This document shows, piece by piece, positions 1 through 64,000 of a DNA stretch of 64,000 nucleotides. The notes beneath the pieces are model-generated. The model was given only the letters and a program-made list of their open reading frames with translations, had not been told where the DNA came from and searched no databases. The DNA lies in contig NZ_JACHOT010000002.1 in the NCBI RefSeq assembly GCF_014200015.1, positions 248,001 through 312,000 on the forward strand, written 5' to 3'. The first letter of the stretch is position 1. Every line of letters begins with the position of its first letter. Origin of the DNA: Aminobacter niigataensis. Lineage in GTDB: Bacteria > Pseudomonadota > Alphaproteobacteria > Rhizobiales > Rhizobiaceae. A program made the position numbers and the translations under genes.

Positions 1-375
1 GACGACGACATCACGGCGCTCGCCGATGCCGCCCGCGACCATGACGGTCCCGAGCGCGAGGCTTTCCGCAAGGCCGGCGAAGCCATCGGCTTCGGCCTGG
101 GCTCGATGTTTGCGCTGTTCGACCCGGCGCCGCTCGCCTTCGTCGGCGTCGGCGCCACGGCTTTCGACCTGATGGAGCCGCATGTGCTGTCGGCGATCGC
201 CAAGACAGCCGGCGGGCTGCACTCGAAGGCAATCTCGTTCGATACCGAGCCCAACGAGGTTCCGCTCAAGCGCGAGGGCGCAATGATGCGCGCCCTGCTC
301 CATGTCGATCAGGAGATATTCGCGGCCCGTTTGGGCGGAGCCACCCCTGCGAGTGCAGGAAAGAACGTCGCCTAG
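1..375 (+). CDS. ROK-family protein, C-terminal part (cut by left edge)
   Basis: The frame is open from the first base to a TAG stop and gives 124 residues. No start is visible, so the gene begins left of the window. The stretch LAFVGVGATAFDLMEPHV and the helical end look like the C-terminus of ROK proteins (NagC/XylR-type repressors or sugar kinases). In that family this region follows the sugar-binding ATPase fold. The ATP-binding site and any N-terminal helix-turn-helix lie outside the window, so repressor and kinase cannot be told apart. The tail rich in Ala and Gly after about residue 110 is not informative. Confidence 0.55.
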   Translation, partial: DDDITALADAARDHDGPEREAFRKAGEAIGFGLGSMFALFDPAPLAFVGVGATAFDLMEPHVLSAIAKTAGGLHSKAISFDTEPNEVPLKREGAMMRALLHVDQEIFAARLGGATPASAGKNVA

Positions 376-410
376 CCGCGCCCGTCCGCTGCGGCTTTTG
401 GCACGAGGGG

Positions 411-1136
411 TCACCTGGAACTGTTCCTTTTCTTGCTCCAGGTCGAACGGAAGGCCGCGGCTCTAAGCAGGAGCACCGACAGCACGGCCGCCACAAAAGG
501 CCACTGCAGCGGGTTCGGCTCGGGCATCGGACGATGGAAGCTCAGGAAGTGCATGAACAGGAAATAGGCCGTGTGCAGCAAGGCAAGTCCCCACAGCACT
601 GTTGCGGCGTTCTGCAGAAACTTCCAGACCGAAGAACCGAGCATGCGGATTGACCGGTCGTTCGAGGTCGACATGAGCACGAGCGCATAGGCAAGGGCTG
701 CAATCCCCGTCAGGTTGGCCAGACCGAAGCCGTGCTGGAACATCACATATTCACCCGTCTGTGGGTTCATTTCGTAGCCGAAGAGCCGCGCGAAATCCCA
801 CTCGACCCAGCCTTCGAGTATGATGATCGTATGCACGGCCGCCAGAAGGGTCGCGTAGATGCCGGTCTCCCGCCGATAGGCCACCACCCGGAGCAAGGCG
901 GGCCACAGGCGCGACAATGGCCCGATCGACATGGTGATCACCAGAAGCGCCAGCGATGCGTCCGCGAATGCACGGTTCCACCGGTGCATCGGGCTCCACT
1001 GCCCGTGAACGACGGCGAATGCATAGACCAGTGCGCCAGCAAGCCCGACAACCACGACATGACGAAGCAGCGTCCGGCGCCACAATAAAGGGACTGGCTG
1101 ACCGGCGCGGACGCGATCGCTTGGGATATCGGTCAT
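411..1136 (-). CDS. Ferric-reductase-like transmembrane domain protein
   Basis: A 241-residue membrane protein with about six hydrophobic spans. Histidines sit in spans where this fold carries haem ligands: AAVHTIIILEGW, FQHGFGLANLTG and ALLHTAYFLFMHF. This matches the ferric reductase-like domain (PF01794), the family that includes MsrQ, the haem b partner of periplasmic methionine sulfoxide reductase. No msrP lies next to it, so the partner is unknown. The ATG at 1136 is chosen because it overlaps the stop of the upstream gene by four bases (ATGA), a sign of translational coupling. Electron transfer across the inner membrane is an inference from the family. Confidence 0.7.
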   Translation of the reverse strand: MTDIPSDRVRAGQPVPLLWRRTLLRHVVVVGLAGALVYAFAVVHGQWSPMHRWNRAFADASLALLVITMSIGPLSRLWPALLRVVAYRRETGIYATLLAAVHTIIILEGWVEWDFARLFGYEMNPQTGEYVMFQHGFGLANLTGIAALAYALVLMSTSNDRSIRMLGSSVWKFLQNAATVLWGLALLHTAYFLFMHFLSFHRPMPEPNPLQWPFVAAVLSVLLLRAAAFRSTWSKKRNSSR

Positions 1137-1594
1137 TGCAGATACTCCGGTTGCATGGCGGCATCCACTCGACGAGCGCGTATTTCGTGCCATGACGCAG
1201 CAGTGAGGAACGCAATGCCGAGCGCTGAAATCACGGGGCGGATCGGGTCGAACCACATCATCAGGAATTCGCCCCCGAACAGAAGCATGAGGATCTTGTT
1301 GCACGTCGGGCAGGCGATGCCGATGAAACCGGCCACGCCGCCGATGCCCGCGCGGCGCACTGAACAGACGGGTCGCCGCACGGCGACATAAAGCCCCGAG
1401 AGCGCCGACAGGACCACCAAAACGGGCAGTTCCCAGCCCGCGACGGGGGTCATCCGGACAAACAGCGGATTGTCCCAGAGCGCCGAAACGGTGCCCAGCG
1501 CGGCAAAGCTCAGGATGGCCACGGCCATCCCCTTGAGAACTGCGCCGCCATGCCAAGACCCTGACTGCGCCAAGCCGATGATGCGGTCATTCAT
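1133..1594 (-). CDS. Membrane protein with CPTCNK motif
   Basis: A 153-residue protein with about four hydrophobic segments, near residues 20-40, 50-70, 85-110 and 120-140 (all rough). A CPTCNK motif is placed at the edge of a membrane span (GFIGIACPTCNKILMLLFGG). A CxxC pair in that position suggests thiol redox chemistry or metal binding near the membrane face. I do not recognise a named family. It is the first gene of a pair and overlaps the haem-type reductase gene by four bases, so the two proteins probably work together. The start MNDRIIG is preferred to a longer reading because the upstream extension is arginine-rich and unlike a membrane N-terminus. Confidence 0.65.
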   Translation of the reverse strand: MNDRIIGLAQSGSWHGGAVLKGMAVAILSFAALGTVSALWDNPLFVRMTPVAGWELPVLVVLSALSGLYVAVRRPVCSVRRAGIGGVAGFIGIACPTCNKILMLLFGGEFLMMWFDPIRPVISALGIAFLTAASWHEIRARRVDAAMQPEYLQ

Positions 1595-1669
1595 GTCGTG
1601 TCTGCTCCAAATTGGCCGGACGGCGCTTCGCAAGCCGGCCGGCGAGAACCTGCTGGGGTGACCGCTACA

Positions 1670-2479
1670 TCAGCCGGCTTGCGAAGCGCTGCTGCCGGCG
1701 ACCTCATGCGAATGGGGTTGGGTCGGATCGCCCAGCACCAGGATGGGCGACTGGCTCGGCACCCGTTCGTACAGATCGATGATGTCCTGGTTCATCAGGC
1801 GAACGCAGCCGCTCGAGACCGCCTTGCCAATAGTCCAGTACTCGGGCGTTCCGTGAACGCGATAGAGTGTGTCGACCTTGCCTTGGAAAACGTAGAGGGC
1901 CCGTGCTCCCAGTGGGTTTTCGAGGCCGGGCGGCATGCCGCCACGGTCGGCGCCCCACTGGGCGAGATTTGGTTGACGCGCGATCATCTCGTCGGGCGGC
2001 GTCCATTTCGGCCATTCCTGTTTCCAGCCGATGCGGCCCCTTCCCGCCCAGGTGAAGCCAGCCCGGCCGAGCCCGACGCCGTAGCGCATGGCCTTGCCGT
2101 CCGGCTGGACGAGGTAGAGGTAGAAATTATCCGTGTCGACGACCAGCGTTCCGACCGGTTCCTCGGTGACATAGTCGACCTGCCGCCGGTAATAGCGGCT
2201 CGGCACCTTGGTCAGGTCGATCGCGGCAATGGGGAACTTCTCGTTCGGCAGCGGGCCGTACATCGCAAGGGCATTGCTGTCGACGACCGGCGGCGGCGCC
2301 TTCTTGACCGGCGCACTTGCGGCCGGCACGGTCGCTTGTTGGGTGCTGACGCAGCCGGACACCGCAAGCGTCCCCAGCCCGGCTACGCCGGCGAGAAAAC
2401 GCCGGCGGCTCAATGCCGAGCCACCTCCGGGCATCGACGCGGCGCCCGCGGCGTTCGTTTCAAAAGTGTTCCTAGTCAT
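1670..2479 (-). CDS. L,D-transpeptidase (YkuD/ErfK family), Tat-exported lipoprotein-like
   Basis: A 269-residue protein. The N-terminus carries a twin-arginine signal (SRRRFLAGVAG) followed by a lipobox-like VSGC, so export by Tat and lipid anchoring are likely. The YkuD catalytic motif is visible near the C-terminus as HGTPEYWTIGKAVSSGCVRL, with the active cysteine in SSGCVR and the histidine in the HG pair. This family makes 3-3 peptidoglycan cross-links or links proteins to the wall in the periplasm. Start ATG 2479 is supported by AGGAGA a few bases upstream. The protein is slightly shorter than many rhizobial paralogues. It ends about 75 bp from the next gene, so operon membership is uncertain. 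Confidence 0.88.
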   Translation of the reverse strand: MTRNTFETNAAGAASMPGGGSALSRRRFLAGVAGLGTLAVSGCVSTQQATVPAASAPVKKAPPPVVDSNALAMYGPLPNEKFPIAAIDLTKVPSRYYRRQVDYVTEEPVGTLVVDTDNFYLYLVQPDGKAMRYGVGLGRAGFTWAGRGRIGWKQEWPKWTPPDEMIARQPNLAQWGADRGGMPPGLENPLGARALYVFQGKVDTLYRVHGTPEYWTIGKAVSSGCVRLMNQDIIDLYERVPSQSPILVLGDPTQPHSHEVAGSSASQAG

Positions 2480-2809
2480 TGGCAGTCTCCTGGCACCATT
2501 TCCTGTATTTCGGGCGACACTCGGTCGTGGAGGTCGATGACCGGTCGTTGACCATGCGCATGCAGCCACTCGGAACCGATCCGCCGACCGGTGACGGCTC
2601 GTGCGTGCGGGCGCACGTCATCTAGCTGTTGCCGCGAGCAAAGCACGCGGGCTCCTTGCGGGCTGGCGGGAATGCCAGCCGGCGGCTTCGCTACGGCGGA
2701 CGCGCTCGGGCCTGGCCCAAGCGCAAGAGTTTCTCGGGAAGATCGTCCGTCTCCTCATCGCAACTGATTTCGGACGGCCTCGCCGGTGCGAGGGCCGAAC
2801 GGTCAAAAA
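2480..2809. other. Intergenic stretch with no supported gene
   Basis: About 330 bases between the L,D-transpeptidase start and the next minus-strand gene. Several short open frames exist on both strands, but they are arginine-rich or serine-rich and look like GC-rich noise. No tRNA-like fold, repeat or convincing terminator was seen. The part next to 2479 must carry the transpeptidase promoter, but no clear -35/-10 pair could be picked. Confidence 0.5.
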
Positions 2810-3232
2810 TCAGGCAGCGATCGGAGGCCGAAGAAACGATGCGCTCGCCACGCGACGCGGCATGGGATCTGGGAGCCGCTTGCGAAGCATCGTGTGGATC
2901 GGTGCGGCAAGCTCGTCATGGGCCTGCCAGGCAGGGCAGTCGCCCAGGCAGTGTGTGCTGGTGCTGTGCTCGTCGGACGTCTCGCCGGTGCAGCGATCCA
3001 GGGAAGGCAAGCACCCATCGGGCGCGGCGATAACTTCCGCCTGCCCGGTTGTCACCGGCTGCGCGCCAATGTTCGTGCCTGCGGCCTCTGCCCGATCGAG
3101 GGGCAGCCCGTAAAGCATGGTGATCAGCACCAGAACAATGGCCGAGACAACGTTGCGCACAAGGCGCCAGCTAGCATGAAAATGGACAATTTTTGGTATC
3201 GATGACATCACGAAACCGTCATCGCAGGCCAT
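2810..3232 (-). CDS. Exported protein of unknown function
   Basis: A 140-residue frame with one hydrophobic segment at about residues 26-43 (VRNVVSAIVLVLITMLYGL) followed by an AEA-like cleavage region, so the product is probably exported or membrane-anchored. The mature part has four cysteines (DGCLPSLDRC and HCLGDCPAW) that could form two disulfides. An alternative start at Met9 would shorten the cytoplasmic tail. No family is recognised and no strong ribosome site is seen, so this is a moderate-confidence hypothetical gene. The opposite strand holds overlapping frames with no recognisable features. Confidence 0.45.
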   Translation of the reverse strand: MACDDGFVMSSIPKIVHFHASWRLVRNVVSAIVLVLITMLYGLPLDRAEAAGTNIGAQPVTTGQAEVIAAPDGCLPSLDRCTGETSDEHSTSTHCLGDCPAWQAHDELAAPIHTMLRKRLPDPMPRRVASASFLRPPIAA

Positions 3233-3503
3233 TTAATCTACCGTTGCTGAAGAAGTTACCCATCAGCGACATGGATCATTAGTTGTTCCTGCAGAAAAAC
3301 CATCCCGCCGCCAGAAGGTTTGCTTGCATCGACACCAAAGCATCGCGACGCAGGCGAGCTGTCATGATCGAGTGCCAATCGCGCGGCCGCGCCGCCACCC
3401 TGGCGGAGCACAAATCGACGACGCGCCTACCGACCCGATCTGCTGCAGGCCGCAGCTTGCCTAGGCCCGCTTGCGGCCAGAACGAAACAACGGTCGTCGA
3501 GCG

Positions 3504-4193
3504 CTAATCCTCGCGGATGGCGTAGCCGGCACCGCGGATGGTGCGGATGACGTCGGGCATGCGGCCGTTGTTGACCGCCTTGCGCAGGCGCCCGACATGC
3601 ACGTCGACGGTGCGCTCGTCGATATAGATCGTCTCGCCCCAGACATTGTCGAGCAGCTGGCTGCGCGAGAACACCCTGCCCGGATGCCGCATCATGAATT
3701 CGAGCAGGCGGAATTCGGTCGGCCCGAGCTTGATCTCGCTCTTCTTGCGGTAGACCCGGTGCGACTCGCGGTCGAGCATGATGTCGCCTACCTTGAGGAT
3801 GGACGACAGCACCTCGGGCTTGGCCCGGCGCAGCAGCGCCTTCACCCGCGCCATGAACTCGGGCGTCGAGAACGGCTTGACCAGATAGTCGTCCGCACCG
3901 GTCGACAGCCCGCGCACCCGGTCGCTCTCTTCGCCGCGCGCCGTCAGCATGATGATCGGCAGCCGTTCGGTATCGGGCCGCATCCTCAGCCTGCGGCACA
4001 GCTCGATGCCGGAAAGTGCCGGCACCATCCAGTCGAGTACCAGCAGATCGGGCACGTTTTCCTGGAGCCTGATCTCGGCTTCGTCGCCACGCGTGACGAC
4101 TTCGACCTGATAACCTTCGGATTCGAGGTTGTAGCGAAGCAGCACGCCCAGCGGCTCTTCGTCCTCGACGACCATGACCTTGGGAGCGATCAT
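3504..4193 (-). CDS. phoB: Phosphate regulon response regulator PhoB
   Basis: A 229-residue OmpR-type response regulator, the usual PhoB length. The receiver domain covers residues 1-120 with acidic pocket VVEDEE, the phospho-acceptor Asp54 in LVLDWMVP and the conserved Lys in YLVKPF. The winged-helix DNA-binding domain follows, from GDIMLDRESHRV to RGAGYAIRED. It is the last gene of the pst-phoU block, which fixes its role as activator of Pho-box promoters under phosphate limitation. Start ATG 4193 (MIAPKV) is preferred to an in-frame ATG at 4217 because AAAAGG lies about eight bases upstream and the length then matches the family. No phoR kinase gene lies beside it in this window. Confidence 0.95.
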   Translation of the reverse strand: MIAPKVMVVEDEEPLGVLLRYNLESEGYQVEVVTRGDEAEIRLQENVPDLLVLDWMVPALSGIELCRRLRMRPDTERLPIIMLTARGEESDRVRGLSTGADDYLVKPFSTPEFMARVKALLRRAKPEVLSSILKVGDIMLDRESHRVYRKKSEIKLGPTEFRLLEFMMRHPGRVFSRSQLLDNVWGETIYIDERTVDVHVGRLRKAVNNGRMPDVIRTIRGAGYAIRED

Positions 4194-4290
4194 CGGCTGT
4201 GCCTTTTCTTGGCGCATGACCCCGATCGGATCATGCGCGGATTAACTTGCCGCAGCGCCCCCGCGCCCCGCACATGCGGCGCTGAAGTGG

Positions 4291-4995
4291 TCAGGCCGAC
4301 ACTGCCGTCGTGGTCTCGTCGACCTTCGGGCGGTTGAGCGGCAATTGCGTGCCGGTGACCACGAAATAGGCGTTCTCGGCGACGTTGGTGACATGGTCGC
4401 CGATGCGCTCGAGGTTCTTGGCGCAGAACAGCAGATGCGTGCATGCGGTGATGTTGCGCGGATCTTCCATCATGTAGGTCAGGAGCTCGCGGAACACAGC
4501 CGTGTACTGGATGTCGATCTTCTGGTCGTCGTTGCGCAGTTCCTTCAGGCCTTCGGCCTGGCGCGCGACATAGAGATCGACCACGCCGCGGACCTGGCCG
4601 AGCACCAGCTGCGCCATCGCGTCGATGGAGTGCGAAAGGTTGCGCGGCGTCGGCGACTGGCCGACGGCACCGACACGCTTGGCGATGTTCTTGGCCAGGT
4701 CGCCGATGCGCTCGAGATCGCCGGCCATGCGGATGGCGCCGACCACGGCGCGCAAATCCTGCGCCATCGGCTGGCGCTTGGCGATCAGCGTGATCGCGCT
4801 GTTGTCGAGCTCGCGCTGCTTGGCGTCCATGATCGTGTCGTCGGCGACGACGTTCTGCGCCAGCGCCTGGTCGGACGAAAGCAGTGCGCGGATCGCACCT
4901 GCCACCATCGCGCCGGCCAGGTCGCCCATGTCGCGGATAACCTGGTCGACGTGTTTGAGTTCTTCGTCGAAGGACCGGACTGTGTGCTCGCCCAT
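4291..4995 (-). CDS. phoU: Phosphate transport regulator PhoU
   Basis: A 234-residue all-helical protein made of two PhoU repeats (about residues 15-105 and 120-205), each a three-helix bundle with acidic metal-binding clusters such as RMAGDLERIGDLAKNI and CAKNLERIGDHVTNVAE. PhoU sits at the inner face of the Pst transporter and restrains PhoR/PhoB signalling when phosphate is plentiful. It lies between pstB and phoB in the same direction with gaps of 40 to 98 bases, consistent with one operon. The last 15 residues are specific to this protein and look disordered. Confidence 0.95.
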   Translation of the reverse strand: MGEHTVRSFDEELKHVDQVIRDMGDLAGAMVAGAIRALLSSDQALAQNVVADDTIMDAKQRELDNSAITLIAKRQPMAQDLRAVVGAIRMAGDLERIGDLAKNIAKRVGAVGQSPTPRNLSHSIDAMAQLVLGQVRGVVDLYVARQAEGLKELRNDDQKIDIQYTAVFRELLTYMMEDPRNITACTHLLFCAKNLERIGDHVTNVAENAYFVVTGTQLPLNRPKVDETTTAVSA

Positions 4996-5035
4996 GGTGT
5001 GTTCCTCGTCTGATGCTGGTCGGAGCCGATATCGC

Positions 5036-5857
5036 TCAGCCGAAACGGCCGGTGATGTAGTCCTGCGTCCGCTTGTCGTCGGGGTTGGTGAACATCTTGT
5101 CGGTCGGGCCTTCCTCGACCAGATAGCCGAGATGGAACATCGCCGTGCGCTGCGACACGCGCGCCGCCTGCTGCATCGAGTGCGTCACGATGACGATGGT
5201 GTAGTTCTCGCGCAGCTCGTCGATCAACTCTTCGACCTTGGCGGTGGCGATCGGGTCGAGCGCCGAGCACGGCTCGTCCATCAGGATCACCTCGGGCGCA
5301 ACCGCGATGGCGCGCGCGATGCACAGGCGCTGCTGCTGGCCGCCCGACAGGCCGGTGCCAGGCTCGTTGAGACGGTCCTTGGCTTCGTTCCACAGCGCTG
5401 CCTTCTGCAGGCTCTTCTCGACGATCTCGTCAAGCTCGGCCTTGTTCTTGGCGAGGCCGTGGATGCGCGGGCCGTAGGCGACGTTCTCGTAGATCGACTT
5501 GGGGAACGGGTTCGGCTTCTGGAACACCATGCCGACACGGGCACGCAACTCGACGACGTCGATCTTGGGATCGTAGATGTCTTCGTTGTCGAGCGTGATC
5601 TTGCCGCCGACACGGGCGCTGTCGATGGTGTCGTTCATGCGGTTGAGGCAGCGCAGAAAAGTCGACTTGCCGCAGCCCGAAGGGCCGATCAGCGCCGTCA
5701 CCTGGTTCTGGCGGACATCGAGATTGACCCCGAACAGCGCCTGCTTGTCGCCATAGTGCACGGTGACCTGGTCGCCACGCATCTTGATGGGTTCATTGGG
5801 TCTGTTCATCTCGGCATTCACCGCGTCTTCGAGGGATTTCTCGGTCATGATGTTCAT
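5036..5857 (-). CDS. pstB: Phosphate ABC transporter ATP-binding protein PstB
   Basis: A 273-residue ABC ATPase. Walker A is GPSGCGKST (residues 58-66), the signature is [14 protein letters not shown], Walker B is [15 protein letters not shown] and the switch histidine is in [11 protein letters not shown]. The PstB-specific DxRM-like stretch [15 protein letters not shown] is present. It energises phosphate import through PstA and PstC at the inner membrane. ATG 5857 (MNIMTEK) is chosen over 5878 because AAGGAG lies nine bases upstream. A start at 5878 would have no clear ribosome site. It follows pstA closely in the same operon. Confidence 0.96.
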
Positions 5858-5881
5858 AGCAGGATGCTCCTTGTCCATGCC

Positions 5882-7198
5882 CTACCAGCGGCGCTCGAAG
5901 CGGCGGCGCAGGACGATGGCGACGATGTTCATGGCCATGAGGAAGATCAGAAGGATGATGATGGCGCCCGACATGCGCTCGACGAAGGCGCGCTCGGCCT
6001 CGTTCGCCCACATGTAGATCTGCACCGGCAAGGCCGTCGCCGGGTCGAAAGGCGTCTTGGGATAATCGGCGACGAACGCGACCATGCCGATCAGAAGCAG
6101 CGGCGCCGTCTCGCCGAGCGCACGCGCCAGGCCAATGATCGTGCCGGTCAGGATGCCGGGAGCGGCCAGCGGCAGGATGTGCTGGAACACCATCTGCATT
6201 TTCGACGCGCCGAGACCAAGCGCTGCCGAGCGGATCGACGGCGGCACCGCGGCGAGCGCGGCACGCGTTGCGATGATGATGGTCGGCAGCGTCATCAGCG
6301 TCAGCACGAGTCCGCCGACGAACGAGGCCGAGCGCGGCAGGCCGAGGAAATTGATGAACACCGCCAGGCCGAGCAGGCCAAAGACGATCGACGGCACGGC
6401 GGCGAGGTTGTTGATGTTGACCTCGATCAGGTCGGTGAAGCGGCTCTTCTTGGCGAATTCCTCGAGATAGATCGAGGCGGCGACACCGATCGGCAATGCC
6501 AGCAAAAGCACGATCACCATCATGTAGATCGAGCCGATCAGGGCGACGCCGACGCCCGAGGTCTCGGGCCGGCTCGACGCACCATAGCTGAACAGGCCGG
6601 TGTTGAAGTGCTCGGCCATCACGCCTTCGGCCTTGAGCTTGTTCATCCACTCGACCTGCTGGTCAGACACCTTGCGGCGGCTTTCCGGCACGTTGAGGTC
6701 GATCTGGCCCTTGTAGGCCGAGTCGAGATTGGCGGCCGCAAGGATGTCCACGTCCCGCGTCGTGCCGATGACCGACGGATCGGCCGCAACGATGGCCCTG
6801 AGCTGGACGCGCGAACCGTCCGACAGGAAGCCCTTGAGCTTGCGCACGGTGGCGCGGTCGCTCGGATCGATGCCGAGTTTTTCGATCAGCGCGGCCTCGG
6901 CGAGCTTGGGATAGTTCGCCGTGACCAGCACGTTCGGATCGGTCGCCCGCTTGTTGGACGGGTCGATGATCTTTTCGTCGAAATGGATCGGCAGCGTCAC
7001 CGTCGTCTGCCAGAAGGCGGTGTAGCCCTTGGAGACGATCGAGGTCAGCATGACCCCAAGGAACGCCAGGCCGACCGCAATCGCCAGCACGCCATAGAGG
7101 CGGAAGCGGCGTTCGGCGGCGTAGCGTTTCTTGATGCCGATGTCGCGGCGCGGACGAGCCGCGGACGAGGCAAGCGTGTCGAGCGAAATATCGGTCAT
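5882..7198 (-). CDS. pstA: Phosphate ABC transporter permease PstA
   Basis: A 438-residue inner-membrane permease. One span lies at about residues 35-60, followed by an unusually long loop to about residue 225. Five spans of the core permease then carry the EAA-type loop GLGASKMQMVFQHILPLAAPG. This is much longer than the E. coli protein (about 296 residues), mainly through that loop. The extended form fits the long-PstA subfamily (with a DUF3333-type N-terminus) found in proteobacteria. Its ATG overlaps the pstC stop by four bases, so translation is coupled. The role is the phosphate channel together with PstC. Confidence 0.93.
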   Translation of the reverse strand: MTDISLDTLASSAARPRRDIGIKKRYAAERRFRLYGVLAIAVGLAFLGVMLTSIVSKGYTAFWQTTVTLPIHFDEKIIDPSNKRATDPNVLVTANYPKLAEAALIEKLGIDPSDRATVRKLKGFLSDGSRVQLRAIVAADPSVIGTTRDVDILAAANLDSAYKGQIDLNVPESRRKVSDQQVEWMNKLKAEGVMAEHFNTGLFSYGASSRPETSGVGVALIGSIYMMVIVLLLALPIGVAASIYLEEFAKKSRFTDLIEVNINNLAAVPSIVFGLLGLAVFINFLGLPRSASFVGGLVLTLMTLPTIIIATRAALAAVPPSIRSAALGLGASKMQMVFQHILPLAAPGILTGTIIGLARALGETAPLLLIGMVAFVADYPKTPFDPATALPVQIYMWANEAERAFVERMSGAIIILLIFLMAMNIVAIVLRRRFERRW

Positions 7199-8661
7199 TC
7201 GTACTGCTCCCGGTACTTCCGGACGATGTAAAGCGCGACGATGTTCATCACCAGCGTCAGCGCGAAAAGCGTGATGCCGAGCGCGAAAGCGACCAGCGTC
7301 TGCGGCGTGTTGAACTCGAGGTCGCCGGTCAGCTGGTTGACGATCTTGACGGTGATGGTGGTCATCGCCTCGAACGGGTTGAGCGTCAGGTTGGCGGCAA
7401 CGCCGGCCGCCAGCACCACGATCATCGTTTCGCCGATGGCGCGCGAAGCGGTCAGCAGGATGGCACCGACGATGCCCGGCAGCGCGGCTGGGAGGATGAC
7501 GCGCTTGATCGTTTCCGAGCGCGTGGCGCCGAGTCCGAGCGAGCCGTCGCGCATGGCGCGCGGCACGGCGGTGATGATGTCGTCGGAGAGCGAGGAGACG
7601 ACCGGGATCAGCATCACGCCCATCACCAGGCCGGCGGTCAGGATCGACTGCGCCTGGATGAACGGTGTGCCGCCGGCAAGTGCCGCGCTGATGTCGCGCA
7701 GGAAGGGTCCGAGCGTGACGAGCGCGAAGATACCGTAGACGATGGTCGGAATGCCGGCGAGCAGTTCGAGCGCCGGCTTGACCACCGCGCGCACCTTGGG
7801 CGCCGCATATTCCGACATGTAGACCGCCGACATCAGGCCGATCGGCACCGCGACCAACAGCGCCACGAAGGCGATATAGAGCGTGCCGGCCAGCAGCGGG
7901 ATCAGGCCGAACTGGCCTTCCGCGCCACCGGAGCCGGCGGCCGCGAAACGCGGGTCCCACACCGTGCCGAAGAAGAAGTTGGTCAGCGGGATCTTTTCGA
8001 AGAACGCGATCGTCTGGAACAGCATCGACAGCACGATGCCGATGGTCGTCAGGATGGCCAGCGTCGAGGCGCCGAGCAGGCTCCACAGCATCACCTTCTC
8101 GACATGGTTGCGTGCCCTGCCGCGCGGGGTGATGCGGCTGAGGCCGTAGACCGATCCGAGCAGGGCAAGCCCGATCGAAACGACCGCGACGATCATGTCG
8201 AGACGATCGGAGACGCGGTTGGCGTCTGCGGCAATCGGGATCATGTAGTCCTGGGTATCGGGCGCCAGCGCCACGCCCTTTGCGGCGAGCATCGGCCGCA
8301 GTTCGGCAAAAGTCTGGGGCAATGCGGCAAGCGTCTGGCTGTCGAGCCGGCGCATGCCGCTGGCAAGGCTCTTGACCAGACCCGCCGCGAGATCTTCATG
8401 CGCCACCGTGCCGTCGGCGATATCGGCAGGCAGGGCCGCATGGATATGGCTGTTCAGATAGGCGCTCGCGCCGATATCCCAGGCCGCGAGAAACAGAACG
8501 GCCGGAATGACGCCCGTGAGGAACGCCCACCAGCCATGATAATGCGCCCGCGAGTGCGGCTTGACCGTTCCGTCGTCCTGCGCGCGCGCCCTTTGCCGGC
8601 CGATCACGAATGCGATCAGCCCGATTGCGAGTACGATGGCGAAGACGAGCAGGAAAGACAT
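7195..8661 (-). CDS. pstC: Phosphate ABC transporter permease PstC
   Basis: A 488-residue permease with two N-terminal spans (residues 1-22 and 45-70), a predicted periplasmic stretch to about residue 155, and the core permease in the second half. The EAA loop is GLGATRSETIKRVILPAALPG. It is longer than the E. coli protein (about 319 residues), in parallel with the extended PstA here, so the two probably pair through their extra domains. It follows pstS after a 102-base gap containing a strong hairpin, and overlaps pstA by four bases. Confidence 0.93.
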   Translation of the reverse strand: MSFLLVFAIVLAIGLIAFVIGRQRARAQDDGTVKPHSRAHYHGWWAFLTGVIPAVLFLAAWDIGASAYLNSHIHAALPADIADGTVAHEDLAAGLVKSLASGMRRLDSQTLAALPQTFAELRPMLAAKGVALAPDTQDYMIPIAADANRVSDRLDMIVAVVSIGLALLGSVYGLSRITPRGRARNHVEKVMLWSLLGASTLAILTTIGIVLSMLFQTIAFFEKIPLTNFFFGTVWDPRFAAAGSGGAEGQFGLIPLLAGTLYIAFVALLVAVPIGLMSAVYMSEYAAPKVRAVVKPALELLAGIPTIVYGIFALVTLGPFLRDISAALAGGTPFIQAQSILTAGLVMGVMLIPVVSSLSDDIITAVPRAMRDGSLGLGATRSETIKRVILPAALPGIVGAILLTASRAIGETMIVVLAAGVAANLTLNPFEAMTTITVKIVNQLTGDLEFNTPQTLVAFALGITLFALTLVMNIVALYIVRKYREQYE

Positions 8662-8718
8662 GGGCCGGCCTCGGTGAATTCGGTTCTTTGTGCCGAACGG
8701 GACAGTCGGCGAAATATT

Positions 8719-8752
8719 CCACGGGGCGACGGATCTTTCCGCCGCCCCGTGG
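8719..8752 (-). terminator. Strong hairpin between pstS and pstC
   Basis: Twelve bases after the pstS stop the transcript can form a 15-bp stem with arms CCACGGGGCGGCGGA and TCCGTCGCCCCGTGG (minus strand), one G-U pair and a four-base loop. No T-run follows, so it is unlikely to be a full terminator. Such hairpins after a binding-protein gene usually protect the 3' end of the upstream message or cause partial attenuation. This would give more PstS than PstCAB. Confidence 0.6.
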
Positions 8753-8763
8753 CAGTTCGAAGA

Positions 8764-9801
8764 TTACATAGTCTTGCCGGCGGTGAACGCCTCGCGCTGG
8801 GCAGCGCGTTCCGCGTCCGGAGCGGCAACCAGGCCGTAGTCGGCGAGCGGGCTTTCCGGGCCGACCATCTGGTCGTCGAGGAAGAACTCGACATATTCCT
8901 TCAGGCCCGGAATGACGCCGAGATGCGCCTTCTTGACGTAGAAGAACAGCGGACGCGAAACCGGATACTCGCCTGCGGCGATGGTTTCGACCGAAGGCGT
9001 GATGCCGCCGACGGTGGCGACCTTCAGCTTGTCGGCGTTGTTTTCGTAGAAGGCCAGGCCGAACACGCCGACGCCGGTCTTGTTCGAGTCGATGCGAGCC
9101 AGCGTCTCGGAGTAGTCGCCGTCGATGTCGACAGCCTTGCCGTCCTTGCGGACTGCCTTGCACGAAGCGTCAGCGGCCTTGTCGTCTAGGCCGGCCGCCT
9201 TGGCAGCTTCGACGCCGCCGAGTGCCTTGCAGCCGGCGATCAGCAGCTTCTCTTCGAAGACTTCGCGGGTGCCGTGCTTTTCGCCAGGAATGTAGGCGGC
9301 AATGTCCCAGTCGGGCAGGTTCGGGTTGACCTGGTTCCACTTGGTGTTGGGGTTTTCGACCAGCTTGCCGTCGACGACGATCTTGGCGGCCAGCGCCTTG
9401 TAGATGTCTTCCGAGGTCAGAGCCCAGTCCGGGCCGTTGACGTCCGTCGCAAAGACGATGCCGTCATAGCCGATCTTGACTTCCTGGATGTCCTTGACGC
9501 CGGCGTCGATGCAGGACTGGACTTCGTCCTTCTTGATCGCGCGCGACGAGTTGGCGATGTCGATGGTGTTCTCGCCGACGCCCTTGCAGAATTCCTTGAT
9601 GCCGGCGCCCGAACCGCCGGACTCGACCACCGGGGTCTTGAAGTTCGAGAAGGTTTCGCCGAACTGTTCGGCAACGATCTTGGCATAGGGCAGAACGGTC
9701 GAGGAACCGGCAACCTGAACCTGGTCGCGGGCCGAGGCGTAGCCTGCCGAGGCGACAATCGCGAAGGCAGCCGCCGACGCAGTGAGAAGAGCTTTTTTCA
9801 T
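8764..9801 (-). CDS. pstS: Periplasmic phosphate-binding protein PstS
   Basis: A 345-residue secreted binding protein. Signal peptide MKKALLTASAAAFAIVASAG is cleaved near YASARD. Phosphate-contacting motifs are AGSSTVLPYAK, GGSGAGIKEFC and the Ser/Arg-rich IANSSRAIKKDE. It captures phosphate in the periplasm for PstCA. The start at 9801 gives a normal signal peptide; an in-frame start further upstream would add 20 unlikely residues. It is the first gene of the operon and is preceded by a Pho box about 70 bases upstream. Confidence 0.95.
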   Translation of the reverse strand: MKKALLTASAAAFAIVASAGYASARDQVQVAGSSTVLPYAKIVAEQFGETFSNFKTPVVESGGSGAGIKEFCKGVGENTIDIANSSRAIKKDEVQSCIDAGVKDIQEVKIGYDGIVFATDVNGPDWALTSEDIYKALAAKIVVDGKLVENPNTKWNQVNPNLPDWDIAAYIPGEKHGTREVFEEKLLIAGCKALGGVEAAKAAGLDDKAADASCKAVRKDGKAVDIDGDYSETLARIDSNKTGVGVFGLAFYENNADKLKVATVGGITPSVETIAAGEYPVSRPLFFYVKKAHLGVIPGLKEYVEFFLDDQMVGPESPLADYGLVAAPDAERAAQREAFTAGKTM

Positions 9802-9873
9802 TGGGGCCTGCTCCTGTGGAGTATCTCGTATGACGCCTTTCTTCGGCGCCCGGTGAGCCAATAGCCCCCCTCT

Positions 9874-9891
9874 ATTACAGTTGCATGACAG
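9874..9891 (-). promoter_or_regulatory. Pho box upstream of pstS
   Basis: On the minus strand this site reads CTGTCATGCAACTGTAAT. That is two seven-base direct repeats (CTGTCAT and CTGTAAT) separated by four bases, the classic PhoB-binding arrangement. It lies 73 bases before the pstS start and points the right way. A plausible -10 (CTATTG) follows about eight bases downstream, as expected when PhoB replaces the -35 contact. This makes the pstSCAB-phoU-phoB operon self-activating under phosphate starvation. Confidence 0.85.
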
Positions 9892-10217
9892 TTTCGTGTC
9901 ACCCCTGTAACGGTTGCAGTGCTTGGCGGTGAAGGGGTCGTTTCCTCGGTCCTTTGCCGGCGCGAGGCAAACAACAGACCGGAGCCGAAAGCAAGCCGTC
10001 TACCCAACGGCAGGCCGGGCTTTACGGTTGCGGGCTGTCACATTTCCACAGTCTTCGGCGCTCTGACCCGGTGCGCGCGGAAGATTAACGTCAGGCCGGG
10101 CCGAAAATGATGGGTTCCGGGATCGCTCTTGGGCGACGAACGGAGCGGACGTTCAAGTACGTGGGTACCGGAAGCGCGGTATCAGATATCTGCGGCCGGC
10201 ATCACCTGAATCAGCCC
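9892..10217. other. Gap between pstS and the hybrid kinase gene
   Basis: About 330 bases with no supported gene. It contains the region upstream of the Pho box and a diverged copy of a dispersed repeat at 10136-10179 (listed separately). No tRNA or clear terminator was found. No phoR-like kinase frame is present, although rhizobial pst-pho groups often have one here. Confidence 0.5.
10136..10179 (+). repeat. Diverged copy of dispersed GTAC-hairpin repeat
   Basis: The segment contains ACGGAGCGGA then GTACGTGGGTACCGGAAGCG. It aligns with the two better copies at 28020-28068 and 39179-39227, which read GTACGTGAGCACCGGAAGCG at the same place. The left arm has lost part of the GCGTAC sequence, so this copy is degenerate. 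Confidence 0.6.
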
Positions 10218-13157
10218 TTAGATCGCGCCGCGGCGCTCATCGTCCTGCCACGACCAGCGTTCGATCTTTTCGAGCAGCGCACGCGGGCTGATCGGCTTGG
10301 GCAGGTAGTCGTCCATGCCGGCTTCCAGGCAGCGTTCCTTGTCGCCCTTCAGCGCATGCGCGGTCACGCCGATGATCGGCACGCGCGTGCCCGTGCCGCG
10401 TTCGAGCTTGCGGATTTCGCCCGTCGCCTCCAGCCCGTTCATCTCGGGCATCGACACGTCCATCAGGATCATCCGCGGACGTCGCTCGCCGAACGCCGCC
10501 ACCGCGCGCCGGCCGTTGCCGACGATCTCGAACGACAGCTCGGTTTCAGCCAGGATCTGGCTGAACACCATCTGGTTCACTTCGTTGTCCTCGGCGACGA
10601 GAATGTCGAGGCCGCCCTCGCCAGCCGGCCGCTGTCCGCCGCGCAGGCGCGTCACACTGGCCGCCTGGCCGCCCGCGTCCTTGGCCGGCATCTGCCCATC
10701 GGCCACCTGCACCGGCGTGAGGTTCGGCGCCCGGCGGCGCTGGATGCTGCCGACCAGTGCCTCGAGCAGCGCCGACGATCGCGCCGGCTTGATCAGCTGG
10801 GCATCGATGGCGAGGTCCCGGTGGGCGGGGCCCGACAGCGACTGGTCGACCGAGGTCAGCATGACGATCGGCGTGTCGCTGAGGCCAGGTATATGGCGCA
10901 CGATCCGCGCCATCTCCGCCCCGGTCATGCCTGGCATCTGGTAGTCGAGCACGATGCAGTCGACCTTGACGCCCATCGCCTGCGCTGCGGTCAGCACGCG
11001 CAAGCCCTCGTCACCGCTGCGCGCAGCACAGGAATCGAAGCCCCACGACACCATCTGCTCGGTCAGGATCGTCCGGTTGACGGCATTGTCGTCGACGATC
11101 AGCACGCGCGCGCCGGTCACGTCGATCAGCGCCGCCGGTCGGCTTTCCAGCCGCCCGGCATTGGGCAGCGTCAGCGTGAACCAGAAGGTCGAGCCCGCAC
11201 CTTCGGCGCTTTCGACGCCGATCTCGCCGCCCATCATGTCGACGAGCCGCGAGGTGATGGCGAGGCCGAGGCCGGTGCCTTCATGCCGGCGCGTCGAGGA
11301 CGCATCGACCTGGCTGAACTTCTCGAACACCAGCTTGAGCTTGGCCTCGGGAATGCCGATGCCAGTGTCGGTCACCGCGACATGCAGCTTCGTCGCATCG
11401 CCCTCGCTGCGGCCGGTGACATCAACCAGCACATGGCCCGAATCGGTGAACTTGACGGCGTTGCCGAGCAGGTTGGTGATGATCTGCCTGATGCGCCCGA
11501 CATCGCCGACATAGAGATGCCGCAGGTCGGGCTGCAGCCGCACGATCAGTTCGAGGTCCTTCTCCTTGGCCCGTGTCGACATCAGGGTCGCGACGTCCTC
11601 GATCGCCTCGGCCAGGTTGAACGGGATCGGATCGAGCACCAGCTGCCCGGCGTCGATCTTCGAGAAGTCGAGGATGTCATTGATGATCGTCAGCAGCGCA
11701 TTGCCCGACTTGACGATGATGTCGGTGAACGTCTTCTGCTTCGGATCGAGATCCGATTTAGCCAGAAGCTCCGCCATGCCGAGCACGCCGTTCATCGGCG
11801 TGCGAATCTCGTGGCTCATGTTGGCGAGGAATTCCGACTTGGCGCGGTCGGCCAGCACGGCCCGGCGCTGCGCTTCCTCGAGTTCGGCTTCGCGCTGCTT
11901 GAGTTCGGTGATGTTGGTGGTCGAGCCGATCAAATAGAGCGAGCCGTCGGACGCCACCATCGCGCTCTTGCGGGCGAACTGGTGGCGCGTCGAGCCATCG
12001 GCCTCCGTCGCCGTCTCCTCAACCTCCACCGTTACGCCGCTGCGCATCACCTCGCGGTCGGCCTCCATGAAAGGCTCGCCTTCGGGGCCGAAGATCTCGG
12101 CGTCGGTCTTGCCGATCGCCTCTTGTTTCGAGAAGCCGGTCAGCTCGCACCAGCCCTGGTTGACATACATCAGCCTGAGATCGTCGTGCTTGGCGTAGAT
12201 CGACACCGGCACATTGTCGATCAGGCTGCGGAAAACCTCGTTCTCGCGCATGCTTTCCTGCAGCGCCCGCTCGCGCTGCTTGAGCTCGGTGATGTCGACG
12301 CGCACGCCGATGAATGTGCCGTCGGCGAGGCGCTGGTCGAAGACCTGATACCAGCGCCCGTCGGGATTGCGCCGCTCGCGCTCGGCATGGCTGGTGTGGT
12401 AGCGGCCGATCATGCCTTCGATCCAGGCTTCCGGATCGGCATCGTAAAGGGCGTCGAGCGCGGGCTCGCCGGTATCGCGGTAGTAGCCGGCGCGCTGCGC
12501 CAGCACTAGGCTGTCGCGTAGCGTGCTGCCCTCGGCCATGGCTTCGCCAATTGCCGGCAACGCGCTCTTGAGCTTGCGGTTGGCGAGCACGAACCGGTCG
12601 TCGCGGTCGTAGATGACGACGCCCGCCGGCAGCGATTCCAGCACCTCGGCAAGCCGGTGGCGTGCCTCAACGGCCTCGACCTCGCGCCGTTTCATCTCGG
12701 TGACGTCGTAGTAGGAGACCAGCCGCTTGCCGCCCGAAAGTGCCGTCACCGAATAGATGATGGTGCGGCCGTCGGCGCGGCGGAATTCACGTGGCGCGAC
12801 GTCGCCGGCCAGGATCTCGTCCCCGCGGGAAGCGACATAGCCTTCCCACTTGTCGTCGGCGATGGCGTAGACGCCGTTGTGGCGGTTGACGTCCATCAGC
12901 GCCCGGAACCGGCAGCCGGCCGCCACCTGTTCGGCGGTAACGTTCCAGATGTCGTAGAATGCCTTGTTGATAAACAGCACGCCGAGCGCGGCGTCGACCA
13001 GCACCACGCCCATGTTCATCGAATCGATGGTGCGCTCGAGATCCGCATAAGGCAGGTCCTCGACCGGCCGCACATTGCCGATTTCTATCGCCCGCGCCGT
13101 GCCATTGACCGGCTCGCTGGCCGGATCGCTGGCGTCCGACCCAAGATTTTTCCGCAT
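10218..13157 (-). CDS. Hybrid sensor histidine kinase with three PAS domains and two receivers
   Basis: A 979-residue protein. Three PAS-type sensors lie at about residues 45-150, 165-285 and 305-420, including [19 protein letters not shown] and [19 protein letters not shown] HisKA domain follows with phospho-accepting His449 in [13 protein letters not shown], then an ATPase domain ([26 protein letters not shown]). Two receivers end the protein, with Asp738 in VLDYQMPGM and Asp900 in LMDVSMPEM. No transmembrane helix or HAMP is seen, so it is probably cytosolic and senses an internal signal such as redox state or a ligand. There is no Hpt domain and no neighbouring regulator, so its output partner must be elsewhere. 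Confidence 0.93.
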
Positions 13158-13283
13158 CCCGTCAGTCCTGCATGCAAGGGCGATGCTGCTCCCCCGCAGC
13201 TCGCCGCAATTAACCTTGCAGCAGAAGCATTAACGACTGACTAACCTTAATGCTCACTATCCGGCGCGTATCGCGGGCCGGGC

Positions 13284-13649
13284 CTAGTCGTCATTGGCAG
13301 CGTTGAGTTCTTCCGGCCGCATGCCGCCATTGGGATCGGTCAGCCCGAGCGATGCGGCAAGGATCAGCCGGCGCGACTTGAGCAGGGGCGACAGTGCCGC
13401 CTGCACGTCGGACATGCGCGGGTTGCGCTCGTGCGTCGCGACCGCCGATTCGTCGGCATAGAGCTCGTTGACCATCACCATGTTGGGGATCGGCGTGCCG
13501 TCGCGCTCGACCGGCTTGATCACCTCGAAGCGCAGGCATCCCGGCTCTTCCTGCAATGTGGCGCGCGCGTGTTCGGAAATCAGGTCGAGGAACTGTTCCT
13601 CGGCGCCGTCCATGGTCTCGAACTCGACGATGATGGTCATTTCTGCCAA
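13284..13649 (-). CDS. ABM-domain (putative quinol monooxygenase-like) protein
   Basis: A 121-residue protein of the antibiotic biosynthesis monooxygenase dimeric ferredoxin-like fold. The core is MTIIVEFETMDGAEEQFLDL, then EEPGCLRFEVIKPVERDG and NELYADESAVATHERNP, the YgiN-like pattern. Members act as small cofactor-free monooxygenases on quinols or as haem-degrading enzymes; the substrate is unknown here. The listed start is TTG at 13649, nine bases after AGAAGG. The ATG at 13640 would give 118 residues and is also possible. It stands alone downstream of a 590-base gap. Confidence 0.8.
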   Translation of the reverse strand: MAEMTIIVEFETMDGAEEQFLDLISEHARATLQEEPGCLRFEVIKPVERDGTPIPNMVMVNELYADESAVATHERNPRMSDVQAALSPLLKSRRLILAASLGLTDPNGGMRPEELNAANDD

Positions 13650-13709
13650 GGGTTCATGCCTTCTTCTCGATGCTCAACTTCTGCCGCCGGAACGGTGCCA
13701 TCAGGCTAA

Positions 13710-13754
13710 CGCATCGGCCCGCAAAGCGGAATCGATTTCGGCGACCAGCATGCC
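13710..13754 (+). repeat. Degenerate REP-like palindrome (GCATCGGCCCG family)
   Basis: Contains GCATCGGCCCG, then GGAATCGATTTCGG and a closing CAGCATGC. The same parts in inverted orientation occur at 62487-62530 (GCATCGTGCTTCCCGAAAAT and CGATTTTCGGGCCGATGC). The hairpin arms here are partly eroded. It lies upstream of the ABM-domain gene. Confidence 0.5.
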
Positions 13755-14065
13755 GTGCCGCAAAGACCCCGCCGACTCGCGATGACGCATCGAGTACGGG
13801 TCATGCCGGAAAAACGGGGAGTTTCAGGGCTTTCGACGCACCGGCGGGCAGAAGGGTTGTGCAGCCCGCCGGGCGTTGCCGAAGACGCGCACTCGATACA
13901 CTGCGCACGAGGAAAGTGCGGGCGCGATGGTGAACGATTTGTGAATGCCGCCGTTCAACGACGATGACAGACTGTAACGAAACCGGTCCCGCGCGGAACC
14001 ATTCCCGCGCGTCAGAGTTCAGGTCAGGCACACCGAGTGTGGTCTTTTCCTTTCAACCACGCTCC

Positions 14066-14103
14066 GAAAGGGCCCGTCGCTCCCTCTGCGGCGGGCTCCT
14101 TTC
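14066..14103. other. Strong intergenic hairpin, possible small-RNA structure
   Basis: Arms GAAAGG plus GCCCGTCGC pair with GCGGCGGGC plus CCTTTC, interrupted by one bulged T, with a seven-base loop TCCCTCT. The stem is about 15 bp. No T-run follows on either strand, so a simple terminator is unlikely. No gene is close enough to claim it as an operator. Confidence 0.45.
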
Positions 14104-14238
14104 GTGTCGAAAACTGCCTTGGGCCTGCAATTTCGGTGCAACCCAGGGTGACTCGACAGGATGCAGGTTGTGGCGCAGAGTTCCTGCCCCTGAATGGAAA
14201 TGCGGTAGCATGCAACCTTGCCTCAAGGAGGCATATCG

Positions 14239-14361
14239 ATGCACTCGCCTGCGGCAGACACCTCCACAATGCGCACCGAAGCCGGTCACGGCCCCCGCAC
14301 GATATACGTGGGCGTCGGAGATAGATCGCGCGACTGGGTGCATTGTCCGCGTTCGGCTTGA
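14239..14361 (+). CDS. Possible 40-residue small protein
   Basis: A short frame starting MHSPAADTSTMRTEAG and ending at TGA 14359-14361. What supports it is a near-perfect ribosome site, AAGGAGG, eight bases before the ATG, in a region otherwise empty of genes. The product is hydrophilic with one cysteine and no recognised domain. The next gene begins 77 bases downstream on the same strand. It could equally be a leader peptide or noise. Confidence 0.3.
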   Translation: MHSPAADTSTMRTEAGHGPRTIYVGVGDRSRDWVHCPRSA

Positions 14362-14438
14362 CTGACCGCGACAGGAAGCAGGCAACAAACCAGCAGCAAG
14401 CATAAGTCAAAAGAACAAGCGCCATATGGGAGAAGACT

Positions 14439-14666
14439 ATGGAGCACGTACTTTTCACCCAGCCTAACTCCCCCATTTATCCCAAGGATCTCGCACTTCT
14501 TCAGCAGGTGTTCGACCAGATTTGCGTCGAGCGCGGCGAGGACCCGAGCTCCATCTGGGCAAGCGAAATAGCGAGGACACTTCTCAAGCTTTATAAAAGC
14601 GGCGTGCGCGACGAGGATCTGCTGCTGGCGAGCATACCGCGGTTTAGGACAAGAAACGCCGCCTGA
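14439..14666 (+). CDS. Small conserved-type hypothetical protein
   Basis: A 75-residue, probably all-helical, soluble protein (PKDLALLQQVFDQICVERGE, then SEIARTLLKLYKSGVRDEDL). The ribosome site GGGAGAAG lies five bases before the ATG. The helical pattern resembles small rhizobial proteins of unknown function that I cannot name. A perfect 12-bp-arm hairpin at 14696-14722 follows its stop and may end the transcript. Confidence 0.65.
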   Translation: MEHVLFTQPNSPIYPKDLALLQQVFDQICVERGEDPSSIWASEIARTLLKLYKSGVRDEDLLLASIPRFRTRNAA

Positions 14667-14695
14667 CCCCAGGCGCGTCAACGCTGGGCATCTAG

Positions 14696-14722
14696 TCCCG
14701 AAAGCGGCCACCGCTTTCGGGA
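14696..14722 (+). terminator. Perfect hairpin after the 75-residue gene
   Basis: Arms TCCCGAAAGCGG and CCGCTTTCGGGA are perfect reverse complements around a CCA loop. The sequence is followed by AAGG rather than a T-run, so it may be a REP-like palindrome of the CCCGAAA type seen elsewhere in the window rather than a rho-independent terminator. It lies 30 bases after the stop at 14666. Confidence 0.5.
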
Positions 14723-14894
14723 AAGGTGGGTGTCATCCCGGCACGGCTCTCCGACATCATCCGTCCTGCGATCCGGCGTTTCGGCATCCGGAGCGTTCCA
14801 ACAGGCGCGTTCTTCCCGACGCATTTTGTGATCGGGCACGGCGTCGATCGGCCCATTGATCCTGCGCGGTTCCGCGCAGACAATGCGACTCGGC

Positions 14895-15458
14895 ATGTCC
14901 ATGAAGCCAGGACGCATGACGCAACGTCTCGCCACGCTCGTCGCCACGCTCGTCGTCGCCCTCGCCGCATCGCCGGCGGCTCGGGCAGAGGCCATGCGTG
15001 GCCGAAGCCTGCTCGGCGATCCGCATCAGCACGGCCTGGCCGCGCTTTACGCAAGATGGCCTGGGATTGCCGCCGACTACGCCACCGCGATGATGCGTTA
15101 CCGCGGTGCGGCCGCCCACGAGGACTTGCCCCCCAGCGTCTATCCCTTCGTCCTGTTCACACGCCCACCGCTTGGCGGGCCATGGACATGGACCGCCCCG
15201 AACGGCTCGCATGCCCGCCGCCTGCGTGACGGTGCATTGCGCATCAGCCTCACCGACCGGCTCGGCAACTGGTTTGTCGAGATCCTCTGCACGGATGCCG
15301 GCTGGCCGGTCTATTCCTGCAGCGATGGTGTCGAGCGCGTCGCCGAGGCGCCCGAGCCTCGCCTGCTCGTCATCGACGGCGTCGAGTTTTCCCGCCTCCT
15401 GCCGGCACCGGACGGTCCGCCGGCACAGGGCAGTCCCCCGGGAGAGGAGAGCCCCTAG
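14895..15458 (+). CDS. Exported protein of unknown function
   Basis: About 187 residues. The N-terminus after MSMKPGRMTQR is a clear signal peptide (LATLVATLVVALAASPAARA, cleaved before EAM). The mature part is soluble, with a tryptophan-rich stretch GGPWTWTAPNGSH and two cysteines (EILCTDAG and VYSCSDG) that may pair. No family was recognised. Alternative starts at 14883 or 14901 are possible. The long antisense frame on the other strand lacks any domain and is taken as a shadow. Confidence 0.6.
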   Translation: MSMKPGRMTQRLATLVATLVVALAASPAARAEAMRGRSLLGDPHQHGLAALYARWPGIAADYATAMMRYRGAAAHEDLPPSVYPFVLFTRPPLGGPWTWTAPNGSHARRLRDGALRISLTDRLGNWFVEILCTDAGWPVYSCSDGVERVAEAPEPRLLVIDGVEFSRLLPAPDGPPAQGSPPGEESP

Positions 15459-15501
15459 CGGATCGGACCTGCCGCCGGGGCGGCAGGTCCGGCAGTCAGT
15501 T

Positions 15502-15633
15502 TCAGTGCGTGTAGAAATAGCCCCCCACCAGCACGACGGCGACAAGCAGGCCCAGCACGATCCAGCCGCGCAGGGCTTCCTTGCTTCCGGCGGCGTCAGT
15601 GGCGTTGGCGGACGGTGTCTTGTTCTCGTTCAT
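15502..15633 (-). CDS. 43-residue single-span membrane protein
   Basis: A short gene. The product begins MNENKTPSANATDAAGSKEA, has one transmembrane segment (GWIVLGLLVAVVLVGGYFYT) and ends two residues later. GAAGAGGGAAAT before the ATG is a fair ribosome site. The hydrophilic N-terminus and membrane C-terminus suggest a tail-anchored type of protein. Function is unknown. It is similar in design, not in sequence, to the small proteins at 42728-42874 and 43882-44037. Confidence 0.6.
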   Translation of the reverse strand: MNENKTPSANATDAAGSKEALRGWIVLGLLVAVVLVGGYFYTH

Positions 15634-15739
15634 TGGAATTTCCCTCTTCGGGTGAAGTTTGCATGCAGCGACGCGGACACCGGGCCGGTCGACTGACCGG
15701 GAGCGTCTGCAAGTCACTGCGAAGAATTGGCTAAGGTCG

Positions 15740-16090
15740 TCAGGCGCCGGGCGGCGGCGCCCGGGCCGAAAACGCTGCAAACTTCTCTGCCGGCCCGGCG
15801 GCGTCGTGGTGCCACGCCGAAACCAGCCGCTGGTGTTCCGGTTCCCGAAGCCAGGTATTCGCCTCGAACAGCGCCTTGCCGGCACCGCCCGAGGTCTTGC
15901 CCGACTGTTTTGGGTCGGAACTGCGCAGGGCGCTCTGGCCGCGGTCGTAGCTCGACAGCGACAGCACCACGTTGCCGTCACGGATGACGGCCTGCTTGCC
16001 CGACCAATCGACGGTCGCAACAGGCGACGCGCCGAAGCTCGAGGGCAACAGCAGCAGCGCCCATGTCAGCACGAGCACCATCAGGCGCAT
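15740..16090 (-). CDS. Small exported protein of unknown function
   Basis: 116 residues with a signal peptide (MRLMVLVLTWALLLLPSSFG, cleavage near ASP). The mature part is polar with several tryptophans and no recognised domain. GGAGA lies a few bases before the ATG. The gene lies about 100 bases upstream of the 43-residue membrane protein in the same direction and may share a transcript with it. Confidence 0.5.
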   Translation of the reverse strand: MRLMVLVLTWALLLLPSSFGASPVATVDWSGKQAVIRDGNVVLSLSSYDRGQSALRSSDPKQSGKTSGGAGKALFEANTWLREPEHQRLVSAWHHDAAGPAEKFAAFSARAPPPGA

Positions 16091-16235
16091 CAGAACGGAG
16101 GTCTCCCCGTGATGCGTTTCCGAAGGGTGTCGATGGTCGAACGGCGTTTGGATGGCGTGTGCCCCGTGGCGCGCCCTTTTCGCATTTCAGGCCGTCCGGT
16201 TCAACCTTTGAGCGCTATCTTGCCGCCTCACGGGC

Positions 16236-16263
16236 AAAAACCCCGGAACGATGGCCGGGGTTT
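16236..16263 (-). terminator. Rho-independent terminator of the outer-membrane protein gene
   Basis: On the minus strand the stem CCCCGG / CCGGGG encloses an eight-base loop and is followed by TTTTTG. It begins 22 bases after the stop of the beta-barrel gene at 16285, exactly where its transcript should end. Confidence 0.8.
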
Positions 16264-16284
16264 GTCATCGATGCGATGTCGCGA

Positions 16285-16923
16285 TCAGAATTTGTAGGCG
16301 ACGCCCAGACGGAAGTCATGGCTGCGGATATCGGCGTCATGGATATCGCCGTTGTAGTAATCGAAGTCATTCGTTCCGTAGTCGGAATATATGTACTCCG
16401 CACGCACGATGAGCTTTTCGGTCGCGGCCCACTCCACGCCGCCGCCAACGGCATATCCGGTCAGCGTTTCGGTCGCGAAATCTTCCGAATTGCCCTGCCC
16501 ACCATGGTCGCCGCGGAAGCTGCCGATTGCCACGCCGCCGGTAACGTAGGGAAGCAAAGTGCCCAGGGCGTAACCGGCGCGCACACGCGCGGATCCGGCG
16601 AGCCTAGCCTCGTAAGGAATGTACATGGCGGAGTCTTCGACCTCCGCGCCGGAAAATTTCAGGTCCGCCTCAACGCCGAGCACGACGTTGCCGAACTGGT
16701 GATTGTAGCCGGCATATATCGCCCCGGATGCGCCGCCGTCCGAGAAACGTCTAACGTCATCTCCGCCCTCAACCGACAACTTGTTGAGACCTACAGCTGC
16801 GCCGACATAAAGGCCCGACCAATTATAGGTCGACGCCCCCGGCTGGTAGACGACCTCGTCGGCTGCCAGCGCGCCGCCGCAAACCGCCAACAGGCAGGTA
16901 GATGCGAGAAGAATTCTGATCAT
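16285..16923 (-). CDS. Outer-membrane beta-barrel protein (Omp25/RopB-like)
   Basis: A 212-residue protein with signal peptide MIRILLASTCLLAVCGGALA. The typical opening of the rhizobial Omp25 family follows: YNWSGLYVGAAVGLN. Alternating strands such as GYNHQFGNVVLGVEADLKFS, RVRAGYALGTLLPYVTGGVA and the C-terminal FRLGVAYKF with final Phe are signs of an eight-stranded outer-membrane barrel. Proteins of this family are small surface proteins, not general porins. The gene is monocistronic with its own terminator. Confidence 0.88.
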   Translation of the reverse strand: MIRILLASTCLLAVCGGALAADEVVYQPGASTYNWSGLYVGAAVGLNKLSVEGGDDVRRFSDGGASGAIYAGYNHQFGNVVLGVEADLKFSGAEVEDSAMYIPYEARLAGSARVRAGYALGTLLPYVTGGVAIGSFRGDHGGQGNSEDFATETLTGYAVGGGVEWAATEKLIVRAEYIYSDYGTNDFDYYNGDIHDADIRSHDFRLGVAYKF

Positions 16924-17146
16924 CGATATAACCCCAGGATTGCCCAAATCAGTGCATCCGCATCTATCCTTAAGGTTGTATATTTGAAATAGAAAACTCG
17001 CTATGCGCGCATGATCCCTTGTGTCGCGTGACGTTTCCGCCACACATCTCAAAGCACTAAATTGGGCGGTGGCAGCTGTCACTCCGGCGATGTATTTGCC
17101 ATGATTGTCGCTTCGCAAGTCCGCGCTACGATGACCGGAGGCAACG

Positions 17147-17548
17147 ATGGCCAAGACCGATTTCAAGTCCGTGGAAGAATACATCGCGGCGCAGCCGCAG
17201 ACCGTCCGACCTACCCTCGAACATGTGCGCAAGATCATCCGCGATGCCTTGCCTGGCGCCGAAGAAGTCATTTCCTACCAGATTCCCGCCTACAAGCTGC
17301 ACGGCGGCCGGGTGATCTACTTCTCCGGCTGGAAGGAGCACTTTTCGCTCTATCCGGTCACCGAAAACCTCGTCGCAACACTCGGAGACGAGGTCGCGCC
17401 TTATGTCGCCGGCAAGGGAACGCTGCGCTTTTCGCTGGCTAAACCGGTACCGGCGAAGCTGATCGAGCGGATCACCAGGCTCCGCGCCGAGGAGGAGGCC
17501 GACGCCATGAAGGCGAAAGCAGCGGCCAGGGCGAAGCGGCGCGGCTGA
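17147..17548 (+). CDS. DUF1801 (YdhG-like) protein
   Basis: 133 residues of the YdhG/DUF1801 fold, related to the frataxin-like bacterial iron chaperone group. Motifs are TLEHVRKIIRDALPGAEEVISY, YKLHGGRVIYFSGWKEH and KGTLRFSLAKPVP. Function in the family is poorly defined. CGGAGG stands five bases before the ATG. The C-terminal 20 residues are an Ala/Lys-rich tail. A second DUF1801 protein is encoded at 52248-52670. Confidence 0.8.
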   Translation: MAKTDFKSVEEYIAAQPQTVRPTLEHVRKIIRDALPGAEEVISYQIPAYKLHGGRVIYFSGWKEHFSLYPVTENLVATLGDEVAPYVAGKGTLRFSLAKPVPAKLIERITRLRAEEEADAMKAKAAARAKRRG

Positions 17549-17581
17549 TCGCCATCGGGAGCGTACCGCGGGTCCGGCGGG

Positions 17582-17884
17582 TCAGGGAACGTCGTCGCTC
17601 GCCACCGGGCCGCCCTCGCCTTCCAGCGTCGACAGCCGCTTCGTCACCGATTTGCTGAACTTGAGCCGGACACCGGCGCCATTCGCGCCTTCTTCGGCAA
17701 TGAAGGCCGCGCCGAGGCTCTCCAGCGCCGCCTGCAGCGCCAGCACGGTGTCGTCGGCAGGCGTGGAGATCTTGCGTTCGAACGCCTCGATGACCAGCTC
17801 GTCCACCTTCGATGCCTGCGCCAGTCTCGATCGGCTGATCTCCACGATCGCACGCGCTGCCTTGCAGATCGGTCCGGTAATCAT
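17582..17884 (-). CDS. Small XRE-like DNA-binding protein
   Basis: 100 residues. Two closely spaced helices, ARAIVEISRSRLAQASKVDELVIEAFER, resemble the helix-turn-helix of short rhizobial XRE-type regulators. The pattern TPADDTVLALQAALESLGAAFI then matches the typical end of those proteins, where a strand and GVRLKF close the fold. It lies opposite the repair operon that begins at 18087, with 202 bases between the two starts, and might regulate it; that is only inference from position. Confidence 0.6.
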   Translation of the reverse strand: MITGPICKAARAIVEISRSRLAQASKVDELVIEAFERKISTPADDTVLALQAALESLGAAFIAEEGANGAGVRLKFSKSVTKRLSTLEGEGGPVASDDVP

Positions 17885-18086
17885 GTGCTGCGTCTCCTGG
17901 TCAAATCCGGCAAATCCATTGTCGTCCAGCTATTTAGGCAAATGGTGGCGGGTACCGAAAGGGGGTGCGTCGTTGTTGCCGGCCTACCTCCGATTTAGCG
18001 CATTTGGCAGCAGAAAACGCGGCGACGTTGATCGCCGCCGCGGTTTGGAGGATAGTCACGCCAGCGTTGCATGGAGCCTCAGGCCA

Positions 18087-18329
18087 ATGCGTACACCGGT
18101 TGCCAACCAGATCAGCAAGCGCAAGGCCGTGGCCGATGTGCTGAACCGGCAGAAGGTTTTCGTCAGTTCCAGGCGTTTCCGCGGCGACGGGCAACCCATC
18201 TCCCGCGTGCTCGTTTCCGGCCGCTATTACGATGTCAGCGACCAGTTGCTTGACATGCTGCGGCATGGCGCGACGCCGGGCGAGCTCGAACTGGAGCCCG
18301 CGTCCGACGACGCGGCCGGCCTGCAATAG
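18087..18329 (+). CDS. Small unknown protein, first gene of the repair operon
   Basis: 80 residues, basic N-terminal half (RTPVANQISKRKAVADVLNR) and acidic C-terminus. No domain is recognised. It ends five bases before the ligD start, so it is likely co-transcribed and perhaps translationally coupled. No strong ribosome site was seen before its ATG. The short gap to ligD and regular codon use support a real gene. It could also be an upstream leader frame. Confidence 0.5.
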   Translation: MRTPVANQISKRKAVADVLNRQKVFVSSRRFRGDGQPISRVLVSGRYYDVSDQLLDMLRHGATPGELELEPASDDAAGLQ

Positions 18330-18333
18330 GCGC

Positions 18334-20787
18334 ATGGCAGCAGAAAAGCTTCGCACCTACCGGCAGAAGCGCGATTTCTCCAGGACGCGGGAACCACCTG
18401 GCGCGTTGGCAGGCCACGATGGCAACCGCTTCGTCGTCCACAAGCACCATGCCACGGCCGATCACTACGACCTGCGCCTCGAACTGGGCGGTGTGCTGAA
18501 AAGCTGGGCCGTGCCGCGCGGCCCCTCGCTCAATCCCGCCGACAAGCGGCTTGCCGTCGAGACCGAGGACCACCCCATCGAATATATCGACTTCGAAGGC
18601 CTGATCCCCGAGGGGGAATATGGCGGCGGGCCGATGATCGTCTGGGACACCGGCGTCTGGGCGCCGATGGAGGATGCCGAAAAGGCGCTTGCCAAGGGCG
18701 CCTTCAAGTTCCGCCTGTCGGGCGAAAAGCTGAAGGGCGGCTGGATGCTGGCGCGGCTGAAGCCGAAGCCCGACGAGAACAAGCACAACTGGCTGCTGCT
18801 CAAGGAGCATGACCCCGCCGCCGACGAGAAACTCGATATCCTCCAGGCACGCCCCGAAAGCGTGAAGACCGGCCGGCTCATCGAGGAACTGGCCGGTCCG
18901 CCGAAAAAGCCGCCATCGAAGCCCGCCGACCTCAAGCCCGGTAAGCTTGCGGGTGCGGTGCGGGCACCGATGCCGGCGCGGATCGAACCGCAGCTGGCCA
19001 CAGCGGCGCCCAAGCCGCCGTCGGGCGAGGGTTGGCTTCACGAGATCAAGTTCGACGGCTATCGCACCATGGCCCATGTGGCGGATGGCGCCGCCAAGTT
19101 CATCACCCGCAGCGGCCTCGACTGGACCAAGCGCTATGGCGGCCTCGCCAAGGCCTTTGCCCCGCTACCATGCAGCGATGCCGTCATCGATGGCGAGATC
19201 GTCGTGCTCGACGACAAGGGCATCAGCCGGTTTGCGGCCTTGCAGGACGCGCTGGCCAGCGGGCATGACGAGCTCCTGGTTTTCTACGCCTTCGACCTTC
19301 TCCATCTCAATGGCTGGAATCTGACGGGCACGGAACTCAGCAAGCGCAAGGGCATGCTGGAGACGCTGCTTGCCGGCCATGTCGACGGCCGCTCGGCGCT
19401 GCAGCTCAGCGGACATGTCGAGGGCGACGGCCAGGCGCTGTATGACCAGGCGACCGAAATGGGGCTCGAGGGTGTGGTGTCCAAGCGGGCCTCGGCACAT
19501 TACACCTCCGGACGCTCGCACAGCTGGTCCAAGACCAAGGCGCTGGACAAGGGCGACTTCGTCATCGCCGGCTACACGACATCGCAGGCAGCCGAAGGGC
19601 TTGCGGCCCTCGCGCTCGGCGAATGGGTCGACGGCGAGTTGCAATATCGCGGCAAGGTCGGAACCGGCTTCGACGCTGAGACGTTGCAGTCATTGCTGCA
19701 CCGGCTGGAAGCCCTGCGGGAAGGTGCGGACAAGCTCGATGGTGCGCCGAAGGAGGTCATCCCAGTGCGTCCGGTACTGAACGCCCATATCCACTATGCC
19801 AACCGCACCACCGACAATGCGCTGCGGCACGCCGTGTTCAAGGGCCTGCGCGAGGCGGAGCTGACCGCGAGCGCCTCCGCGCCGCGCAAGCGGCTGATCT
19901 CGGATGCCGATCTCGCCGGCATTTCGATCACCAATCCGACGCGGCGGGTGCTCGGCAAGGCCGGGCCGACCAAGCTCGACGTCGCGGTTTATTACGCCGC
20001 CATCGGCGATTTCATGCTGCCCCACATTATGGGGCGGCCGGTATCGCTGTTCCGCTGTCCGAGCAGCCGGCCGCAGGACTGCTTCTTCCAGCGTCACGCC
20101 TTTTCAGGCATGCCACCGACGATCGCTTCGTTCGACACCAGGAATTCCGAGGGCGAGACCAAGAGCTACATTTCGGTCGAGGACGCCAAGGGCTATCTCG
20201 CGCTGGCGCAGTTCGGCGTCGTCGAGTTCCACGCCTGGGGGGCCCTTCGCAAGCATCTCGACAAGCCCGACCGTGTCGTCTTCGACCTCGACCCGGGCGA
20301 AGGCATCGGCTGGCGCGAGGTCGTGGAGGCCGCCGTTCACGTGCGCGGCGAGCTGGAAAAGCTCGGCCTCGTGCCTTTCGTCAAGACATCCGGCGGGCGC
20401 GGCATCCATGTCGTGGTGCCGACCACCGGCAAACTCGGCTGGAAGCCATTCCATCAGGCAAGCAGCGAAATCTCGTCGCTGATTGCTGCCACTGCTCCAG
20501 AGACTTTCACCACCGTCATGGGCAAGGACAACCGCAAGAAGCGCATTTTCATCGACTTCCACCGTAATGCGCGCAGTGCAACGGCGGCCGCGCCCTATTC
20601 TCTTCGGGCTCGCACCGGCATGCCTGCTTCGACACCTCTTGGCTGGAACGATCTCGAGTCCATCGACGCTCCGGAAGATTTGAACTATTCTTCGCTTCCC
20701 GGCCTCGTGGCCAGGTCAGGCGATCCCTGGGCGGACATCGGCGACCACGCCCGCGACCTGACGACTGCAATCAGTGCCAAACGTTAG
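18334..20787 (+). CDS. ligD: ATP-dependent DNA ligase LigD
   Basis: An 817-residue three-domain enzyme in the order phosphoesterase, ligase, polymerase. The phosphoesterase domain (residues 30-170) shows HKHHATADHYDLRLEL. The ligase domain (about 225-520) has the nucleotidyl-transfer Lys239 in HEIKFDGYR and motif IDGEIVVLD. The primase-like polymerase (about 545-805) has FDLDPGEG at about 650 and SGGRGIHVVVP. LigD trims, fills and seals double-strand breaks held by Ku. The ku gene follows after 30 bases. All catalytic motifs that I can read are intact. Confidence 0.95.
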   Translation: MAAEKLRTYRQKRDFSRTREPPGALAGHDGNRFVVHKHHATADHYDLRLELGGVLKSWAVPRGPSLNPADKRLAVETEDHPIEYIDFEGLIPEGEYGGGPMIVWDTGVWAPMEDAEKALAKGAFKFRLSGEKLKGGWMLARLKPKPDENKHNWLLLKEHDPAADEKLDILQARPESVKTGRLIEELAGPPKKPPSKPADLKPGKLAGAVRAPMPARIEPQLATAAPKPPSGEGWLHEIKFDGYRTMAHVADGAAKFITRSGLDWTKRYGGLAKAFAPLPCSDAVIDGEIVVLDDKGISRFAALQDALASGHDELLVFYAFDLLHLNGWNLTGTELSKRKGMLETLLAGHVDGRSALQLSGHVEGDGQALYDQATEMGLEGVVSKRASAHYTSGRSHSWSKTKALDKGDFVIAGYTTSQAAEGLAALALGEWVDGELQYRGKVGTGFDAETLQSLLHRLEALREGADKLDGAPKEVIPVRPVLNAHIHYANRTTDNALRHAVFKGLREAELTASASAPRKRLISDADLAGISITNPTRRVLGKAGPTKLDVAVYYAAIGDFMLPHIMGRPVSLFRCPSSRPQDCFFQRHAFSGMPPTIASFDTRNSEGETKSYISVEDAKGYLALAQFGVVEFHAWGALRKHLDKPDRVVFDLDPGEGIGWREVVEAAVHVRGELEKLGLVPFVKTSGGRGIHVVVPTTGKLGWKPFHQASSEISSLIAATAPETFTTVMGKDNRKKRIFIDFHRNARSATAAAPYSLRARTGMPASTPLGWNDLESIDAPEDLNYSSLPGLVARSGDPWADIGDHARDLTTAISAKR

Positions 20788-20817
20788 TCTGTTTATGGTT
20801 TCGCGTAGGAGACAAGC

Positions 20818-21690
20818 ATGGCCCCCAGGGCAAGTTGGAAGGGATATCTGAAGCTCAGCCTCGTCAGCTGCCCGGTGCGGCTGTACCCGGCGACGAGTTC
20901 CAGCGAGCGCATCAGCTTCAATCAGCTGCACAAGGACACCCACAACCGGATCAACATGAAGCCGGTCGATCCGGAGCTCGGCCTCGTCGAACGTGCCGAC
21001 CTGGTCAAGGGCTACGAATACGAAGACAAGAGATACGTCATCATCGACGAAGCCGACCTCGACAGCGTCAGGATCGAATCCAACCACACGATGAACATCG
21101 AAGCCTTTGTCGATGAGCATTCCGTCGACGTCATCTACCAGGACGCACCCTACTATCTTGCCCCCGACGGAGCGATGGCGGAGGAAACATTCGCCGTGTT
21201 GCGCGAGGCGCTGCACAAGTCCGGCAAGCTGGCGATCGCGCGGCTGGTGCTGTCGAGCCGCGAACGCGTGGTCACCATCGGCGCGCGCGACAAGGGCATG
21301 TTCGTCTGCACGCTGCGCAACCCGAGCGAGGTGCGCAGCACCGCCGAATATTTCAGCAACATCCCCGCCGGCAAGCCCGACCCCGAGATGCTCGAACTCG
21401 CCGAGGCGCTGATCAAGCAGAAACTGACGACCTTCGATCCGAAGAACTACGAAGACCGCTACGAGATCGCCTTGATGAACATGATCAAGGAAAAGCTGAA
21501 GGGTCACAAGCCGATCATCGCCGCCGCACCAGAGCGCGGCAATGTCATCAACCTGATGGATGCGCTGAAGGCGAGCCTCGGCCAGGCCAAGCCGCCGGCA
21601 AAGAGCAAGACAAAGGCCGAACCGGCCGAGAAGCCGGCGGCCAAGCTGACCGCGGTCGCGGGCGGCAAGCAGGCCAAGGGCAAGAAGTGA
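20818..21690 (+). CDS. ku: Non-homologous end-joining protein Ku
   Basis: 290 residues with the bacterial Ku core. Examples are RASWKGYLKLSLVSCPVRLYP at the start, FNQLHKDTHNRI, VERADLVKGYEYEDKRYVII and ARLVLSSRERVVTIGARDKG. It binds broken DNA ends as a homodimer ring and recruits LigD. The last 35 residues are Lys/Ala-rich, the usual DNA-contacting tail. AGGAGA lies before the ATG. The stop overlaps the GTG start of the next gene by four bases. Confidence 0.95.
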   Translation: MAPRASWKGYLKLSLVSCPVRLYPATSSSERISFNQLHKDTHNRINMKPVDPELGLVERADLVKGYEYEDKRYVIIDEADLDSVRIESNHTMNIEAFVDEHSVDVIYQDAPYYLAPDGAMAEETFAVLREALHKSGKLAIARLVLSSRERVVTIGARDKGMFVCTLRNPSEVRSTAEYFSNIPAGKPDPEMLELAEALIKQKLTTFDPKNYEDRYEIALMNMIKEKLKGHKPIIAAAPERGNVINLMDALKASLGQAKPPAKSKTKAEPAEKPAAKLTAVAGGKQAKGKK

Positions 21691-22769
21691 ACGAAGGCCG
21701 TATCTACGGACTGATCGGTGCGCTTGCAGCCTTCCCGCGCCGCCTCGCCGTCCGCGAGGTGGCGCGGCAGGGCGGCGAGCTACAGCATGGCGTGACGCGG
21801 CGCACCACCCATGTCGTCTTCGGGCGCACGCTCCTGCACAAATCGGACGAGGCAAGGCTGGAGGCCCGCTTCGACGCCGCATCAGCTTCGGGCCGTCCCG
21901 TCCTCAGCGAAAACGGCTTCCTGCGCGCGCTCGGCCTGCTGGACCAGGTCGAGGGTGCCGGCATGACGCGGCAATCCCTGCTCGACCAGGCCAAGCTTGC
22001 GCCGCGTGAACTGGACCTTCTGTCGCTCTTCGACGCCTTCGAGCGCGACGCCGAACCCTATGCCTTTCGCGACCTGATCCTGGCCAGGAAATATGCCGCG
22101 CTGCTCGCCGGCGGTTCAACCTGGAGCGCCATCGCCCGCTCGGTTCGCCGCTCCGGCGCAGTGGCGCAGCTGAGCGCGCTCTCGCTCCAGGCCGACGGCA
22201 AGGACACGATCTATGCCCGCCTCGGCGCCGATCTGGCAGAACTCGACGGGCAACGCCTGCTGCCGCTCGACCGCACCGGCGACGCCGAGCTGGAGGATCT
22301 GTTCGCGCTGGCCGAAGACGCGGAAGAAGACGGGCGCTACGACGAGGCCGCCGCACTTTATCGGCGCTGCCTTGCCGCCGACCCGGGCGACAGCGTCGCC
22401 GCCTTCAACCGCGCCAACTGCCTGCGTGCGGCCGGCATGGGCAGCGAGGCGATGCAGGGCTACATGCGGGCGATCAAGCTCGACCCGAAGTTCGTCGAGG
22501 CCTGGTTCAACCTTGCCGGCCTGTTCGCCAGCGAAGGCAAGGCCCGCACCGCACGCCGCCATCTCGAAAAGGCGATCGCGCTCGATCCGGCCTATGCCGA
22601 TGCCATGTTCAACCTCGCCAATCTTGCCTACGAGGCCGGCGATCTCGCCGAGGCGCGGCGCTGGTGGGAGGCCTATCTCCGGCTCGACGCGACCTCGGAA
22701 TGGGCAAAGACCGCGGCCAAGGGCATCCAATATGCCGATCTGCATTTGAAAGAACGGACGGCAAGCTAG
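21687..22769 (+). CDS. BRCT-like/TPR protein of the end-joining operon
   Basis: A 360-residue protein starting with GTG inside the ku stop (GTGA overlap). Residues 1-85 look like a BRCT module (YGLIGALAAFPRRLAVREVA, then QHGVTRRTTHVVFGRTLL). Residues 90-200 include FRDLILARKYAALLAGGSTW, which resembles a MerR-type or similar helix-turn-helix segment. Residues about 210-350 contain tandem tetratricopeptide repeats (ALYRRCLAADPGDSVAAFNR, AIKLDPKFVEAWFNLAGLF, AIALDPAYADAMFNLANLA). A break-signalling scaffold is a reasonable inference. I know of no assigned function. Confidence 0.8.
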   Translation: MNEGRIYGLIGALAAFPRRLAVREVARQGGELQHGVTRRTTHVVFGRTLLHKSDEARLEARFDAASASGRPVLSENGFLRALGLLDQVEGAGMTRQSLLDQAKLAPRELDLLSLFDAFERDAEPYAFRDLILARKYAALLAGGSTWSAIARSVRRSGAVAQLSALSLQADGKDTIYARLGADLAELDGQRLLPLDRTGDAELEDLFALAEDAEEDGRYDEAAALYRRCLAADPGDSVAAFNRANCLRAAGMGSEAMQGYMRAIKLDPKFVEAWFNLAGLFASEGKARTARRHLEKAIALDPAYADAMFNLANLAYEAGDLAEARRWWEAYLRLDATSEWAKTAAKGIQYADLHLKERTAS

Positions 22770-23408
22770 ATGGCAGTGCATTTCCTGTTCGACGGCCCCG
22801 AAAACGCAGCCGTCACCATCCTGCTCGCCCATGGCGCCGGCGCGCCCATGGATTCGGCCTCGATGACGGCAACGGCCGCAGCACTTGCCGCAGCCGGCCT
22901 GCGCGTCGCCCGCTTCGAATTCGGCTATATGGCGGCGCGCCGGACGGGCAGCCGCAAGCCGCCGCCGCGCGCGGAAACGCTCAATCCGGAATTCAGGACC
23001 GCCATCGATGAACTCGGCGCCAAGGGGAAGCTGATCATCGGCGGCAAATCGATGGGCGGGCGCGTTGCCAGCATGATCGCCGACGAGATGCTCGATGCCG
23101 GCAAGATCGCCGGGCTGCTCTGCCTCGGCTATCCCTTTCACCCACCGGCCAAGCCGACGCAGCTCCGCACCAAACACCTCGCCGGCCTCCGGACGCCGGC
23201 GCTGATCGTCCAGGGCACGCGCGATGAGTTCGGCACCCGCGACGAGGTCGCCGGATATGAGCTGTCCGACCGGATCGAGATCCTGTGGCTCGAGGATGGC
23301 GACCACGATCTCAAGCCGCGCAAGAGCATCTCGGGCTTTTCGGCCGCCGACCACCTGAAGACGACAGGCGAAACCGTCGCGGCCTGGGCGGCCCGGCTCG
23401 GCGCCTAG
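22770..23408 (+). CDS. Alpha/beta hydrolase of the TEX30/KANL3 type
   Basis: 212 residues with an alpha/beta hydrolase fold. The oxyanion region is LLAHGAGAPMDS, the nucleophile elbow is GGKSMGGR (Ser94), the acid is in QGTRDEFG and the catalytic His is in EDGDHDLKPRKS. It matches the small dienelactone-hydrolase-like group to which mammalian TEX30 belongs; the substrate is unknown. The ATG directly abuts the TAG of the BRCT/TPR gene, so it belongs to the repair operon. Why a hydrolase sits here is unclear. Confidence 0.8.
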   Translation: MAVHFLFDGPENAAVTILLAHGAGAPMDSASMTATAAALAAAGLRVARFEFGYMAARRTGSRKPPPRAETLNPEFRTAIDELGAKGKLIIGGKSMGGRVASMIADEMLDAGKIAGLLCLGYPFHPPAKPTQLRTKHLAGLRTPALIVQGTRDEFGTRDEVAGYELSDRIEILWLEDGDHDLKPRKSISGFSAADHLKTTGETVAAWAARLGA

Positions 23409-23424
23409 AACCCACGGCGGCCCG

Positions 23425-24195
23425 ATGAAGATCGCCACCTTCAACATCAACAACGTCAACCGCCGGCTCGAAAACCTGCTGGCGTGGCTGGGCGAAGCGA
23501 AGCCCGACGTCGTCTGCCTGCAGGAATTGAAGGCGACCGACAGCCAGTTTCCGCGCGCGGCACTGGAAGCGGCCGGCTATGGCGCCGTATGGCGCGGCCA
23601 GTCGACCTGGAACGGCGTCGCGATCCTCGCCCGCGATGCCGAACCGGTTGTCACGCGGTGGGAATTGCCGGGCGATCCCGGCGACACGCAGAGCCGCTAC
23701 ATCGAGGCGGCCGTCGGCGGCGTGCTCGTCGCCTCGCTCTACGCCCCCAACGGCAACCCGCAGCCAGGCCCGAAATTCGACTACAAGCTTGCCTGGCACG
23801 AGCGGCTGAACGCGCATGCGGCGACCTTGCTGGCCGCCGGCGTCCCGGTCGTACTCGCCGGCGACTACAACGTCGCCCCTGATACGCTCGACGTCTATGC
23901 GACCAGTTCCTACGACGACAACGCGCTCGTCCAGCCCGAAAGCCGCACAGCCTTCCGGCAGTTGCTCGACCAGGGCTGGACCGATGCGGTGCGCAAGGCT
24001 TTCCCCGGCGAGGCGGTCTACACCTTCTGGGATTACCGCCGGAACAGATGGCCGCGCAACGCGGGCCTCCGGCTCGACCACCTGCTGCTCAGCAAGCCGA
24101 TGGCAAAACGCCTCAAGACAGTCGGCATCGACCGCGACATCCGCGGCCGCGACGACGCCAGCGACCACGCGCCTCTGTGGATGGAGATGAAGTAG
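23425..24195 (+). CDS. xthA: Exodeoxyribonuclease III family nuclease
   Basis: 256 residues of the exonuclease III/AP endonuclease fold. Metal-binding Glu34 is in CLQELKA, the active-site pair is in LAGDYNVAP, and the closing motif is SDHAPLWMEMK with Asp-His. DNA-contact segment FWDYRRNRWPRNAGLRLDHL is typical. It cleaves at abasic sites and resects 3' ends. It follows the hydrolase by 16 bases as the last gene of the repair operon, fitting a role in end cleaning before ligation. Confidence 0.92.
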   Translation: MKIATFNINNVNRRLENLLAWLGEAKPDVVCLQELKATDSQFPRAALEAAGYGAVWRGQSTWNGVAILARDAEPVVTRWELPGDPGDTQSRYIEAAVGGVLVASLYAPNGNPQPGPKFDYKLAWHERLNAHAATLLAAGVPVVLAGDYNVAPDTLDVYATSSYDDNALVQPESRTAFRQLLDQGWTDAVRKAFPGEAVYTFWDYRRNRWPRNAGLRLDHLLLSKPMAKRLKTVGIDRDIRGRDDASDHAPLWMEMK

Positions 24196-24376
24196 CGATT
24201 TTGCCGGCGGCGCCACCAGCGTTACCAAACCCAAAAGCCCATCGGACGAAGCCTGGCTGGGCTGGGCTAATTAACAATTGTTCACAGCGACAAGCCCGAT
24301 TTTTACCGACTGATCCAACCTGATTTACAATGCGTGGCTATTCTCGCGATGTCGTCGGTCCAGTGAGGATAAACAA

Positions 24377-24817
24377 ATGGCTATCGCTCAAATGAACTGG
24401 GGTCGGATGAAATTTGCGCCGAACGATGCCCGCGCGCGCGAATTTATGAGCAGTCTCGCAACTGTCTACGAACTGGCCGAACAACATCCCGGCTTCATCT
24501 GGCGGATTCCCGACGGGGTGATTGCTTCGGAGTTGTCTTCAAAAGGCTTCGATAATCGAATGTCGGCAACGGTGTCCGTATGGCAAGGCGTTGAAGCGTT
24601 GCGGAACTATACATTCAACACAATGCACGGTGCCTTCCTCAACCGAACCTCGGAATGGTTTGAGAAAGTGGAAGGGCCTCAATTGGTCATTTGGGCTGTC
24701 AACGCGGACAGCCGGCCCAGCTTCCTTGATGCATGGGACAGGCTTCAGCACCTCAAGCTCAACGGCCCATCCGAGAAAGGATATGGTTGGCCGGCCCAAA
24801 ATCACGGCCAACAGTAA
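24377..24817 (+). CDS. DUF3291 domain protein
   Basis: 146 residues matching the DUF3291 pattern: AIAQMNWGRMKFAPNDARAR, HPGFIWRIP, ATVSVWQGVEALRNYTFNT, HGAFLNRTSEWFEK and PQLVIWAV. This is a dimeric ferredoxin-like fold akin to ABM monooxygenases; activity is unknown. The coding sequence is less GC-biased at third positions than its neighbours, suggesting later arrival. It is transcribed alone. Confidence 0.82.
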   Translation: MAIAQMNWGRMKFAPNDARAREFMSSLATVYELAEQHPGFIWRIPDGVIASELSSKGFDNRMSATVSVWQGVEALRNYTFNTMHGAFLNRTSEWFEKVEGPQLVIWAVNADSRPSFLDAWDRLQHLKLNGPSEKGYGWPAQNHGQQ

Positions 24818-24905
24818 GGCGCTCGGACCTTGCGAAGAAGCTCGGCCTGGCGCGCAAGCCGAATCTGCGCCCCGCAGGCACGACAACTGAGGCTGGCGCG
24901 CAGCC

Positions 24906-25082
24906 TCAGTGAGTGGTCGCCGCGGCCTCGGCCTTTGGCTTCGCGGCCGGCTTGCGGCGACGTTTGCGCTGGGCCGATGGCGCCGGGACAGGGTCGAAGT
25001 CCGATGGCACGCTGGCAATGAACTCTCGACCCATCCTGTAGGCGGCATATCCGACGATAAGCAGTGCTAGCGCTCGAAACAT
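24906..25082 (-). CDS. 58-residue membrane-anchored small protein
   Basis: It begins MFRALALLIVGYAAYRMGRE, which is one short hydrophobic span. A proline-rich linker and a very basic tail follow (AQRKRRRKPAAKPK). The arrangement suggests an inner-membrane anchor with a cytosolic basic tail. No family is known to me. Confidence 0.55.
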   Translation of the reverse strand: MFRALALLIVGYAAYRMGREFIASVPSDFDPVPAPSAQRKRRRKPAAKPKAEAAATTH

Positions 25083-25359
25083 GGCAGCGTTCTCCTTTGC
25101 CCACGCAACGCCTGTCGGCAGGCGAGGTTCCGCAATCCGCCTGCCGACAGCGGTTCAAGCTGCCTGCGTTCGCCCCCGTCACCCCATCGTATTACCCAAG
25201 TCACCCCATCGTATGAGTTGGGCGCAGCGTGGCCGCAGCGTTAACCCAGATTCTGCATCTGCGGCCGGTAGAGCCGGGTATCGACCTGCCGATGCAACCG
25301 TCTTTTCGCCAAAGCGTTTTCCGGGCTAGGTTTCGGGTGAACCGGAAAGGAACCCCGCC

Positions 25360-25839
25360 ATGAACGACCGTATCGACGAAACCGTTCGATTTGGCAGCTG
25401 CTACTGTCGTGCCGTCACGTTCCGCGTCACCGGGCAACCTCTGCGGGTGGGAATCTGCCATTGCGCGGATTGCCGCAAGACCAGCGGTTCGGCGTTTTCC
25501 GCCTATGCCGTCTGGCCCATCTCGGTTTTCGAACAAACGGGCCAGACCAGCACATATGGCAACCGGAGCTTCTGCGTGACCTGCGGCAGCCGCGTGACAT
25601 GGGTCCACGACGACGAGGCCGAAGTCATGATTGGCAGCCTTGACGTCGTACCCACCGATCTGACGCCGGAGTATGAGCTCTGGGTTGGTCGCAGGGAGAA
25701 CTGGCTACATGCCTTGCCTGAGGCAAGGCAGTTCGACCACGATCGCGAGACCGAGCGAGGACTGTCCGAACCCGGAGCGCCAGGGCGAACCGTCGAGACG
25801 GATGTACCGCGTCCGGGCGAACTTCTCCCGCCGGTCTGA
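25360..25839 (+). CDS. GFA-family (CENP-V) zinc protein
   Basis: 159 residues. The cysteine pattern of the Gfa/CENP-V domain is complete: GSCYCRAV (CxC), CHCADCRK (CxCxxC) and CVTCGSR (CxxC). These bind one structural and one catalytic-type zinc. The family is named after glutathione-dependent formaldehyde-activating enzyme but most members have no proven activity. AAAGGAA stands before the ATG. The C-terminal 30 residues after about 128 are outside the domain. A second family member is at 58833-59267. Confidence 0.88.
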   Translation: MNDRIDETVRFGSCYCRAVTFRVTGQPLRVGICHCADCRKTSGSAFSAYAVWPISVFEQTGQTSTYGNRSFCVTCGSRVTWVHDDEAEVMIGSLDVVPTDLTPEYELWVGRRENWLHALPEARQFDHDRETERGLSEPGAPGRTVETDVPRPGELLPPV

Positions 25840-25999
25840 GGCTGGCGCGAGACAGCTTCAGCTGCGTTTGGTTCGGCACCGTCGCCAGCGAGTTTATTTG
25901 GGCTCGGCGCGGCAATTTTCATCGTCCATTCAGATCAGCTCAAATATGCATTGCTGGCAGCTCAATGGGGGGCTGGGGTGAAATCCCAAGGGTGATATT

Positions 26000-26374
26000 T
26001 TGAAAAGATATGTTTCAGTTCTACTGGCTGCAGGCGCCATTCTCGCCACCGTCGGCACCGCCGACGCCCAGACGGCCGGTGACTGGGTTCTGGGGAACTA
26101 CAAGGGTTCTGGCTATTGGTTCGCAGGCGTCATCGAAAAGGTGCAGGGCGACACCATTACCGTTCGATACGACGACAACGAGCGCGAAACGACCAACCTC
26201 AGCAAGGTTCGTCCCTACGATTGGATGATCGGCACGAAGGTCGAGTGCAACTTCAAGGGCGCCGGCGAGTGGTACAAGGGCACGATCACCTCCCTGGCCG
26301 GCGAGAAAGTCGGCATCGCCTACGACGACGGTGACAAGGAAACCACCAAGACCGGCCGCTGCCGGACCAAATGA
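26000..26374 (+). CDS. Exported protein with two Tudor/agenet-like repeats
   Basis: 124 residues starting with TTG; AAGGG lies before it and no in-frame ATG fits. Signal peptide MKRYVSVLLAAGAILATVGT is cleaved near ADAQ. The mature protein consists of two similar units. Unit one includes GSGYWFAGVIEKVQGDTITV and YDDNERETTNLSKVRPY. Unit two includes GAGEWYKGTITSLAGEKVGI and YDDGDKETT. This spacing of aromatic and acidic residues resembles Tudor/agenet or SH3-like barrels. Such a fold in an exported protein suggests ligand or wall binding, but no function is known. Confidence 0.65.
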   Translation: MKRYVSVLLAAGAILATVGTADAQTAGDWVLGNYKGSGYWFAGVIEKVQGDTITVRYDDNERETTNLSKVRPYDWMIGTKVECNFKGAGEWYKGTITSLAGEKVGIAYDDGDKETTKTGRCRTK

Positions 26375-26380
26375 ACGTGT

Positions 26381-26403
26381 CGGGCAGGCTTCATGCCTGC
26401 CCG
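26381..26403 (+). terminator. Hairpin after the Tudor-like gene
   Basis: A perfect nine-base stem CGGGCAGGC / GCCTGCCCG with five-base loop starts six bases after the stop at 26374. Only TT follows, so termination is probable but not certain. Confidence 0.55.
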
Positions 26404-26789
26404 TTCACATGCGCCCGTTCGATTGATGAATGGCCCATGAAACCTGCCGGCCTCGCTGGTCTCACTGGCTTTATCCTACGCCGCCATCGGGGCGCACCGG
26501 CAGTGACCGGAGGCAAGAGTGCAAGGGCGGCATGGTTGAGAACGATCGTGCCAGTGTGCGGTAATCTCGCGGATGTTGGTGCCGTGAGCATCTAAGTAGA
26601 TCGCGGCGACCGGTTACAAATCCTGCTGCAAAACGGCAGGAGGGCGAGTTTTCTTACAGTCGATTCCTCTCGCATCGCAGCAAGCGATACAGCTTGACTG
26701 ATCTCGTTTCATGATCATATTTTGTGATCACATCACCTGGCAAGGTGATGGGCTCTTCTCGAGTCAAAACGAAAACTTGGGGGAAAACG
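26404..26789. other. Gap of lower GC content, no gene supported
   Basis: About 390 bases between the hairpin and the DUF2165 gene. The part from 26600 onward is visibly richer in A and T than the window average (for example ATCTCGTTTCATGATCATAT). No RNA gene or intact frame was identified. The right part should hold the promoter of the next gene. Confidence 0.45.
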
Positions 26790-27284
26790 ATGAATGCTCG
26801 AATTACGAAGATAGGGATGTGCTTCTCGCTGGCCGCCTTCACGCTTCTTGTGGTCTTCAACAACATCACCGACTACGGCTCAAATTATAACTTCGTCCGC
26901 CATGTGCTGAGCATGGACACGACGTTCCCGGGCAATGCGTTGATGTATCGTGCCATCACTGCGGAGACTCTTTGGCATCTCGGCTACTGGCTGATCATCG
27001 CTGGCGAAGCTGTGGCTTGTGTGCTTTTTGCACTGAGCGCCTGGGCCTTGTTTCGGGCGCGGAATGGCACCGCTGCCAGCTTTAACAAGGCAAAGAGCAA
27101 GGTGCACGCGGCCGCCGGTGTCGGCTTCATGGTTTGGTTTTTCGGTTTTATGGTGGTTGGCGGCCAATGGTTCGTTATGTGGCAGTCGGACAGCTGGAAT
27201 GGCCAGGACGCCGCATTTAGGTTCTACACAGCCATCATCGGCGTACTGATCTATGTTACCATGCCGGATGGTGAACTGGAGTGA
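26790..27284 (+). CDS. DUF2165 small integral membrane protein
   Basis: 164 residues with four predicted spans. Typical DUF2165 blocks are VVFNNITDYGSNYNFVRHVL, MDTTFPGNALMYRAI, LWHLGYWLIIAGEAVACVLF and WFVMWQSDSWNGQDAAFRFY. These are predicted inner-membrane proteins of unknown role. The start at 26790 follows GGGGGAAAA and gives the family N-terminus. An in-frame ATG at 26724 would add 22 residues that do not fit. Base composition is lower in GC than the surrounding housekeeping genes. Confidence 0.88.
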   Translation: MNARITKIGMCFSLAAFTLLVVFNNITDYGSNYNFVRHVLSMDTTFPGNALMYRAITAETLWHLGYWLIIAGEAVACVLFALSAWALFRARNGTAASFNKAKSKVHAAAGVGFMVWFFGFMVVGGQWFVMWQSDSWNGQDAAFRFYTAIIGVLIYVTMPDGELE

Positions 27285-27312
27285 TGTTGCGCTAACGCGC
27301 ACATATTGCGTG

Positions 27313-27338
27313 CGATCCCCTCTTCACTGAGGGGATCG
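27313..27338 (+). terminator. Terminator-like hairpin after the DUF2165 gene
   Basis: Perfect 10-base arms CGATCCCCTC and GAGGGGATCG around the loop TTCACT, followed by TATTCTG. It lies 29 bases after the stop at 27284. The T-run is weak. Confidence 0.7.
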
Positions 27339-27428
27339 TATTCTGTTTCCGGTCAGCGCAAGCACGAATCTTGGCGTTTGCAACAAGGCCCTACTTGGCC
27401 TTCCCAGCCTTCGGCGCCGCCTTGGTGG

Positions 27429-27641
27429 CTTTGTCGATGGTTCAGGCAAGTTCGCCGCCTCCTTCCCCGCTGATGTTGACGCCGATGTAGCGTCCTTCAT
27501 GGCCGACTCGCAGGTTCCGGGGGGTGTCGAAGCGCTGGCCGGCGCAGTCACCGATCCGGCCTGGAAGTCCAAGCCCAGCTACTACCTGTCGCCTCCGAGG
27601 CTGTTGCCGCCATCATCGAGCAGACCGCGACAACCAAGTGA
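27429..27641 (+). pseudogene. Remnant of an alpha/beta hydrolase gene
   Basis: In one frame the sequence reads DGSGKFAASFPADVDADVAS then FMADSQVPGGVEALAGAVTD and PAWKSKPSYYL. This resembles the C-terminal third of exported or soluble alpha/beta hydrolases. The frame then breaks and the usual end appears in another frame as SEAVAAIIEQTATTK and a stop. The segment between, which normally carries the catalytic Asp and His, is missing. There is no start and no N-terminal half. This is a decayed fragment with an internal deletion and frame change. The family identification rests on memory of related proteins. Confidence 0.55.
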
Positions 27642-27840
27642 ATGGCCGTCGACAGCACCACCGAAGCGTCTTTCGGCGCTTCGGTGGCATCGCATGAAGC
27701 GCTCCGTCCACCGGCAACGATGAACATCGACGATAGCCAATGCGAGCAAGGGCGACACAATCACGAGCGCGAGCTTGGGAGCCTTGTTTCACCGTCGTTT
27801 GACGGCCCAGGCCCAAAGTAAAGCAAGTGCTTGGAAAACT
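27642..27840. other. Gap between pseudogene and tRNA-Glu
   Basis: About 200 bases with a short palindrome-like CACCGAAGCGTCTTTCGGCG segment around 27657-27690 and no supported frame. It may be more of the same decayed region. Confidence 0.35.
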
Positions 27841-27915
27841 TGGTACGCCCAAGGGGAATCGAACCCCTGTTCCCGCCGTGAGAGGGCGGTGTCCTGACCG
27901 CTAGACGATGGGCGC
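27841..27915 (-). tRNA. tRNA-Glu (anticodon CTC)
   Basis: A 75-base cloverleaf on the minus strand. The acceptor stem is GCGCCCA with TGGGCGT (one G-U at the end), followed by an encoded CCA. The anticodon stem CCGCC/GGCGG is perfect with loop CTCTCAC, giving anticodon CTC for GAG codons. The T-loop GGTTCGATTCC is normal. It closes a region of decayed and accessory genes, a common place for integration, but no integrase is seen nearby. Confidence 0.93.
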
Positions 27916-28019
27916 AGCCGAGATCGGCGATATAGGCTGGCGTTTTCGAAAAAGCAACAGCCCTTTCGTGAAGAGTCTGTTTGAAAATTCGTCATGCCGA
28001 GGCATATGGCTCGGATTTC

Positions 28020-28068
28020 GAGAACCGGAGCGGAGCGTACTAATAGTACGTGAGCACCGGAAGCGCAG
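28020..28068 (+). repeat. Dispersed GTAC-hairpin repeat, good copy
   Basis: 49 bases beginning GAGAACCGGAGCGGAGCGTA, with centre CGTAC-TAATA-GTACG and ending GAGCACCGGAAGCGCAG. The arms form an imperfect hairpin with a perfect CGTAC/GTACG core. It is almost identical to 39179-39227; only the centre differs. It lies between tRNA-Glu and the VOC gene. Confidence 0.85.
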
Positions 28069-28099
28069 AAAGCCGCGTCAGATGACCGGCAGGGCGGAT

Positions 28100-28519
28100 T
28101 TACGAACGGGCTCTCTTCGGTTCGATCAGGTCCCACAGATTGCCGTGGATATCGGCGAATACCGCAACCGTGCCATAGGCCTCGTGGCGCGGCGTTTCGC
28201 GAAATTCGACCCCGTTGGCCAGCATCAGCGCGTGGTCGCGGGCAAAATCGTCGGTCTCGAGGAACAGGAATACCCGCCCGCCGGTCTGGTTGCCGATGGC
28301 GGCCGCTTGTGCGGCGCCGTCGGCCTTGGCCAGAAGCAGCCTCGCCCCCTGCCCGCCGCCCGGCTCGACCGTCACCCAGCGCTTGCCGCCGCCGAGATCG
28401 ACGTCCTCGACAAGCACGAAGCCGAGTTTTTCGCCGTACCAGGCGATCGCGGCGTCATAGTCCGCGACCACCACCGCAACGGTGGCAACCTTCCGCCCGG
28501 AGGCAGGAAATCCGCTCAC
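28100..28519 (-). CDS. VOC-family (glyoxalase-like) protein
   Basis: 139 residues of the vicinal oxygen chelate fold. Two beta-alpha-beta modules are visible: VATVAVVVADYDAAIAWYGEKLGF, then VEFRETPRHEAYGTVAVFADIHGNLWDLIEP. The C-terminal Asp-x-x-Gly-Asn-x-x-x-Leu pattern is typical of dioxygenase or resistance-type members. The substrate is unknown. The start is GTG at 28519, overlapping the stop of the upstream gene (GTGA), so the two are coupled. Confidence 0.85.
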   Translation of the reverse strand: MSGFPASGRKVATVAVVVADYDAAIAWYGEKLGFVLVEDVDLGGGKRWVTVEPGGGQGARLLLAKADGAAQAAAIGNQTGGRVFLFLETDDFARDHALMLANGVEFRETPRHEAYGTVAVFADIHGNLWDLIEPKRARS

Positions 28520-28896
28520 TGCGCCTTGACCGCGAACTGGCCTATCAGCCGGCGCTGGGCAATGTCGTAGACGAAGATCGATCGGCTGCCGTCGCTGAGT
28601 TCGGCGTCGATAGAGATACGGTTGCCGGACAGCGCCTGCGACACGATCTTTGCGCCTGCGGGCAGGATGATGTCACCGGTCAGCTGACTGCCCGCCGGCA
28701 CGGCAATCTCGCCGCCCGCAACCGCGGCAGCGGGTGGCGCCGTCCGCGATTTGTAGACAACGCCGCCAATGACGGCCATAAGGGCGATGAACAACAGCCC
28801 CAAATTGATGATGAAGAAGCGGATGAGTTTCCTGCGGACGCGCTCAACCGACGGGTCGAGCGGCTTGTCTTCTTCTTCAATGGCGGGCCGAGACAT
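28516..28896 (-). CDS. Single-span membrane protein of unknown function
   Basis: 126 residues. An acidic N-terminus (SRPAIEEEDKPLDPSVERVR) is followed by one transmembrane helix (FFIINLGLLFIALMAVIGGV) at about 28-48. A periplasmic domain comes next with PAGSQLTGDIILPAGAKIVS and SRSIFVYDIAQRRLIGQF. It looks like small rhizobial proteins found beside the pseudouridine synthase gene, which is divergently transcribed 24 bases away. Function is unknown. Confidence 0.75.
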   Translation of the reverse strand: MSRPAIEEEDKPLDPSVERVRRKLIRFFIINLGLLFIALMAVIGGVVYKSRTAPPAAAVAGGEIAVPAGSQLTGDIILPAGAKIVSQALSGNRISIDAELSDGSRSIFVYDIAQRRLIGQFAVKAQ

Positions 28897-28920
28897 GGCA
28901 AAATTTCCGGAACAATTGGT

Positions 28921-29949
28921 ATGAGCGCATCAGATAGCGAAGCGACAGGCACTTTGATAGTGCTCGAAGCCGACGCCGATGCCGCAGGCCTGCGGCTCGA
29001 CCAGTGGCTGGCCGCTCGCCTCGCGCCCGATCTGTCGCGCAGCCGTGTCCAGGCGCTGATCAAACAGGGCTCTGTTCGCGTTGCCGGCAAGGTCGTCAAT
29101 GAAGCCAAGCGCAAGCTCGCTCCAGGCGAACAGATTGCCATCGACATGCCCGAGCCTGAACCGGCGGAGCCCGAAGGCGAGGCGATCGCCCTCGACATCC
29201 TCTTCGAAGATGACGAGCTGATCGTCATCAACAAGCCGGCCGGCCTCGTCGTCCATCCCGGCGCCGGCAACTGGACCGGCACGCTGGTCAACGCCCTGAT
29301 CCATCATTGCGGTGACAGCCTGTCGGGCATCGGCGGCGTCAAGCGGCCGGGCATCGTCCACCGCCTCGACAAGGAGACGTCGGGCGTCATGGTCGTCGCC
29401 AAGACCGACCGCGCCCACAAGTCCTTGTCGGAAGCCTTCGCCGACCATGGCCGCACCGGCGACCTCGAACGTGCCTATGACGCACTGGTCTGGGGCATCC
29501 CGCAGCGGCTGACCGGCACCATCGATGCGCCGCTCGGCCGCCATGCCGACCGTGTCCGCCGCGCCGTCGTGCCCGAGCATCGCGACGACGCCCGCCATGC
29601 CATCACCCACTTCACCGTGCTGGAGCGTTTCGGCACCGGGCAGGCCGAGTTCGCCGCCGCCAGCCTGGTCGAGTGCCGGCTGGAAACCGGCCGCACCCAC
29701 CAGATCCGCGTCCACATGGCCCATATCGGCCACCCCGTCGTCGGCGACCCCGACTACGGCCAGGCCTTCCGCACCAAGTCCAACCGCCTGCCCGAGCCGC
29801 TGAAATCCGCCGTCCAGGCGTTTCCGCGCCAGGCTCTGCACGCCAGGCTCCTTGCATTTCGCCACCCGGCTACCCATCTGATCATGCGGTTCGAGGCGCC
29901 TTTGCCTCGCGACATGGGGGAGTTGGTCGAAGGCTTTCGGAATCTCTGA
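28921..29949 (+). CDS. RluA-family 23S rRNA pseudouridine synthase
   Basis: A 342-residue enzyme. An S4 RNA-binding domain (residues 20-85, RLDQWLAARLAPDLSRSRVQ and VNEAKRKL) precedes the catalytic domain with Asp150 in PGIVHRLDKETSGVMVV. Further motifs are VHPGAGNWTGTLVNAL and LETGRTHQIRVHMAHIGHP. Domain order and length fit RluD, which modifies helix 69 of 23S rRNA, but RluC-like activity cannot be excluded. It is divergent from the membrane protein gene at 28896. Confidence 0.93.
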   Translation: MSASDSEATGTLIVLEADADAAGLRLDQWLAARLAPDLSRSRVQALIKQGSVRVAGKVVNEAKRKLAPGEQIAIDMPEPEPAEPEGEAIALDILFEDDELIVINKPAGLVVHPGAGNWTGTLVNALIHHCGDSLSGIGGVKRPGIVHRLDKETSGVMVVAKTDRAHKSLSEAFADHGRTGDLERAYDALVWGIPQRLTGTIDAPLGRHADRVRRAVVPEHRDDARHAITHFTVLERFGTGQAEFAAASLVECRLETGRTHQIRVHMAHIGHPVVGDPDYGQAFRTKSNRLPEPLKSAVQAFPRQALHARLLAFRHPATHLIMRFEAPLPRDMGELVEGFRNL

Positions 29950-30135
29950 ACCTCCGATCAGAAAACCTGACTCGCATTGTTCACTTTGGCGTGACACACT
30001 GTTTCGCATTGAACAAATCGTGTCTTTTCCGGTTTTGTTCCTGTATAAAACCCATGGCGCGACAGTGCATTCGGCAGCCGCGCCACATGCTCGCCTGGAT
30101 CAGGGGGCATTTCTCGTGCAGAGGGAGGGCGCTAT

Positions 30136-31035
30136 ATGGCCCAGTCACTACCCAGTATCGTCTCCGGCGAAGGCGGCCTCAGCCGCTACCTGGAAGAAAT
30201 CCGCCGCTTTCCGATGCTCCAGCCGCAGGAAGAGTACATGCTCGCCAAGCGGTACAATGAGCATGAGGACACCACCGCCGCCCACAAGCTGGTCACCAGC
30301 CATTTGCGTCTCGTGGCCAAGATCGCCATGGGCTATCGCGGCTATGGCCTGCCCATCGGCGAAGTCATCTCGGAAGGCAATGTCGGCCTGATGCAGGCCG
30401 TCAAGAAATTCGAGCCGGAGCGTGGCTTCCGCCTCGCCACCTATGCCATGTGGTGGATCAAGGCCTCGATCCAGGAATACATCCTGCGCTCGTGGTCGCT
30501 GGTCAAGATGGGCACCACCGCCAACCAGAAGCGGCTGTTCTTCAACCTGCGCAAGGTCAAGGGCAAGATTCAGGCGCTCGACGACGGCGACCTGAAGCCC
30601 GAGCACATCACCGAGATCGCCACGCGCCTCAATGTCTCCGAGGCCGAGGTGGTGTCGATGAACCGCCGCCTGTCGGGCGACGCCTCGCTCAACGCGCCGA
30701 TCCGCGCCAGCGAAGGCGAGTCGGGCGAGTGGCAGGACTGGCTGGTCGACGACCACGACAGCCAGGAAACCATGCTCATCGAGCAGGACGAGCTCGACAA
30801 CCGCCGCGGCATGCTGGCGAGCGCCATGTCGGTGCTCAACGACCGCGAGAAGCGCATCTTCGAGGCACGCCGTCTTTCCGACGAGCCGCTGACGCTGGAA
30901 GAGCTTTCGGCCGAGTTCGATATCTCCCGCGAGCGCGTCCGCCAGATTGAGGTCCGTGCCTTCGAAAAGGTCCAGGACGCGGTCAAGGCCGCCGCCAAGA
31001 AGCAGGCCCAGGCGCTCCGCACCATCGACGCCTGA
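30136..31035 (+). CDS. rpoH: Heat-shock sigma factor RpoH (sigma-32)
   Basis: A 299-residue group 3 sigma factor. Region 2 contains NVGLMQAVKKFEPERGFRLA and YAMWWIKASIQEYILRSWSL. The RpoH box-like segment is NQKRLFFNLRKVKGKI. Region 4 is DEPLTLEELSAEFDISRERV. It directs transcription of chaperone and protease genes after heat or misfolding stress. GAGGGAGG precedes the ATG. A possible promoter has TATAAA at 30044-30049 with TGTCTT 17 bases upstream. Alphaproteobacteria often have more than one rpoH; which paralogue this is cannot be told. Confidence 0.94.
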   Translation: MAQSLPSIVSGEGGLSRYLEEIRRFPMLQPQEEYMLAKRYNEHEDTTAAHKLVTSHLRLVAKIAMGYRGYGLPIGEVISEGNVGLMQAVKKFEPERGFRLATYAMWWIKASIQEYILRSWSLVKMGTTANQKRLFFNLRKVKGKIQALDDGDLKPEHITEIATRLNVSEAEVVSMNRRLSGDASLNAPIRASEGESGEWQDWLVDDHDSQETMLIEQDELDNRRGMLASAMSVLNDREKRIFEARRLSDEPLTLEELSAEFDISRERVRQIEVRAFEKVQDAVKAAAKKQAQALRTIDA

Positions 31036-31060
31036 TCCTGCAGGCTTCACCAAACAAAAA

Positions 31061-31087
31061 AACGCGCCGGCAAAACCGGCGCGTTTT
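31061..31087. terminator. Bidirectional rho-independent terminator between rpoH and zapA
   Basis: Stem AACGCGCCGG / CCGGCGCGTT with loop CAAAA. It is followed by TTTTT on the plus strand and by TTTTTTT on the minus strand, so it serves rpoH and the converging zapA transcript. Confidence 0.9.
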
Positions 31088-31129
31088 TCGTTTTGGTCTC
31101 CACTTTCCCCCGAAGGTGGAAGCCCGTCC

Positions 31130-31498
31130 CTAACCCTTCTTCACCAAACTCAGCGCCAGTTGTTCCATGCGCTCGGCCAGCGAGCCCAGCGCGCCGGTCA
31201 GCGCTGCGTCGTTCTTGTCGGCCTTGGTCAGCGCGTCGTCGCGCGTCTTGCGCAGCGTCAGGACCTCGGTCTCCATGCCCTTGACGCGCTTCTGCAGCTC
31301 GGAAAGCTCGTCCATCACCATGATGCCGGCCATTACCGTCAGCCGCTGGTCGCCGATTTCGCCGAAAGAGTCCTTGAGGTGCAGCACGTAGCGGTCGAAG
31401 CGGTTGGCGAGATCGATCAGATGCTCTTCCTGCCCTTCGTCGCAGGCCATGCGGTATTGCTTGCCGTCGATGGTAACAGTGACTTGCGCCATCTCCAT
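31130..31498 (-). CDS. zapA: Cell division protein ZapA
   Basis: 122 residues. The ZapA N-terminal domain is complete: AQVTVTIDGKQYRMACDEGQ, HLIDLANRFDRYVLHL and LTVMAGIMVMDELSELQKRV. A coiled coil follows to the end. It binds FtsZ and bundles filaments at the division site. The start at 31498 is the first ATG; a second ATG two codons later could be used. It follows the DUF4164 gene with no gap. Confidence 0.92.
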   Translation of the reverse strand: MEMAQVTVTIDGKQYRMACDEGQEEHLIDLANRFDRYVLHLKDSFGEIGDQRLTVMAGIMVMDELSELQKRVKGMETEVLTLRKTRDDALTKADKNDAALTGALGSLAERMEQLALSLVKKG

Positions 31499-31499
31499 C

Positions 31500-31772
31500 C
31501 TACCTGTCCAGAACGGCGCGGATTGTCTCCATGGCGGTCACGAGCCGCCGCGAGACTTCCTTGTTGGCTTCTTCCAGCCTTTCGGCGCGGGCTTCGGAAT
31601 TGTCGAGCTCCTGCGCCAGGCGGGCACGGTCGGCATTCATGCGCTGAACCTCGGCTTCGGCCTCGCCGTAGTCCTGCTCGTGCTCGAGCCGAGCAGCGAC
31701 CGCACTTTCGAGCGTCTCGATCGCCCTGCCAAGCCGGCCAATGACTTCCCTGAGTGTCGTATCCCCGGTCAT
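31500..31772 (-). CDS. DUF4164 coiled-coil protein
   Basis: 90 residues, almost entirely heptad coiled coil (LREVIGRLGRAIETLESAVA to ARAERLEEANKEVSRRLVTA). It fits DUF4164, a small family found immediately before zapA in Rhizobiales. A structural or division role is inferred only from the neighbour. Its stop lies directly before the zapA start. Confidence 0.85.
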   Translation of the reverse strand: MTGDTTLREVIGRLGRAIETLESAVAARLEHEQDYGEAEAEVQRMNADRARLAQELDNSEARAERLEEANKEVSRRLVTAMETIRAVLDR

Positions 31773-31970
31773 GGCTCCCGTAGACCCTCGCCCATCACCG
31801 AATCGCGCACGTTTCAGAACGCGTTATGCGTGAAACATTAGGCACCGGTTGAAGGAGGCGTCAACAAAGCTGTTAGGCCTTTCCCCCAATAACCGCACGA
31901 GCGCGAATATCGGAAAGGCACGCAGGCGTGACTTGGCGCCGCAATGGGGGTGCGAAAACGCACCGATTTA

Positions 31971-31998
31971 TTGACTCAAGCCCTATGCCTGCTATGTG
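31971..31998 (+). promoter_or_regulatory. Possible sigma-70-type promoter of tkt-gap
   Basis: TTGACT at 31971-31976 and TATGTG at 31993-31998 are separated by 16 bases, 58 bases before the tkt start. The -35 box is good and the -10 box is weak. No experimental evidence is available from sequence alone. Confidence 0.45.
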
Positions 31999-32055
31999 TC
32001 GCGCACTTTTCCGGGGCTCCCACTGCCCCACTTTCCAAGGGTTATGGGAGGGACG

Positions 32056-34044
<1,989 letters not shown>

Positions 34045-34068
34045 GACGTTCCCCCAGGAGGATCAGAC

Positions 34069-35079
34069 ATGACCGTAAGAGTTGCCATCAATGGTTTCGG
34101 CCGCATCGGCCGCAACATCGTGCGTGCGATCTATGAATCGGGCCGCAAGGACATCGACGTCGTTGCCGTCAACGACCTCGGCCCGGTCGAGACCAACGCC
34201 CACCTGCTGCGCTACGACAGCGTGCATGGCCGCTTCCCGCACGAAGTGAAGGTCGAAGGCGATTCCATCAACATCGGCAGCGACAGCTTCAAGGTCACGG
34301 CGATCAAGGACCCCTCGCAGCTGCCGTGGAAGGAACTCGGCGTCGACATCGCGCTCGAATGCACCGGCATCTTCACCTCGAAGGACAAGGCCTCGGCGCA
34401 TCTGGCCGCCGGCGCCAAGCGCGTCATCGTCTCGGCGCCCGCCGACGGTGCCGACCTGACCGTGGTCTACGGCGTCAACCACGACCAGATCACCAAGGAC
34501 CACATCGTCATCTCGAATGCGTCCTGCACCACCAACTGCCTGGCCCCCGTCGCCATGGTCCTCAACAATGCCTTCGGCATCGAAAAGGGCTTCATGACCA
34601 CGATCCACGCCTACACCGGCGACCAGCCGACCCTCGACACCATGCACAAGGACCTCTACCGCGCCCGTGCAGCGGCAATGTCGATGATCCCAACCTCGAC
34701 CGGTGCAGCCAAGGCCGTCGGCCTGGTCCTGCCGGAACTCAAGGGCAAGCTCGACGGCGTCTCGATCCGCGTGCCGACCCCGAACGTCTCGTGCATCGAC
34801 TTCAAGTTCGTGTCGAAGAAGAACGTCACCGTCGACGAGGTCAACGCGGTGCTCGTCGCCGCCGCCAACGGCCCGCTCAAGGGCGTCCTCGCCTTCACCA
34901 ACGAGCCGCTGGTTTCCATCGACATGAACCACAACCCGGCCTCGTCGACCTTCGCGCTCGACCAGACCAAGGTCATCGAGGGCAACCTCGTCCGCGTCAT
35001 GTCCTGGTACGACAATGAGTGGGGCTTCTCCAACCGCATGGCCGACACCGCCGTCGTCATGGGCCGTACCATCGGCTGA
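34069..35079 (+). CDS. gap: Glyceraldehyde-3-phosphate dehydrogenase
   Basis: 336 residues. The NAD-binding start is [20 protein letters not shown]. Catalytic Cys153 is in [14 protein letters not shown] and the His of the pair is in [10 protein letters not shown]. It carries out the oxidative phosphorylation step of glycolysis and its reverse. AGGAGGATCAG precedes the ATG. It shares the operon with tkt and is followed by a terminator at 35121. Confidence 0.96.
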
Positions 35080-35120
35080 TTGCAGCCGCCCGACTTGGGC
35101 GGCAAGCTAACCCATTGGCA

Positions 35121-35146
35121 ACGCCCGGCTTCGGCCGGGCGTTTTC
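35121..35146 (+). terminator. Terminator of tkt-gap with TTCG tetraloop
   Basis: A nine-base stem ACGCCCGGC / GCCGGGCGT capped by the very stable TTCG tetraloop, then TTTTC. It starts 41 bases after the gap stop. Confidence 0.92.
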
Positions 35147-35270
35147 ATTTTGCCGCAACGCAAAAAACTTTGGTCCAAGCCGGCAAAAATCCATTCTTGC
35201 TTGCACATGGCCTTTTCTTCGCCGCACTCTCCACCGACGCAGCTAGAAGCAGCTTCGTGGGCGGGTCGGC

Positions 35271-37139
35271 ATGGAACAGGCGGTATATCTAGTCACGCTG
35301 GTCGGCACCGCGTTGGTGGTGGCCGCGGCGTTTTCGAGCCTGATCGCCTTCCGCTTCGGCGCCCCGCTGTTGCTGCTTTTCCTTGGCATCGGCCTCGGCT
35401 CCGGCGTAGACGGCCTCGGCATCGTCTTCGACAATGCCCACATCGCCTATTTCGTCGGCGCCATAGCGCTGGCCGTCATCCTGTTCGATTCCGGCTTCGG
35501 CACGTCGGTCGGCGTGTTGCGCCAGGCCGGCCTGCCCGCGCTCACGCTGGCAACCATCGGCGTCGGCATCACCACGGTCATCTTCGGCATCGCCGCCTAT
35601 TATCTGACCGGCTTCACCTGGCTCGAATCCTTCCTGCTCGGCGCTGCCGTCGCCTCCACCGACGCGGCCGCGGTGTTCTTCCTCCTGCGCGCCGGCAACA
35701 TCAACCTGCGCGAACGCGTCCGCTCGACACTTGAAATCGAGTCCGGCACCAACGACCCGATCGCCATCTTCCTGACCATAACCCTGGTCGAGATCATCGC
35801 ACTCGGCGCCAAGCCCGATGCCGACCTGCTGCTTGTCGATCTCGTCGTCGGCTTCATAGTCCAGATGATCCTGGGCGCGGCCATCGGCCTGCTCGGCGGC
35901 TTCCTGATCGTCAAGCTGGTCGAGCGGCTCAACCTCGACCGCGGCCTGCTGCCGATCTTCGTGCTCACGCTGTCGCTGCTGGTCTTCGCCGCCGCCGGCG
36001 CCGTCGGCGGTTCAGGCTTCCTCGCCGTCTATCTTGCCGGCCTTGTCGCCGGCAATTCCGACATCCGCGCCGTCTCCACCTTGAAGCGTTTCCAGGACGG
36101 CATGTCCTGGCTCGCCCAGATCATCATGTTCCTGGTGCTCGGCCTGTTCGCCACGCCCTCGCAGTTCCCCGCGATCCTGGTGTCTGCCCTCGTGCTCGGC
36201 CTGTTCCTGATGTTCGTCGCCCGACCGGTGGCGGTCTGGCTCTGCCTCATCCCGTTCAACATCCCGCGCCAGGAAACCGCCTTCATCTCCTGGGTCGGCC
36301 TGCGCGGCGCGGTCTCCATCCTGCTTGCCATCACGCCGCTGCTCGGCGGGCTGGAGAACGGCCGGGCGATCTTCAACATCGCCTTCATCATCGTGCTGAC
36401 CTCGCTGGTCATCCAGGGCTGGACGGTCGGACCGCTCGCCCGCCGTCTCGGCCTCATCGTGCCGCAGCGCTACGGCCCGCTCGACAAGGTCGAGCTCGAA
36501 CTGCCCGGCTCCGCCCACCACGAGTTGCTTGCCTATCGCGTCGTCCCCGGCTCACCCGTCGCCAAGGGCCAGCGCATCCCGCGCTGGGCGCGGCCATCGC
36601 TGGTCGTGCGCGACGGCCGCTCGATGCGCTTCCAGGACATGGGCCGCCTGCAGGCCGGCGACAACGTCTACATTTTCGTGCCCGACCGTTATCCGCGCCT
36701 GCTAGACCGGCTGTTCGCCAGCCGCGCCGAGGTCGATGCCGAGGACGAGGATTTCTTCGGCGCCTTCACCGTCGACCAGACCCATCTCGCCGGCGAACTC
36801 GAAGCGGTCTACGGCGCCGCCATCAGGGAAGAAGAGCGCAAGCTCACCATCGCCGACCTGATCACGCAGCGGCTGCGCGGCCATGTCGAGTATGCCGACC
36901 GCGTCTCGCTTGGCCTGATCGACCTGATCGTCCGCGACGTCGACGAAAAGGGCCGCATCGTCTCGGTCGGCCTGTCGATCGAGCCCGCCCCGCCGCCGCC
37001 GACCGTTCCGGTCTTCCTCAGCGCCGGCGAAATCCGCGACCGCATCAGGCGCTTCTTCGCCAAGCGCCCGGAGAGGGCCCCGGCCAAGCCAGCCGCCGCA
37101 CCGGCGACGACGTCCGAGGGCCTATCCGAGGACGCTTGA
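35271..37139 (+). CDS. Potassium/proton antiporter (CvrA/NhaP2 type)
   Basis: A 622-residue cation:proton antiporter-1 membrane protein. Residues 1-395 form about 12-13 spans with the conserved acidic motifs VASTDAAAVFFLLR and ESGTNDPIAIFLTI. A TrkA-C (RCK-C) ligand domain follows at about 405-480 (SAHHELLAYRVVPGSPVAKG) and a CorC/HlyC-like domain at about 490-570. The three-part order is that of CvrA/NhaP2, which exports K+ for protons at the inner membrane and controls cell volume. It sits between gap and pgk without obvious pathway link. Confidence 0.9.
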   Translation: MEQAVYLVTLVGTALVVAAAFSSLIAFRFGAPLLLLFLGIGLGSGVDGLGIVFDNAHIAYFVGAIALAVILFDSGFGTSVGVLRQAGLPALTLATIGVGITTVIFGIAAYYLTGFTWLESFLLGAAVASTDAAAVFFLLRAGNINLRERVRSTLEIESGTNDPIAIFLTITLVEIIALGAKPDADLLLVDLVVGFIVQMILGAAIGLLGGFLIVKLVERLNLDRGLLPIFVLTLSLLVFAAAGAVGGSGFLAVYLAGLVAGNSDIRAVSTLKRFQDGMSWLAQIIMFLVLGLFATPSQFPAILVSALVLGLFLMFVARPVAVWLCLIPFNIPRQETAFISWVGLRGAVSILLAITPLLGGLENGRAIFNIAFIIVLTSLVIQGWTVGPLARRLGLIVPQRYGPLDKVELELPGSAHHELLAYRVVPGSPVAKGQRIPRWARPSLVVRDGRSMRFQDMGRLQAGDNVYIFVPDRYPRLLDRLFASRAEVDAEDEDFFGAFTVDQTHLAGELEAVYGAAIREEERKLTIADLITQRLRGHVEYADRVSLGLIDLIVRDVDEKGRIVSVGLSIEPAPPPPTVPVFLSAGEIRDRIRRFFAKRPERAPAKPAAAPATTSEGLSEDA

Positions 37140-37228
37140 GGCGAATGCACAATGTCGGCGACCAGTTCCAAATAGACGACTGGGCGCCGCGTTGGGGCAG
37201 ATGGTAATAGGGAAGCGATCTGCCGTCC

Positions 37229-37657
37229 TCAGAACGTGATTGTCACGGAAGCTGCGCTTCGGTTCGCTTCGCCATGATAGACGGCTTCGATGTTGTTGCC
37301 CGCAGGGTCGATCAGGAAAGCGGCATAGTAGCCGGGATGGTAGGCTCTCTCGCCCGGCGGACCATTGTCGCTGCCCCCGTTCGCCATGCCGGCAGAATAG
37401 AATTCATCCACCATGGCCCTGCTTGCGGCTTGAAACGCCAAATGATGACGACCCGTGGGCCGGCCTTGTACCGCGGCGCTGTCCAGCGACGAAATGAACA
37501 ACTCATCGACCCAAAGATCGTCCTCCGAACTCCCTCCGATGGGGATGTTCAGCGCGCCGAAAACGGCCTCGTAAAACCGTCGACAAGCAGGAAAGTCTTC
37601 GACTGCCAAACCAATATGATCGATGAGACGCCCGCGATGCAGTTCATTCTTTTGCAT
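37229..37657 (-). CDS. VOC-family (glyoxalase-like) protein
   Basis: 142 residues. The opening [20 protein letters not shown], then [17 protein letters not shown] and [20 protein letters not shown], show a single-chain VOC protein with potential metal ligands His and Glu. The substrate is unknown. AGGAGGA lies before the ATG at 37657. Extending the frame upstream would add a long proline-rich segment antisense to pgk, which is rejected. It is transcribed against pgk from a separate promoter. Confidence 0.87.
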
Positions 37658-37913
37658 CCGTTCCTCCTCTTGCTGCCAACGACAGCATACGGACCTGCCA
37701 CCCCTCCGTTCTGGATTCTTGCAGAGGCAGTACGGCAATGCAATTCGCAGACCTTTTGCCGTCGTGGGAACGCCCGACCCGGAAACGACTATGCGCCTCT
37801 GCCAGCCGGACACCCCCTGCCAAATTTTCCCGCCCCCCAACCCCCACAAACCTTGCATCCGCGCTGACGCTGGGTATGGTCCGCGCGATCTCCAAAAGGG
37901 AAAGGGAAACCCC

Positions 37914-39110
37914 ATGGCCGCCTTCAAGACCCTCGACAACATCGGCTGCGTCGCCGGCAAGCGGGTTCTCGTCCGCGTCGACCTCAACGTCCCCATGGCT
38001 GACGGCAAGGTTTCCGACGCCACTCGCATCGAGCGTGTCGCCCCCACCATCACCGAGCTTTCCGGCAAGGGCGCCAGGGTCATCCTGCTCGCCCATTTCG
38101 GCCGCCCCAAGGACGGCCCCGACCCGGCGCTGTCGCTGGCACCCATCGCTACCGCCACCGCCGAGGTCATCGGTCGCCCGGTCGGCTTCGCTGCCGACTG
38201 CATCGGCGAGAAGGCAGCCGCTGCGGTGTCGGCCATGAAGGACGGCGACGTCCTGCTGCTCGAAAACACCCGCTTCTACAAGGCCGAGGAAAAGAACGAC
38301 CCGGCCTTCGTCGAACAGCTTGCCGCCAATGGCGACATCTTCGTCAACGACGCGTTTTCGGCCGCCCACCGGGCCCATGCATCCACCGAGGGCCTCGCCC
38401 ACAAGCTGCCGGCCTATGCCGGCCGCACCATGCAGGCCGAGCTCGAGGCGCTGGAAAAGGGCCTCGGCAACCCGGTCAAGCCCGTCGTCGCCATCGTCGG
38501 CGGCGCCAAGGTCTCGACCAAGATCGACCTGCTGATGAACCTGGTGAAGAGGGTCGACGCGCTGGTCATCGGCGGCGGCATGGCCAACACCTTCCTCGCC
38601 GCGCGCGGCACCGATGTCGGCAAGTCGCTGTGCGAGCACGACCTCGCGACCACCGCCAAGCAGATCATGATCGAGGCCGCAGGCGCAGGCTGCGCCATCA
38701 TCCTGCCGTCGGACGGTGTCATTGCCCGCGAATTCAAGGCGGGCGCCGCCAACGAGACCGTCGCCATCGACGCCGTGCCGGCCGATGCCATGATCCTCGA
38801 CGTCGGCGAAAAGACCGTTGCTACGATCAATGAGTGGATCGATCGCGCCGCAACGCTGGTCTGGAACGGCCCGCTCGGCGCCTTCGAGATCGAGCCCTTC
38901 GACAAGGCGACGGTGTCCGCCGCCCGGCACGCGGCCGCCCGCACCAAGGCCGGCAAGCTGGTCTCCGTCGCCGGCGGCGGCGACACGGTGGCCGCCCTCA
39001 ACCATGCCGGCGTTGCCGACGACTTCACCTATGTCTCGACCGCCGGCGGCGCCTTCCTCGAATGGATGGAAGGCAAGGAACTGCCCGGCGTCGAAGTACT
39101 CAAGGCCTGA
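37914..39110 (+). CDS. pgk: Phosphoglycerate kinase
   Basis: 398 residues. The substrate-binding N-domain begins [19 protein letters not shown] with LAHFGRPK and [14 protein letters not shown]. The nucleotide-binding C-domain has [30 protein letters not shown] and WNGPLGAFE, ending in GGGDTVAAL and [13 protein letters not shown]. It interconverts 1,3-bisphosphoglycerate and 3-phosphoglycerate. AAAGGGAAA stands before the ATG. Aldolase follows after a 268-base repeat-rich gap. Confidence 0.96.
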
Positions 39111-39178
39111 GCCGCGGATGCCGAGCGCCAAGGGCGTGCCGGGCTTCGGGCCAGGCTGTGCCGAAAATGGTCGTGACC

Positions 39179-39227
39179 GAGAACCGGAGCGGAGCGTACA
39201 TTTGGTACGTGAGCACCGGAAGCGCAG
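39179..39227 (+). repeat. Dispersed GTAC-hairpin repeat, good copy
   Basis: Begins GAGAACCGGAGCGGAGCGTA, has the centre ATTTG between GTAC halves, and ends GTGAGCACCGGAAGCGCAG. It matches 28020-28068 except in the five-base centre. It lies 69 bases after the pgk stop. The central GCGTAC...GTACGT forms the hairpin core. Confidence 0.85.
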
Positions 39228-39275
39228 GGCACGGCCGTTTGCAGGCCAGCCTCGTCCGAAGAGCGATGCGCCCTA

Positions 39276-39302
39276 AACCGATTGAAATAATTTCAATCGG
39301 TT
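39276..39302. repeat. Perfect 27-base palindrome upstream of aldolase
   Basis: Arms AACCGATTGAAAT and ATTTCAATCGGTT are exact reverse complements around a single central A. The element is AT-rich in a GC-rich setting. It lies 77 bases before the aldolase start. It could be an operator, or the second half of a composite rhizobial repeat together with 39179-39227. Confidence 0.75.
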
Positions 39303-39378
39303 ATAGGCTACCCCCCGGCATTCCGTTCCCGGGACGCTTCTGCTATGCGCCCGGTGCATCTGTTATGGAGGTATTTGT

Positions 39379-40404
39379 ATGAGCGAACGTCTCGAAGACA
39401 TCGCAGTCGCCATGGTGGCGGGTGGTAAAGGCATTCTGGCTGCGGACGAAAGCTCCGGCACCATCAAGAAGCGTTTCGACGTCATCGGCGTCGAGTCGAC
39501 GGCCGACAGCCGCCGCGACTATCGCGAGATGATGTTCCGCACCACCGAAGCGATGACCAAGTATATTTCGGGCGTCATCCTCTACGACGAGACCATTCGC
39601 CAGAGCGCCGCCGACGGCACTCCGCTGGTCGAGCTGATCAAGGCCGCCGGCGCCATTCCCGGCATCAAGGTCGACGCCGGCGCCAAGGCGATCGTCAATT
39701 TCCCCGGCGACACCATCACCGAGGGCCTCGACGGCCTGCGCGAGCGCATGGCCGAGTACTACAAGCTTGGCGCCCGCTTCGCCAAATGGCGCGCCGTGAT
39801 CGACATCGACACGACCAGGAACGTGCCTTCGGCCTATTCGCTCTCGGCCAACACCCAGGCGCTCGCCCGCTACGCCGCACTCTGCCAGGAAGCCGGCATC
39901 GTGCCGATCGTCGAGCCGGAAGTGCTGATGGACGGCGCCCACGACATCGACACCTGCTACGACGTCACCAAGGCGACGCTGGTCAAGCTCTATGACGAGC
40001 TCTACGCCGCCCGCGTCGTGCTCGAGGGCACCATCCTCAAGCCGAACATGGTCATCTCGGGCAAGAAGGCGGCCAGGCAGGCCAGCGCCGAAGAGATCGC
40101 CGAAAAGACCATCAAGCTGTTCCGCGAGACGGTTCCGGCTGCGGTCCCGGGCATCGCCTTCCTGTCGGGCGGCCAGTCCGACGAAGAGGCCACCGCCAAC
40201 CTGAACGCCATCAACGCGATTGGCCCGCATCCGTGGAAGCTGACCTTCTCCTACGGCCGCGCGCTGCAGGCAGCGCCGCAGAAGGCATGGTCGGGCAAGA
40301 CCGAGAACCTCGGTGCTGGCCAGGCCGCCTTCACCCACCGCGCCCACATGAACCACCTGGCCGCCCTCGGCCAGTGGAAGTCCGGGCTGGAGAAGGCGGC
40401 TTAA
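39379..40404 (+). CDS. fda: Class I fructose-bisphosphate aldolase
   Basis: 341 residues of the Schiff-base (class I) aldolase family. The opening GKGILAADESSGTIKKRF is diagnostic. The substrate-binding segment is VIDIDTTRNVPSAYSLSANT, the acidic active-site segment is GIVPIVEPEVLMDGAHD, and the Schiff-base lysine lies in VVLEGTILKPNMV. FLSGGQSDEEATANLNAIN is the typical C-terminal signature. It joins two trioses to fructose 1,6-bisphosphate. GGAGG precedes the ATG. A good terminator follows at 40429. Confidence 0.95.
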   Translation: MSERLEDIAVAMVAGGKGILAADESSGTIKKRFDVIGVESTADSRRDYREMMFRTTEAMTKYISGVILYDETIRQSAADGTPLVELIKAAGAIPGIKVDAGAKAIVNFPGDTITEGLDGLRERMAEYYKLGARFAKWRAVIDIDTTRNVPSAYSLSANTQALARYAALCQEAGIVPIVEPEVLMDGAHDIDTCYDVTKATLVKLYDELYAARVVLEGTILKPNMVISGKKAARQASAEEIAEKTIKLFRETVPAAVPGIAFLSGGQSDEEATANLNAINAIGPHPWKLTFSYGRALQAAPQKAWSGKTENLGAGQAAFTHRAHMNHLAALGQWKSGLEKAA

Positions 40405-40428
40405 GCCAAGCCTTCAGGCAAGAATGCG

Positions 40429-40458
40429 AAAAAGCCCCGGAGCGATCCGGGGCTTTTT
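40429..40458. terminator. Bidirectional terminator between aldolase and tRNA-Gln
   Basis: Stem AAAGCCCCGG / CCGGGGCTTT with loop AGCGAT, followed by TT on the plus strand and by TTTTTCGC on the minus strand. It can end both the aldolase transcript and the opposing tRNA transcript. Confidence 0.9.
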
Positions 40459-40482
40459 GTTTGTCGAGGGACGGCAGCCGTT

Positions 40483-40556
40483 TGGTTCCCGCTCATGGGC
40501 TCGAACCACGATTCACGCCTTCAAAGGGCGGTGTCCTACCATTAGACGAAGCGGGA
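40483..40556 (-). tRNA. tRNA-Gln (anticodon TTG)
   Basis: A 74-base cloverleaf on the minus strand with encoded CCA. The acceptor stem TCCCGCT / AGCGGGA starts with the T1-A72 pair typical of glutamine tRNAs. The anticodon loop is CTTTGAA, anticodon TTG. The anticodon stem CCGCC/GGCGT has one C-T mismatch at its base. The D-arm and the 5' half of the anticodon stem are nearly the same as in the tRNA-Glu at 27841, in line with the shared GluRS charging used by alphaproteobacteria. Confidence 0.88.
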
Positions 40557-40636
40557 ATAAGCTCTAGTTTCTCAGCAAATCATCGCAAGCGCGGCGTGTC
40601 GAGGGGCCGAAAGCGAACCCAGCGCCCCCAAAAACC

Positions 40637-41056
40637 TCAATCCTGATACGTATACGACGCGCACATGTCGTCGCTGCTCTCCGGTGGCTCGTCGCCGGTA
40701 AACACCGCAACAATCGTCAGGCCCTCGCCGCCGGCCCAGTTCGCAAGGTAGGTCACGTCGCCCGCGCCGCACAGCCGGTTGCCGTTCTCCAGTTCGGGGT
40801 CCGAGGGATCCTCGATGCTGTAGACCGACGCATTGACCCGCTCTCCGTCGACGACGAAATGGTCGCCCAGTAGGGCGGCGAACTTCAGGGATTCGCCATT
40901 GGCGAAGGTGATGCCGAAATCATCCATGGAAATGTCGCCGGTGATGCTCTCGGCGGTGGTGCTGAAAGCTTGGTAGCGGTCGCCCTCGGCAGATGCTGGA
41001 GCAGCCACGGCAGCCAAAAGCCCAAGAGCCGCAGGCAGTATCAGTTTGCTGTTCGT
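40637..41056 (-). CDS. Exported protein of unknown function, apparent ACG start
   Basis: The frame reads back to an ACG codon at 41056 that sits five bases after GAGGGAAGA. From there the product would begin (M)NSKLILPAALGLLAAVAAPA, a textbook signal peptide with cleavage near ASAEG, giving 139 residues. The first standard alternative start, TTG at 41017, would leave only the end of the signal peptide. The mature protein is acidic with two cysteines (NRLCGAG and DDMCASY). No family is recognised. Either ACG is a rare start, or an ATG has mutated and the gene is poorly expressed. Confidence 0.6.
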   Translation of the reverse strand, partial: TNSKLILPAALGLLAAVAAPASAEGDRYQAFSTTAESITGDISMDDFGITFANGESLKFAALLGDHFVVDGERVNASVYSIEDPSDPELENGNRLCGAGDVTYLANWAGGEGLTIVAVFTGDEPPESSDDMCASYTYQD

Positions 41057-41111
41057 TCTTCCCTCTTGTGGCTCGGCGGTCTGCCGCGGCGCGCACGGAT
41101 ACGGCCCTGTC

Positions 41112-41567
41112 TCAATCCGAGCGTATCAATTCCGTCGCCACGCCAAGCGGCGCCCGCTCGCGCCAGAAATAGTGGAGCGCCGCCGTTAGGGCGATCACGT
41201 ACTGTGCCCCCAGTATCGCCTGCGTCGTCGTGAATGGCAGCGAAAACCGACTCACCGTCGTCATGGTCAGCACGACCACGAACATCCAGAAGACGGCGCG
41301 CGGCCGGTAGGCGTCGAATGTCAGGTCACAGGCGAGCCGCGCCGCCCAGATACCGGCAACAGCGCCGAACACGGAGCCGACGAGTTGGATGACGTTGGGC
41401 CGGACACCGCCAAGCAGCCAGTCGATCGCGAAGGCAAAGGCATCGGCGGCCACGGCCAGCACCGCAACGGCAAGGAACGAGCCGAATACGTAGACCACCA
41501 GTGCCACCACCATGGCGCCCATCGTCTGTGGTCCGAACCAGACCTGTGCCGCACCGCCGGTGTCCAT
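41112..41567 (-). CDS. Four-span membrane protein of unknown function
   Basis: 151 residues with four hydrophobic segments (MGAMVVALVVYVFGSFLAVA, IQLVGSVFGAVAGIWAARLA, AVFWMFVVVLTMTTVSRF and AILGAQYVIALTAALHYFW). The start MDTGGAAQVW is chosen because the residues before it are polar and unlike a membrane leader. No domain name can be given. It lies 55 bases from the exported-protein gene and could be co-transcribed with it. Confidence 0.6.
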   Translation of the reverse strand: MDTGGAAQVWFGPQTMGAMVVALVVYVFGSFLAVAVLAVAADAFAFAIDWLLGGVRPNVIQLVGSVFGAVAGIWAARLACDLTFDAYRPRAVFWMFVVVLTMTTVSRFSLPFTTTQAILGAQYVIALTAALHYFWRERAPLGVATELIRSD

Positions 41568-41731
41568 TGTATTTCCCGCCCGCCCGTTCGCGGCTATTTT
41601 CACAGTTGACGGAAGCTCGCGTTCCGTCAATCTGGCATGATCCAACAGCGCGGCAGCCGCAACAAGCAAGCCTGTGCATCCCCAGTTGTTACGTGCCTCG
41701 CTTCCCCCGCCGGTTTGGCGTATGAGCAGCC

Positions 41732-41986
41732 ATGGAAAATATCAGATTTGAAACACCCGTCACCGTAAAGAGCGATCCGGCCGGCACCCCGCTCATCCTC
41801 CGCACAGCCAAGGAGGCGTCGGCCTTCCTGCTCAACAACTGGCCCGGCAAGCGCGGCCCCAAGCACCGCGCCGCCCTTCAGGCATGCTCGGATGCACTGT
41901 CGGGCGAAAGGCCGGTCATGGCCGCGCGGCGTGCTTTCATCGCAGCCGTGCGCGACGCCAACGTCCTGATCAGCGACAAGGACTGA
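41732..41986 (+). CDS. DUF982 protein
   Basis: 84 residues that fit DUF982, a family confined largely to Rhizobiales: TPLILRTAKEASAFLLNNWP, then HRAALQACSDALSGERPVMA and ARRAFIAAVRDANVLI. Function is unknown. It is a single gene with opposite-strand neighbours on both sides. Confidence 0.85.
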   Translation: MENIRFETPVTVKSDPAGTPLILRTAKEASAFLLNNWPGKRGPKHRAALQACSDALSGERPVMAARRAFIAAVRDANVLISDKD

Positions 41987-42051
41987 TCGCCGGCGCGTCA
42001 GCCGTAAGCAAGCTCATCGCTCTCGATGCCGGTTCAGGGTGTTCCCAAACC

Positions 42052-42228
42052 TCAGTCCGGCTTCAAACCCACCGAAAGTTCGGTTTCCGCTTCAGAGGTC
42101 GTTTCGGCCTCTGTCCCGGACTTGCGCTCCTTGGCTTCGGCCTTGGCCGCAAGCTTCGCGGCCTGCTTCTCGGCCTTGGCGCGATCACGGTCCCTACGTT
42201 CCTGATTGTAGTTGGTCGGTCTGGCCAT
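42052..42228 (-). CDS. Short basic protein (DUF4169-like)
   Basis: 58 residues, MARPTNYNQERRDRDRAKAE followed by KQAAKLAAKAEAKERKSG and an acidic end. Highly charged and probably helical or disordered. The MARPxNYNQER opening is a pattern I associate with small conserved rhizobial proteins; DUF4169 is a tentative label. AAAGGATACTC stands before the ATG. Confidence 0.65.
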   Translation of the reverse strand: MARPTNYNQERRDRDRAKAEKQAAKLAAKAEAKERKSGTEAETTSEAETELSVGLKPD

Positions 42229-42258
42229 GAGTATCCTTTCTTGGTCATGCCTGCCTGG

Positions 42259-42316
42259 AGCATGATCCCGAACCGAAGCTCCGCCTACGGGAAACCGACT
42301 CGGAAAAAGACCATGC
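42259..42316. repeat. Degenerate GCATGATCCCGAA palindromic element
   Basis: Left end GCATGATCCCGAA and right end CGGAAAAAGACCATGC form an imperfect inverted pair about 58 bases across. This arrangement resembles the common rhizobial intergenic palindrome GCATGATCCCGAA...TTCGG...GATCATGC. The arms contain several mismatches. Confidence 0.45.
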
Positions 42317-42328
42317 CCACACAACAGG

Positions 42329-42372
42329 CTAGAGCCTGTTCCATCCCGATCTCGGGGATGGAAAGGCTCTAG
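42329..42372. repeat. Nested hairpin CTAGAGCC...GGCTCTAG
   Basis: The outer arms CTAGAGCC and GGCTCTAG are perfect. The inner arms TTCCATCCC and GGGATGGAA enclose the loop GATCTCG. The whole folds into one nested stem of about 18 bp with small bulges. It lies in the gap between two minus-strand genes, next to the preceding palindrome. Confidence 0.65.
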
Positions 42373-42451
42373 GGCGATACGCCCCGGAACACAACCTGCC
42401 TGTCGCCGCACGCGCCTGACGGCATCGGGTCGGGGATACCCAGACGATCGT

Positions 42452-42628
42452 TCATCGCGGTCCCCCGGCAATCTGCTCGTGTATTGCTTGAAAGCACGTA
42501 TCCAGGTCGCGATGCAGGCGTTCGCTGGCCGCGCTGCCGGTCACATCCTCCAAAACCCCGTCACGGGCTTCGTCGGCCGGCTTTCCGTGGAAGGCCGCAG
42601 CAAGCAGGTTTTGCAGTAGCTCGAACAT
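42452..42628 (-). CDS. Short hypothetical protein
   Basis: 58 residues from MFELLQNLLAAAFHGKPADE to the stop. A GTG start at 42709 would give 85 residues. The helical pattern and the ribosome-like TGGAAG before the ATG give modest support. There is no recognised domain. Confidence 0.4.
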   Translation of the reverse strand: MFELLQNLLAAAFHGKPADEARDGVLEDVTGSAASERLHRDLDTCFQAIHEQIAGGPR

Positions 42629-42727
42629 CGCAGCTTCCAGGTTTGTCTCGCCATGAAACAACACATGAAGCGGCGGAGCGTTCCATCGGGCCAGCTCGCG
42701 TCCCGGCACGGCCCGGCGGGACAGCGC

Positions 42728-42874
42728 CTAGTTTTCCTGGACCGAAATGCCCGTTTCGTCGATGCGCAGCTCGACGCCCTTGGGCTTGGTCTCTTCGCGG
42801 AAGATGTAGACGCCAAGCGCAATCACGGCCACGGCCAGGGCGCCGATGATGAGGTAGAGAGTGTTCTGCTTCAT
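42728..42874 (-). CDS. 48-residue single-span membrane protein
   Basis: MKQNTLYLIIGALAVAVIAL continues to GVYIFREETKPKG. That is one N-terminal membrane span and a polar tail ending in GISVQEN. This is a typical small inner-membrane protein of unknown role. The ATG is preferred to a longer frame because everything before it is polar and lacks coding character. Confidence 0.65.
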   Translation of the reverse strand: MKQNTLYLIIGALAVAVIALGVYIFREETKPKGVELRIDETGISVQEN

Positions 42875-43005
42875 TGGGCCGTCGTACCGGCATGCAGCCG
42901 GCAAGTCCAGCAGATCGGGCACGCCGATCCGGGCCGCGTCCCATTCCGGCACAGATCCGGCTGGCACGCCGCGTGCATGGCATGGCTAGCCGGCGATGGC
43001 CGGAG

Positions 43006-43026
43006 CCTGATTTGTTTCAAATCAGG
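43006..43026. repeat. Perfect hairpin CCTGATTTG-TTT-CAAATCAGG
   Basis: Nine-base perfect arms with a three-base loop, between the divergent small membrane gene (42874) and the TSUP gene (43130). It has no T-run. It may be an operator, or a small palindromic repeat. Confidence 0.6.
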
Positions 43027-43129
43027 TAAGGCCCGCTGGGGTTGGGATGGGGTTTTGCCCCGGCGGGCCCCCCATCGCTGTCGCATCGGCTCTTGCCCGC
43101 ACCCATGGTGACGATGCATCCTCGCCGCC

Positions 43130-43885
43130 ATGCCGGAGCCATATCTGCTCTTCACCGTCGTCGGTGCCGTCTTCGTCCTTGCCGGGCTGGTCAAGGGTGT
43201 CGTCGGCCTCGGACTGCCGACCGTTGCGATGGGGCTGCTCGGGCTGGTGATGCTGCCGGCCGAGGCGGCGGCCATCCTGCTCTTGCCCTCCTTCGTCACC
43301 AATGTCTGGCAGTTGCTGGCCGGTCCCGATATCTCTGCCTTGCTGCGCCGCCTCTGGCCGATGATGCTTGCCGTCTTCGCTGCCACCCTGGCCTCCACCG
43401 GCCTCATCACCAGCAACTACACCGCCATCGTCACAGCGGGGCTCGGCCTGGTGTTGCTCGCCTATGCCGCCCTCGGCCTGCTCAGGCTGCGCATGGCAGT
43501 CCCCAGTTGGGCCGAGCCGTGGGCAGGCCCGGTCGTCGGTGCGGCGACCGGGGTGATGACCGGCGCCACCGGTGTCTTTGTCATTCCGGCCGTGCCCTAT
43601 CTCGGCGGGCTCGGCCTTGGCCGCGACGATCTCGTGCAGGCCCTGGGCCTGTCGTTCACGGTCTCGACGATCGCCCTCGGCATCGGCCTGTGGTGGAACG
43701 ATGCCGTGCCGCTCCAGTCGGTCGGCACATCCGCATACGCCATCGTTCCGGCACTGGCTGGCATGTGGCTGGGTGGCTGGCTGCGCGGCCGCGTCAAGCC
43801 GGAAACCTTCAGGCGCTGGTTCTTTGCCGGACTCGCCCTGCTCGGCGCGCACATTTCATGGCAGGGCCTTGCCCCGGCTTTCTAG
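43130..43885 (+). CDS. TSUP (TauE/SafE) family transporter
   Basis: A 251-residue inner-membrane protein of eight spans. The family hallmark is seen twice: LVKGVVGLGLPTVAMGLLGL near the N-terminus and GAATGVMTGATGVFVIPAVP in the second half. TSUP members export sulfite, sulfoacetate or other organosulfur anions; the exact substrate is unknown. Its TAG overlaps the TAG of the convergent small gene by two bases. Confidence 0.88.
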   Translation: MPEPYLLFTVVGAVFVLAGLVKGVVGLGLPTVAMGLLGLVMLPAEAAAILLLPSFVTNVWQLLAGPDISALLRRLWPMMLAVFAATLASTGLITSNYTAIVTAGLGLVLLAYAALGLLRLRMAVPSWAEPWAGPVVGAATGVMTGATGVFVIPAVPYLGGLGLGRDDLVQALGLSFTVSTIALGIGLWWNDAVPLQSVGTSAYAIVPALAGMWLGGWLRGRVKPETFRRWFFAGLALLGAHISWQGLAPAF

Positions 43886-44037
43886 TGTCCGAGCAGCGCC
43901 GTAATCGAGATCGCGGCCAGCGCCAGCACGGCCAGCTTCCAGAAATCGCGGCGCTGCCTCAGTCCCGGCAGGCCAAGCGGCTTGAGGATCTGGATGGCCA
44001 TGATGGCCAGGATGATGAGCGAAAGCGCCTTCGACAT
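43882..44037 (-). CDS. 51-residue two-span membrane protein
   Basis: The product starts MSKALSLIILAIMAIQILKP and continues LGLPGLRQRRDFWKLAVLAL to AAISITALLGH. The design is two membrane helices joined by a short basic loop. I recognise the pattern from small rhizobial hypothetical proteins but not a function. Its end overlaps the stop of the TSUP gene on the opposite strand. Confidence 0.65.
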   Translation of the reverse strand: MSKALSLIILAIMAIQILKPLGLPGLRQRRDFWKLAVLALAAISITALLGH

Positions 44038-44303
44038 GCAGCCTTTGATCAACTTCGCGCGCCCCTGTCAAAGTGCAGCCGGCAATCTGCTATCCTTGCC
44101 GCCATGCAACCGAGCCCGCGCCAAAGGACGCACTACACCGGGCGAATACCCGAAGTGCGCAAAACCACATCGGAATATCGGTCGAAATGGGGTTTGCTGG
44201 CCGGCACTTAAACCAAGGTCAAATGGACGCCCCGTCGGCAACGCAGGTACAAGGCTAGCCAACGAGACGCCCTGAAGGGCCGACATCCTGGGAAGGAGAC
44301 GCC

Positions 44304-46211
44304 ATGCCATCTCGCTATCACGAGGTCTATGACGGTTGGGTCAGCAACCCCGAGGCGTTCTGGGCCGAGGCTGCAGGCGCCATCGACTGGTTCAAGCCCT
44401 GGGACAAGGTCTTCGATGCCGAGGGCGGCGTCTACGGCCAGTGGTTCTCCGGCGCCGAGTGCAATACCTGCTGGAATGCGCTCGACCGCCATGTCCAGGG
44501 CGGCCGCGCCGAGCAGGTGGCCCTGATCCACGACAGCCCGATCACCGGCACCCAGAAGAAGTTCACCTATGCCGGCGTTCTCGCCGAGGTTAACGCGCTG
44601 GCAGCCGTGCTCGCCGACCAGGGCGTCGGCAAGGGCGACCGCGTCATCATCTACATGCCGATGGTCGCCGAAGCCGCCTTCGCCATGCTCGCCTGCGCCC
44701 GCCTGGGCGCCATCCATTCGGTGGTGTTCGGCGGCTTTGCCGCGAAGGAACTCGCCACCCGCATCGACGACGCCACGCCGAAGCTGATTATCTCCGCCTC
44801 CTGCGGCATCGAGCCGGGCCGCGTCATCGCCTATAAGCCGCTGCTCGACGGCGCCATCGAAATCGCCACCCACAAGCCGGAGCACTGCATCGTCCTGCAA
44901 CGGCCGCAGCTGACCTGCGACCTCATCCCCGGCCGCGACCTCGACTACACCGAGGCCGTCGGCGCGGCGAAGGCCGCCGGCCGCAAGGTCGAATGCGTGC
45001 CGGTTCTCGCTACCGATCCGCTCTACGTGCTCTACACCTCCGGCACCACGGGCCAGCCCAAGGGCGTCGTCCGCGACAATGGCGGCCACATGGTCGCGCT
45101 CACATGGACGATGGAAAACGAATTCGGCGTCAAGCCGGGCGAGGTGTTCTGGGCCGCCTCCGACGTCGGCTGGGTCGTCGGCCACTCCTACATCGTCTAT
45201 GCCCCGCTGCTGCACGGCGCCACCACCATCCTGTTCGAGGGCAAGCCGGTCGGCACGCCCGACGCCGGCACGTTCTGGCGTGTCATTTCGGAACACGGGG
45301 TCGTCGCCCTGTTCACCGCGCCAACCGCCTTCCGCGCCATCAAGAAGGAAGACCCGCAAGGCACCTTCGTGCCGCAATACGACCTGTCGAAATTCCGCAC
45401 TCTGTTCCTCGCCGGCGAGCGCGCCGACCCCGAAACCATCAAATGGGCCGAGCTGAAACTCGGCGTGCCGGTCATCGACCATTGGTGGCAAACCGAGACC
45501 GGCCACCCGATCAGCCAGAACCCCGTCGGGCTCGGCCTGCTGCCGGTCAAGTACGGCTCGCCCTGCGTGCCGATGCCGGGCTACGACGTGCGCGTGCTCG
45601 ACGATGCCGGCCATGAGGTCGGACGCGGCACGCTCGGCAATGTCGTGGTCAAGCTGCCCCTGCCGCCCGGCTGCCTGCCGACGCTGTGGCATGCCGACGA
45701 GCGCTTCTTCACCGCCTACCTCGCCGAGTTCCCCGGCTACTACAAGACGGCCGATGCCGGCTTCGTCGACGATGACGGCTACCTCTTCATCATGGCCCGC
45801 ACCGACGACATCATCAACGTCGCCGGCCACCGCCTGTCGACCGGCGGCATGGAGGAGGTCGTGGCCGAACACCCCGACGTCGCCGAATGCGCCGTCATCG
45901 GCATCGCCGATGCCATGAAGGGCCAGATCCCTTGCGGCTTCATCGTGCTCAATTCCGGCGTTGCCCGCGACACCGGCGCCATCGAGAAGGAGGTCGTCGG
46001 CCTGGTCCGCAACCGCATCGGCCCGGTCGCCGCCTTCAAGACGGTCGTCACCATCAAGCGCCTGCCCAAGACCCGCTCCGGCAAGATCCTGCGCGGCACC
46101 ATGCAGAAGATCGCCGACCGCGAGGACTGGAAGATGCCTGCTACCATCGACGATCCCGCCATCCTCGACGAAATCACGGAAGCGCTCAAGGCGAGGGGCA
46201 TCGGCGTCTAG
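44304..46211 (+). CDS. prpE: Propionate--CoA ligase
   Basis: A 635-residue acyl-adenylate-forming enzyme. The AMP-binding P-loop motif is YTSGTTGQPKGVVRDNGG, followed by DVGWVVGHSYIVYAPLLHGA and HWWQTETGHP. Catalytic Lys594 is in KTRSGKILRGTMQKI. FTAPTAFRAIKKEDPQG is a PrpE-type stretch rather than acetyl-CoA synthetase. It activates propionate (and acetate less well) to the CoA ester. GGAAGGAGACG lies before the ATG. No methylcitrate-cycle genes are adjacent. Confidence 0.9.
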   Translation: MPSRYHEVYDGWVSNPEAFWAEAAGAIDWFKPWDKVFDAEGGVYGQWFSGAECNTCWNALDRHVQGGRAEQVALIHDSPITGTQKKFTYAGVLAEVNALAAVLADQGVGKGDRVIIYMPMVAEAAFAMLACARLGAIHSVVFGGFAAKELATRIDDATPKLIISASCGIEPGRVIAYKPLLDGAIEIATHKPEHCIVLQRPQLTCDLIPGRDLDYTEAVGAAKAAGRKVECVPVLATDPLYVLYTSGTTGQPKGVVRDNGGHMVALTWTMENEFGVKPGEVFWAASDVGWVVGHSYIVYAPLLHGATTILFEGKPVGTPDAGTFWRVISEHGVVALFTAPTAFRAIKKEDPQGTFVPQYDLSKFRTLFLAGERADPETIKWAELKLGVPVIDHWWQTETGHPISQNPVGLGLLPVKYGSPCVPMPGYDVRVLDDAGHEVGRGTLGNVVVKLPLPPGCLPTLWHADERFFTAYLAEFPGYYKTADAGFVDDDGYLFIMARTDDIINVAGHRLSTGGMEEVVAEHPDVAECAVIGIADAMKGQIPCGFIVLNSGVARDTGAIEKEVVGLVRNRIGPVAAFKTVVTIKRLPKTRSGKILRGTMQKIADREDWKMPATIDDPAILDEITEALKARGIGV

Positions 46212-46328
46212 CAGGCGTTCAAAAGGCGCTCGCCGCAAGGCGGTGAGCGATCCATCGGCTCCGACGAGATTCGGAGGGGTGACAGTGCGCGGCGACGGGT
46301 CAACAATGGGCATGCCAGGGAGGCAGCC

Positions 46329-46799
46329 ATGAGGAGCGACACCGAATATCTACGTCTCGCCGTCGAGATCGCCACCGAGAGCCGGGCAAGCGGCAATCAT
46401 CCCTTCGGGGCGCTCCTGGTCGGGCCGGAGGGCGACGTGCTCATTTCATCGGGCAACACCTACGCGCAGGATCGCGGCGTTGGCCACGCAGAGGCAAACG
46501 TGGCCCGCGCGGCCGCGCAGCAATACGACCCGACCTTTCTTGAGCGATGCACGATGGTAACCTCGGTCGAGCCGTGCTGCATGTGCGCCGGGGCCTGTTA
46601 CTGGGCTGGCATCGGCACCGTGGTCTACGGACTCAGCGAAAGGCGGTTGGCCGAGCTGACTGGGGACAACCCGGAGAATCTGACCCTCGATCTGAGCTGT
46701 CACCAGGTGTTCGCCGCCGGTCGGCGCCATGTAGCGATCCGTGGCCCAATCCCTGAACTCGAAGAAGAGATCGTAAACGATCACAAGGATTTCTGGTGA
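46329..46799 (+). CDS. Zinc-dependent nucleoside deaminase
   Basis: 156 residues of the cytidine/deoxycytidylate deaminase fold. Zinc ligands and catalytic Glu are in VGHAEANVAR and EPCCMCAGACYWAGIGTVVY. The N-terminal opening LAVEIATESRASGNHPFGAL and C-terminal SCHQVFAAGRRHVAIRGP fit guanine deaminase or related nucleobase deaminases rather than the tRNA enzyme TadA. GGGAGGCAGCC precedes the ATG. Confidence 0.87.
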   Translation: MRSDTEYLRLAVEIATESRASGNHPFGALLVGPEGDVLISSGNTYAQDRGVGHAEANVARAAAQQYDPTFLERCTMVTSVEPCCMCAGACYWAGIGTVVYGLSERRLAELTGDNPENLTLDLSCHQVFAAGRRHVAIRGPIPELEEEIVNDHKDFW

Positions 46800-47097
46800 C
46801 GGAACCCATCGTGGTGACGTGACGGGTGTCGATGAGAGGACGTAGCCTCTGCCGCGCCATTGGTTCCGCTTCTTCGTGCTTCGGCAAGCGGCGCCGGTTC
46901 CGGATGCCTTGCTCACAGGAGCGACACGTCAGTAGCCCACTTGATGAGTCGTGAGCTTGCCGAACGATCCACCCACCAGCGCGCTTGGCGCTGGATGCAG
47001 CCGGCCCAACCCTCCCCACAGATTTGGACGCTGTGCCATTGCCTGCACGCCGGGCTCGGGGCAAGTTGCCCCCGGAATGGCATGAGGGGCACTGAAG
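46800..47097. other. Gap with no gene supported
   Basis: About 300 bases between the deaminase and the membrane hydrolase gene. It contains a short hairpin GGGGCAA/TTGCCCC near 47058-47071 and otherwise only arginine-rich shadow frames. Confidence 0.4.
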
Positions 47098-48750
47098 ATG
47101 CTGCGGAACTGGGTCGTCAGGTACTGGTATTCGTTTTCGACCACCGGTCTGCTGTTGGGAACGCTGTTCTTCGCCGCGTCGCTGACCCCGACGCTGATCC
47201 CGCGCAACTACCTGACCCAGGGCGTGCTGTCGGGCCTTTCCGCCGCCGTCGGCTATGGCTGCGGCTTCTTCCTGCGCTGGCTGTGGCGCTACCTCGAACT
47301 GCCCGAACTCAAGGCGCGCATCCTGATCGGCGGCAAGCTTGTCGCCGCCGTCGCCTGCGGCATCGTCGGCCTGGTGTTCCTGTGGCGCGCCTCGGAATGG
47401 CAGAATTCGATTCGCAGCCTGATGAAGCTCGCCCCGGTCGACACCGCCCACCCGCTCGAAGTCGGCGCCATCGCGCTCGTCACCTTCATCGTGCTCGTGG
47501 CGCTTGGCCGGCTGTTCAAGCTGACGCTGATCTTCGTCTCCGAAAAGCTGCGCCGCTTCGTGCCGACGCGTGTGTCCTACGTCATCGGCACCACCATTGC
47601 GGTGCTTCTGTTCTGGTCGGCGGCCGACGGCATCATCTTCCGCTACGGCCTGCGCGTGATGGACAGCTCGTTCCAGCGCCTCGACGCCCTGATGCCGCCG
47701 GAGACGCAGCAGCCGACCGAGCCCGGCAAGACCGGCAGCGCCGCATCCCTGGTCCGCTGGCAGGATCTCGGCCGCATGGGCCGCTCCTACATCGCCACCG
47801 GCCCGAGCGCCGCAGACATCGGCAATCTCACCGGCAAGCCGGCCATGGCGCCGGTCCGCGTCTATGTCGGGCTTCAATCGGGCAGCACGCCGCAACAGCG
47901 CGCCAGGCTCGCGCTGGAGGAGCTCAAGCGCGCCGGCGGCTTCGAACGCTCGACGCTCGTCATCGTCACGCCCACCGGCACCGGCTGGGTCGACGAACAG
48001 GCCATCGACCCCATCGAGTTCCTGCACAATGGTGACGTCGCCAGCGTCGCCACGCAATATTCCTACCTCGCCAGCTGGCTGTCGCTGCTGGTCGAGCCCG
48101 GCTACGGCGCCGACCAGTCGCGCGCTTTGTTCTCCGAGGTCTACGGCCACTGGCGCACGCTGCCCAAGGAAACACGGCCGAAGCTCTACCTGTTCGGCCT
48201 CAGCCTCGGCGCCTTGAGCACCGAGCTTTCCAACGAGCTGTTCGAGGTCCTTGGCGATCCCTATCAGGGCGCCCTGCTCAGCGGCCCGCCTTTCGCCAGC
48301 CGCATCTGGCGCTCGATCACCGACGACCGCAATCCCGGCACGCCAGAATGGCTGCCCGCGTTCCGCGACGGCTCCTATGTCCGCTTCACCGCGCAGAACA
48401 ACGCGCTCGACATTCCGGGCGCCACATGGGGCCCGCTGCGCCTAGTCTACCTACAATACGCCTCGGACCCGATCGTCTTTTACGAGCCCCGTTCGCTCTA
48501 CCGCGAGCCGGACTGGATGAAGACCCCGCGCGGGCCCGACGTTTCGCCCGAGCTGCGCTGGTATCCTGTCGTCACCTTCCTGCAGCTGACGCTCGACATC
48601 GCCATGGCCACCACCGCACCTATCGGCCATGGCCACGTCTATGCCGCCGAGCACTACATCGATGCCTGGATGCAGGTCGCCGACATCAAGGACTGGGCGC
48701 CTGGCGACATCGCCAAACTGAAGCAGCATTTCATCGACGCCCGCAAATGA
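47098..48750 (+). CDS. Membrane-anchored alpha/beta hydrolase family protein
   Basis: 550 residues. The N-terminal 190 residues contain four to five membrane spans (FSTTGLLLGTLFFAASLTPT, KLVAAVACGIVGLVFLWRA, VGAIALVTFIVLVALGRL and YVIGTTIAVLLFWSAADGII). The rest is a periplasmic or cytosolic alpha/beta hydrolase domain with nucleophile elbow LFGLSLGALSTELS. This two-part design matches the alpha/beta-hydrolase family with a PF15420-type membrane half and PF10081-type catalytic half. The substrate is unknown; lipid or ester hydrolysis is inferred. Confidence 0.83.
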   Translation: MLRNWVVRYWYSFSTTGLLLGTLFFAASLTPTLIPRNYLTQGVLSGLSAAVGYGCGFFLRWLWRYLELPELKARILIGGKLVAAVACGIVGLVFLWRASEWQNSIRSLMKLAPVDTAHPLEVGAIALVTFIVLVALGRLFKLTLIFVSEKLRRFVPTRVSYVIGTTIAVLLFWSAADGIIFRYGLRVMDSSFQRLDALMPPETQQPTEPGKTGSAASLVRWQDLGRMGRSYIATGPSAADIGNLTGKPAMAPVRVYVGLQSGSTPQQRARLALEELKRAGGFERSTLVIVTPTGTGWVDEQAIDPIEFLHNGDVASVATQYSYLASWLSLLVEPGYGADQSRALFSEVYGHWRTLPKETRPKLYLFGLSLGALSTELSNELFEVLGDPYQGALLSGPPFASRIWRSITDDRNPGTPEWLPAFRDGSYVRFTAQNNALDIPGATWGPLRLVYLQYASDPIVFYEPRSLYREPDWMKTPRGPDVSPELRWYPVVTFLQLTLDIAMATTAPIGHGHVYAAEHYIDAWMQVADIKDWAPGDIAKLKQHFIDARK

Positions 48751-48756
48751 CGCGGG

Positions 48757-49230
48757 TCAGCGGATGAGGTCGGCCGCCTTGGCGCCGAGTGCTAAGATCA
48801 GGTCGTCGGGACGCATGCGGATCTGCAGGCCCCTCTGGCCGCCATTGAGGTAGATCTCGTCCTCCAGCGTCGCCATCTCCTCGACGGCCGTCGGCACCTG
48901 CTTGCGCTGGCCGAAGGGACTGATGCCGCCGACCTTGTAGCCGGTCAGCCGCTCGGCATCGATCGGCTTCATCATGTGCGCCGCCTTGCCCCCGAAGGCG
49001 GCGGCGACCTTCTTCATGTTGACCTCCTGGTCCGAGGGCACCACCACGCAGGCCGGCTTGCCGTCGACCTCGACCATCAGCGTCTTGAGCACGACGCCAG
49101 GCGCAACCCCCATCGCCTCGGCCGCCTGCAGCCCGACGCGTTCGGCACCGGAATCGTAGTCGTAGGTGGCAACGGCGAACGGGATGCCCGACTTGGTCAG
49201 CGCGAGCGTGGCGGGAGTGGTCTTCGACAT
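48757..49230 (-). CDS. ybaK: Cys-tRNA(Pro)/Cys-tRNA(Cys) deacylase YbaK
   Basis: 157 residues of the YbaK/EbsC editing family. KTTPATLALTKSGIPFAVAT is the N-terminal pattern. The catalytic lysine lies in VVLKTLMVEVDGKPACVVVP, followed by DQEVNMKKVAAAFGGKAAHM and GYKVGGISPFGQRKQVPT. It hydrolyses mischarged tRNA, mainly Cys-tRNA(Pro). The gene converges with the membrane hydrolase gene six bases away and is probably monocistronic. Confidence 0.92.
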   Translation of the reverse strand: MSKTTPATLALTKSGIPFAVATYDYDSGAERVGLQAAEAMGVAPGVVLKTLMVEVDGKPACVVVPSDQEVNMKKVAAAFGGKAAHMMKPIDAERLTGYKVGGISPFGQRKQVPTAVEEMATLEDEIYLNGGQRGLQIRMRPDDLILALGAKAADLIR

Positions 49231-49638
49231 GCCCCGTTGTGCAACAGCGCCCCGGCATTTCGCAAGAGCGCGGTTGCGGCAATGGCAGAGGCGGGGTGGA
49301 AAGCTGACGGTCCGCTTTTGGGTCCACGGGCGGCAAAGAAGGACCTAATCCGATGCCGCGAGCCGCACATTGCGCCGCGCAATAGACGGCTCCACCGAAC
49401 CTTAACCAGTGTCCGCCAAATATGCACAAGCTCAATTTATGCTCCTTGACAGTAAAACGACCCGAAAATAGACACGCATCCAGGTCCACAGGGTGACCTG
49501 CCGCTCGCATGGCGTTTTCGCCAGTGGTTAAGCCCCTGCATTAGACAAGCTGATCGCCATTTCCCCCTGGGGCAGTTGGAGCGATGGCAATGCGAGCCCC
49601 ATCAAAATCATCCTACTTGCCCATGACGGGAGTTTTTG
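49231..49638. other. Gap where base composition shifts, no gene supported
   Basis: About 400 bases between ybaK and the MATE gene. The left 150 bases look like ordinary GC-rich DNA. From about 49390 the sequence becomes AT-richer (for example CAAGCTCAATTTATGCTCC), marking the left edge of a composition change that runs to about 51250. No repeat, tRNA or integrase was seen. Confidence 0.45.
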
Positions 49639-51036
49639 ATGAGCGACCAATCGTCGTTGGCGGCTGAGCCGAAAAATTCATTCTTGCGTGGATCGATCCG
49701 ATCCGTATTCATTCGAACCTGCCTGCCAATCATCGTCGTGACGACGATTAGTGGCCTGCTGACCGTGGTCGATGCCATGTTACTAGGCGCATTCGTGGGG
49801 GCTGATGCCCTGAGCGCGGTGACGTTGGTGTTTCCAATCTCGATGTTGTTGGTGGCTGTCTCGACTATGGTCGGCATCGGCATGGCCAGCATATTGGGTC
49901 GCCGACTAGGTGCCCAAGACATGGATGGGGCAATCAATACCTTTGCTTCCGCACAGGGGCTTGCCGTTGCTGTCGCTGCCTTGGCAATGCTGACTTTTTT
50001 TGGACTGGGTGTCCATATTGTCAGTTTGGTTGCGGGCGGTAACGTCCACCTCGGTGAGATGGGGTGGACCTTCCTTGCCATTTCATTTTCTACCGCACCG
50101 GCAGGGTTTCTACTCTCTGTGCACGCCGACGCGCTGCGCATGGAGGGTCGGGTTGGCTTCATGGCTATGGCAGGCGTGTTGGTGACACTGGCCAATATCG
50201 GGTTCAACGGATTGCTGATCGGAGTGTTTGATTTTGGAGTAGCTGGGTCAGCCTGGGGTACGGCCCTGGCGCAGGTATTGGGGCTGGGTATCGTGGTCGT
50301 CTATCGCATGAGCAGCAGGGCAGTTCTGCCGATGGTCGGTTTGAGATACGACCGTGAATGGCGAGAAATGCTGACTCTTGGCGCACCGCGCAGCCTCAAT
50401 TTCATCGGTATTTCGCTCAGCTCGGCGGCGGTGCTGTACGCCCTGCAACGGCTGGAGCTCCCGCAGTCCGACATGACTATCGCAGCGTATGGGGTGGTGA
50501 TGCGCTTGATGACATTTGCCTTCCTGCCGCTGATGGGTATGAGCCTGGCCCTGCAGGCAATTGTCGGCAATACGGTAGGTGCTGGACAGGATGAACGGAC
50601 AAAGCAGACGCTTTACTTTTCGCTTGGCGTGAGCGTCGTTTATGGCCTGCTAGTGCAACTGCTGCTGCTTGGTGGACGCGACTGGCTGGGCGGACTTTTT
50701 GTGCCCGATGCCCTTGTTAGGCTGGAGGTGGCACGCATTGTTCCGCTGTACCTTGCAGCGTATTTCGCTTTCGGCCCGGTAATGATGGCCGCCAGTTATG
50801 CGCAAGCTATAGGCAGGGCGCGGGAAGCCGCCATCCTCTCGCTGGGGCGGGCATATCTGTTCGCAATTCCGCTGACCTTTGCCTTGCCCTACATTTGGGG
50901 TGAGACCGGTGTATGGATCGCCGCTCCAATGGCCGATATCTTGATGCTGACGCTCAGCGTGTTGGTCTGGTGGCGTGCCGGCATTTATACTTCGCGAAAG
51001 GCCGGCCACTTAGGATCAAACTCGCTCACGCCATAA
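49639..51036 (+). CDS. MATE-family efflux transporter
   Basis: 465 residues with 12 predicted spans in two related halves. The MATE N-half opening FIRTCLPIIVVTTISGLLTV is followed by DAMLLGAFVGADALSAVTLV, and the second half opens LTLGAPRSLNFIGISLSSAA. The family exports drugs or metabolites using Na+ or H+. GGGAG lies before ATG 49639. Codon use differs from the neighbours: many codons end in A or T (for example GGT, TTG and CAA are common), which suggests transfer from another lineage. The gene is not next to a regulator on its own strand. Confidence 0.9.
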   Translation: MSDQSSLAAEPKNSFLRGSIRSVFIRTCLPIIVVTTISGLLTVVDAMLLGAFVGADALSAVTLVFPISMLLVAVSTMVGIGMASILGRRLGAQDMDGAINTFASAQGLAVAVAALAMLTFFGLGVHIVSLVAGGNVHLGEMGWTFLAISFSTAPAGFLLSVHADALRMEGRVGFMAMAGVLVTLANIGFNGLLIGVFDFGVAGSAWGTALAQVLGLGIVVVYRMSSRAVLPMVGLRYDREWREMLTLGAPRSLNFIGISLSSAAVLYALQRLELPQSDMTIAAYGVVMRLMTFAFLPLMGMSLALQAIVGNTVGAGQDERTKQTLYFSLGVSVVYGLLVQLLLLGGRDWLGGLFVPDALVRLEVARIVPLYLAAYFAFGPVMMAASYAQAIGRAREAAILSLGRAYLFAIPLTFALPYIWGETGVWIAAPMADILMLTLSVLVWWRAGIYTSRKAGHLGSNSLTP

Positions 51037-51195
51037 TGTGGGGTTATGCGCCGCATTGCCTGATGGACTACTATTGCTGACCACGCCGACGACTTGCGAC
51101 GAAAGGCAGCTTTAGGGATTTTGCAATCTACTTACGAATGACCAACATGAGGTCGAGAGCCGGCGCCATCAGTCCTGACATCACCGCCCATTGAC

Positions 51196-51248
51196 TAACT
51201 CATACCCGATTGACTATGAATAACTCATAGCCAATCGGGTATGAGTTA
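51196..51248. promoter_or_regulatory. 53-base nested palindrome overlapping the arsR promoter
   Basis: The outer arms TAACTCATACCCGATTG and CAATCGGGTATGAGTTA are perfect over 17 bases. The inner arms CTATGA and TCATAG enclose ATAAC, with one A-C mismatch between outer and inner parts. The last base of the palindrome is immediately followed by the ATG of the ArsR gene. A likely promoter, TTGACT (51191-51196) and TATGAA (51215-51220), lies inside it. The repressor would bind directly over its own promoter. Confidence 0.85.
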
Positions 51249-51572
51249 ATGTCTGAGCCTCAGGACGCGATCTTCCGCGCGCTGTCCGATCCCACCCGTC
51301 GCGGGCTCTTCGAGCGTCTCTGCCGCAACGGCGACACGACGGTCGTAGGCCTGCTCGGCGAGGCCGGCGTCTCGCAGCCCGTGGTCTCCAAGCACCTGAA
51401 GATCCTTAAGGCTGCAGGGCTCGTGCGCGACCGGCACGAAGGCCGCTACACTTACTACAGTGCTGAGCGCGACGCGCTGAGGACGCTGGTCGACTGGACG
51501 ACCGAGATGACCGGATTCTGGCACGACCGCTTCGACGATCTCGACAACCTGCTCAAGAGGATGGACCAATGA
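51249..51572 (+). CDS. ArsR-family transcriptional regulator
   Basis: 107-residue winged-helix protein. Recognition helix region GEAGVSQPVVSKHLKILKAA and wing RDRHEGRYTYYSA are typical. The metal-binding ELCVC motif of arsenic sensors is absent, so it is not an ArsR metal sensor in the strict sense. It belongs to the group paired with SRPBCC proteins. The ATG directly follows a 53-base palindrome with no Shine-Dalgarno, so the message may be nearly leaderless. The stop overlaps the next start by four bases. Confidence 0.9.
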   Translation: MSEPQDAIFRALSDPTRRGLFERLCRNGDTTVVGLLGEAGVSQPVVSKHLKILKAAGLVRDRHEGRYTYYSAERDALRTLVDWTTEMTGFWHDRFDDLDNLLKRMDQ

Positions 51573-51979
51573 CAGAAACGATGGAAACGACGCGCTCGGT
51601 CGTGGTCGAGCGCGATTTTCCCTATCCGCCGGAAAAGCTCTGGCGCGCCCTCACCCAGCCGCATCTCATCGCAGAATGGCTGATGAACAACGACTTCACT
51701 CCCGAAGCCGGCCGTCGCTTCACCCTGTCCGCCGACTGGGGACAGGTCGATTGCGAGGTCGAGACGGTCGAGCCGAACCGCGCGCTGTCCTACCGCTGGG
51801 ATACCAAGGACCTGCGCAGCATCGTCACCTGGACGCTCGCCCCCACCGCCACCGGCACCAGCCTGCGCATGGAGCAGCGCGGCTTCACCACCGCCCAGAA
51901 GTCCTATTTCCAGGGCGCAACTGTCGGCTGGCCGCGCTTCATCGCCCAGTTGGGCGACGTCGTCTCGAAGCTGGACTGA
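51569..51979 (+). CDS. SRPBCC (AHSA1-like) domain protein
   Basis: 136 residues of the START-like/AHSA1 fold: VVVERDFPYPPEKLWRALTQ, PHLIAEWLMNNDFTPEAG, ALSYRWDTKDLRSIVTWTLA and LRMEQRGFTT. Such proteins bind hydrophobic ligands; activation of Hsp90 is the eukaryotic homologue's role only. The start overlaps the ArsR stop (ATGA), the usual arrangement for this regulator/partner pair. The regulator probably controls both. Confidence 0.88.
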   Translation: MTETMETTRSVVVERDFPYPPEKLWRALTQPHLIAEWLMNNDFTPEAGRRFTLSADWGQVDCEVETVEPNRALSYRWDTKDLRSIVTWTLAPTATGTSLRMEQRGFTTAQKSYFQGATVGWPRFIAQLGDVVSKLD

Positions 51980-52023
51980 CCATCGCCTCGCCGGCACCGT
52001 CAATCGAAATCCGGGAGCTTGCC

Positions 52024-52251
52024 ATGAACTCTGTGATCCGCACCGTCCATCGCTGGACCTCGCTCGTCTTCAGCCTGGCCGTCGCATCGATCTTCGCCGG
52101 CATGGCCATCACCACCCTGCCCGAGTGGTTCTACTATCTGCCCCTGCCGCCGCTCTTCGTACTGATCCCGACCGGCATCTACATGTTCTTCCTGCCCTAT
52201 CTCGGCGGCCAGCGAAACGCCGTGCCTGCATCGAAGGGCAGCGCCTTATGA
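52024..52251 (+). CDS. Small two-span membrane protein
   Basis: 75 residues. Spans are LVFSLAVASIFAGMAITTLP and FYYLPLPPLFVLIPTGIYMF, with a short polar end. The start codon follows GGGAGCTTGCC. It ends with a four-base overlap (ATGA) with the DUF1801 gene. Membership of the ArsR operon is clear; function is not. Confidence 0.7.
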   Translation: MNSVIRTVHRWTSLVFSLAVASIFAGMAITTLPEWFYYLPLPPLFVLIPTGIYMFFLPYLGGQRNAVPASKGSAL

Positions 52252-52670
52252 CCGCAAAGGAACCCGCCCAAGTAAAGCTCCTGTCCGGCGGCAATCCGCA
52301 GATCGCCAAGGGTTATGGCGACGCCGTCGTCCAGTCCTACATCGAAGCCATGCCCGGCTGGAAGCAGGACGTCGGCCGCCGTCTCGACACTCTGATCACC
52401 GAGGCGGTCCCCGGCGTGGTCAAGGCGGTGAAATGGAACTCACCCTTCTACGGCACGGCGAAGGATCTCTGGTTCCTCGGCTTTCACTGCCTCACCAGAT
52501 ACGTCAAGGTCGCGTTCTTCAAGGGCGCACACCTCTCGCCGCTCCCACCCGGTACGTCGAAGCAGGCGAATGTGCGCTATCTCGACATCTACGAGGGCCG
52601 CCCGTTCGACGAGGCGCAGCTCTCCGACTGGGTCAGGCAGGCCAGCGCCCTGCCCGGCGAGAAGATGTGA
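52248..52670 (+). CDS. DUF1801 protein
   Basis: 140 residues of the DUF1801 fold: YIEAMPGWKQDVGRRLDTLI, VKAVKWNSPFYG, FLGFHCLTRYVKVAFFKGAH and RYLDIYEGRPFDEAQLSDWV. Family function is unknown. It is the fourth gene of the ArsR operon, overlapping the preceding gene by four bases. DUF1801 next to SRPBCC is a frequent pairing. Confidence 0.83.
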   Translation: MTAKEPAQVKLLSGGNPQIAKGYGDAVVQSYIEAMPGWKQDVGRRLDTLITEAVPGVVKAVKWNSPFYGTAKDLWFLGFHCLTRYVKVAFFKGAHLSPLPPGTSKQANVRYLDIYEGRPFDEAQLSDWVRQASALPGEKM

Positions 52671-52705
52671 GGCGCACTGTCCTGAGCGAGCACGCGGGAA
52701 CTGCA

Positions 52706-53155
52706 ATGACCGTCAACATCCGGCCAGCCCGCGCTGAGGAAAGGGATACCCTCGGCGCGCTCAAGCTGCGGTCTTCGCTGGCCTGGGGAGATCATGTCGA
52801 GGAACTGCAGGCGCTGCCGGAGGCGAGAGAGGTCCCGGCCGCACACCTGCCGCATGTCGTGGTCGCCGAGATCGCCGGGGAGATCGTCGGCTTCGTGACG
52901 GTCCTCCCTGACGACGTAGCCACTCTGGCCGAACTGGAAGATCTCTTCATCGCGCCGGAGGCATGGCGAAAAGGCATCGGCAGCATGCTCCTCGCCGAAG
53001 CCGAACGCCGCGCCGCAGCACTCGGCGCACGGTCGCTACGTGTCGTGGCCGGCGCGCGGGCTCGCCCGTTCTACGAGGCTTCCGGCTTCCGGTTCGCCGG
53101 AACCGTTGCGACGTATCTGGCGCCCGCTGTCCAGCTGCGAAAGGATCTTGCCTAG
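52706..53155 (+). CDS. GNAT-family acetyltransferase
   Basis: 149 residues. Acetyl-CoA-binding motif A is LEDLFIAPEAWRKGIGSMLL, followed by AEAERRAAALGARSLRVVAG and the end strand RARPFYEASGFRFAGTV. The substrate is unknown. It starts 35 bases after the DUF1801 gene and may be the last member of the same operon. The ATG at 52706 gives the family N-terminus; the long upstream reading is rejected. Confidence 0.87.
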   Translation: MTVNIRPARAEERDTLGALKLRSSLAWGDHVEELQALPEAREVPAAHLPHVVVAEIAGEIVGFVTVLPDDVATLAELEDLFIAPEAWRKGIGSMLLAEAERRAAALGARSLRVVAGARARPFYEASGFRFAGTVATYLAPAVQLRKDLA

Positions 53156-53219
53156 GTTTGCAATCGGTGCCGGACAGGCTCGCCCTACTGGCGATGTGGC
53201 TACAAAGCCCGGCGGCACC

Positions 53220-53699
53220 TCACCCGCGCCGCGCCGCCTCGATCGCCGCGACGTCGATCTTCCTCATGTCCATCATTGCCGCAAACGCCCGTTTTGCCTC
53301 GGCGCCGCCGGCAGCCATCGCATCGGTCAGCACGCGCGGCGTGATCTGCCAGTTGACGCCCCACTTGTCCTTGCACCAGCCGCAGGCGCTCTCCTGCCCG
53401 CCATTGCCGACGATGGCGTTCCAGTAGCGATCGGTCTCCTCCTGGTCGTCGGTGGCGATCTGGAACGAGAAGGCCTCGTTGTGCTTGAACACCGGCCCGC
53501 CGTTGAGGCCGATGCAGGGAACGCCGGCGACGGTGAAATCGACCGTCAGCACGTCGCCCTCCTTGCCCGAGGGATAGTCGCCCGGCGCGCGGTGGACGGC
53601 ATGTACTGCGCTGTCGGGAAAGACCGTTACGTAAAAGCGGGCCGCATCCTCGGCGTCCTTGTCGTACCACAGGCAGATCGTGTTCTTGGCGATGGCCAT
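53220..53699 (-). CDS. VOC-family PhnB-like protein
   Basis: 159 residues. NTICLWYDKDAEDAARFYVT, VDFTVAGVPCIGLNGGPVF, HNEAFSFQIATDDQEETDRY and CGWCKDKWGVNWQITPRVL are the pattern of PhnB/DUF899-side VOC proteins annotated as 3-demethylubiquinone methyltransferase-like. The enzyme activity is not established. AAAGGAACG precedes the ATG at 53699. The last 30 residues are Ala-rich. It is transcribed convergently to the GNAT gene. Confidence 0.86.
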   Translation of the reverse strand: MAIAKNTICLWYDKDAEDAARFYVTVFPDSAVHAVHRAPGDYPSGKEGDVLTVDFTVAGVPCIGLNGGPVFKHNEAFSFQIATDDQEETDRYWNAIVGNGGQESACGWCKDKWGVNWQITPRVLTDAMAAGGAEAKRAFAAMMDMRKIDVAAIEAARRG

Positions 53700-53938
53700 T
53701 GCGCGTTCCTTTCGCTTGGGAGCCAATTAACCCGCCCGCACCCTTTCGACATAGGGGGGCAACGGCCTTTGTCCACCCCCGGAAGCCGTGGCCGAAAAGA
53801 CCGGGCAACTTGTCGGGAGCCGCCCCGGTCATTCGTCCTCTGTAGGCAAAGCGCAAGGACTGGATATCTGGCCATGAGAAAGAGCCACAATCACGCACAT
53901 CGTTCTTGGCACCATCATGCAAACACGGGAGCCTTTCG

Positions 53939-54589
53939 ATGACCCCCACCATCACGGCATTTGAACGCTCGCCCGACCGCGGCAAGGGACAGGCACGTGA
54001 CATGCGTGTTCGTTGGGCGCTCGAGGAAGTAGGCCAGCCCTACGACGTCCGTCTTGTCTCGTTCAGCGAGATGAAGCAGCCCGCCCATCGTGCGCTACAA
54101 CCGTTCGGTCAGATTCCGACCTACGAGGAAGGCGATCTCGCCTTGTTCGAGTCAGGCGCGATCGTGTTCCATATCGCGGAGCGTTATGCCAGCCTGCTGC
54201 CCGAGGATGCCAATGCGCGTGCGCGCGCCATCACATGGATGTTTGCCGCGCTCAGTACGATCGAGCCGCCGATCCTCGAACGGGAAAGCACAGGGTACCT
54301 GGAACGAGACAAGACCTGGTACGCGGAGCGCTTGCTCATGCTTGAGGATCGCATCCGCAACCGGCTGGGCGACCTTTCCCGTCGCCTGGGCAAAGCCGAC
54401 TGGCTCGACGGCGCGTTTAGCGCCGGCGACCTCGTGATGGTGGGCGTGCTGCGCAGGTTGAACGGATCGGGCCTGCTCGAGGAGTTTCCGAACCTCGCCG
54501 CCTATGTCGCCCGCGGCGAAGCGCGGCCGGCCTTCAAGCGTGCCTTCGATGCCCAATTGGCGGTTTTCACCGCCGCATCGTCAGGCTGA
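53939..54589 (+). CDS. Glutathione S-transferase family protein
   Basis: 216 residues. Thioredoxin-like N-domain TPTITAFERSPDRGKG with MRVRWALEEVGQPYDVRLVS and the glutathione-binding PFGQIPTYEEGDLALFESGA. The C-terminal helical domain ends with NLAAYVARGEARPAFKRAFD. Detoxification or isomerisation with glutathione is the family role; the substrate is unknown. No cysteine active site is seen in the N-domain, so a Ser or Tyr class is likely. Confidence 0.87.
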   Translation: MTPTITAFERSPDRGKGQARDMRVRWALEEVGQPYDVRLVSFSEMKQPAHRALQPFGQIPTYEEGDLALFESGAIVFHIAERYASLLPEDANARARAITWMFAALSTIEPPILERESTGYLERDKTWYAERLLMLEDRIRNRLGDLSRRLGKADWLDGAFSAGDLVMVGVLRRLNGSGLLEEFPNLAAYVARGEARPAFKRAFDAQLAVFTAASSG

Positions 54590-54623
54590 TCGAGGCTGCT
54601 CCGGGGGCCCTATCACCCGCGTC

Positions 54624-55595
54624 CTACGCCGGCTGCACCTCGATCGTCACATGCGACAGGTCGTGGATGTGGGCGAGCTTCGACTTGTAGCTCTCGGGCG
54701 TCGCCGGCGCGCTCGATTTCAGCGCCACGATCGCCGCGTGATGGCCGGGCCCCACCTGCCAGACATGCAGGTCGGTGATCACATCCCTGTCGGTCTCCAC
54801 CGCCTCGCGGATCTCATCGGGCAGGTCCTCACCCGAGGGCACGTAGTCGACCAGCACGCGCCCGGCATCGCGGATCAGCGTCCATGACCAGCGCGCGATG
54901 ACCACCGCGCCGACGATGCCCATGGCCGGGTCGATCCATTGCAGCCCGTAGATCGCCCCCATCACCAGCGCGAAGATGGCGAGCACCGAGGTCAGCGCAT
55001 CGGCCAGCACGTGCACATAGGCGGCGCGCAGGTTGTTGTCGTGCCCATGGCCATGTCCATGAGCGTGGTCGTGGTCGTGGCCATGCCCGTGATGGCCGCC
55101 ATCATGCAGCAGCCAGGCGCTGGCGAGGTTCACGGCCAGCCCGACCACCGCGATGATCGCCGCCTCGCGAAAACTGATCGCCACCGGGTTCATCAGCCTG
55201 GCCACGCTCTCCCAGCCTATGTAGATCGCCACGATCGCCAGGATCACGGCACTTGCGAAGGCGGCAAGGTCGCCCACCTTGCCGGTGCCAAAGGTGAAGC
55301 GCGGGTTGTGCGCCTGCCGCCGCGCGAACACATAGGCAAGAGCCGCGATCAGCATCGCCGCTGCATGGGTCGACATGTGCCAGCCGTCGGCCACCAGCGC
55401 CATCGAGCCGTAGATCGTGCCGGCGACGATCTCGATCACCATCATGGCAGTCGTCAGCGCGATCACCAGCATCGTCCGCCGCGCGTTGCGGTCGTGGCGC
55501 TCGCCCAGGAAGACATGGCTGTGCGCCGGCTCGAACGGTTGGTCATGGTGATGGTCATGCCCGTGATGGTGGCCGTGCGGATGGTCGTGGCTCAT
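54624..55595 (-). CDS. dmeF: Cation diffusion facilitator, DmeF type
   Basis: A 323-residue CDF exporter with six spans. The N-terminus is very His-rich (SHDHPHGHHHGHDHHHDQ), as is the loop between spans 4 and 5 (HDGGHHGHGHDHDHAHGHGH). Transport-site residues are in LVADGWHMSTHAAAML and LADALTSVLAIFALV. A cytosolic domain follows. It exports Co2+ and probably Ni2+ in exchange for protons, as shown for DmeF of rhizobia. It overlaps dmeR by four bases and is co-transcribed with it. Confidence 0.93.
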   Translation of the reverse strand: MSHDHPHGHHHGHDHHHDQPFEPAHSHVFLGERHDRNARRTMLVIALTTAMMVIEIVAGTIYGSMALVADGWHMSTHAAAMLIAALAYVFARRQAHNPRFTFGTGKVGDLAAFASAVILAIVAIYIGWESVARLMNPVAISFREAAIIAVVGLAVNLASAWLLHDGGHHGHGHDHDHAHGHGHGHDNNLRAAYVHVLADALTSVLAIFALVMGAIYGLQWIDPAMGIVGAVVIARWSWTLIRDAGRVLVDYVPSGEDLPDEIREAVETDRDVITDLHVWQVGPGHHAAIVALKSSAPATPESYKSKLAHIHDLSHVTIEVQPA

Positions 55596-55864
55596 TTCAG
55601 ATAGGTCCTGATGACGTCGATCAACTCTTCGCCGCCGCGCTGGCGCTCTGTAGCATCGGCGGGGGCGAGCACGTGGTCGCGGATGTGGTCTTCCATCAGC
55701 TCGGCGGTCAGCCCGCCGACGGCGCCGCGTACCGAGGCGACCAGTTGCAGAACGTCGGCGCAGCCGAGCTCGGCCTCCAGCGCCCGCTCCACCGCCTCGA
55801 CCTGGCCCTTGATGCGCCGCACCCGCGCAAGCAGCTTGGCCTTTTCCTTGATGACATGCGACAT
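55592..55864 (-). CDS. dmeR: Nickel/cobalt-responsive repressor DmeR (RcnR/CsoR family)
   Basis: A 90-residue all-helical metal-sensing repressor. Candidate ligands His3, Cys35, His60 and His64 occupy the positions used by E. coli RcnR (in MSHVIKE, AELGCADVLQ and LMEDHIRDHVL). Binding Ni or Co is expected to release the operator and switch on dmeRF. It is the first gene of the pair. The operator with a G6 tract lies about 17 bases upstream of the start. Confidence 0.93.
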   Translation of the reverse strand: MSHVIKEKAKLLARVRRIKGQVEAVERALEAELGCADVLQLVASVRGAVGGLTAELMEDHIRDHVLAPADATERQRGGEELIDVIRTYLK

Positions 55865-55874
55865 CGCACCCTCG

Positions 55875-55898
55875 TTATAATATAGGGGGGTATCCTAT
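55875..55898. promoter_or_regulatory. DmeR-type operator with G6 tract
   Basis: TATA-GGGGGG-TAT lies at 55881-55893, with AT-rich flanks (TTATAA and CCTAT). The C/G homopolymer tract between AT inverted repeats is the form bound by RcnR and DmeR (for example ATAC-C tract-TAT reported for rhizobial dmeRF). It sits between divergent dmeR and the SDR gene, so it may affect both. Confidence 0.8.
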
Positions 55899-56035
55899 GT
55901 TTCCCCGCACTGATTGGCAATCCCCGGGATCGCTGGTTCCGCCACTGCACGCGAGCCGCCCGTTGACCGCGCCCGCCCTTCCCGCCACTGTCCGCCACTG
56001 GAATCGCCTCGCGGCAACAGTGACAGGAGCGGAAC

Positions 56036-56821
56036 ATGAGGCTCGACGGCAAGACGGCAATCGTCACGGGCGGCGCCAAGGGCATCGGTTATGCCGTTGC
56101 CGAGCGCCTGCTCAGCGAAGGCGCGCGCGTCGTCATCGCCGACATCGACCAGGAACAGGGCGACGCAGCCGAGCGCGACCTCGCCAAGCTCGGCAAGGCG
56201 CGTTTCGTCCGCGCCGATGTCGGCAAGCGCCTCGACGTGCACAATCTGGTGGCCTCTACGATCGACGCATTCGGCGACGTCGACGTTCTGGTCAACAATG
56301 CCGGCATCGATCACCAGGCCGATTTCCTCGACCTCACCGAGGACGATTTCGACCGCGTGCTCAGGGTCAACCTCAAGGGTGCCTTCCTCGCCGGCCAGGC
56401 TGTGGCCCGGATCATGGTCGAAAGGGTCACGGCCGGTGGTGCGCCGGGCTCGATCGTCAACATGTCGTCAGTCAATGCCGTGGTCGCGATCGCCGACCAA
56501 GTACCCTATGCCGTGTCCAAGGGCGGCATCGCCCAGCTCACCTCCGTCATGGCGCTGGGCCTTGCGCCCTACGGCATCCGCGTCAACGCCATCGGCCCCG
56601 GCTCGATCTCGACCGACATGCTGGCGCGCGTAAACGCCGACCCGGCAGCCATGGCGCGCGTCCTGTCACGCACGCCGCTCGGCCGCATCGGCGAGCCCGG
56701 GGAGATCGCCGCGATCGCCGCTTTCCTGGCTTCCGACGACGCCAGCTACATCACCGGCCAGACCATTTTTGCCGATGGCGGGCGACTCGCGCTCAACTAC
56801 ACGGTGCCTGCCAAGAGCTGA
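56036..56821 (+). CDS. Short-chain dehydrogenase/reductase
   Basis: 261 residues of the classical SDR fold. The NAD(P) motif is VTGGAKGIGYAVAERL, followed by NNAGID, catalytic Ser in NMSSVNAVVAIADQVPY, and Tyr/Lys in PYAVSKGG. The C-terminus SDDASYITGQTIFADGG is typical. Asp in ADIDQ suggests NAD preference. The substrate is unknown; it resembles FabG or glucose 1-dehydrogenase-type members. It diverges from dmeR. Confidence 0.9.
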   Translation: MRLDGKTAIVTGGAKGIGYAVAERLLSEGARVVIADIDQEQGDAAERDLAKLGKARFVRADVGKRLDVHNLVASTIDAFGDVDVLVNNAGIDHQADFLDLTEDDFDRVLRVNLKGAFLAGQAVARIMVERVTAGGAPGSIVNMSSVNAVVAIADQVPYAVSKGGIAQLTSVMALGLAPYGIRVNAIGPGSISTDMLARVNADPAAMARVLSRTPLGRIGEPGEIAAIAAFLASDDASYITGQTIFADGGRLALNYTVPAKS

Positions 56822-56894
56822 CCGAGGGCGGCAGGCGGGCTTGTTGGAATGCAGAGTGAGACAGGCCTGAACTGAATCTCGATACGCCGACCGG

Positions 56895-56918
56895 CTCCTG
56901 ACAGAGGGCTGTCAGGAG
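56895..56918. promoter_or_regulatory. Perfect inverted repeat, candidate WYL-regulator operator (copy 1)
   Basis: Arms CTCCTGACAG and CTGTCAGGAG are exact reverse complements around AGGG. It is followed by GGCTGTGCGATACT, where GATACT is a possible -10. It lies 44 bases before the DUF1127 gene start. The same element occurs at 57767-57790 with the same spacing to GTGCGAT. Confidence 0.8.
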
Positions 56919-56961
56919 GGCTGTGCGATACTCCTCCCGTAAAAGAATTGGAGGATCAGTC

Positions 56962-57135
56962 ATGAGCTCGTTCACCCCCGACATCTTCCGCGCGGTCAGG
57001 CATTATGCCGGCAAGATCAGGACCATCCACAACGAGATCCGCACCGAGCGCTTCCTGAATTCGCTCCCCGCCGATCTTCGCAAGGACATCGGCTGGCCCG
57101 ACCGCTTCGGCTCGCGCCGGGCCGACAGCAACTGA
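56962..57135 (+). CDS. DUF1127 small protein
   Basis: 57 residues: MSSFTPDIFRAVRHYAGKIR then SLPADLRKDIGWPDRF, the DUF1127 (YjiS-like) core with LPxxLxxDIGWP-type ending. Related alphaproteobacterial small proteins bind RNA or affect phosphate and carbon metabolism in a few species. GGAGGATCAG precedes the ATG. A DJ-1 gene follows after 26 bases in the same operon, behind the inverted repeat at 56895. Confidence 0.85.
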   Translation: MSSFTPDIFRAVRHYAGKIRTIHNEIRTERFLNSLPADLRKDIGWPDRFGSRRADSN

Positions 57136-57161
57136 CAGGGCTGGCAGGAAAGGACGCACCA

Positions 57162-57773
57162 ATGACCGCCTCGAAAACCATCGGCGTTCTCTTCATCGAG
57201 GGCTACGCAGACTGGGAATACGGCATGCTTGCCGCCTCGGCGGTCGAGTGGTTCGGCGCACGCGCCATTGCGATTTCGCCGCACGCATCGCCGCTGACCT
57301 CCATCGCGGGCTTCCGCCTCGATGCCGCACGCGGTGCCAATCCGGCGGAAAACCAGGATCTCGATGCGGTTGCGGTCATCGGCTCCGACGGCTGGGCGGC
57401 GAAGGATGCACCAGACGTTTCGCCGCTGCTCAAGGCGGTGGCCGCGCGCGGCGGCGTGGTCGGCGGCATCTGCGCCGGCACGCTTGCGCTCGCCCGTGCC
57501 GGCCTCTTCGAAGACGTCGGCCACACCAGCAACGGCCGCGACTGGATCCTCGGCCATGAGCCCGCTTATGCCGGCGCTGCGAACTATCGCGACGTGCCGC
57601 ATGCGGTTGCCGACAACAACATCGTCTCGGCGCCGGGATCGGCGCCGGGGACCTTCGCTGCGGCCTTCCTTGAGACGCTCTATCCCGAGCAGGCCGGCCA
57701 GATCGGCGAGATGCGCGTCATGTTCGCGCGCGAGCATGCCGTGGTCACGCGCGAACATGGTGACGGCTCCTGA
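57162..57773 (+). CDS. DJ-1/PfpI family protein
   Basis: 203 residues. DJ-1/PfpI fold with nucleophile elbow Cys104 in VVGGICAGTLALA, upstream GYADWEYGMLAASAVEWFG and the acidic partner in VIGSDGWAAKD. Related proteins are glyoxalase III, deglycase or stress proteins; the true role is unknown here. The stop codon lies within the second inverted repeat (57767-57790), so the operator of the next gene overlaps this coding end. Confidence 0.87.
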   Translation: MTASKTIGVLFIEGYADWEYGMLAASAVEWFGARAIAISPHASPLTSIAGFRLDAARGANPAENQDLDAVAVIGSDGWAAKDAPDVSPLLKAVAARGGVVGGICAGTLALARAGLFEDVGHTSNGRDWILGHEPAYAGAANYRDVPHAVADNNIVSAPGSAPGTFAAAFLETLYPEQAGQIGEMRVMFAREHAVVTREHGDGS

Positions 57774-57790
57774 CAATACGCTGTCAGGAG
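57767..57790. promoter_or_regulatory. Inverted repeat, candidate WYL-regulator operator (copy 2)
   Basis: Arms CTCCTGACA and TGTCAGGAG around six bases, total length the same as copy 1. Followed by GCCTGTGCGATGAT. It overlaps the stop of the DJ-1 gene and lies 168 bases before the WYL regulator gene, suggesting autoregulation. Confidence 0.78.
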
Positions 57791-57957
57791 GCCTGTGCGA
57801 TGATAGAGTGAAGAGGTTCGCGTTCCGAGGTGCTTGGCTTTGCTCGGTGCCGAGTACGAGATGGCACGCCGGACCGGCTTTTTGACCACGCGCATTGTCA
57901 TCGACGCCAGGCGCCCCCACTTGGCCAAGAACAGCGCGAGACCTTGAGGGGTAATCG

Positions 57958-58674
57958 ATGAGACGCGCCGACAGGCTGTTCCAGATCGTACAGCATCTCC
58001 GAGGTGGCCGCCTGGTCACCGCGCACAAGCTCGGCGCGTGGCTCGAGGTCTCCGAGCGCACGATCTATCGCGACATCGCCGACCTGCAATCGACGGGTGT
58101 GCCGATCGATGGCGAGGCCGGGGTGGGCTACATGATGAGGGAAGGTTTCGACCTTCCGCCGCTGATGTTCACACGAGACGAAATCGTCGCCCTGGTTGCC
58201 GGCGCCCGCATGGTCCGCGCCTTCGGCGGTGCCGCCATGGCGCGTGCCGCCGACGAGGCCCTGGTCAAGATCGGTGCGGTCCTGCCGGACTCGGAAAAGG
58301 ACCGCATTGCCCGCACCGAGATCCACACGCCGATGTGGGTCGTCTCCGACGCCGACCGCGAGGCGATCGACCTGATCGAGCGCGCCGTCGAAAAACGACA
58401 GGTGCTCAAGCTCGATTACAATGACGAGGCCGGCCGCGGCTCGGCGCGCGACGTGCGTCCGCTCGGCCTGTGGTTCTGGGGCAAGGTCTGGACGCTGATC
58501 GCCTGGTGCGAGATGCGCAACGACTTCCGCGCCTTCCGCATCGACCGCATCGCCTCTGTCGACTCCGCCGGCCGCACCTTCAAGCCCGAGCGCGGCAAGC
58601 TTCTGGTCGATTATTACCGCAGTGTCGAACGCAGCGAATCCTTTGGCACTCCCGATCGCAATTCCCGCGGCTGA
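57958..58674 (+). CDS. YafY-type HTH/WYL-domain transcriptional regulator
   Basis: 238 residues. The N-terminal winged helix (MRRADRLFQIVQHLRGGRLV, SERTIYRDIADLQSTGVPI) is of the DeoR-like HTH_11 type. A WYL effector domain lies at about 135-205 (VEKRQVLKLDYNDEAGRGSA, DVRPLGLWFWGKVWTLIAWC, DFRAFRIDRIASV). Such regulators sense nucleotides, nucleic acids or other ligands. Its target is probably the CTCCTGACA inverted repeat found before it and before the DUF1127/DJ-1 operon. A terminator follows at 58702. Confidence 0.9.
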   Translation: MRRADRLFQIVQHLRGGRLVTAHKLGAWLEVSERTIYRDIADLQSTGVPIDGEAGVGYMMREGFDLPPLMFTRDEIVALVAGARMVRAFGGAAMARAADEALVKIGAVLPDSEKDRIARTEIHTPMWVVSDADREAIDLIERAVEKRQVLKLDYNDEAGRGSARDVRPLGLWFWGKVWTLIAWCEMRNDFRAFRIDRIASVDSAGRTFKPERGKLLVDYYRSVERSESFGTPDRNSRG

Positions 58675-58701
58675 CGCATCCTCCCAGCGTCAGCCTCTTG
58701 A

Positions 58702-58730
58702 AAAGCCCGGCCAGAAGCCGGGCTTTTTTT
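58702..58730 (+). terminator. Rho-independent terminator of the WYL regulator gene
   Basis: Stem AAAGCCCGGC / GCCGGGCTTT with loop CAGAA, followed by more T residues (TTTTTTT in all). It begins 28 bases after the stop at 58674. Confidence 0.92.
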
Positions 58731-58832
58731 ACATTGGCACAAGCGTTGATCAGGCCCGCATCCTTGATGTTGGGAAGGGTTCAGTCCAGTTGGGGCGCGC
58801 CGAATAGTCCGGCAACCGGAGACATCGCCGAC

Positions 58833-59267
58833 ATGAACATGGACATCCACGAGATCAACGGCGCCTGCCACTGCGGCACGGTCCGCCTGCGCGTCAGGCT
58901 CTCGGACGGCCTGCGCAGCGCGCGGCGCTGCACCTGCTCCTACTGCCGCATGAAGGGCGCCGTCGCCTTGTCGGCCGACCTTGGCGGCGTCGATGTCATG
59001 GCTGGCGAAGAAGCGCTCACCATCTACCAGTTCAACACCATGGCGGCGAAGCACTACTTCTGCTCGAAATGTGGCATTTACACCCACCACCAACGGCGGT
59101 CGAACCCCAACCAGTACGGTGTCAACGCTGCCTGCCTCGAAGGCATAAGCCCGTTCGACTTCACCGAGATTCCGGTCATGGACGGCATCAACCATCCCTC
59201 CGACCGTAAGGGCTGCACATCAGGGTCGGGAATCGCCGGTACGCTGAAATTCATCGCCACTGAATAG
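58833..59267 (+). CDS. GFA-family (CENP-V) zinc protein
   Basis: 144 residues. Zinc motifs GACHCGTV (CxC), CTCSYCRMKG (CxCxxC) and YFCSKCGIYTHHQ (CxxC) are all intact. It is a distinct sequence from the GFA protein at 25360-25839. A second start codon two residues in (MDIHEI) is possible. The substrate is unknown; the family includes glutathione adduct enzymes but few have been proved. Confidence 0.87.
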   Translation: MNMDIHEINGACHCGTVRLRVRLSDGLRSARRCTCSYCRMKGAVALSADLGGVDVMAGEEALTIYQFNTMAAKHYFCSKCGIYTHHQRRSNPNQYGVNAACLEGISPFDFTEIPVMDGINHPSDRKGCTSGSGIAGTLKFIATE

Positions 59268-59321
59268 GTACCAACGCCGGCGTTGCAATCCGCGCGCCGG
59301 CGGCTGAACGCATCCTGCCGC

Positions 59322-60125
59322 TCAGCCTCGCCTGCTTGCCTTGACCATCCAGGCTCGTGCAGCAAGGCTGATCGGGCCCGTTGCCCCCAGGCGCTCGGCC
59401 AGCCGCGCCTTGAGCCTTGCCCTGTGATCCTCGGTCAGGCTCATGCAGTAGCCGGGTGCCGGACCAGCGCCCAGCGTGAACGGTTGCCAGAACGCCTCGA
59501 AATCCTCGAACCGGGTTTCGATCTCGACCGGCGCGATGGCAACCTCGCGCCAACCGGCCTCCCGGCACAGCGCCAGCAGCCCTTCCCTCGTGCAGAACGG
59601 AAACCGGGCGCCTTCGCCGAGCTTTGCAGCATCCGGATCGATCTCCACGGCAGCCTTCCAGAACGCGTGGATGAAACCGATGCCGCCGCCGGGGTAGTCC
59701 CAGACATAAAACGACAGCAGGCCGTCCGGCTTCAGCACCCGCTGCATCTCCGCTAGTGCCGCCGGCCTGTCCGGAATGAAGTTGAGCACCAGCCCCGACG
59801 TAACGACGTCGATGCTTGCCGGTTGCGCCGGCAGCTTCAGCGCATCCGCCACCTGGAAGCTGGCGCGCCCGTCGCCGATCGCTGCGCGGGCATGCGCGAC
59901 AAAGTCGGCCGACGGGTCGATGGAAAGGATCGAGCGCGGCGCGGCACCTGCCAGTATGGCTGCCGTCGACGCGCCGGTGCCGCAACCGATCTCCAGCCAT
60001 GCGGCCTGCTCGGGCGGCGACAGCCAGGGGACGAATTTTTCAGCCACCAGCCGGCTCCACCGGCCCATGTAATGTTCGTAGCTCTTGCCGGCACTCCAGG
60101 CGTCGAATGCAGCGGAACCGCTCAT
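59322..60125 (-). CDS. Class I SAM-dependent methyltransferase
   Basis: 267 residues. Motif I is AAWLEIGCGTGASTAAILAG, the acidic loop is SIDPSADFVAHARAAIGD and motif IV-like VVTSGLVLNFIPDRPAALAE follows. FYVWDYPGGGIGFIHAFWKA is characteristic of the UbiE/ArsM-like Methyltransf_11 group with unknown substrate. The ATG at 60125 (MSGSAAFDAW) is preferred because GAGG lies seven bases upstream; a TTG at 60164 would add 13 polar residues. Confidence 0.87.
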   Translation of the reverse strand: MSGSAAFDAWSAGKSYEHYMGRWSRLVAEKFVPWLSPPEQAAWLEIGCGTGASTAAILAGAAPRSILSIDPSADFVAHARAAIGDGRASFQVADALKLPAQPASIDVVTSGLVLNFIPDRPAALAEMQRVLKPDGLLSFYVWDYPGGGIGFIHAFWKAAVEIDPDAAKLGEGARFPFCTREGLLALCREAGWREVAIAPVEIETRFEDFEAFWQPFTLGAGPAPGYCMSLTEDHRARLKARLAERLGATGPISLAARAWMVKASRRG

Positions 60126-60238
60126 CTCCGACCTCGATGTTTCAGGCGAATTTTCCTGAGACAACCATGCGCCCTCGCAAGCGGGCTCGGCAAATCAAAA
60201 CACCCGGCCAACGTCGGGCACCCGGCCTTTCGGCCACG

Positions 60239-60267
60239 AAAAAAGCCCGCATATCGCGGGCTTTTTT
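60239..60267 (-). terminator. Terminator downstream of trcR
   Basis: Minus strand stem AAAAGCCCGCGATATGCGGG-type: GCCCGC and GCGGGC pair around ATATC, flanked by A and T runs (AAAAAA and TTTTTT), so it can act in both directions. It starts 38 bases after the trcR stop. Confidence 0.85.
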
Positions 60268-60305
60268 AACTCTACCCCGCACCAAGTCGCGGGCGACGAA
60301 AAAGA

Positions 60306-60998
60306 CTATTCCTCGTCTTCGTCCGGGGTCTTCGACTTGAGCGCCGACAGCTTGGCGAACACCGCGTTGGCGTCGAGTTCCTTGTCCTCGTCCTTGGGCG
60401 CGGCCTGCTCCGGCGTCAGGCGCTCGGTCAGCGAGGCCGGCAGCAGCGTATCGCCGGTCGGTGCCGGGGCTTCGCGGCCGCGCGAGGCGCGCTGCACTTC
60501 GATGTCGAGATCGATCTGCGAGCACAGGCCGAGCGCCACCGGATCGAGCGGCGTCAGCGTCGCCATGTTCCAGTGCTTACGCTCGCGGATCTGCTCGATC
60601 GTCGCCTTGGTCGTGCCGACCAGGCGCGAGATCTGCGCGTCCTTGAGCTCGGGATGGTTCTTCACCAGCCAGTAGATGGCGTTCGGGCGATCCTGGCGCT
60701 TCGACAGCGGCGTGTAGCGCGGGCCCTTGCGCTTGCTCTCGGGCACGCGAACCTTGGGGTCCGACAGCTTCAGGCGGTGGTTGATGTCGCCCTCGCCCTT
60801 GGCGATCTCGGCGCGCGTCAGCTGGCCGGTCATGATCGGGTCCATGCCCTTGATGCCCTGGGCCGATTCGCCGTCGGCGATGGCCTTCACTTCGAGCGGG
60901 TGCAGCGAGCAGAACTGCGCGATCTGGTCGAACGAAAGTGCCGTGTTGTCGACCAGCCAGACAGCGGTCGCCTTGGGCATAAGCAGCGTATTGGCCAT
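60306..60998 (-). CDS. trcR: Cell cycle transcriptional regulator TrcR (DUF1013)
   Basis: 230 residues. The DUF1013 pattern is complete: ANTLLMPKATAVWLVDNTAL, SFDQIAQFCSLHPLEVKAIA, DPIMTGQLTRAEIAKGEGD and ISRLVGTTKATIEQIRERKH. Helix-turn-helix segments are visible at 25-50 and 120-145. The family is almost universal in alphaproteobacteria and is linked to cell-cycle gene control. The C-terminal 40 residues are acidic and disordered-looking. Confidence 0.93.
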   Translation of the reverse strand: MANTLLMPKATAVWLVDNTALSFDQIAQFCSLHPLEVKAIADGESAQGIKGMDPIMTGQLTRAEIAKGEGDINHRLKLSDPKVRVPESKRKGPRYTPLSKRQDRPNAIYWLVKNHPELKDAQISRLVGTTKATIEQIRERKHWNMATLTPLDPVALGLCSQIDLDIEVQRASRGREAPAPTGDTLLPASLTERLTPEQAAPKDEDKELDANAVFAKLSALKSKTPDEDEE

Positions 60999-61159
60999 GC
61001 GATATATCCTCTTCGCTCGCCCGCGTCCCTCACGCGGGCGGTGGATCAAGACCACCAGAAATTGGGAAATTCGGCCCGTATATAGACGTATTCGCCCGCC
61101 ACCGCAACGATTTTGGAACTGCCCGCAAACGCGCCGTTTCGCCCGCCATGCGACGCAAA

Positions 61160-61192
61160 AAGCCCCGCCTCCTGGTCTCAGGAAGCGGGGCT
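61160..61192 (-). terminator. Terminator of the GlcG-type gene
   Basis: On the minus strand AAGCCCCGC pairs with GCGGGGCTT and an inner TCCTG/CAGGA stem extends the hairpin; TTTTTGC follows. It starts 31 bases after the stop at 61223. Confidence 0.85.
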
Positions 61193-61222
61193 TCGTTGTG
61201 CCGGCAATGGTGCCGGACAGGC

Positions 61223-61711
61223 TTACTTCAGCTGGTCGGCGACCTTTTCGATGGCCGCAACAGCGCAAGCCTCGTCGAAATTGCCGCCCGGCGCGCCGCC
61301 GACGCCGATGGCGCCGATGACGGCGTCGCCAGCCTTGATCGGCACACCACCTGCCAGCACCAGGAAGCCGTCGATGTCGACCAGGCCGGCCGCACCCGGG
61401 TTCTTGGCGACGTTCTCGGCCATCTTGCCGGTCGGGGTGCGCGACGAGGCCGAGGTGAAGGCCTTGTCCTGTGCGGCCGAAACCGTGTGCGTGCCGGCAT
61501 TGTCGGCGCGGACGAGTGCGCGCAGCACACCCGCACGGTCAACCACCGCGGCGGTCACGTTGTACTTGTCGGCAGCACATGCGGCGACCGCGTTCTGGGC
61601 GATCTCGACGGCGAGGCTCGACGAGATGTTCTTCTCGGTCAGCACCTGTGCGGAAGCAGCACCGGTGATGGCGACGGTGGCAGCGGCGGCGAGGAAAATG
61701 CTCTTGATCAT
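61223..61711 (-). CDS. Exported GlcG/HbpS-like haem-binding family protein
   Basis: 162 residues with signal peptide MIKSIFLAAAATVAITGAAS. The mature protein is one GlcG/HbpS domain: AVEIAQNAVAACAADKYNVT, AAVVDRAGVLRALVRADNAG, DKAFTSASSRTPTGKMAENV and GAIGVGGAPGGNFDEACAVA. Members bind haem or corrinoids or act in oxidative stress; the ligand here is unknown. The gene has its own terminator and is monocistronic. Confidence 0.88.
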   Translation of the reverse strand: MIKSIFLAAAATVAITGAASAQVLTEKNISSSLAVEIAQNAVAACAADKYNVTAAVVDRAGVLRALVRADNAGTHTVSAAQDKAFTSASSRTPTGKMAENVAKNPGAAGLVDIDGFLVLAGGVPIKAGDAVIGAIGVGGAPGGNFDEACAVAAIEKVADQLK

Positions 61712-61825
61712 GACCTGTCCTGATGTTGCTCGGGAAAAAGCGTCTTGCTTGTCCTGAGACAGAACTACGCCGATCCCCCGCCCGGCAGAATCCGCGACGC
61801 CACCACCCGCCCTAGGTAATGCTAC

Positions 61826-62416
61826 CTACTTCTCCTGAAGCGTCAGCCGCACGAACTCGGCCACCGAGCTGGTGCCCAGCTTCTCGGCGATCTTCGCCCG
61901 GTGCGCGTCGATGGTGCGCACCGACACCTCGAGTGCCGCCGCCACCTCCTTGCTCGCCCAGCCCCGCGCCACCATGTCGAGCACCTCGCGCTCGCGCTCC
62001 GTCAGCCTGGCCAGCAGCGCGCGCGCCTCGCGCTTTTCCAGCCGGGCGTCGAGGCTCGAAAACCCCTGCTGAAGTGCTTCGACCAGCACCTCGCCATCGA
62101 CCGGCTTGGTCAAAAAATCCTGGATGCCGGCCTTGAAGGCGCGCCTGCAGGCGGCGACGTCGCCATGGCCCGTGATCATCACCGTCGGCCAGTCGATGCC
62201 GCGCTCGGCAAGCCTCTGGTACAGCTGCAGGCCGGAAACCTCCGGCATGCGCAGGTCGACCACCAGCACGCCGGGCTTGGCCTCGTCGACATGCGCCAGG
62301 AACGTCTTGGGCTCGCCGAAGCTCTCGACATCGATGCCATAGGTGCCGAGCAGAAACGCGATCGCCTCGCGCACCGCCTCGTCGTCGTCGATCAGATAGA
62401 CCTGGTACCTGCTCAT
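61826..62416 (-). CDS. FixJ-family response regulator
   Basis: 196 residues. The receiver has Asp54 in GVLVVDLRMPEVSG, acid pocket LIDDDEA and Lys in FLTKPVDGEV. A LuxR-type output helix-turn-helix follows (TEREREVLDMVARGWASKEV, SVRTIDAHRAKIAEKLG). The ATG at 62416 gives the exact family N-terminus; an ATG 19 codons earlier would add a basic stretch. It follows the kinase gene by 66 bases and is its likely partner. TtrR/FixJ-type systems often control electron transport or C4-dicarboxylate use. Confidence 0.92.
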   Translation of the reverse strand: MSRYQVYLIDDDEAVREAIAFLLGTYGIDVESFGEPKTFLAHVDEAKPGVLVVDLRMPEVSGLQLYQRLAERGIDWPTVMITGHGDVAACRRAFKAGIQDFLTKPVDGEVLVEALQQGFSSLDARLEKREARALLARLTEREREVLDMVARGWASKEVAAALEVSVRTIDAHRAKIAEKLGTSSVAEFVRLTLQEK

Positions 62417-62482
62417 GCCTTCACCCCCCGGAGCGCCGCGCGTCCTGCGGACGCGCAAAGGACGCTCCGGCACTTGTCGAAT

Positions 62483-64000
62483 CTACGCATCGTGCTTCCC
62501 GAAAATCGATTCCGATTTTCGGGCCGATGCGTGGGGCAGCGTAATCACAAACCGCGCGCCGCCACCGGCATCATTTCCGGCCTCGATCCGCCCGTCGACC
62601 CGCTCCACCAGCGTCTGGCACAAGGAAAGCCCCAGCCCCATGCCGTCGGCCTTGGTGGTGAAGAACGGCACGAACAGTTTCGGCAGCACGTCGGCCGGTA
62701 TCCCCGGCCCGTTATCCGCCACCTCGATCTTCGCGTCTGCGCCCACGACCTTCGTCACGATCGAAATCCGCGCGTCCAAAATCCCAGCCCCTTCCAGCGC
62801 ATCGGCCGCATTGCGGATCAGATTGTGCAGCACCTGCTCCATCTCGATGGCGTCGACCACCGCCTCCGGCGCCTCCGCCGAAAGGTCCAGCTCCAGCTTG
62901 ATCCCACGCCGTTCGAGATCGGCTGCCGTCAGTGCCACGATCTCGCTGACGATCCCGTTGAGTGCGCTCGGCTTTGGCTCCGGCGCCTTGTTGGAGGCAT
63001 AGTCGCGCATCCGCTTCAGCATCTCGCCGGCGCGCTTGGCCTCGCGTACATTGACGTCGAGCGCCTGCGTTATCATGCCGAGATCGGGTTTTTCCGCACC
63101 CGCTAGCCTGAGCGCCGCCTGGCTGCGGCTCAGCACCGCCGTCAGCGGCTGCGTCAGCTCGTGCGCGATGCCGGACGCCAGCTCGCCCATGGCGTTGACG
63201 CGCGAGGCATGCGCCAGCAGCGTCTCCCGCTCCTGCAACAGCGCCCGTGCCTCCGCCTGCCGTGCCACTTGTTGCGATTGTTGCGCCGCCGCCCGCTGCC
63301 TGAGCGCAAACATCAGCGCAAACGACGCCAACCCGGCCAAGACGGCAAACCCAAGCAACGACCGCCACGGCAAAAGCGCGTCGAGCGGCAAGGCCCGGTC
63401 GAGCGAAAGCAGGATCTTCTGCCCCTCGCCGTCGATCACTTTCTCGAAATGCGGCGCGGTGAAATGCGGTGCCAACGAAGCGCCCGCGCCCAGATCATCC
63501 TCCGCAGGCAGGTCGAGCAATTCCTGCCCGTCGAGCGTCAGCCTCAGATGTGCCCAGGCCGGCCGCTCCTCCGGCTCGAGCAGAAGTGCTGCGTCGATGC
63601 CGAACACCAGCGCCGCATCGGAAGGTGCGGGCGCCCGCTTGGCCAAGAGATAGCGCCCGTTCCCGCTGGCATGCACGCCGATCTTGCCGCGCAATTGCTC
63701 GCCGATCGCCCCGCGCAAAGGCGCGAGATCCTCGCCCCCGCCTTCGGGCACCTCGACCAGCATCCTGACCCCGCCGGCCCCAACCGCCGCCCCCGCGCCG
63801 GTGGCAACCCCCGTGCCCGCCTCGCCGCCATCGAGCGAAACCAGTGCGATCCAGGCGATGCGCGGATAAAACCTTGAAATGCTCTCCATCACCTGCCGCA
63901 CAGCGCCCAGGGGTGCTGCCTCCGCCCCGCTGGTCAGCGCGATCAGGCTGGTCATGTGCGCATCATGCTGCGCCGCCCGCTGCGAGATCAGCCGGTGCAG
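62483..64000 (-). CDS. Sensor histidine kinase, N-terminus beyond the right edge
   Basis: The frame stays open to the last base, so at least 505 residues are present and the start is outside. The visible part begins with a periplasmic sensor region, then one membrane span (LLGFAVLAGLASFALMFALR), a HisKA domain with the phosphorylated His in SGIAHELTQPLTAVLSR, and an ATPase domain (LIRNAADALEGAG, VADNGPGIP, ADGMGLGLSLCQTLVERVDG). It resembles DctB/TtrS-type kinases. The last residues KSESIFGKHDA are encoded by a palindromic element (62487-62530). The adjacent FixJ-type regulator is its probable target. Confidence 0.9.
   Translation of the reverse strand: MHRLISQRAAQHDAHMTSLIALTSGAEAAPLGAVRQVMESISRFYPRIAWIALVSLDGGEAGTGVATGAGAAVGAGGVRMLVEVPEGGGEDLAPLRGAIGEQLRGKIGVHASGNGRYLLAKRAPAPSDAALVFGIDAALLLEPEERPAWAHLRLTLDGQELLDLPAEDDLGAGASLAPHFTAPHFEKVIDGEGQKILLSLDRALPLDALLPWRSLLGFAVLAGLASFALMFALRQRAAAQQSQQVARQAEARALLQERETLLAHASRVNAMGELASGIAHELTQPLTAVLSRSQAALRLAGAEKPDLGMITQALDVNVREAKRAGEMLKRMRDYASNKAPEPKPSALNGIVSEIVALTAADLERRGIKLELDLSAEAPEAVVDAIEMEQVLHNLIRNAADALEGAGILDARISIVTKVVGADAKIEVADNGPGIPADVLPKLFVPFFTTKADGMGLGLSLCQTLVERVDGRIEAGNDAGGGARFVITLPHASARKSESIFGKHDA
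62487..62530 (-). repeat. REP-like palindrome inside the 3' end of the kinase gene
   Basis: Outer arms GCATCG and CGATGC and inner arms CCCGAAAATCG and CGATTTTCGGG enclose ATTC. It overlaps the last 14 codons of the kinase gene. A degenerate relative lies at 13710-13754 and a simpler CCCGAAA hairpin at 14696-14722. Confidence 0.7.

Follow-up and report, generated by a model that had tools for sequence, protein, structure and literature searches.

Many soil bacteria can rejoin broken DNA ends. The standard account of this end joining names two proteins, the end-binding Ku and the ligase LigD, a pair that is used both as a minimal model and as a tool for editing. The stretch of DNA that we analysed (hereafter the window: 64,000 nucleotides of Aminobacter niigataensis, contig NZ_JACHOT010000002.1, positions 248,001 to 312,000) raises the question whether some bacteria have added further dedicated proteins to this pair. 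In it, ligD and ku are part of a tight cluster of six genes, which an earlier note on the same DNA had read as an operon for an end-joining machine larger than the textbook system.

The cluster is real: six genes, all on the forward strand and closely spaced, emerge from our reading of the sequence and from the Pfam and NCBIfam profiles. It opens with a reading frame for 80 residues (ORF80; 18087-18329) that matches no Pfam or NCBIfam family, followed by ligD for an ATP-dependent DNA ligase D (18334-20787), whose phosphoesterase, ligase and polymerase domains are recognized by Pfam and by NCBIfam (TIGR02777, TIGR02779 and TIGR02778, each over its cut-off), and by ku (20818-21690; PF02735, 150 bits; TIGR02772, 282 bits). 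Both halves of the Ku-LigD set for non-homologous end joining (NHEJ), the Ku core domain and a three-domain LigD, are thereby confirmed by profile, and this ku is the sole Ku gene that we found in the A. niigataensis genome. Behind it lie a gene for a BRCT/TPR protein (21687-22769), predicted to be a Ku-coupled adaptor and called the adaptor in the following, a gene for an alpha/beta hydrolase, presumably of the TEX30 type (Abhydrolase_11; 22770-23408; PF20408, E 3e-70, 236 bits), and xth for a nuclease of the exonuclease III/AP-endonuclease type (23425-24195; TIGR00633, 236.6 bits against a cut-off of 99, with TIGR00195 over its cut-off as well). Read from the sequence, the successive intergenic distances are 4, 30, −4, 0 and 16 bases. 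The GTG start of the adaptor gene thus overlaps the ku stop by four bases, the hydrolase start abuts the previous stop and 16 bases precede xth, as the earlier note had it; only its distance between ORF80 and ligD needs correction, from five bases to 4. The gene order is kept in 16 genera among the family genomes, which rules out a chance arrangement. We found no terminator-like site on the forward strand within the cluster, a weak observation given that the scan yielded 8 sites in total versus 6.6 in shuffled sequence. Neither a promoter scan nor a search for a pattern of the EcfG/RpoE2 type was informative; the pattern is missing upstream of the operon and occurs once inside ligD, with 8 matches in the window versus 4.9 expected.

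Three modules can be distinguished in the adaptor: a BRCT domain (residues ~6-81), a MerR-like helix-turn-helix (HTH) with a beta hairpin (~95-184) and a TPR part (~197-333). The TPR part, common to every adaptor architecture that we saw, is well recognized in the window protein (TPR_2, 68.9 bits against a cut-off of 27), and consensus TPR structures are among its top fold matches. The BRCT domain of the window protein on its own gives a sub-threshold Pfam match (E 0.027); the family profile retrieves the BRCT domains of RFC1 (E 1.2e-6) and LigA (E 3.4e-6) from the PDB, and the predicted N-terminus has BRCT topology. In a fold search against the PDB, the RFC1 BRCT domain ranks best as the sole match with E ≤0.001 (E 5.7e-4), and there is a weak match to Pol mu in an NHEJ complex (E 0.019). 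Judged by sequence profile and predicted fold, the window protein is a member of the BRCT family. The AlphaFold model reaches a pLDDT of 89.4 for the whole protein and 92.2 for residues 1-200, with a pTM of 0.52 that leaves the relative placement of the domains unfixed. In the alignment from the profile search, the phosphate-binding threonine after the first BRCT strand is replaced by isoleucine in the adaptor.

Is this protein tied to Ku, or do its genes occur mostly apart from ku and ligD, an outcome that the earlier note had considered? In the samples searched, they stand behind ku nearly everywhere. Among 247 family genomes, 29 of 30 matches lie directly behind ku; the thirtieth (G149) is marginal (E 4.9e-4) and has no operon gene near it. 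The adaptor-bearing genomes are exactly the 29 that possess a Ku of the window type (at least 77% identity), the next Ku reaching at most 47%. A class-wide search of 337 genomes gave 14 matches, and the window and ten others have ku directly upstream; the three weakest of the 13 further matches (L084-L086) are not behind ku, each carries an internal stop, and no Ku was found within the ~3 kb fetched around them. We also considered a general TPR protein lying here by accident and rejected it, as the N-terminal profile gives full-length matches behind ku. Among the weak matches listed, those in most other genomes span nothing but the BRCT domain and fall in open reading frames of LigA size. Six of ten such loci (L116-L125) read as LigA C-termini and the other four were translated off-frame; the three of these six that were scanned are LigA. 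A second match in the A. niigataensis genome sits at the end of a 728-residue reading frame that, by reading, resembles LigA. No relative was found in viral contigs. Counting against an adaptor role, most Ku proteins lack this partner: it is absent from 127 of 156 Ku-bearing family genomes (G149, with its marginal match only, counted in), and the Ku loci L230 and L231 likewise do without it.

The betaproteobacterial relatives consist of HTH and TPR parts without a BRCT domain. A ku gene lies upstream of the HTH-TPR gene in 11 of the 12 regions that were read (out of 33 records) and, by coordinates, just upstream in 32/32 plasmid records with at least 89% cover. Both HTH-TPR copies of CP084287 have ku just upstream; in CP086300, ku runs across position 1 of the circular record, and its nearness was therefore computed and not displayed. 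The plasmid search matched 58 records in all: these 32, one at 82% cover (L229) and 25 at 64% or less, of which one was inspected and proved to be the same fragment as another (H147 and H53). Only a Ku remnant, ~1 kb upstream, accompanies the HTH-TPR copy of L229, and the L226 fragment has no Ku. LigD, which we sought by tblastn because the PLSDB gene tables are incomplete, gave no match within ~4 kb in three of the 11 Ku-HTH-TPR regions (L218, L223 and L228). Since LigD moves or is missing, Ku appears as the constant partner of the adaptor.

This constancy bears on the main alternative, in which the protein would be a regulator of the NHEJ operon: its HTH would bind the promoter, its BRCT and TPR parts would sense damage or a partner, and it would set the amount of Ku and LigD and take no part in joining. 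A MerR-like HTH may point to gene regulation, and genes for regulators commonly share a transcript with those that they control. MerR_1 reaches the Pfam cut-off in betaproteobacterial L208 (21.6 bits), and one homologue is annotated as a MerR family transcriptional regulator. By sequence, the HTH found no convincing relative in the PDB. However, only two of the middle domains of 12 alphaproteobacterial members match MerR_1 at E up to 1 (best E 0.0012), and that of the window does not; in L083, the profile match skips the HTH and passes directly from the BRCT to the TPR part. The adaptor gene, moreover, lies behind ku instead of upstream of it or divergent from it, and stays with ku where ligD is elsewhere. 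In LigA, RFC1 and XRCC1, the BRCT domain mediates contacts with DNA and with proteins, a further point against a regulator. All in all, we deem a purely regulatory function unlikely.

Adaptor and Ku are also coupled at the level of gene starts and inheritance. The closest possible adaptor start falls at most 59 bases from the ku stop in 59/59 deduplicated loci (64 entered; one without Ku and four duplicates were taken out) and overlaps it in 43, with CTG allowed as a start codon and used in 8 of the 59. Choosing the start closest to the ku stop favours overlaps, as a TGA stop invariably creates a start codon when the base before it is A, G or T; the evidence rests on the short distance in 59/59 loci. 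Tree distances of Ku and adaptor agree with a Mantel rho of 0.95 over 58 loci (the 59 minus L071) and of 0.68 over a 33-locus family subset, and 0/999 shuffles were as high as observed. Operons often hold unrelated genes, and the adaptor might merely ride the ku transcript for stress-regulated expression, with no role in end joining. The matching inheritance of the two proteins speaks against such a passenger, as does the fact that, amid differing neighbours, the link in both Alpha- and Betaproteobacteria is specifically to ku and not ligD; we regard a passenger as highly improbable.

What of the other three genes? A six-part machine, in which the hydrolase, the nuclease and ORF80 would join LigD, Ku and the scaffold in one complex, is encouraged by the operons of the family. 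The hydrolase gene is next downstream in 29/29 of them (in G183 ~0.8 kb away) and xth is present in 27/29 (absent in G186 and G342); both occur in Wenxinia, and G071 has the hydrolase behind the adaptor and lacks the nuclease. Several apparent nuclease rows that arose as artefacts from frames that overlap were left out of these counts. Ser94, Asp152 and His179, which we take to be the catalytic triad of the hydrolase, are invariant in 31/31 aligned rows (two from the window, some duplicates), as are the putative active-site residues of the nuclease in 25 rows (some duplicates). However, 57 of 86 family genomes that have a hydrolase homologue carry it without the operon, and eight stand-alone copies keep the same putative triad with no Ku or nuclease within ~1.5 kb of them. 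Neither protein was found at ten divergent alphaproteobacterial loci (7 to 8 kb downstream covered in nine, 1 kb in one) or, with the window proteins as queries, in the betaproteobacterial regions. A. niigataensis itself has three xth copies over the TIGR00633 cut-off, two besides that of the operon. The ORF80 profile matched 18 times, in 16 of the 197 family genomes searched; ten of the matches lie at the operon, where they occupy three different positions, and eight lie away from it, and ORF80 belongs to the gene order in only some relatives. On this distribution, the operon has been extended by hydrolase and nuclease in a lineage-specific manner and ORF80 is a loose associate of it, and we rate the six-part complex as a rather poor prospect. 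The proposal of the earlier note therefore survives in a reduced form. Linkage supports a machine enlarged by one protein, with the hydrolase and the nuclease plausible additions in one lineage and ORF80 a weak candidate; for the hydrolase, the outcome that would have told against this proposal is half borne out.

We infer a role in end joining for any extra protein from this linkage. Probably, one branch of bacterial NHEJ has a third dedicated component in the BRCT/TPR protein, an adaptor that is produced together with Ku and acts on it. Its TPR groove would bind a peptide of a partner, in the simplest case the basic Ku tail. The candidate peptide in Alphaproteobacteria is KPPAKS, found in the window Ku just behind the helix LMDALKASL. 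A motif KP[PA]AxS directly follows this helix in 41/45 coupled alphaproteobacterial Ku proteins (the tail of L083 was off-frame in this count) versus 0/33 uncoupled ones, 30 of which (L041-L070) are the top scorers of the family Ku search and not a random draw, the others being L155, L230 and L231. The motif tracks the Ku clade, is absent from 12/12 coupled betaproteobacterial Ku proteins and is present at another place in the tail in 3/33 uncoupled ones, and so may be no more than a clade mark. BRCT and HTH could contact DNA ends or LigD, and the adaptor might bridge or order the ends prior to ligation. One rhizobial lineage gained the hydrolase and the ExoIII-type nuclease, which could trim ends.

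In Sinorhizobium meliloti, the ku/ligD locus of pSymB has the identical order ligD-ku-BRCT/TPR-hydrolase-xth; a search of this locus for an ORF80 homologue gave none at E ≤1. We take the ku of this operon to be sku2 (sku2/ligD2). Of the ku genes of S. meliloti, sku2 is described as the more relevant one in passages of PMC10932983 that make no mention of the adaptor. A bolder proposal, to which we give somewhat less than an even chance, is that in many proteobacterial systems a Ku-binding BRCT adaptor docks by its TPR part on a Ku-tail motif and organises the ends for LigD, similar to eukaryotic BRCT adaptors and of separate origin, and that the dominant S. meliloti Ku depends on it. With the operon on pSymB, the question is directly testable in S. 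meliloti. We found no description of a BRCT/TPR Ku adaptor in the open papers that we searched, and searching the literature for the S. meliloti locus tags gave no useful result.

Compared with the two-component NHEJ systems of mycobacteria, Bacillus and Pseudomonas, the A. niigataensis locus shares Ku and a three-domain LigD in one cluster and differs by the coupled BRCT-HTH-TPR gene after ku and, in this lineage, by the hydrolase and an extra xth. Ku and ligase are the only factors described in the portion of PMC1378119 that we consulted. The textbook two-protein repair system may often have a third, adaptor-like member that is inherited with Ku, and such a gene might help explain differences between Ku-LigD pairs. 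LigA and RFC1 provide the closest BRCT relatives by profile, RFC1 also by fold; in contrast to both, the adaptor fuses its BRCT domain to HTH and TPR parts and has no ligase or clamp-loader part. By analogy, the eukaryotic BRCT repair proteins Pol mu, ligase IV and XRCC1 likewise place a BRCT protein beside Ku and a ligase, but we saw no homology other than in the BRCT fold, and we know of no counterpart of the TPR and HTH parts in eukaryotic NHEJ proteins with BRCT domains. If our reading is true, one branch of bacterial end joining would have an adaptor layer with some resemblance to the eukaryotic one.

In the window, six genes follow one another on the + strand: ORF80 (18087-18329), ligD (18334-20787), ku (20818-21690), the gene for a BRCT/TPR protein that we call the adaptor (21687-22769), an alpha/beta hydrolase gene (22770-23408) and xth (23425-24195), with domain assignments backed by Pfam and NCBIfam. 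The gaps between them, from ORF80 to xth, measure 4, 30, -4, 0 and 16 bases; the four-base ku/adaptor overlap, the abutting hydrolase gene and the 16-base gap to xth described in an earlier note thus hold, and the distance from ORF80 to ligD, put there at five bases, is four. Ku has one match in its own genome, where three xth genes exceed the cut-off. The closest named genome found is that of Aminobacter aganoensis, whose BRCT/TPR protein is 93% identical. A DUF1801 protein is encoded upstream of the operon (17147-17548), and a homologue lies upstream in a further locus, L033, as well.

Ku is the constant partner of the adaptor. Among 247 genomes of the host's family, Rhizobiaceae, residues 1-202 of the BRCT/TPR protein found 30 matches; ku lies directly upstream at 29 of them (16 genera), with the hydrolase gene as the next operon gene downstream, the exception being a marginal match in genome G149 (E 4.9e-4). 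Ku of the window type (at least 77% identity) occurs in exactly these 29 genomes, the next-best Ku in the sample being 47% identical. Ku of any type is present in 156 of the 247 genomes, so that 127 Ku-bearing genomes, G149 included, lack the adaptor. The 121 genomes drawn from the order gave four matches, of which the one outside the family likewise stands behind ku; the 337 genomes of the class gave 14, namely the window, ten with ku directly upstream and three without, the last being the weakest of the 14. In named genomes ku is upstream at 8/8 adaptor loci, among them Wenxinia marina with the order ligD-ku-adaptor-hydrolase-xth. One family operon (L098, genome G183) carries about 0.8 kb of extra sequence between adaptor and hydrolase genes (~6890 to ~7700); the others compared have at most ~0.25 kb there.

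The nearest possible adaptor start, with CTG allowed (used in 8/59), lies within 59 bases of the ku stop in all 59 deduplicated loci; the offset is -4 at 31 loci, two of which use CTG, and -1 at 12. The Ku and adaptor trees agree, with a Mantel rho of 0.95 over 58 loci and of 0.68 within a 33-locus family subset (0 of 999 shuffles as high in either case); they have 29 of 55 splits in common (shuffle mean 0.17). Since shared history is expected of neighbouring genes, this agreement speaks for an old unit, not for a contact.

The adaptor profile matches 305 of 349 genomes of the phylum; outside the family, nearly all of the matches listed cover only the BRCT part and fall in ORFs of LigA size, three of which were confirmed as LigA. 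One middle-domain match led to a genome with the order ku, a gene for an HTH-TPR protein without BRCT, and ligD. Several TPR models recognize this protein of 265 residues, and MerR_1 reaches its Pfam cut-off on it (21.6 bits); its plasmid-borne relatives occupy 33 records, all Burkholderiales by name. Ku is encoded directly upstream in 11 of 12 regions read, the exception being a short fragment. When coordinates from the Ku and HTH-TPR searches of the plasmid records were compared, ku stood just upstream in 32/32 records with at least 89% cover, once across the start of a circular record, and CP084287 has two HTH-TPR copies, each behind ku; in the record with 82% cover, all that is left of Ku is a remnant some 1 kb upstream. 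The converse fails, as regions L230 and L231 carry ku without an adaptor. LigD is encoded downstream, upstream or on the other strand in the 11 Ku-bearing regions, and no LigD match was found within ~4 kb in three of them (L218, L223, L228). SOS response-associated peptidase genes lie within ~4 kb of the Ku and HTH-TPR genes on three Burkholderiales plasmids (L224, L225, L233), and DUF2188 genes near ku in L222 and L230. On the Variovorax plasmid L218, a gene annotated as endonuclease/exonuclease/phosphatase family (4846-5805, other strand) directly follows the HTH-TPR gene; it belongs to the same superfamily as xth, yet is not matched by the window's Xth protein.

The remaining genes are less closely tied to the operon. 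The hydrolase gene keeps its place in the 29 family operons; 86 of the 247 family genomes have it, and 57 of these lack the operon. The nuclease is present in 27 of the 29 (absent from G186 and G342), and neither enzyme was found at ten divergent alphaproteobacterial loci, one on a contig ending 1 kb downstream. Putative active-site residues are kept in 31 hydrolase and 25 nuclease rows, some of them duplicates. ORF80 gave 18 matches, spread over 16 of the 197 genomes searched. Ten belong to the operon, where they precede ligD, separate the hydrolase gene from xth or run convergently after xth; another lies ~16 kb off (G183), and the remaining seven are unlinked.

The AlphaFold model of the adaptor is confident (pLDDT 89.4 for the whole chain, 92.2 for residues 1-200), with a whole-chain pTM of 0.52 that leaves the domain placement unfixed. 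Residues 6-81 are predicted to adopt BRCT topology, with RFC1 and LigA the closest relatives by profile and RFC1 by fold; residues 95-184 are modelled as an HTH-like bundle with a beta hairpin. MerR_1 matches 2 of 12 alphaproteobacterial members. In a third architecture (L083, genome G585, 1499-2101) the adaptor match passes straight from BRCT to TPR, the HTH being unmatched. The TPR part, resembling consensus and O-GlcNAc-transferase TPRs, is seen in every version. We observe linkage, shared inheritance and the domains, and infer a protein that would bind Ku and aid LigD by holding or processing the ends; the nuclease could trim them. The main rival reading makes the adaptor a regulator. Directly after the LMxAL tail helix of Ku, the motif KP[PA]AxS occurs in 33/33 family and 8/12 order or class alphaproteobacterial Ku with an adaptor gene directly behind, in 0/33 uncoupled Ku (elsewhere in the tail in 3/33) and in 0/12 coupled betaproteobacterial Ku. 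It may be a candidate docking site or else a clade mark.

We found no account of the adaptor in the open literature searched, a scope outside which the original S. meliloti Ku studies lie; this includes passages of PMC1378119, PMC7719229 and PMC10932983, and terms looked up in PMC3616915 gave no match. Of the 87 plasmid records that carry the adaptor, 78 are from Sinorhizobium, 8 from Ensifer and 1 from Pararhizobium; the operon order was checked in two of the 87. In pSymB of S. meliloti ABS7 (L071), the Ku and hydrolase matches (~7103-7936 and ~9076-9710) are fragmented and neither is in the gene table, reflecting either sequencing error or decay; in S. meliloti 1021 (L072), unlike in L071, both are unbroken. 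S. meliloti carries the same operon on pSymB, and we take its ku to be sku2. In PMC10932983, sku2 is named the more relevant ku of S. meliloti.
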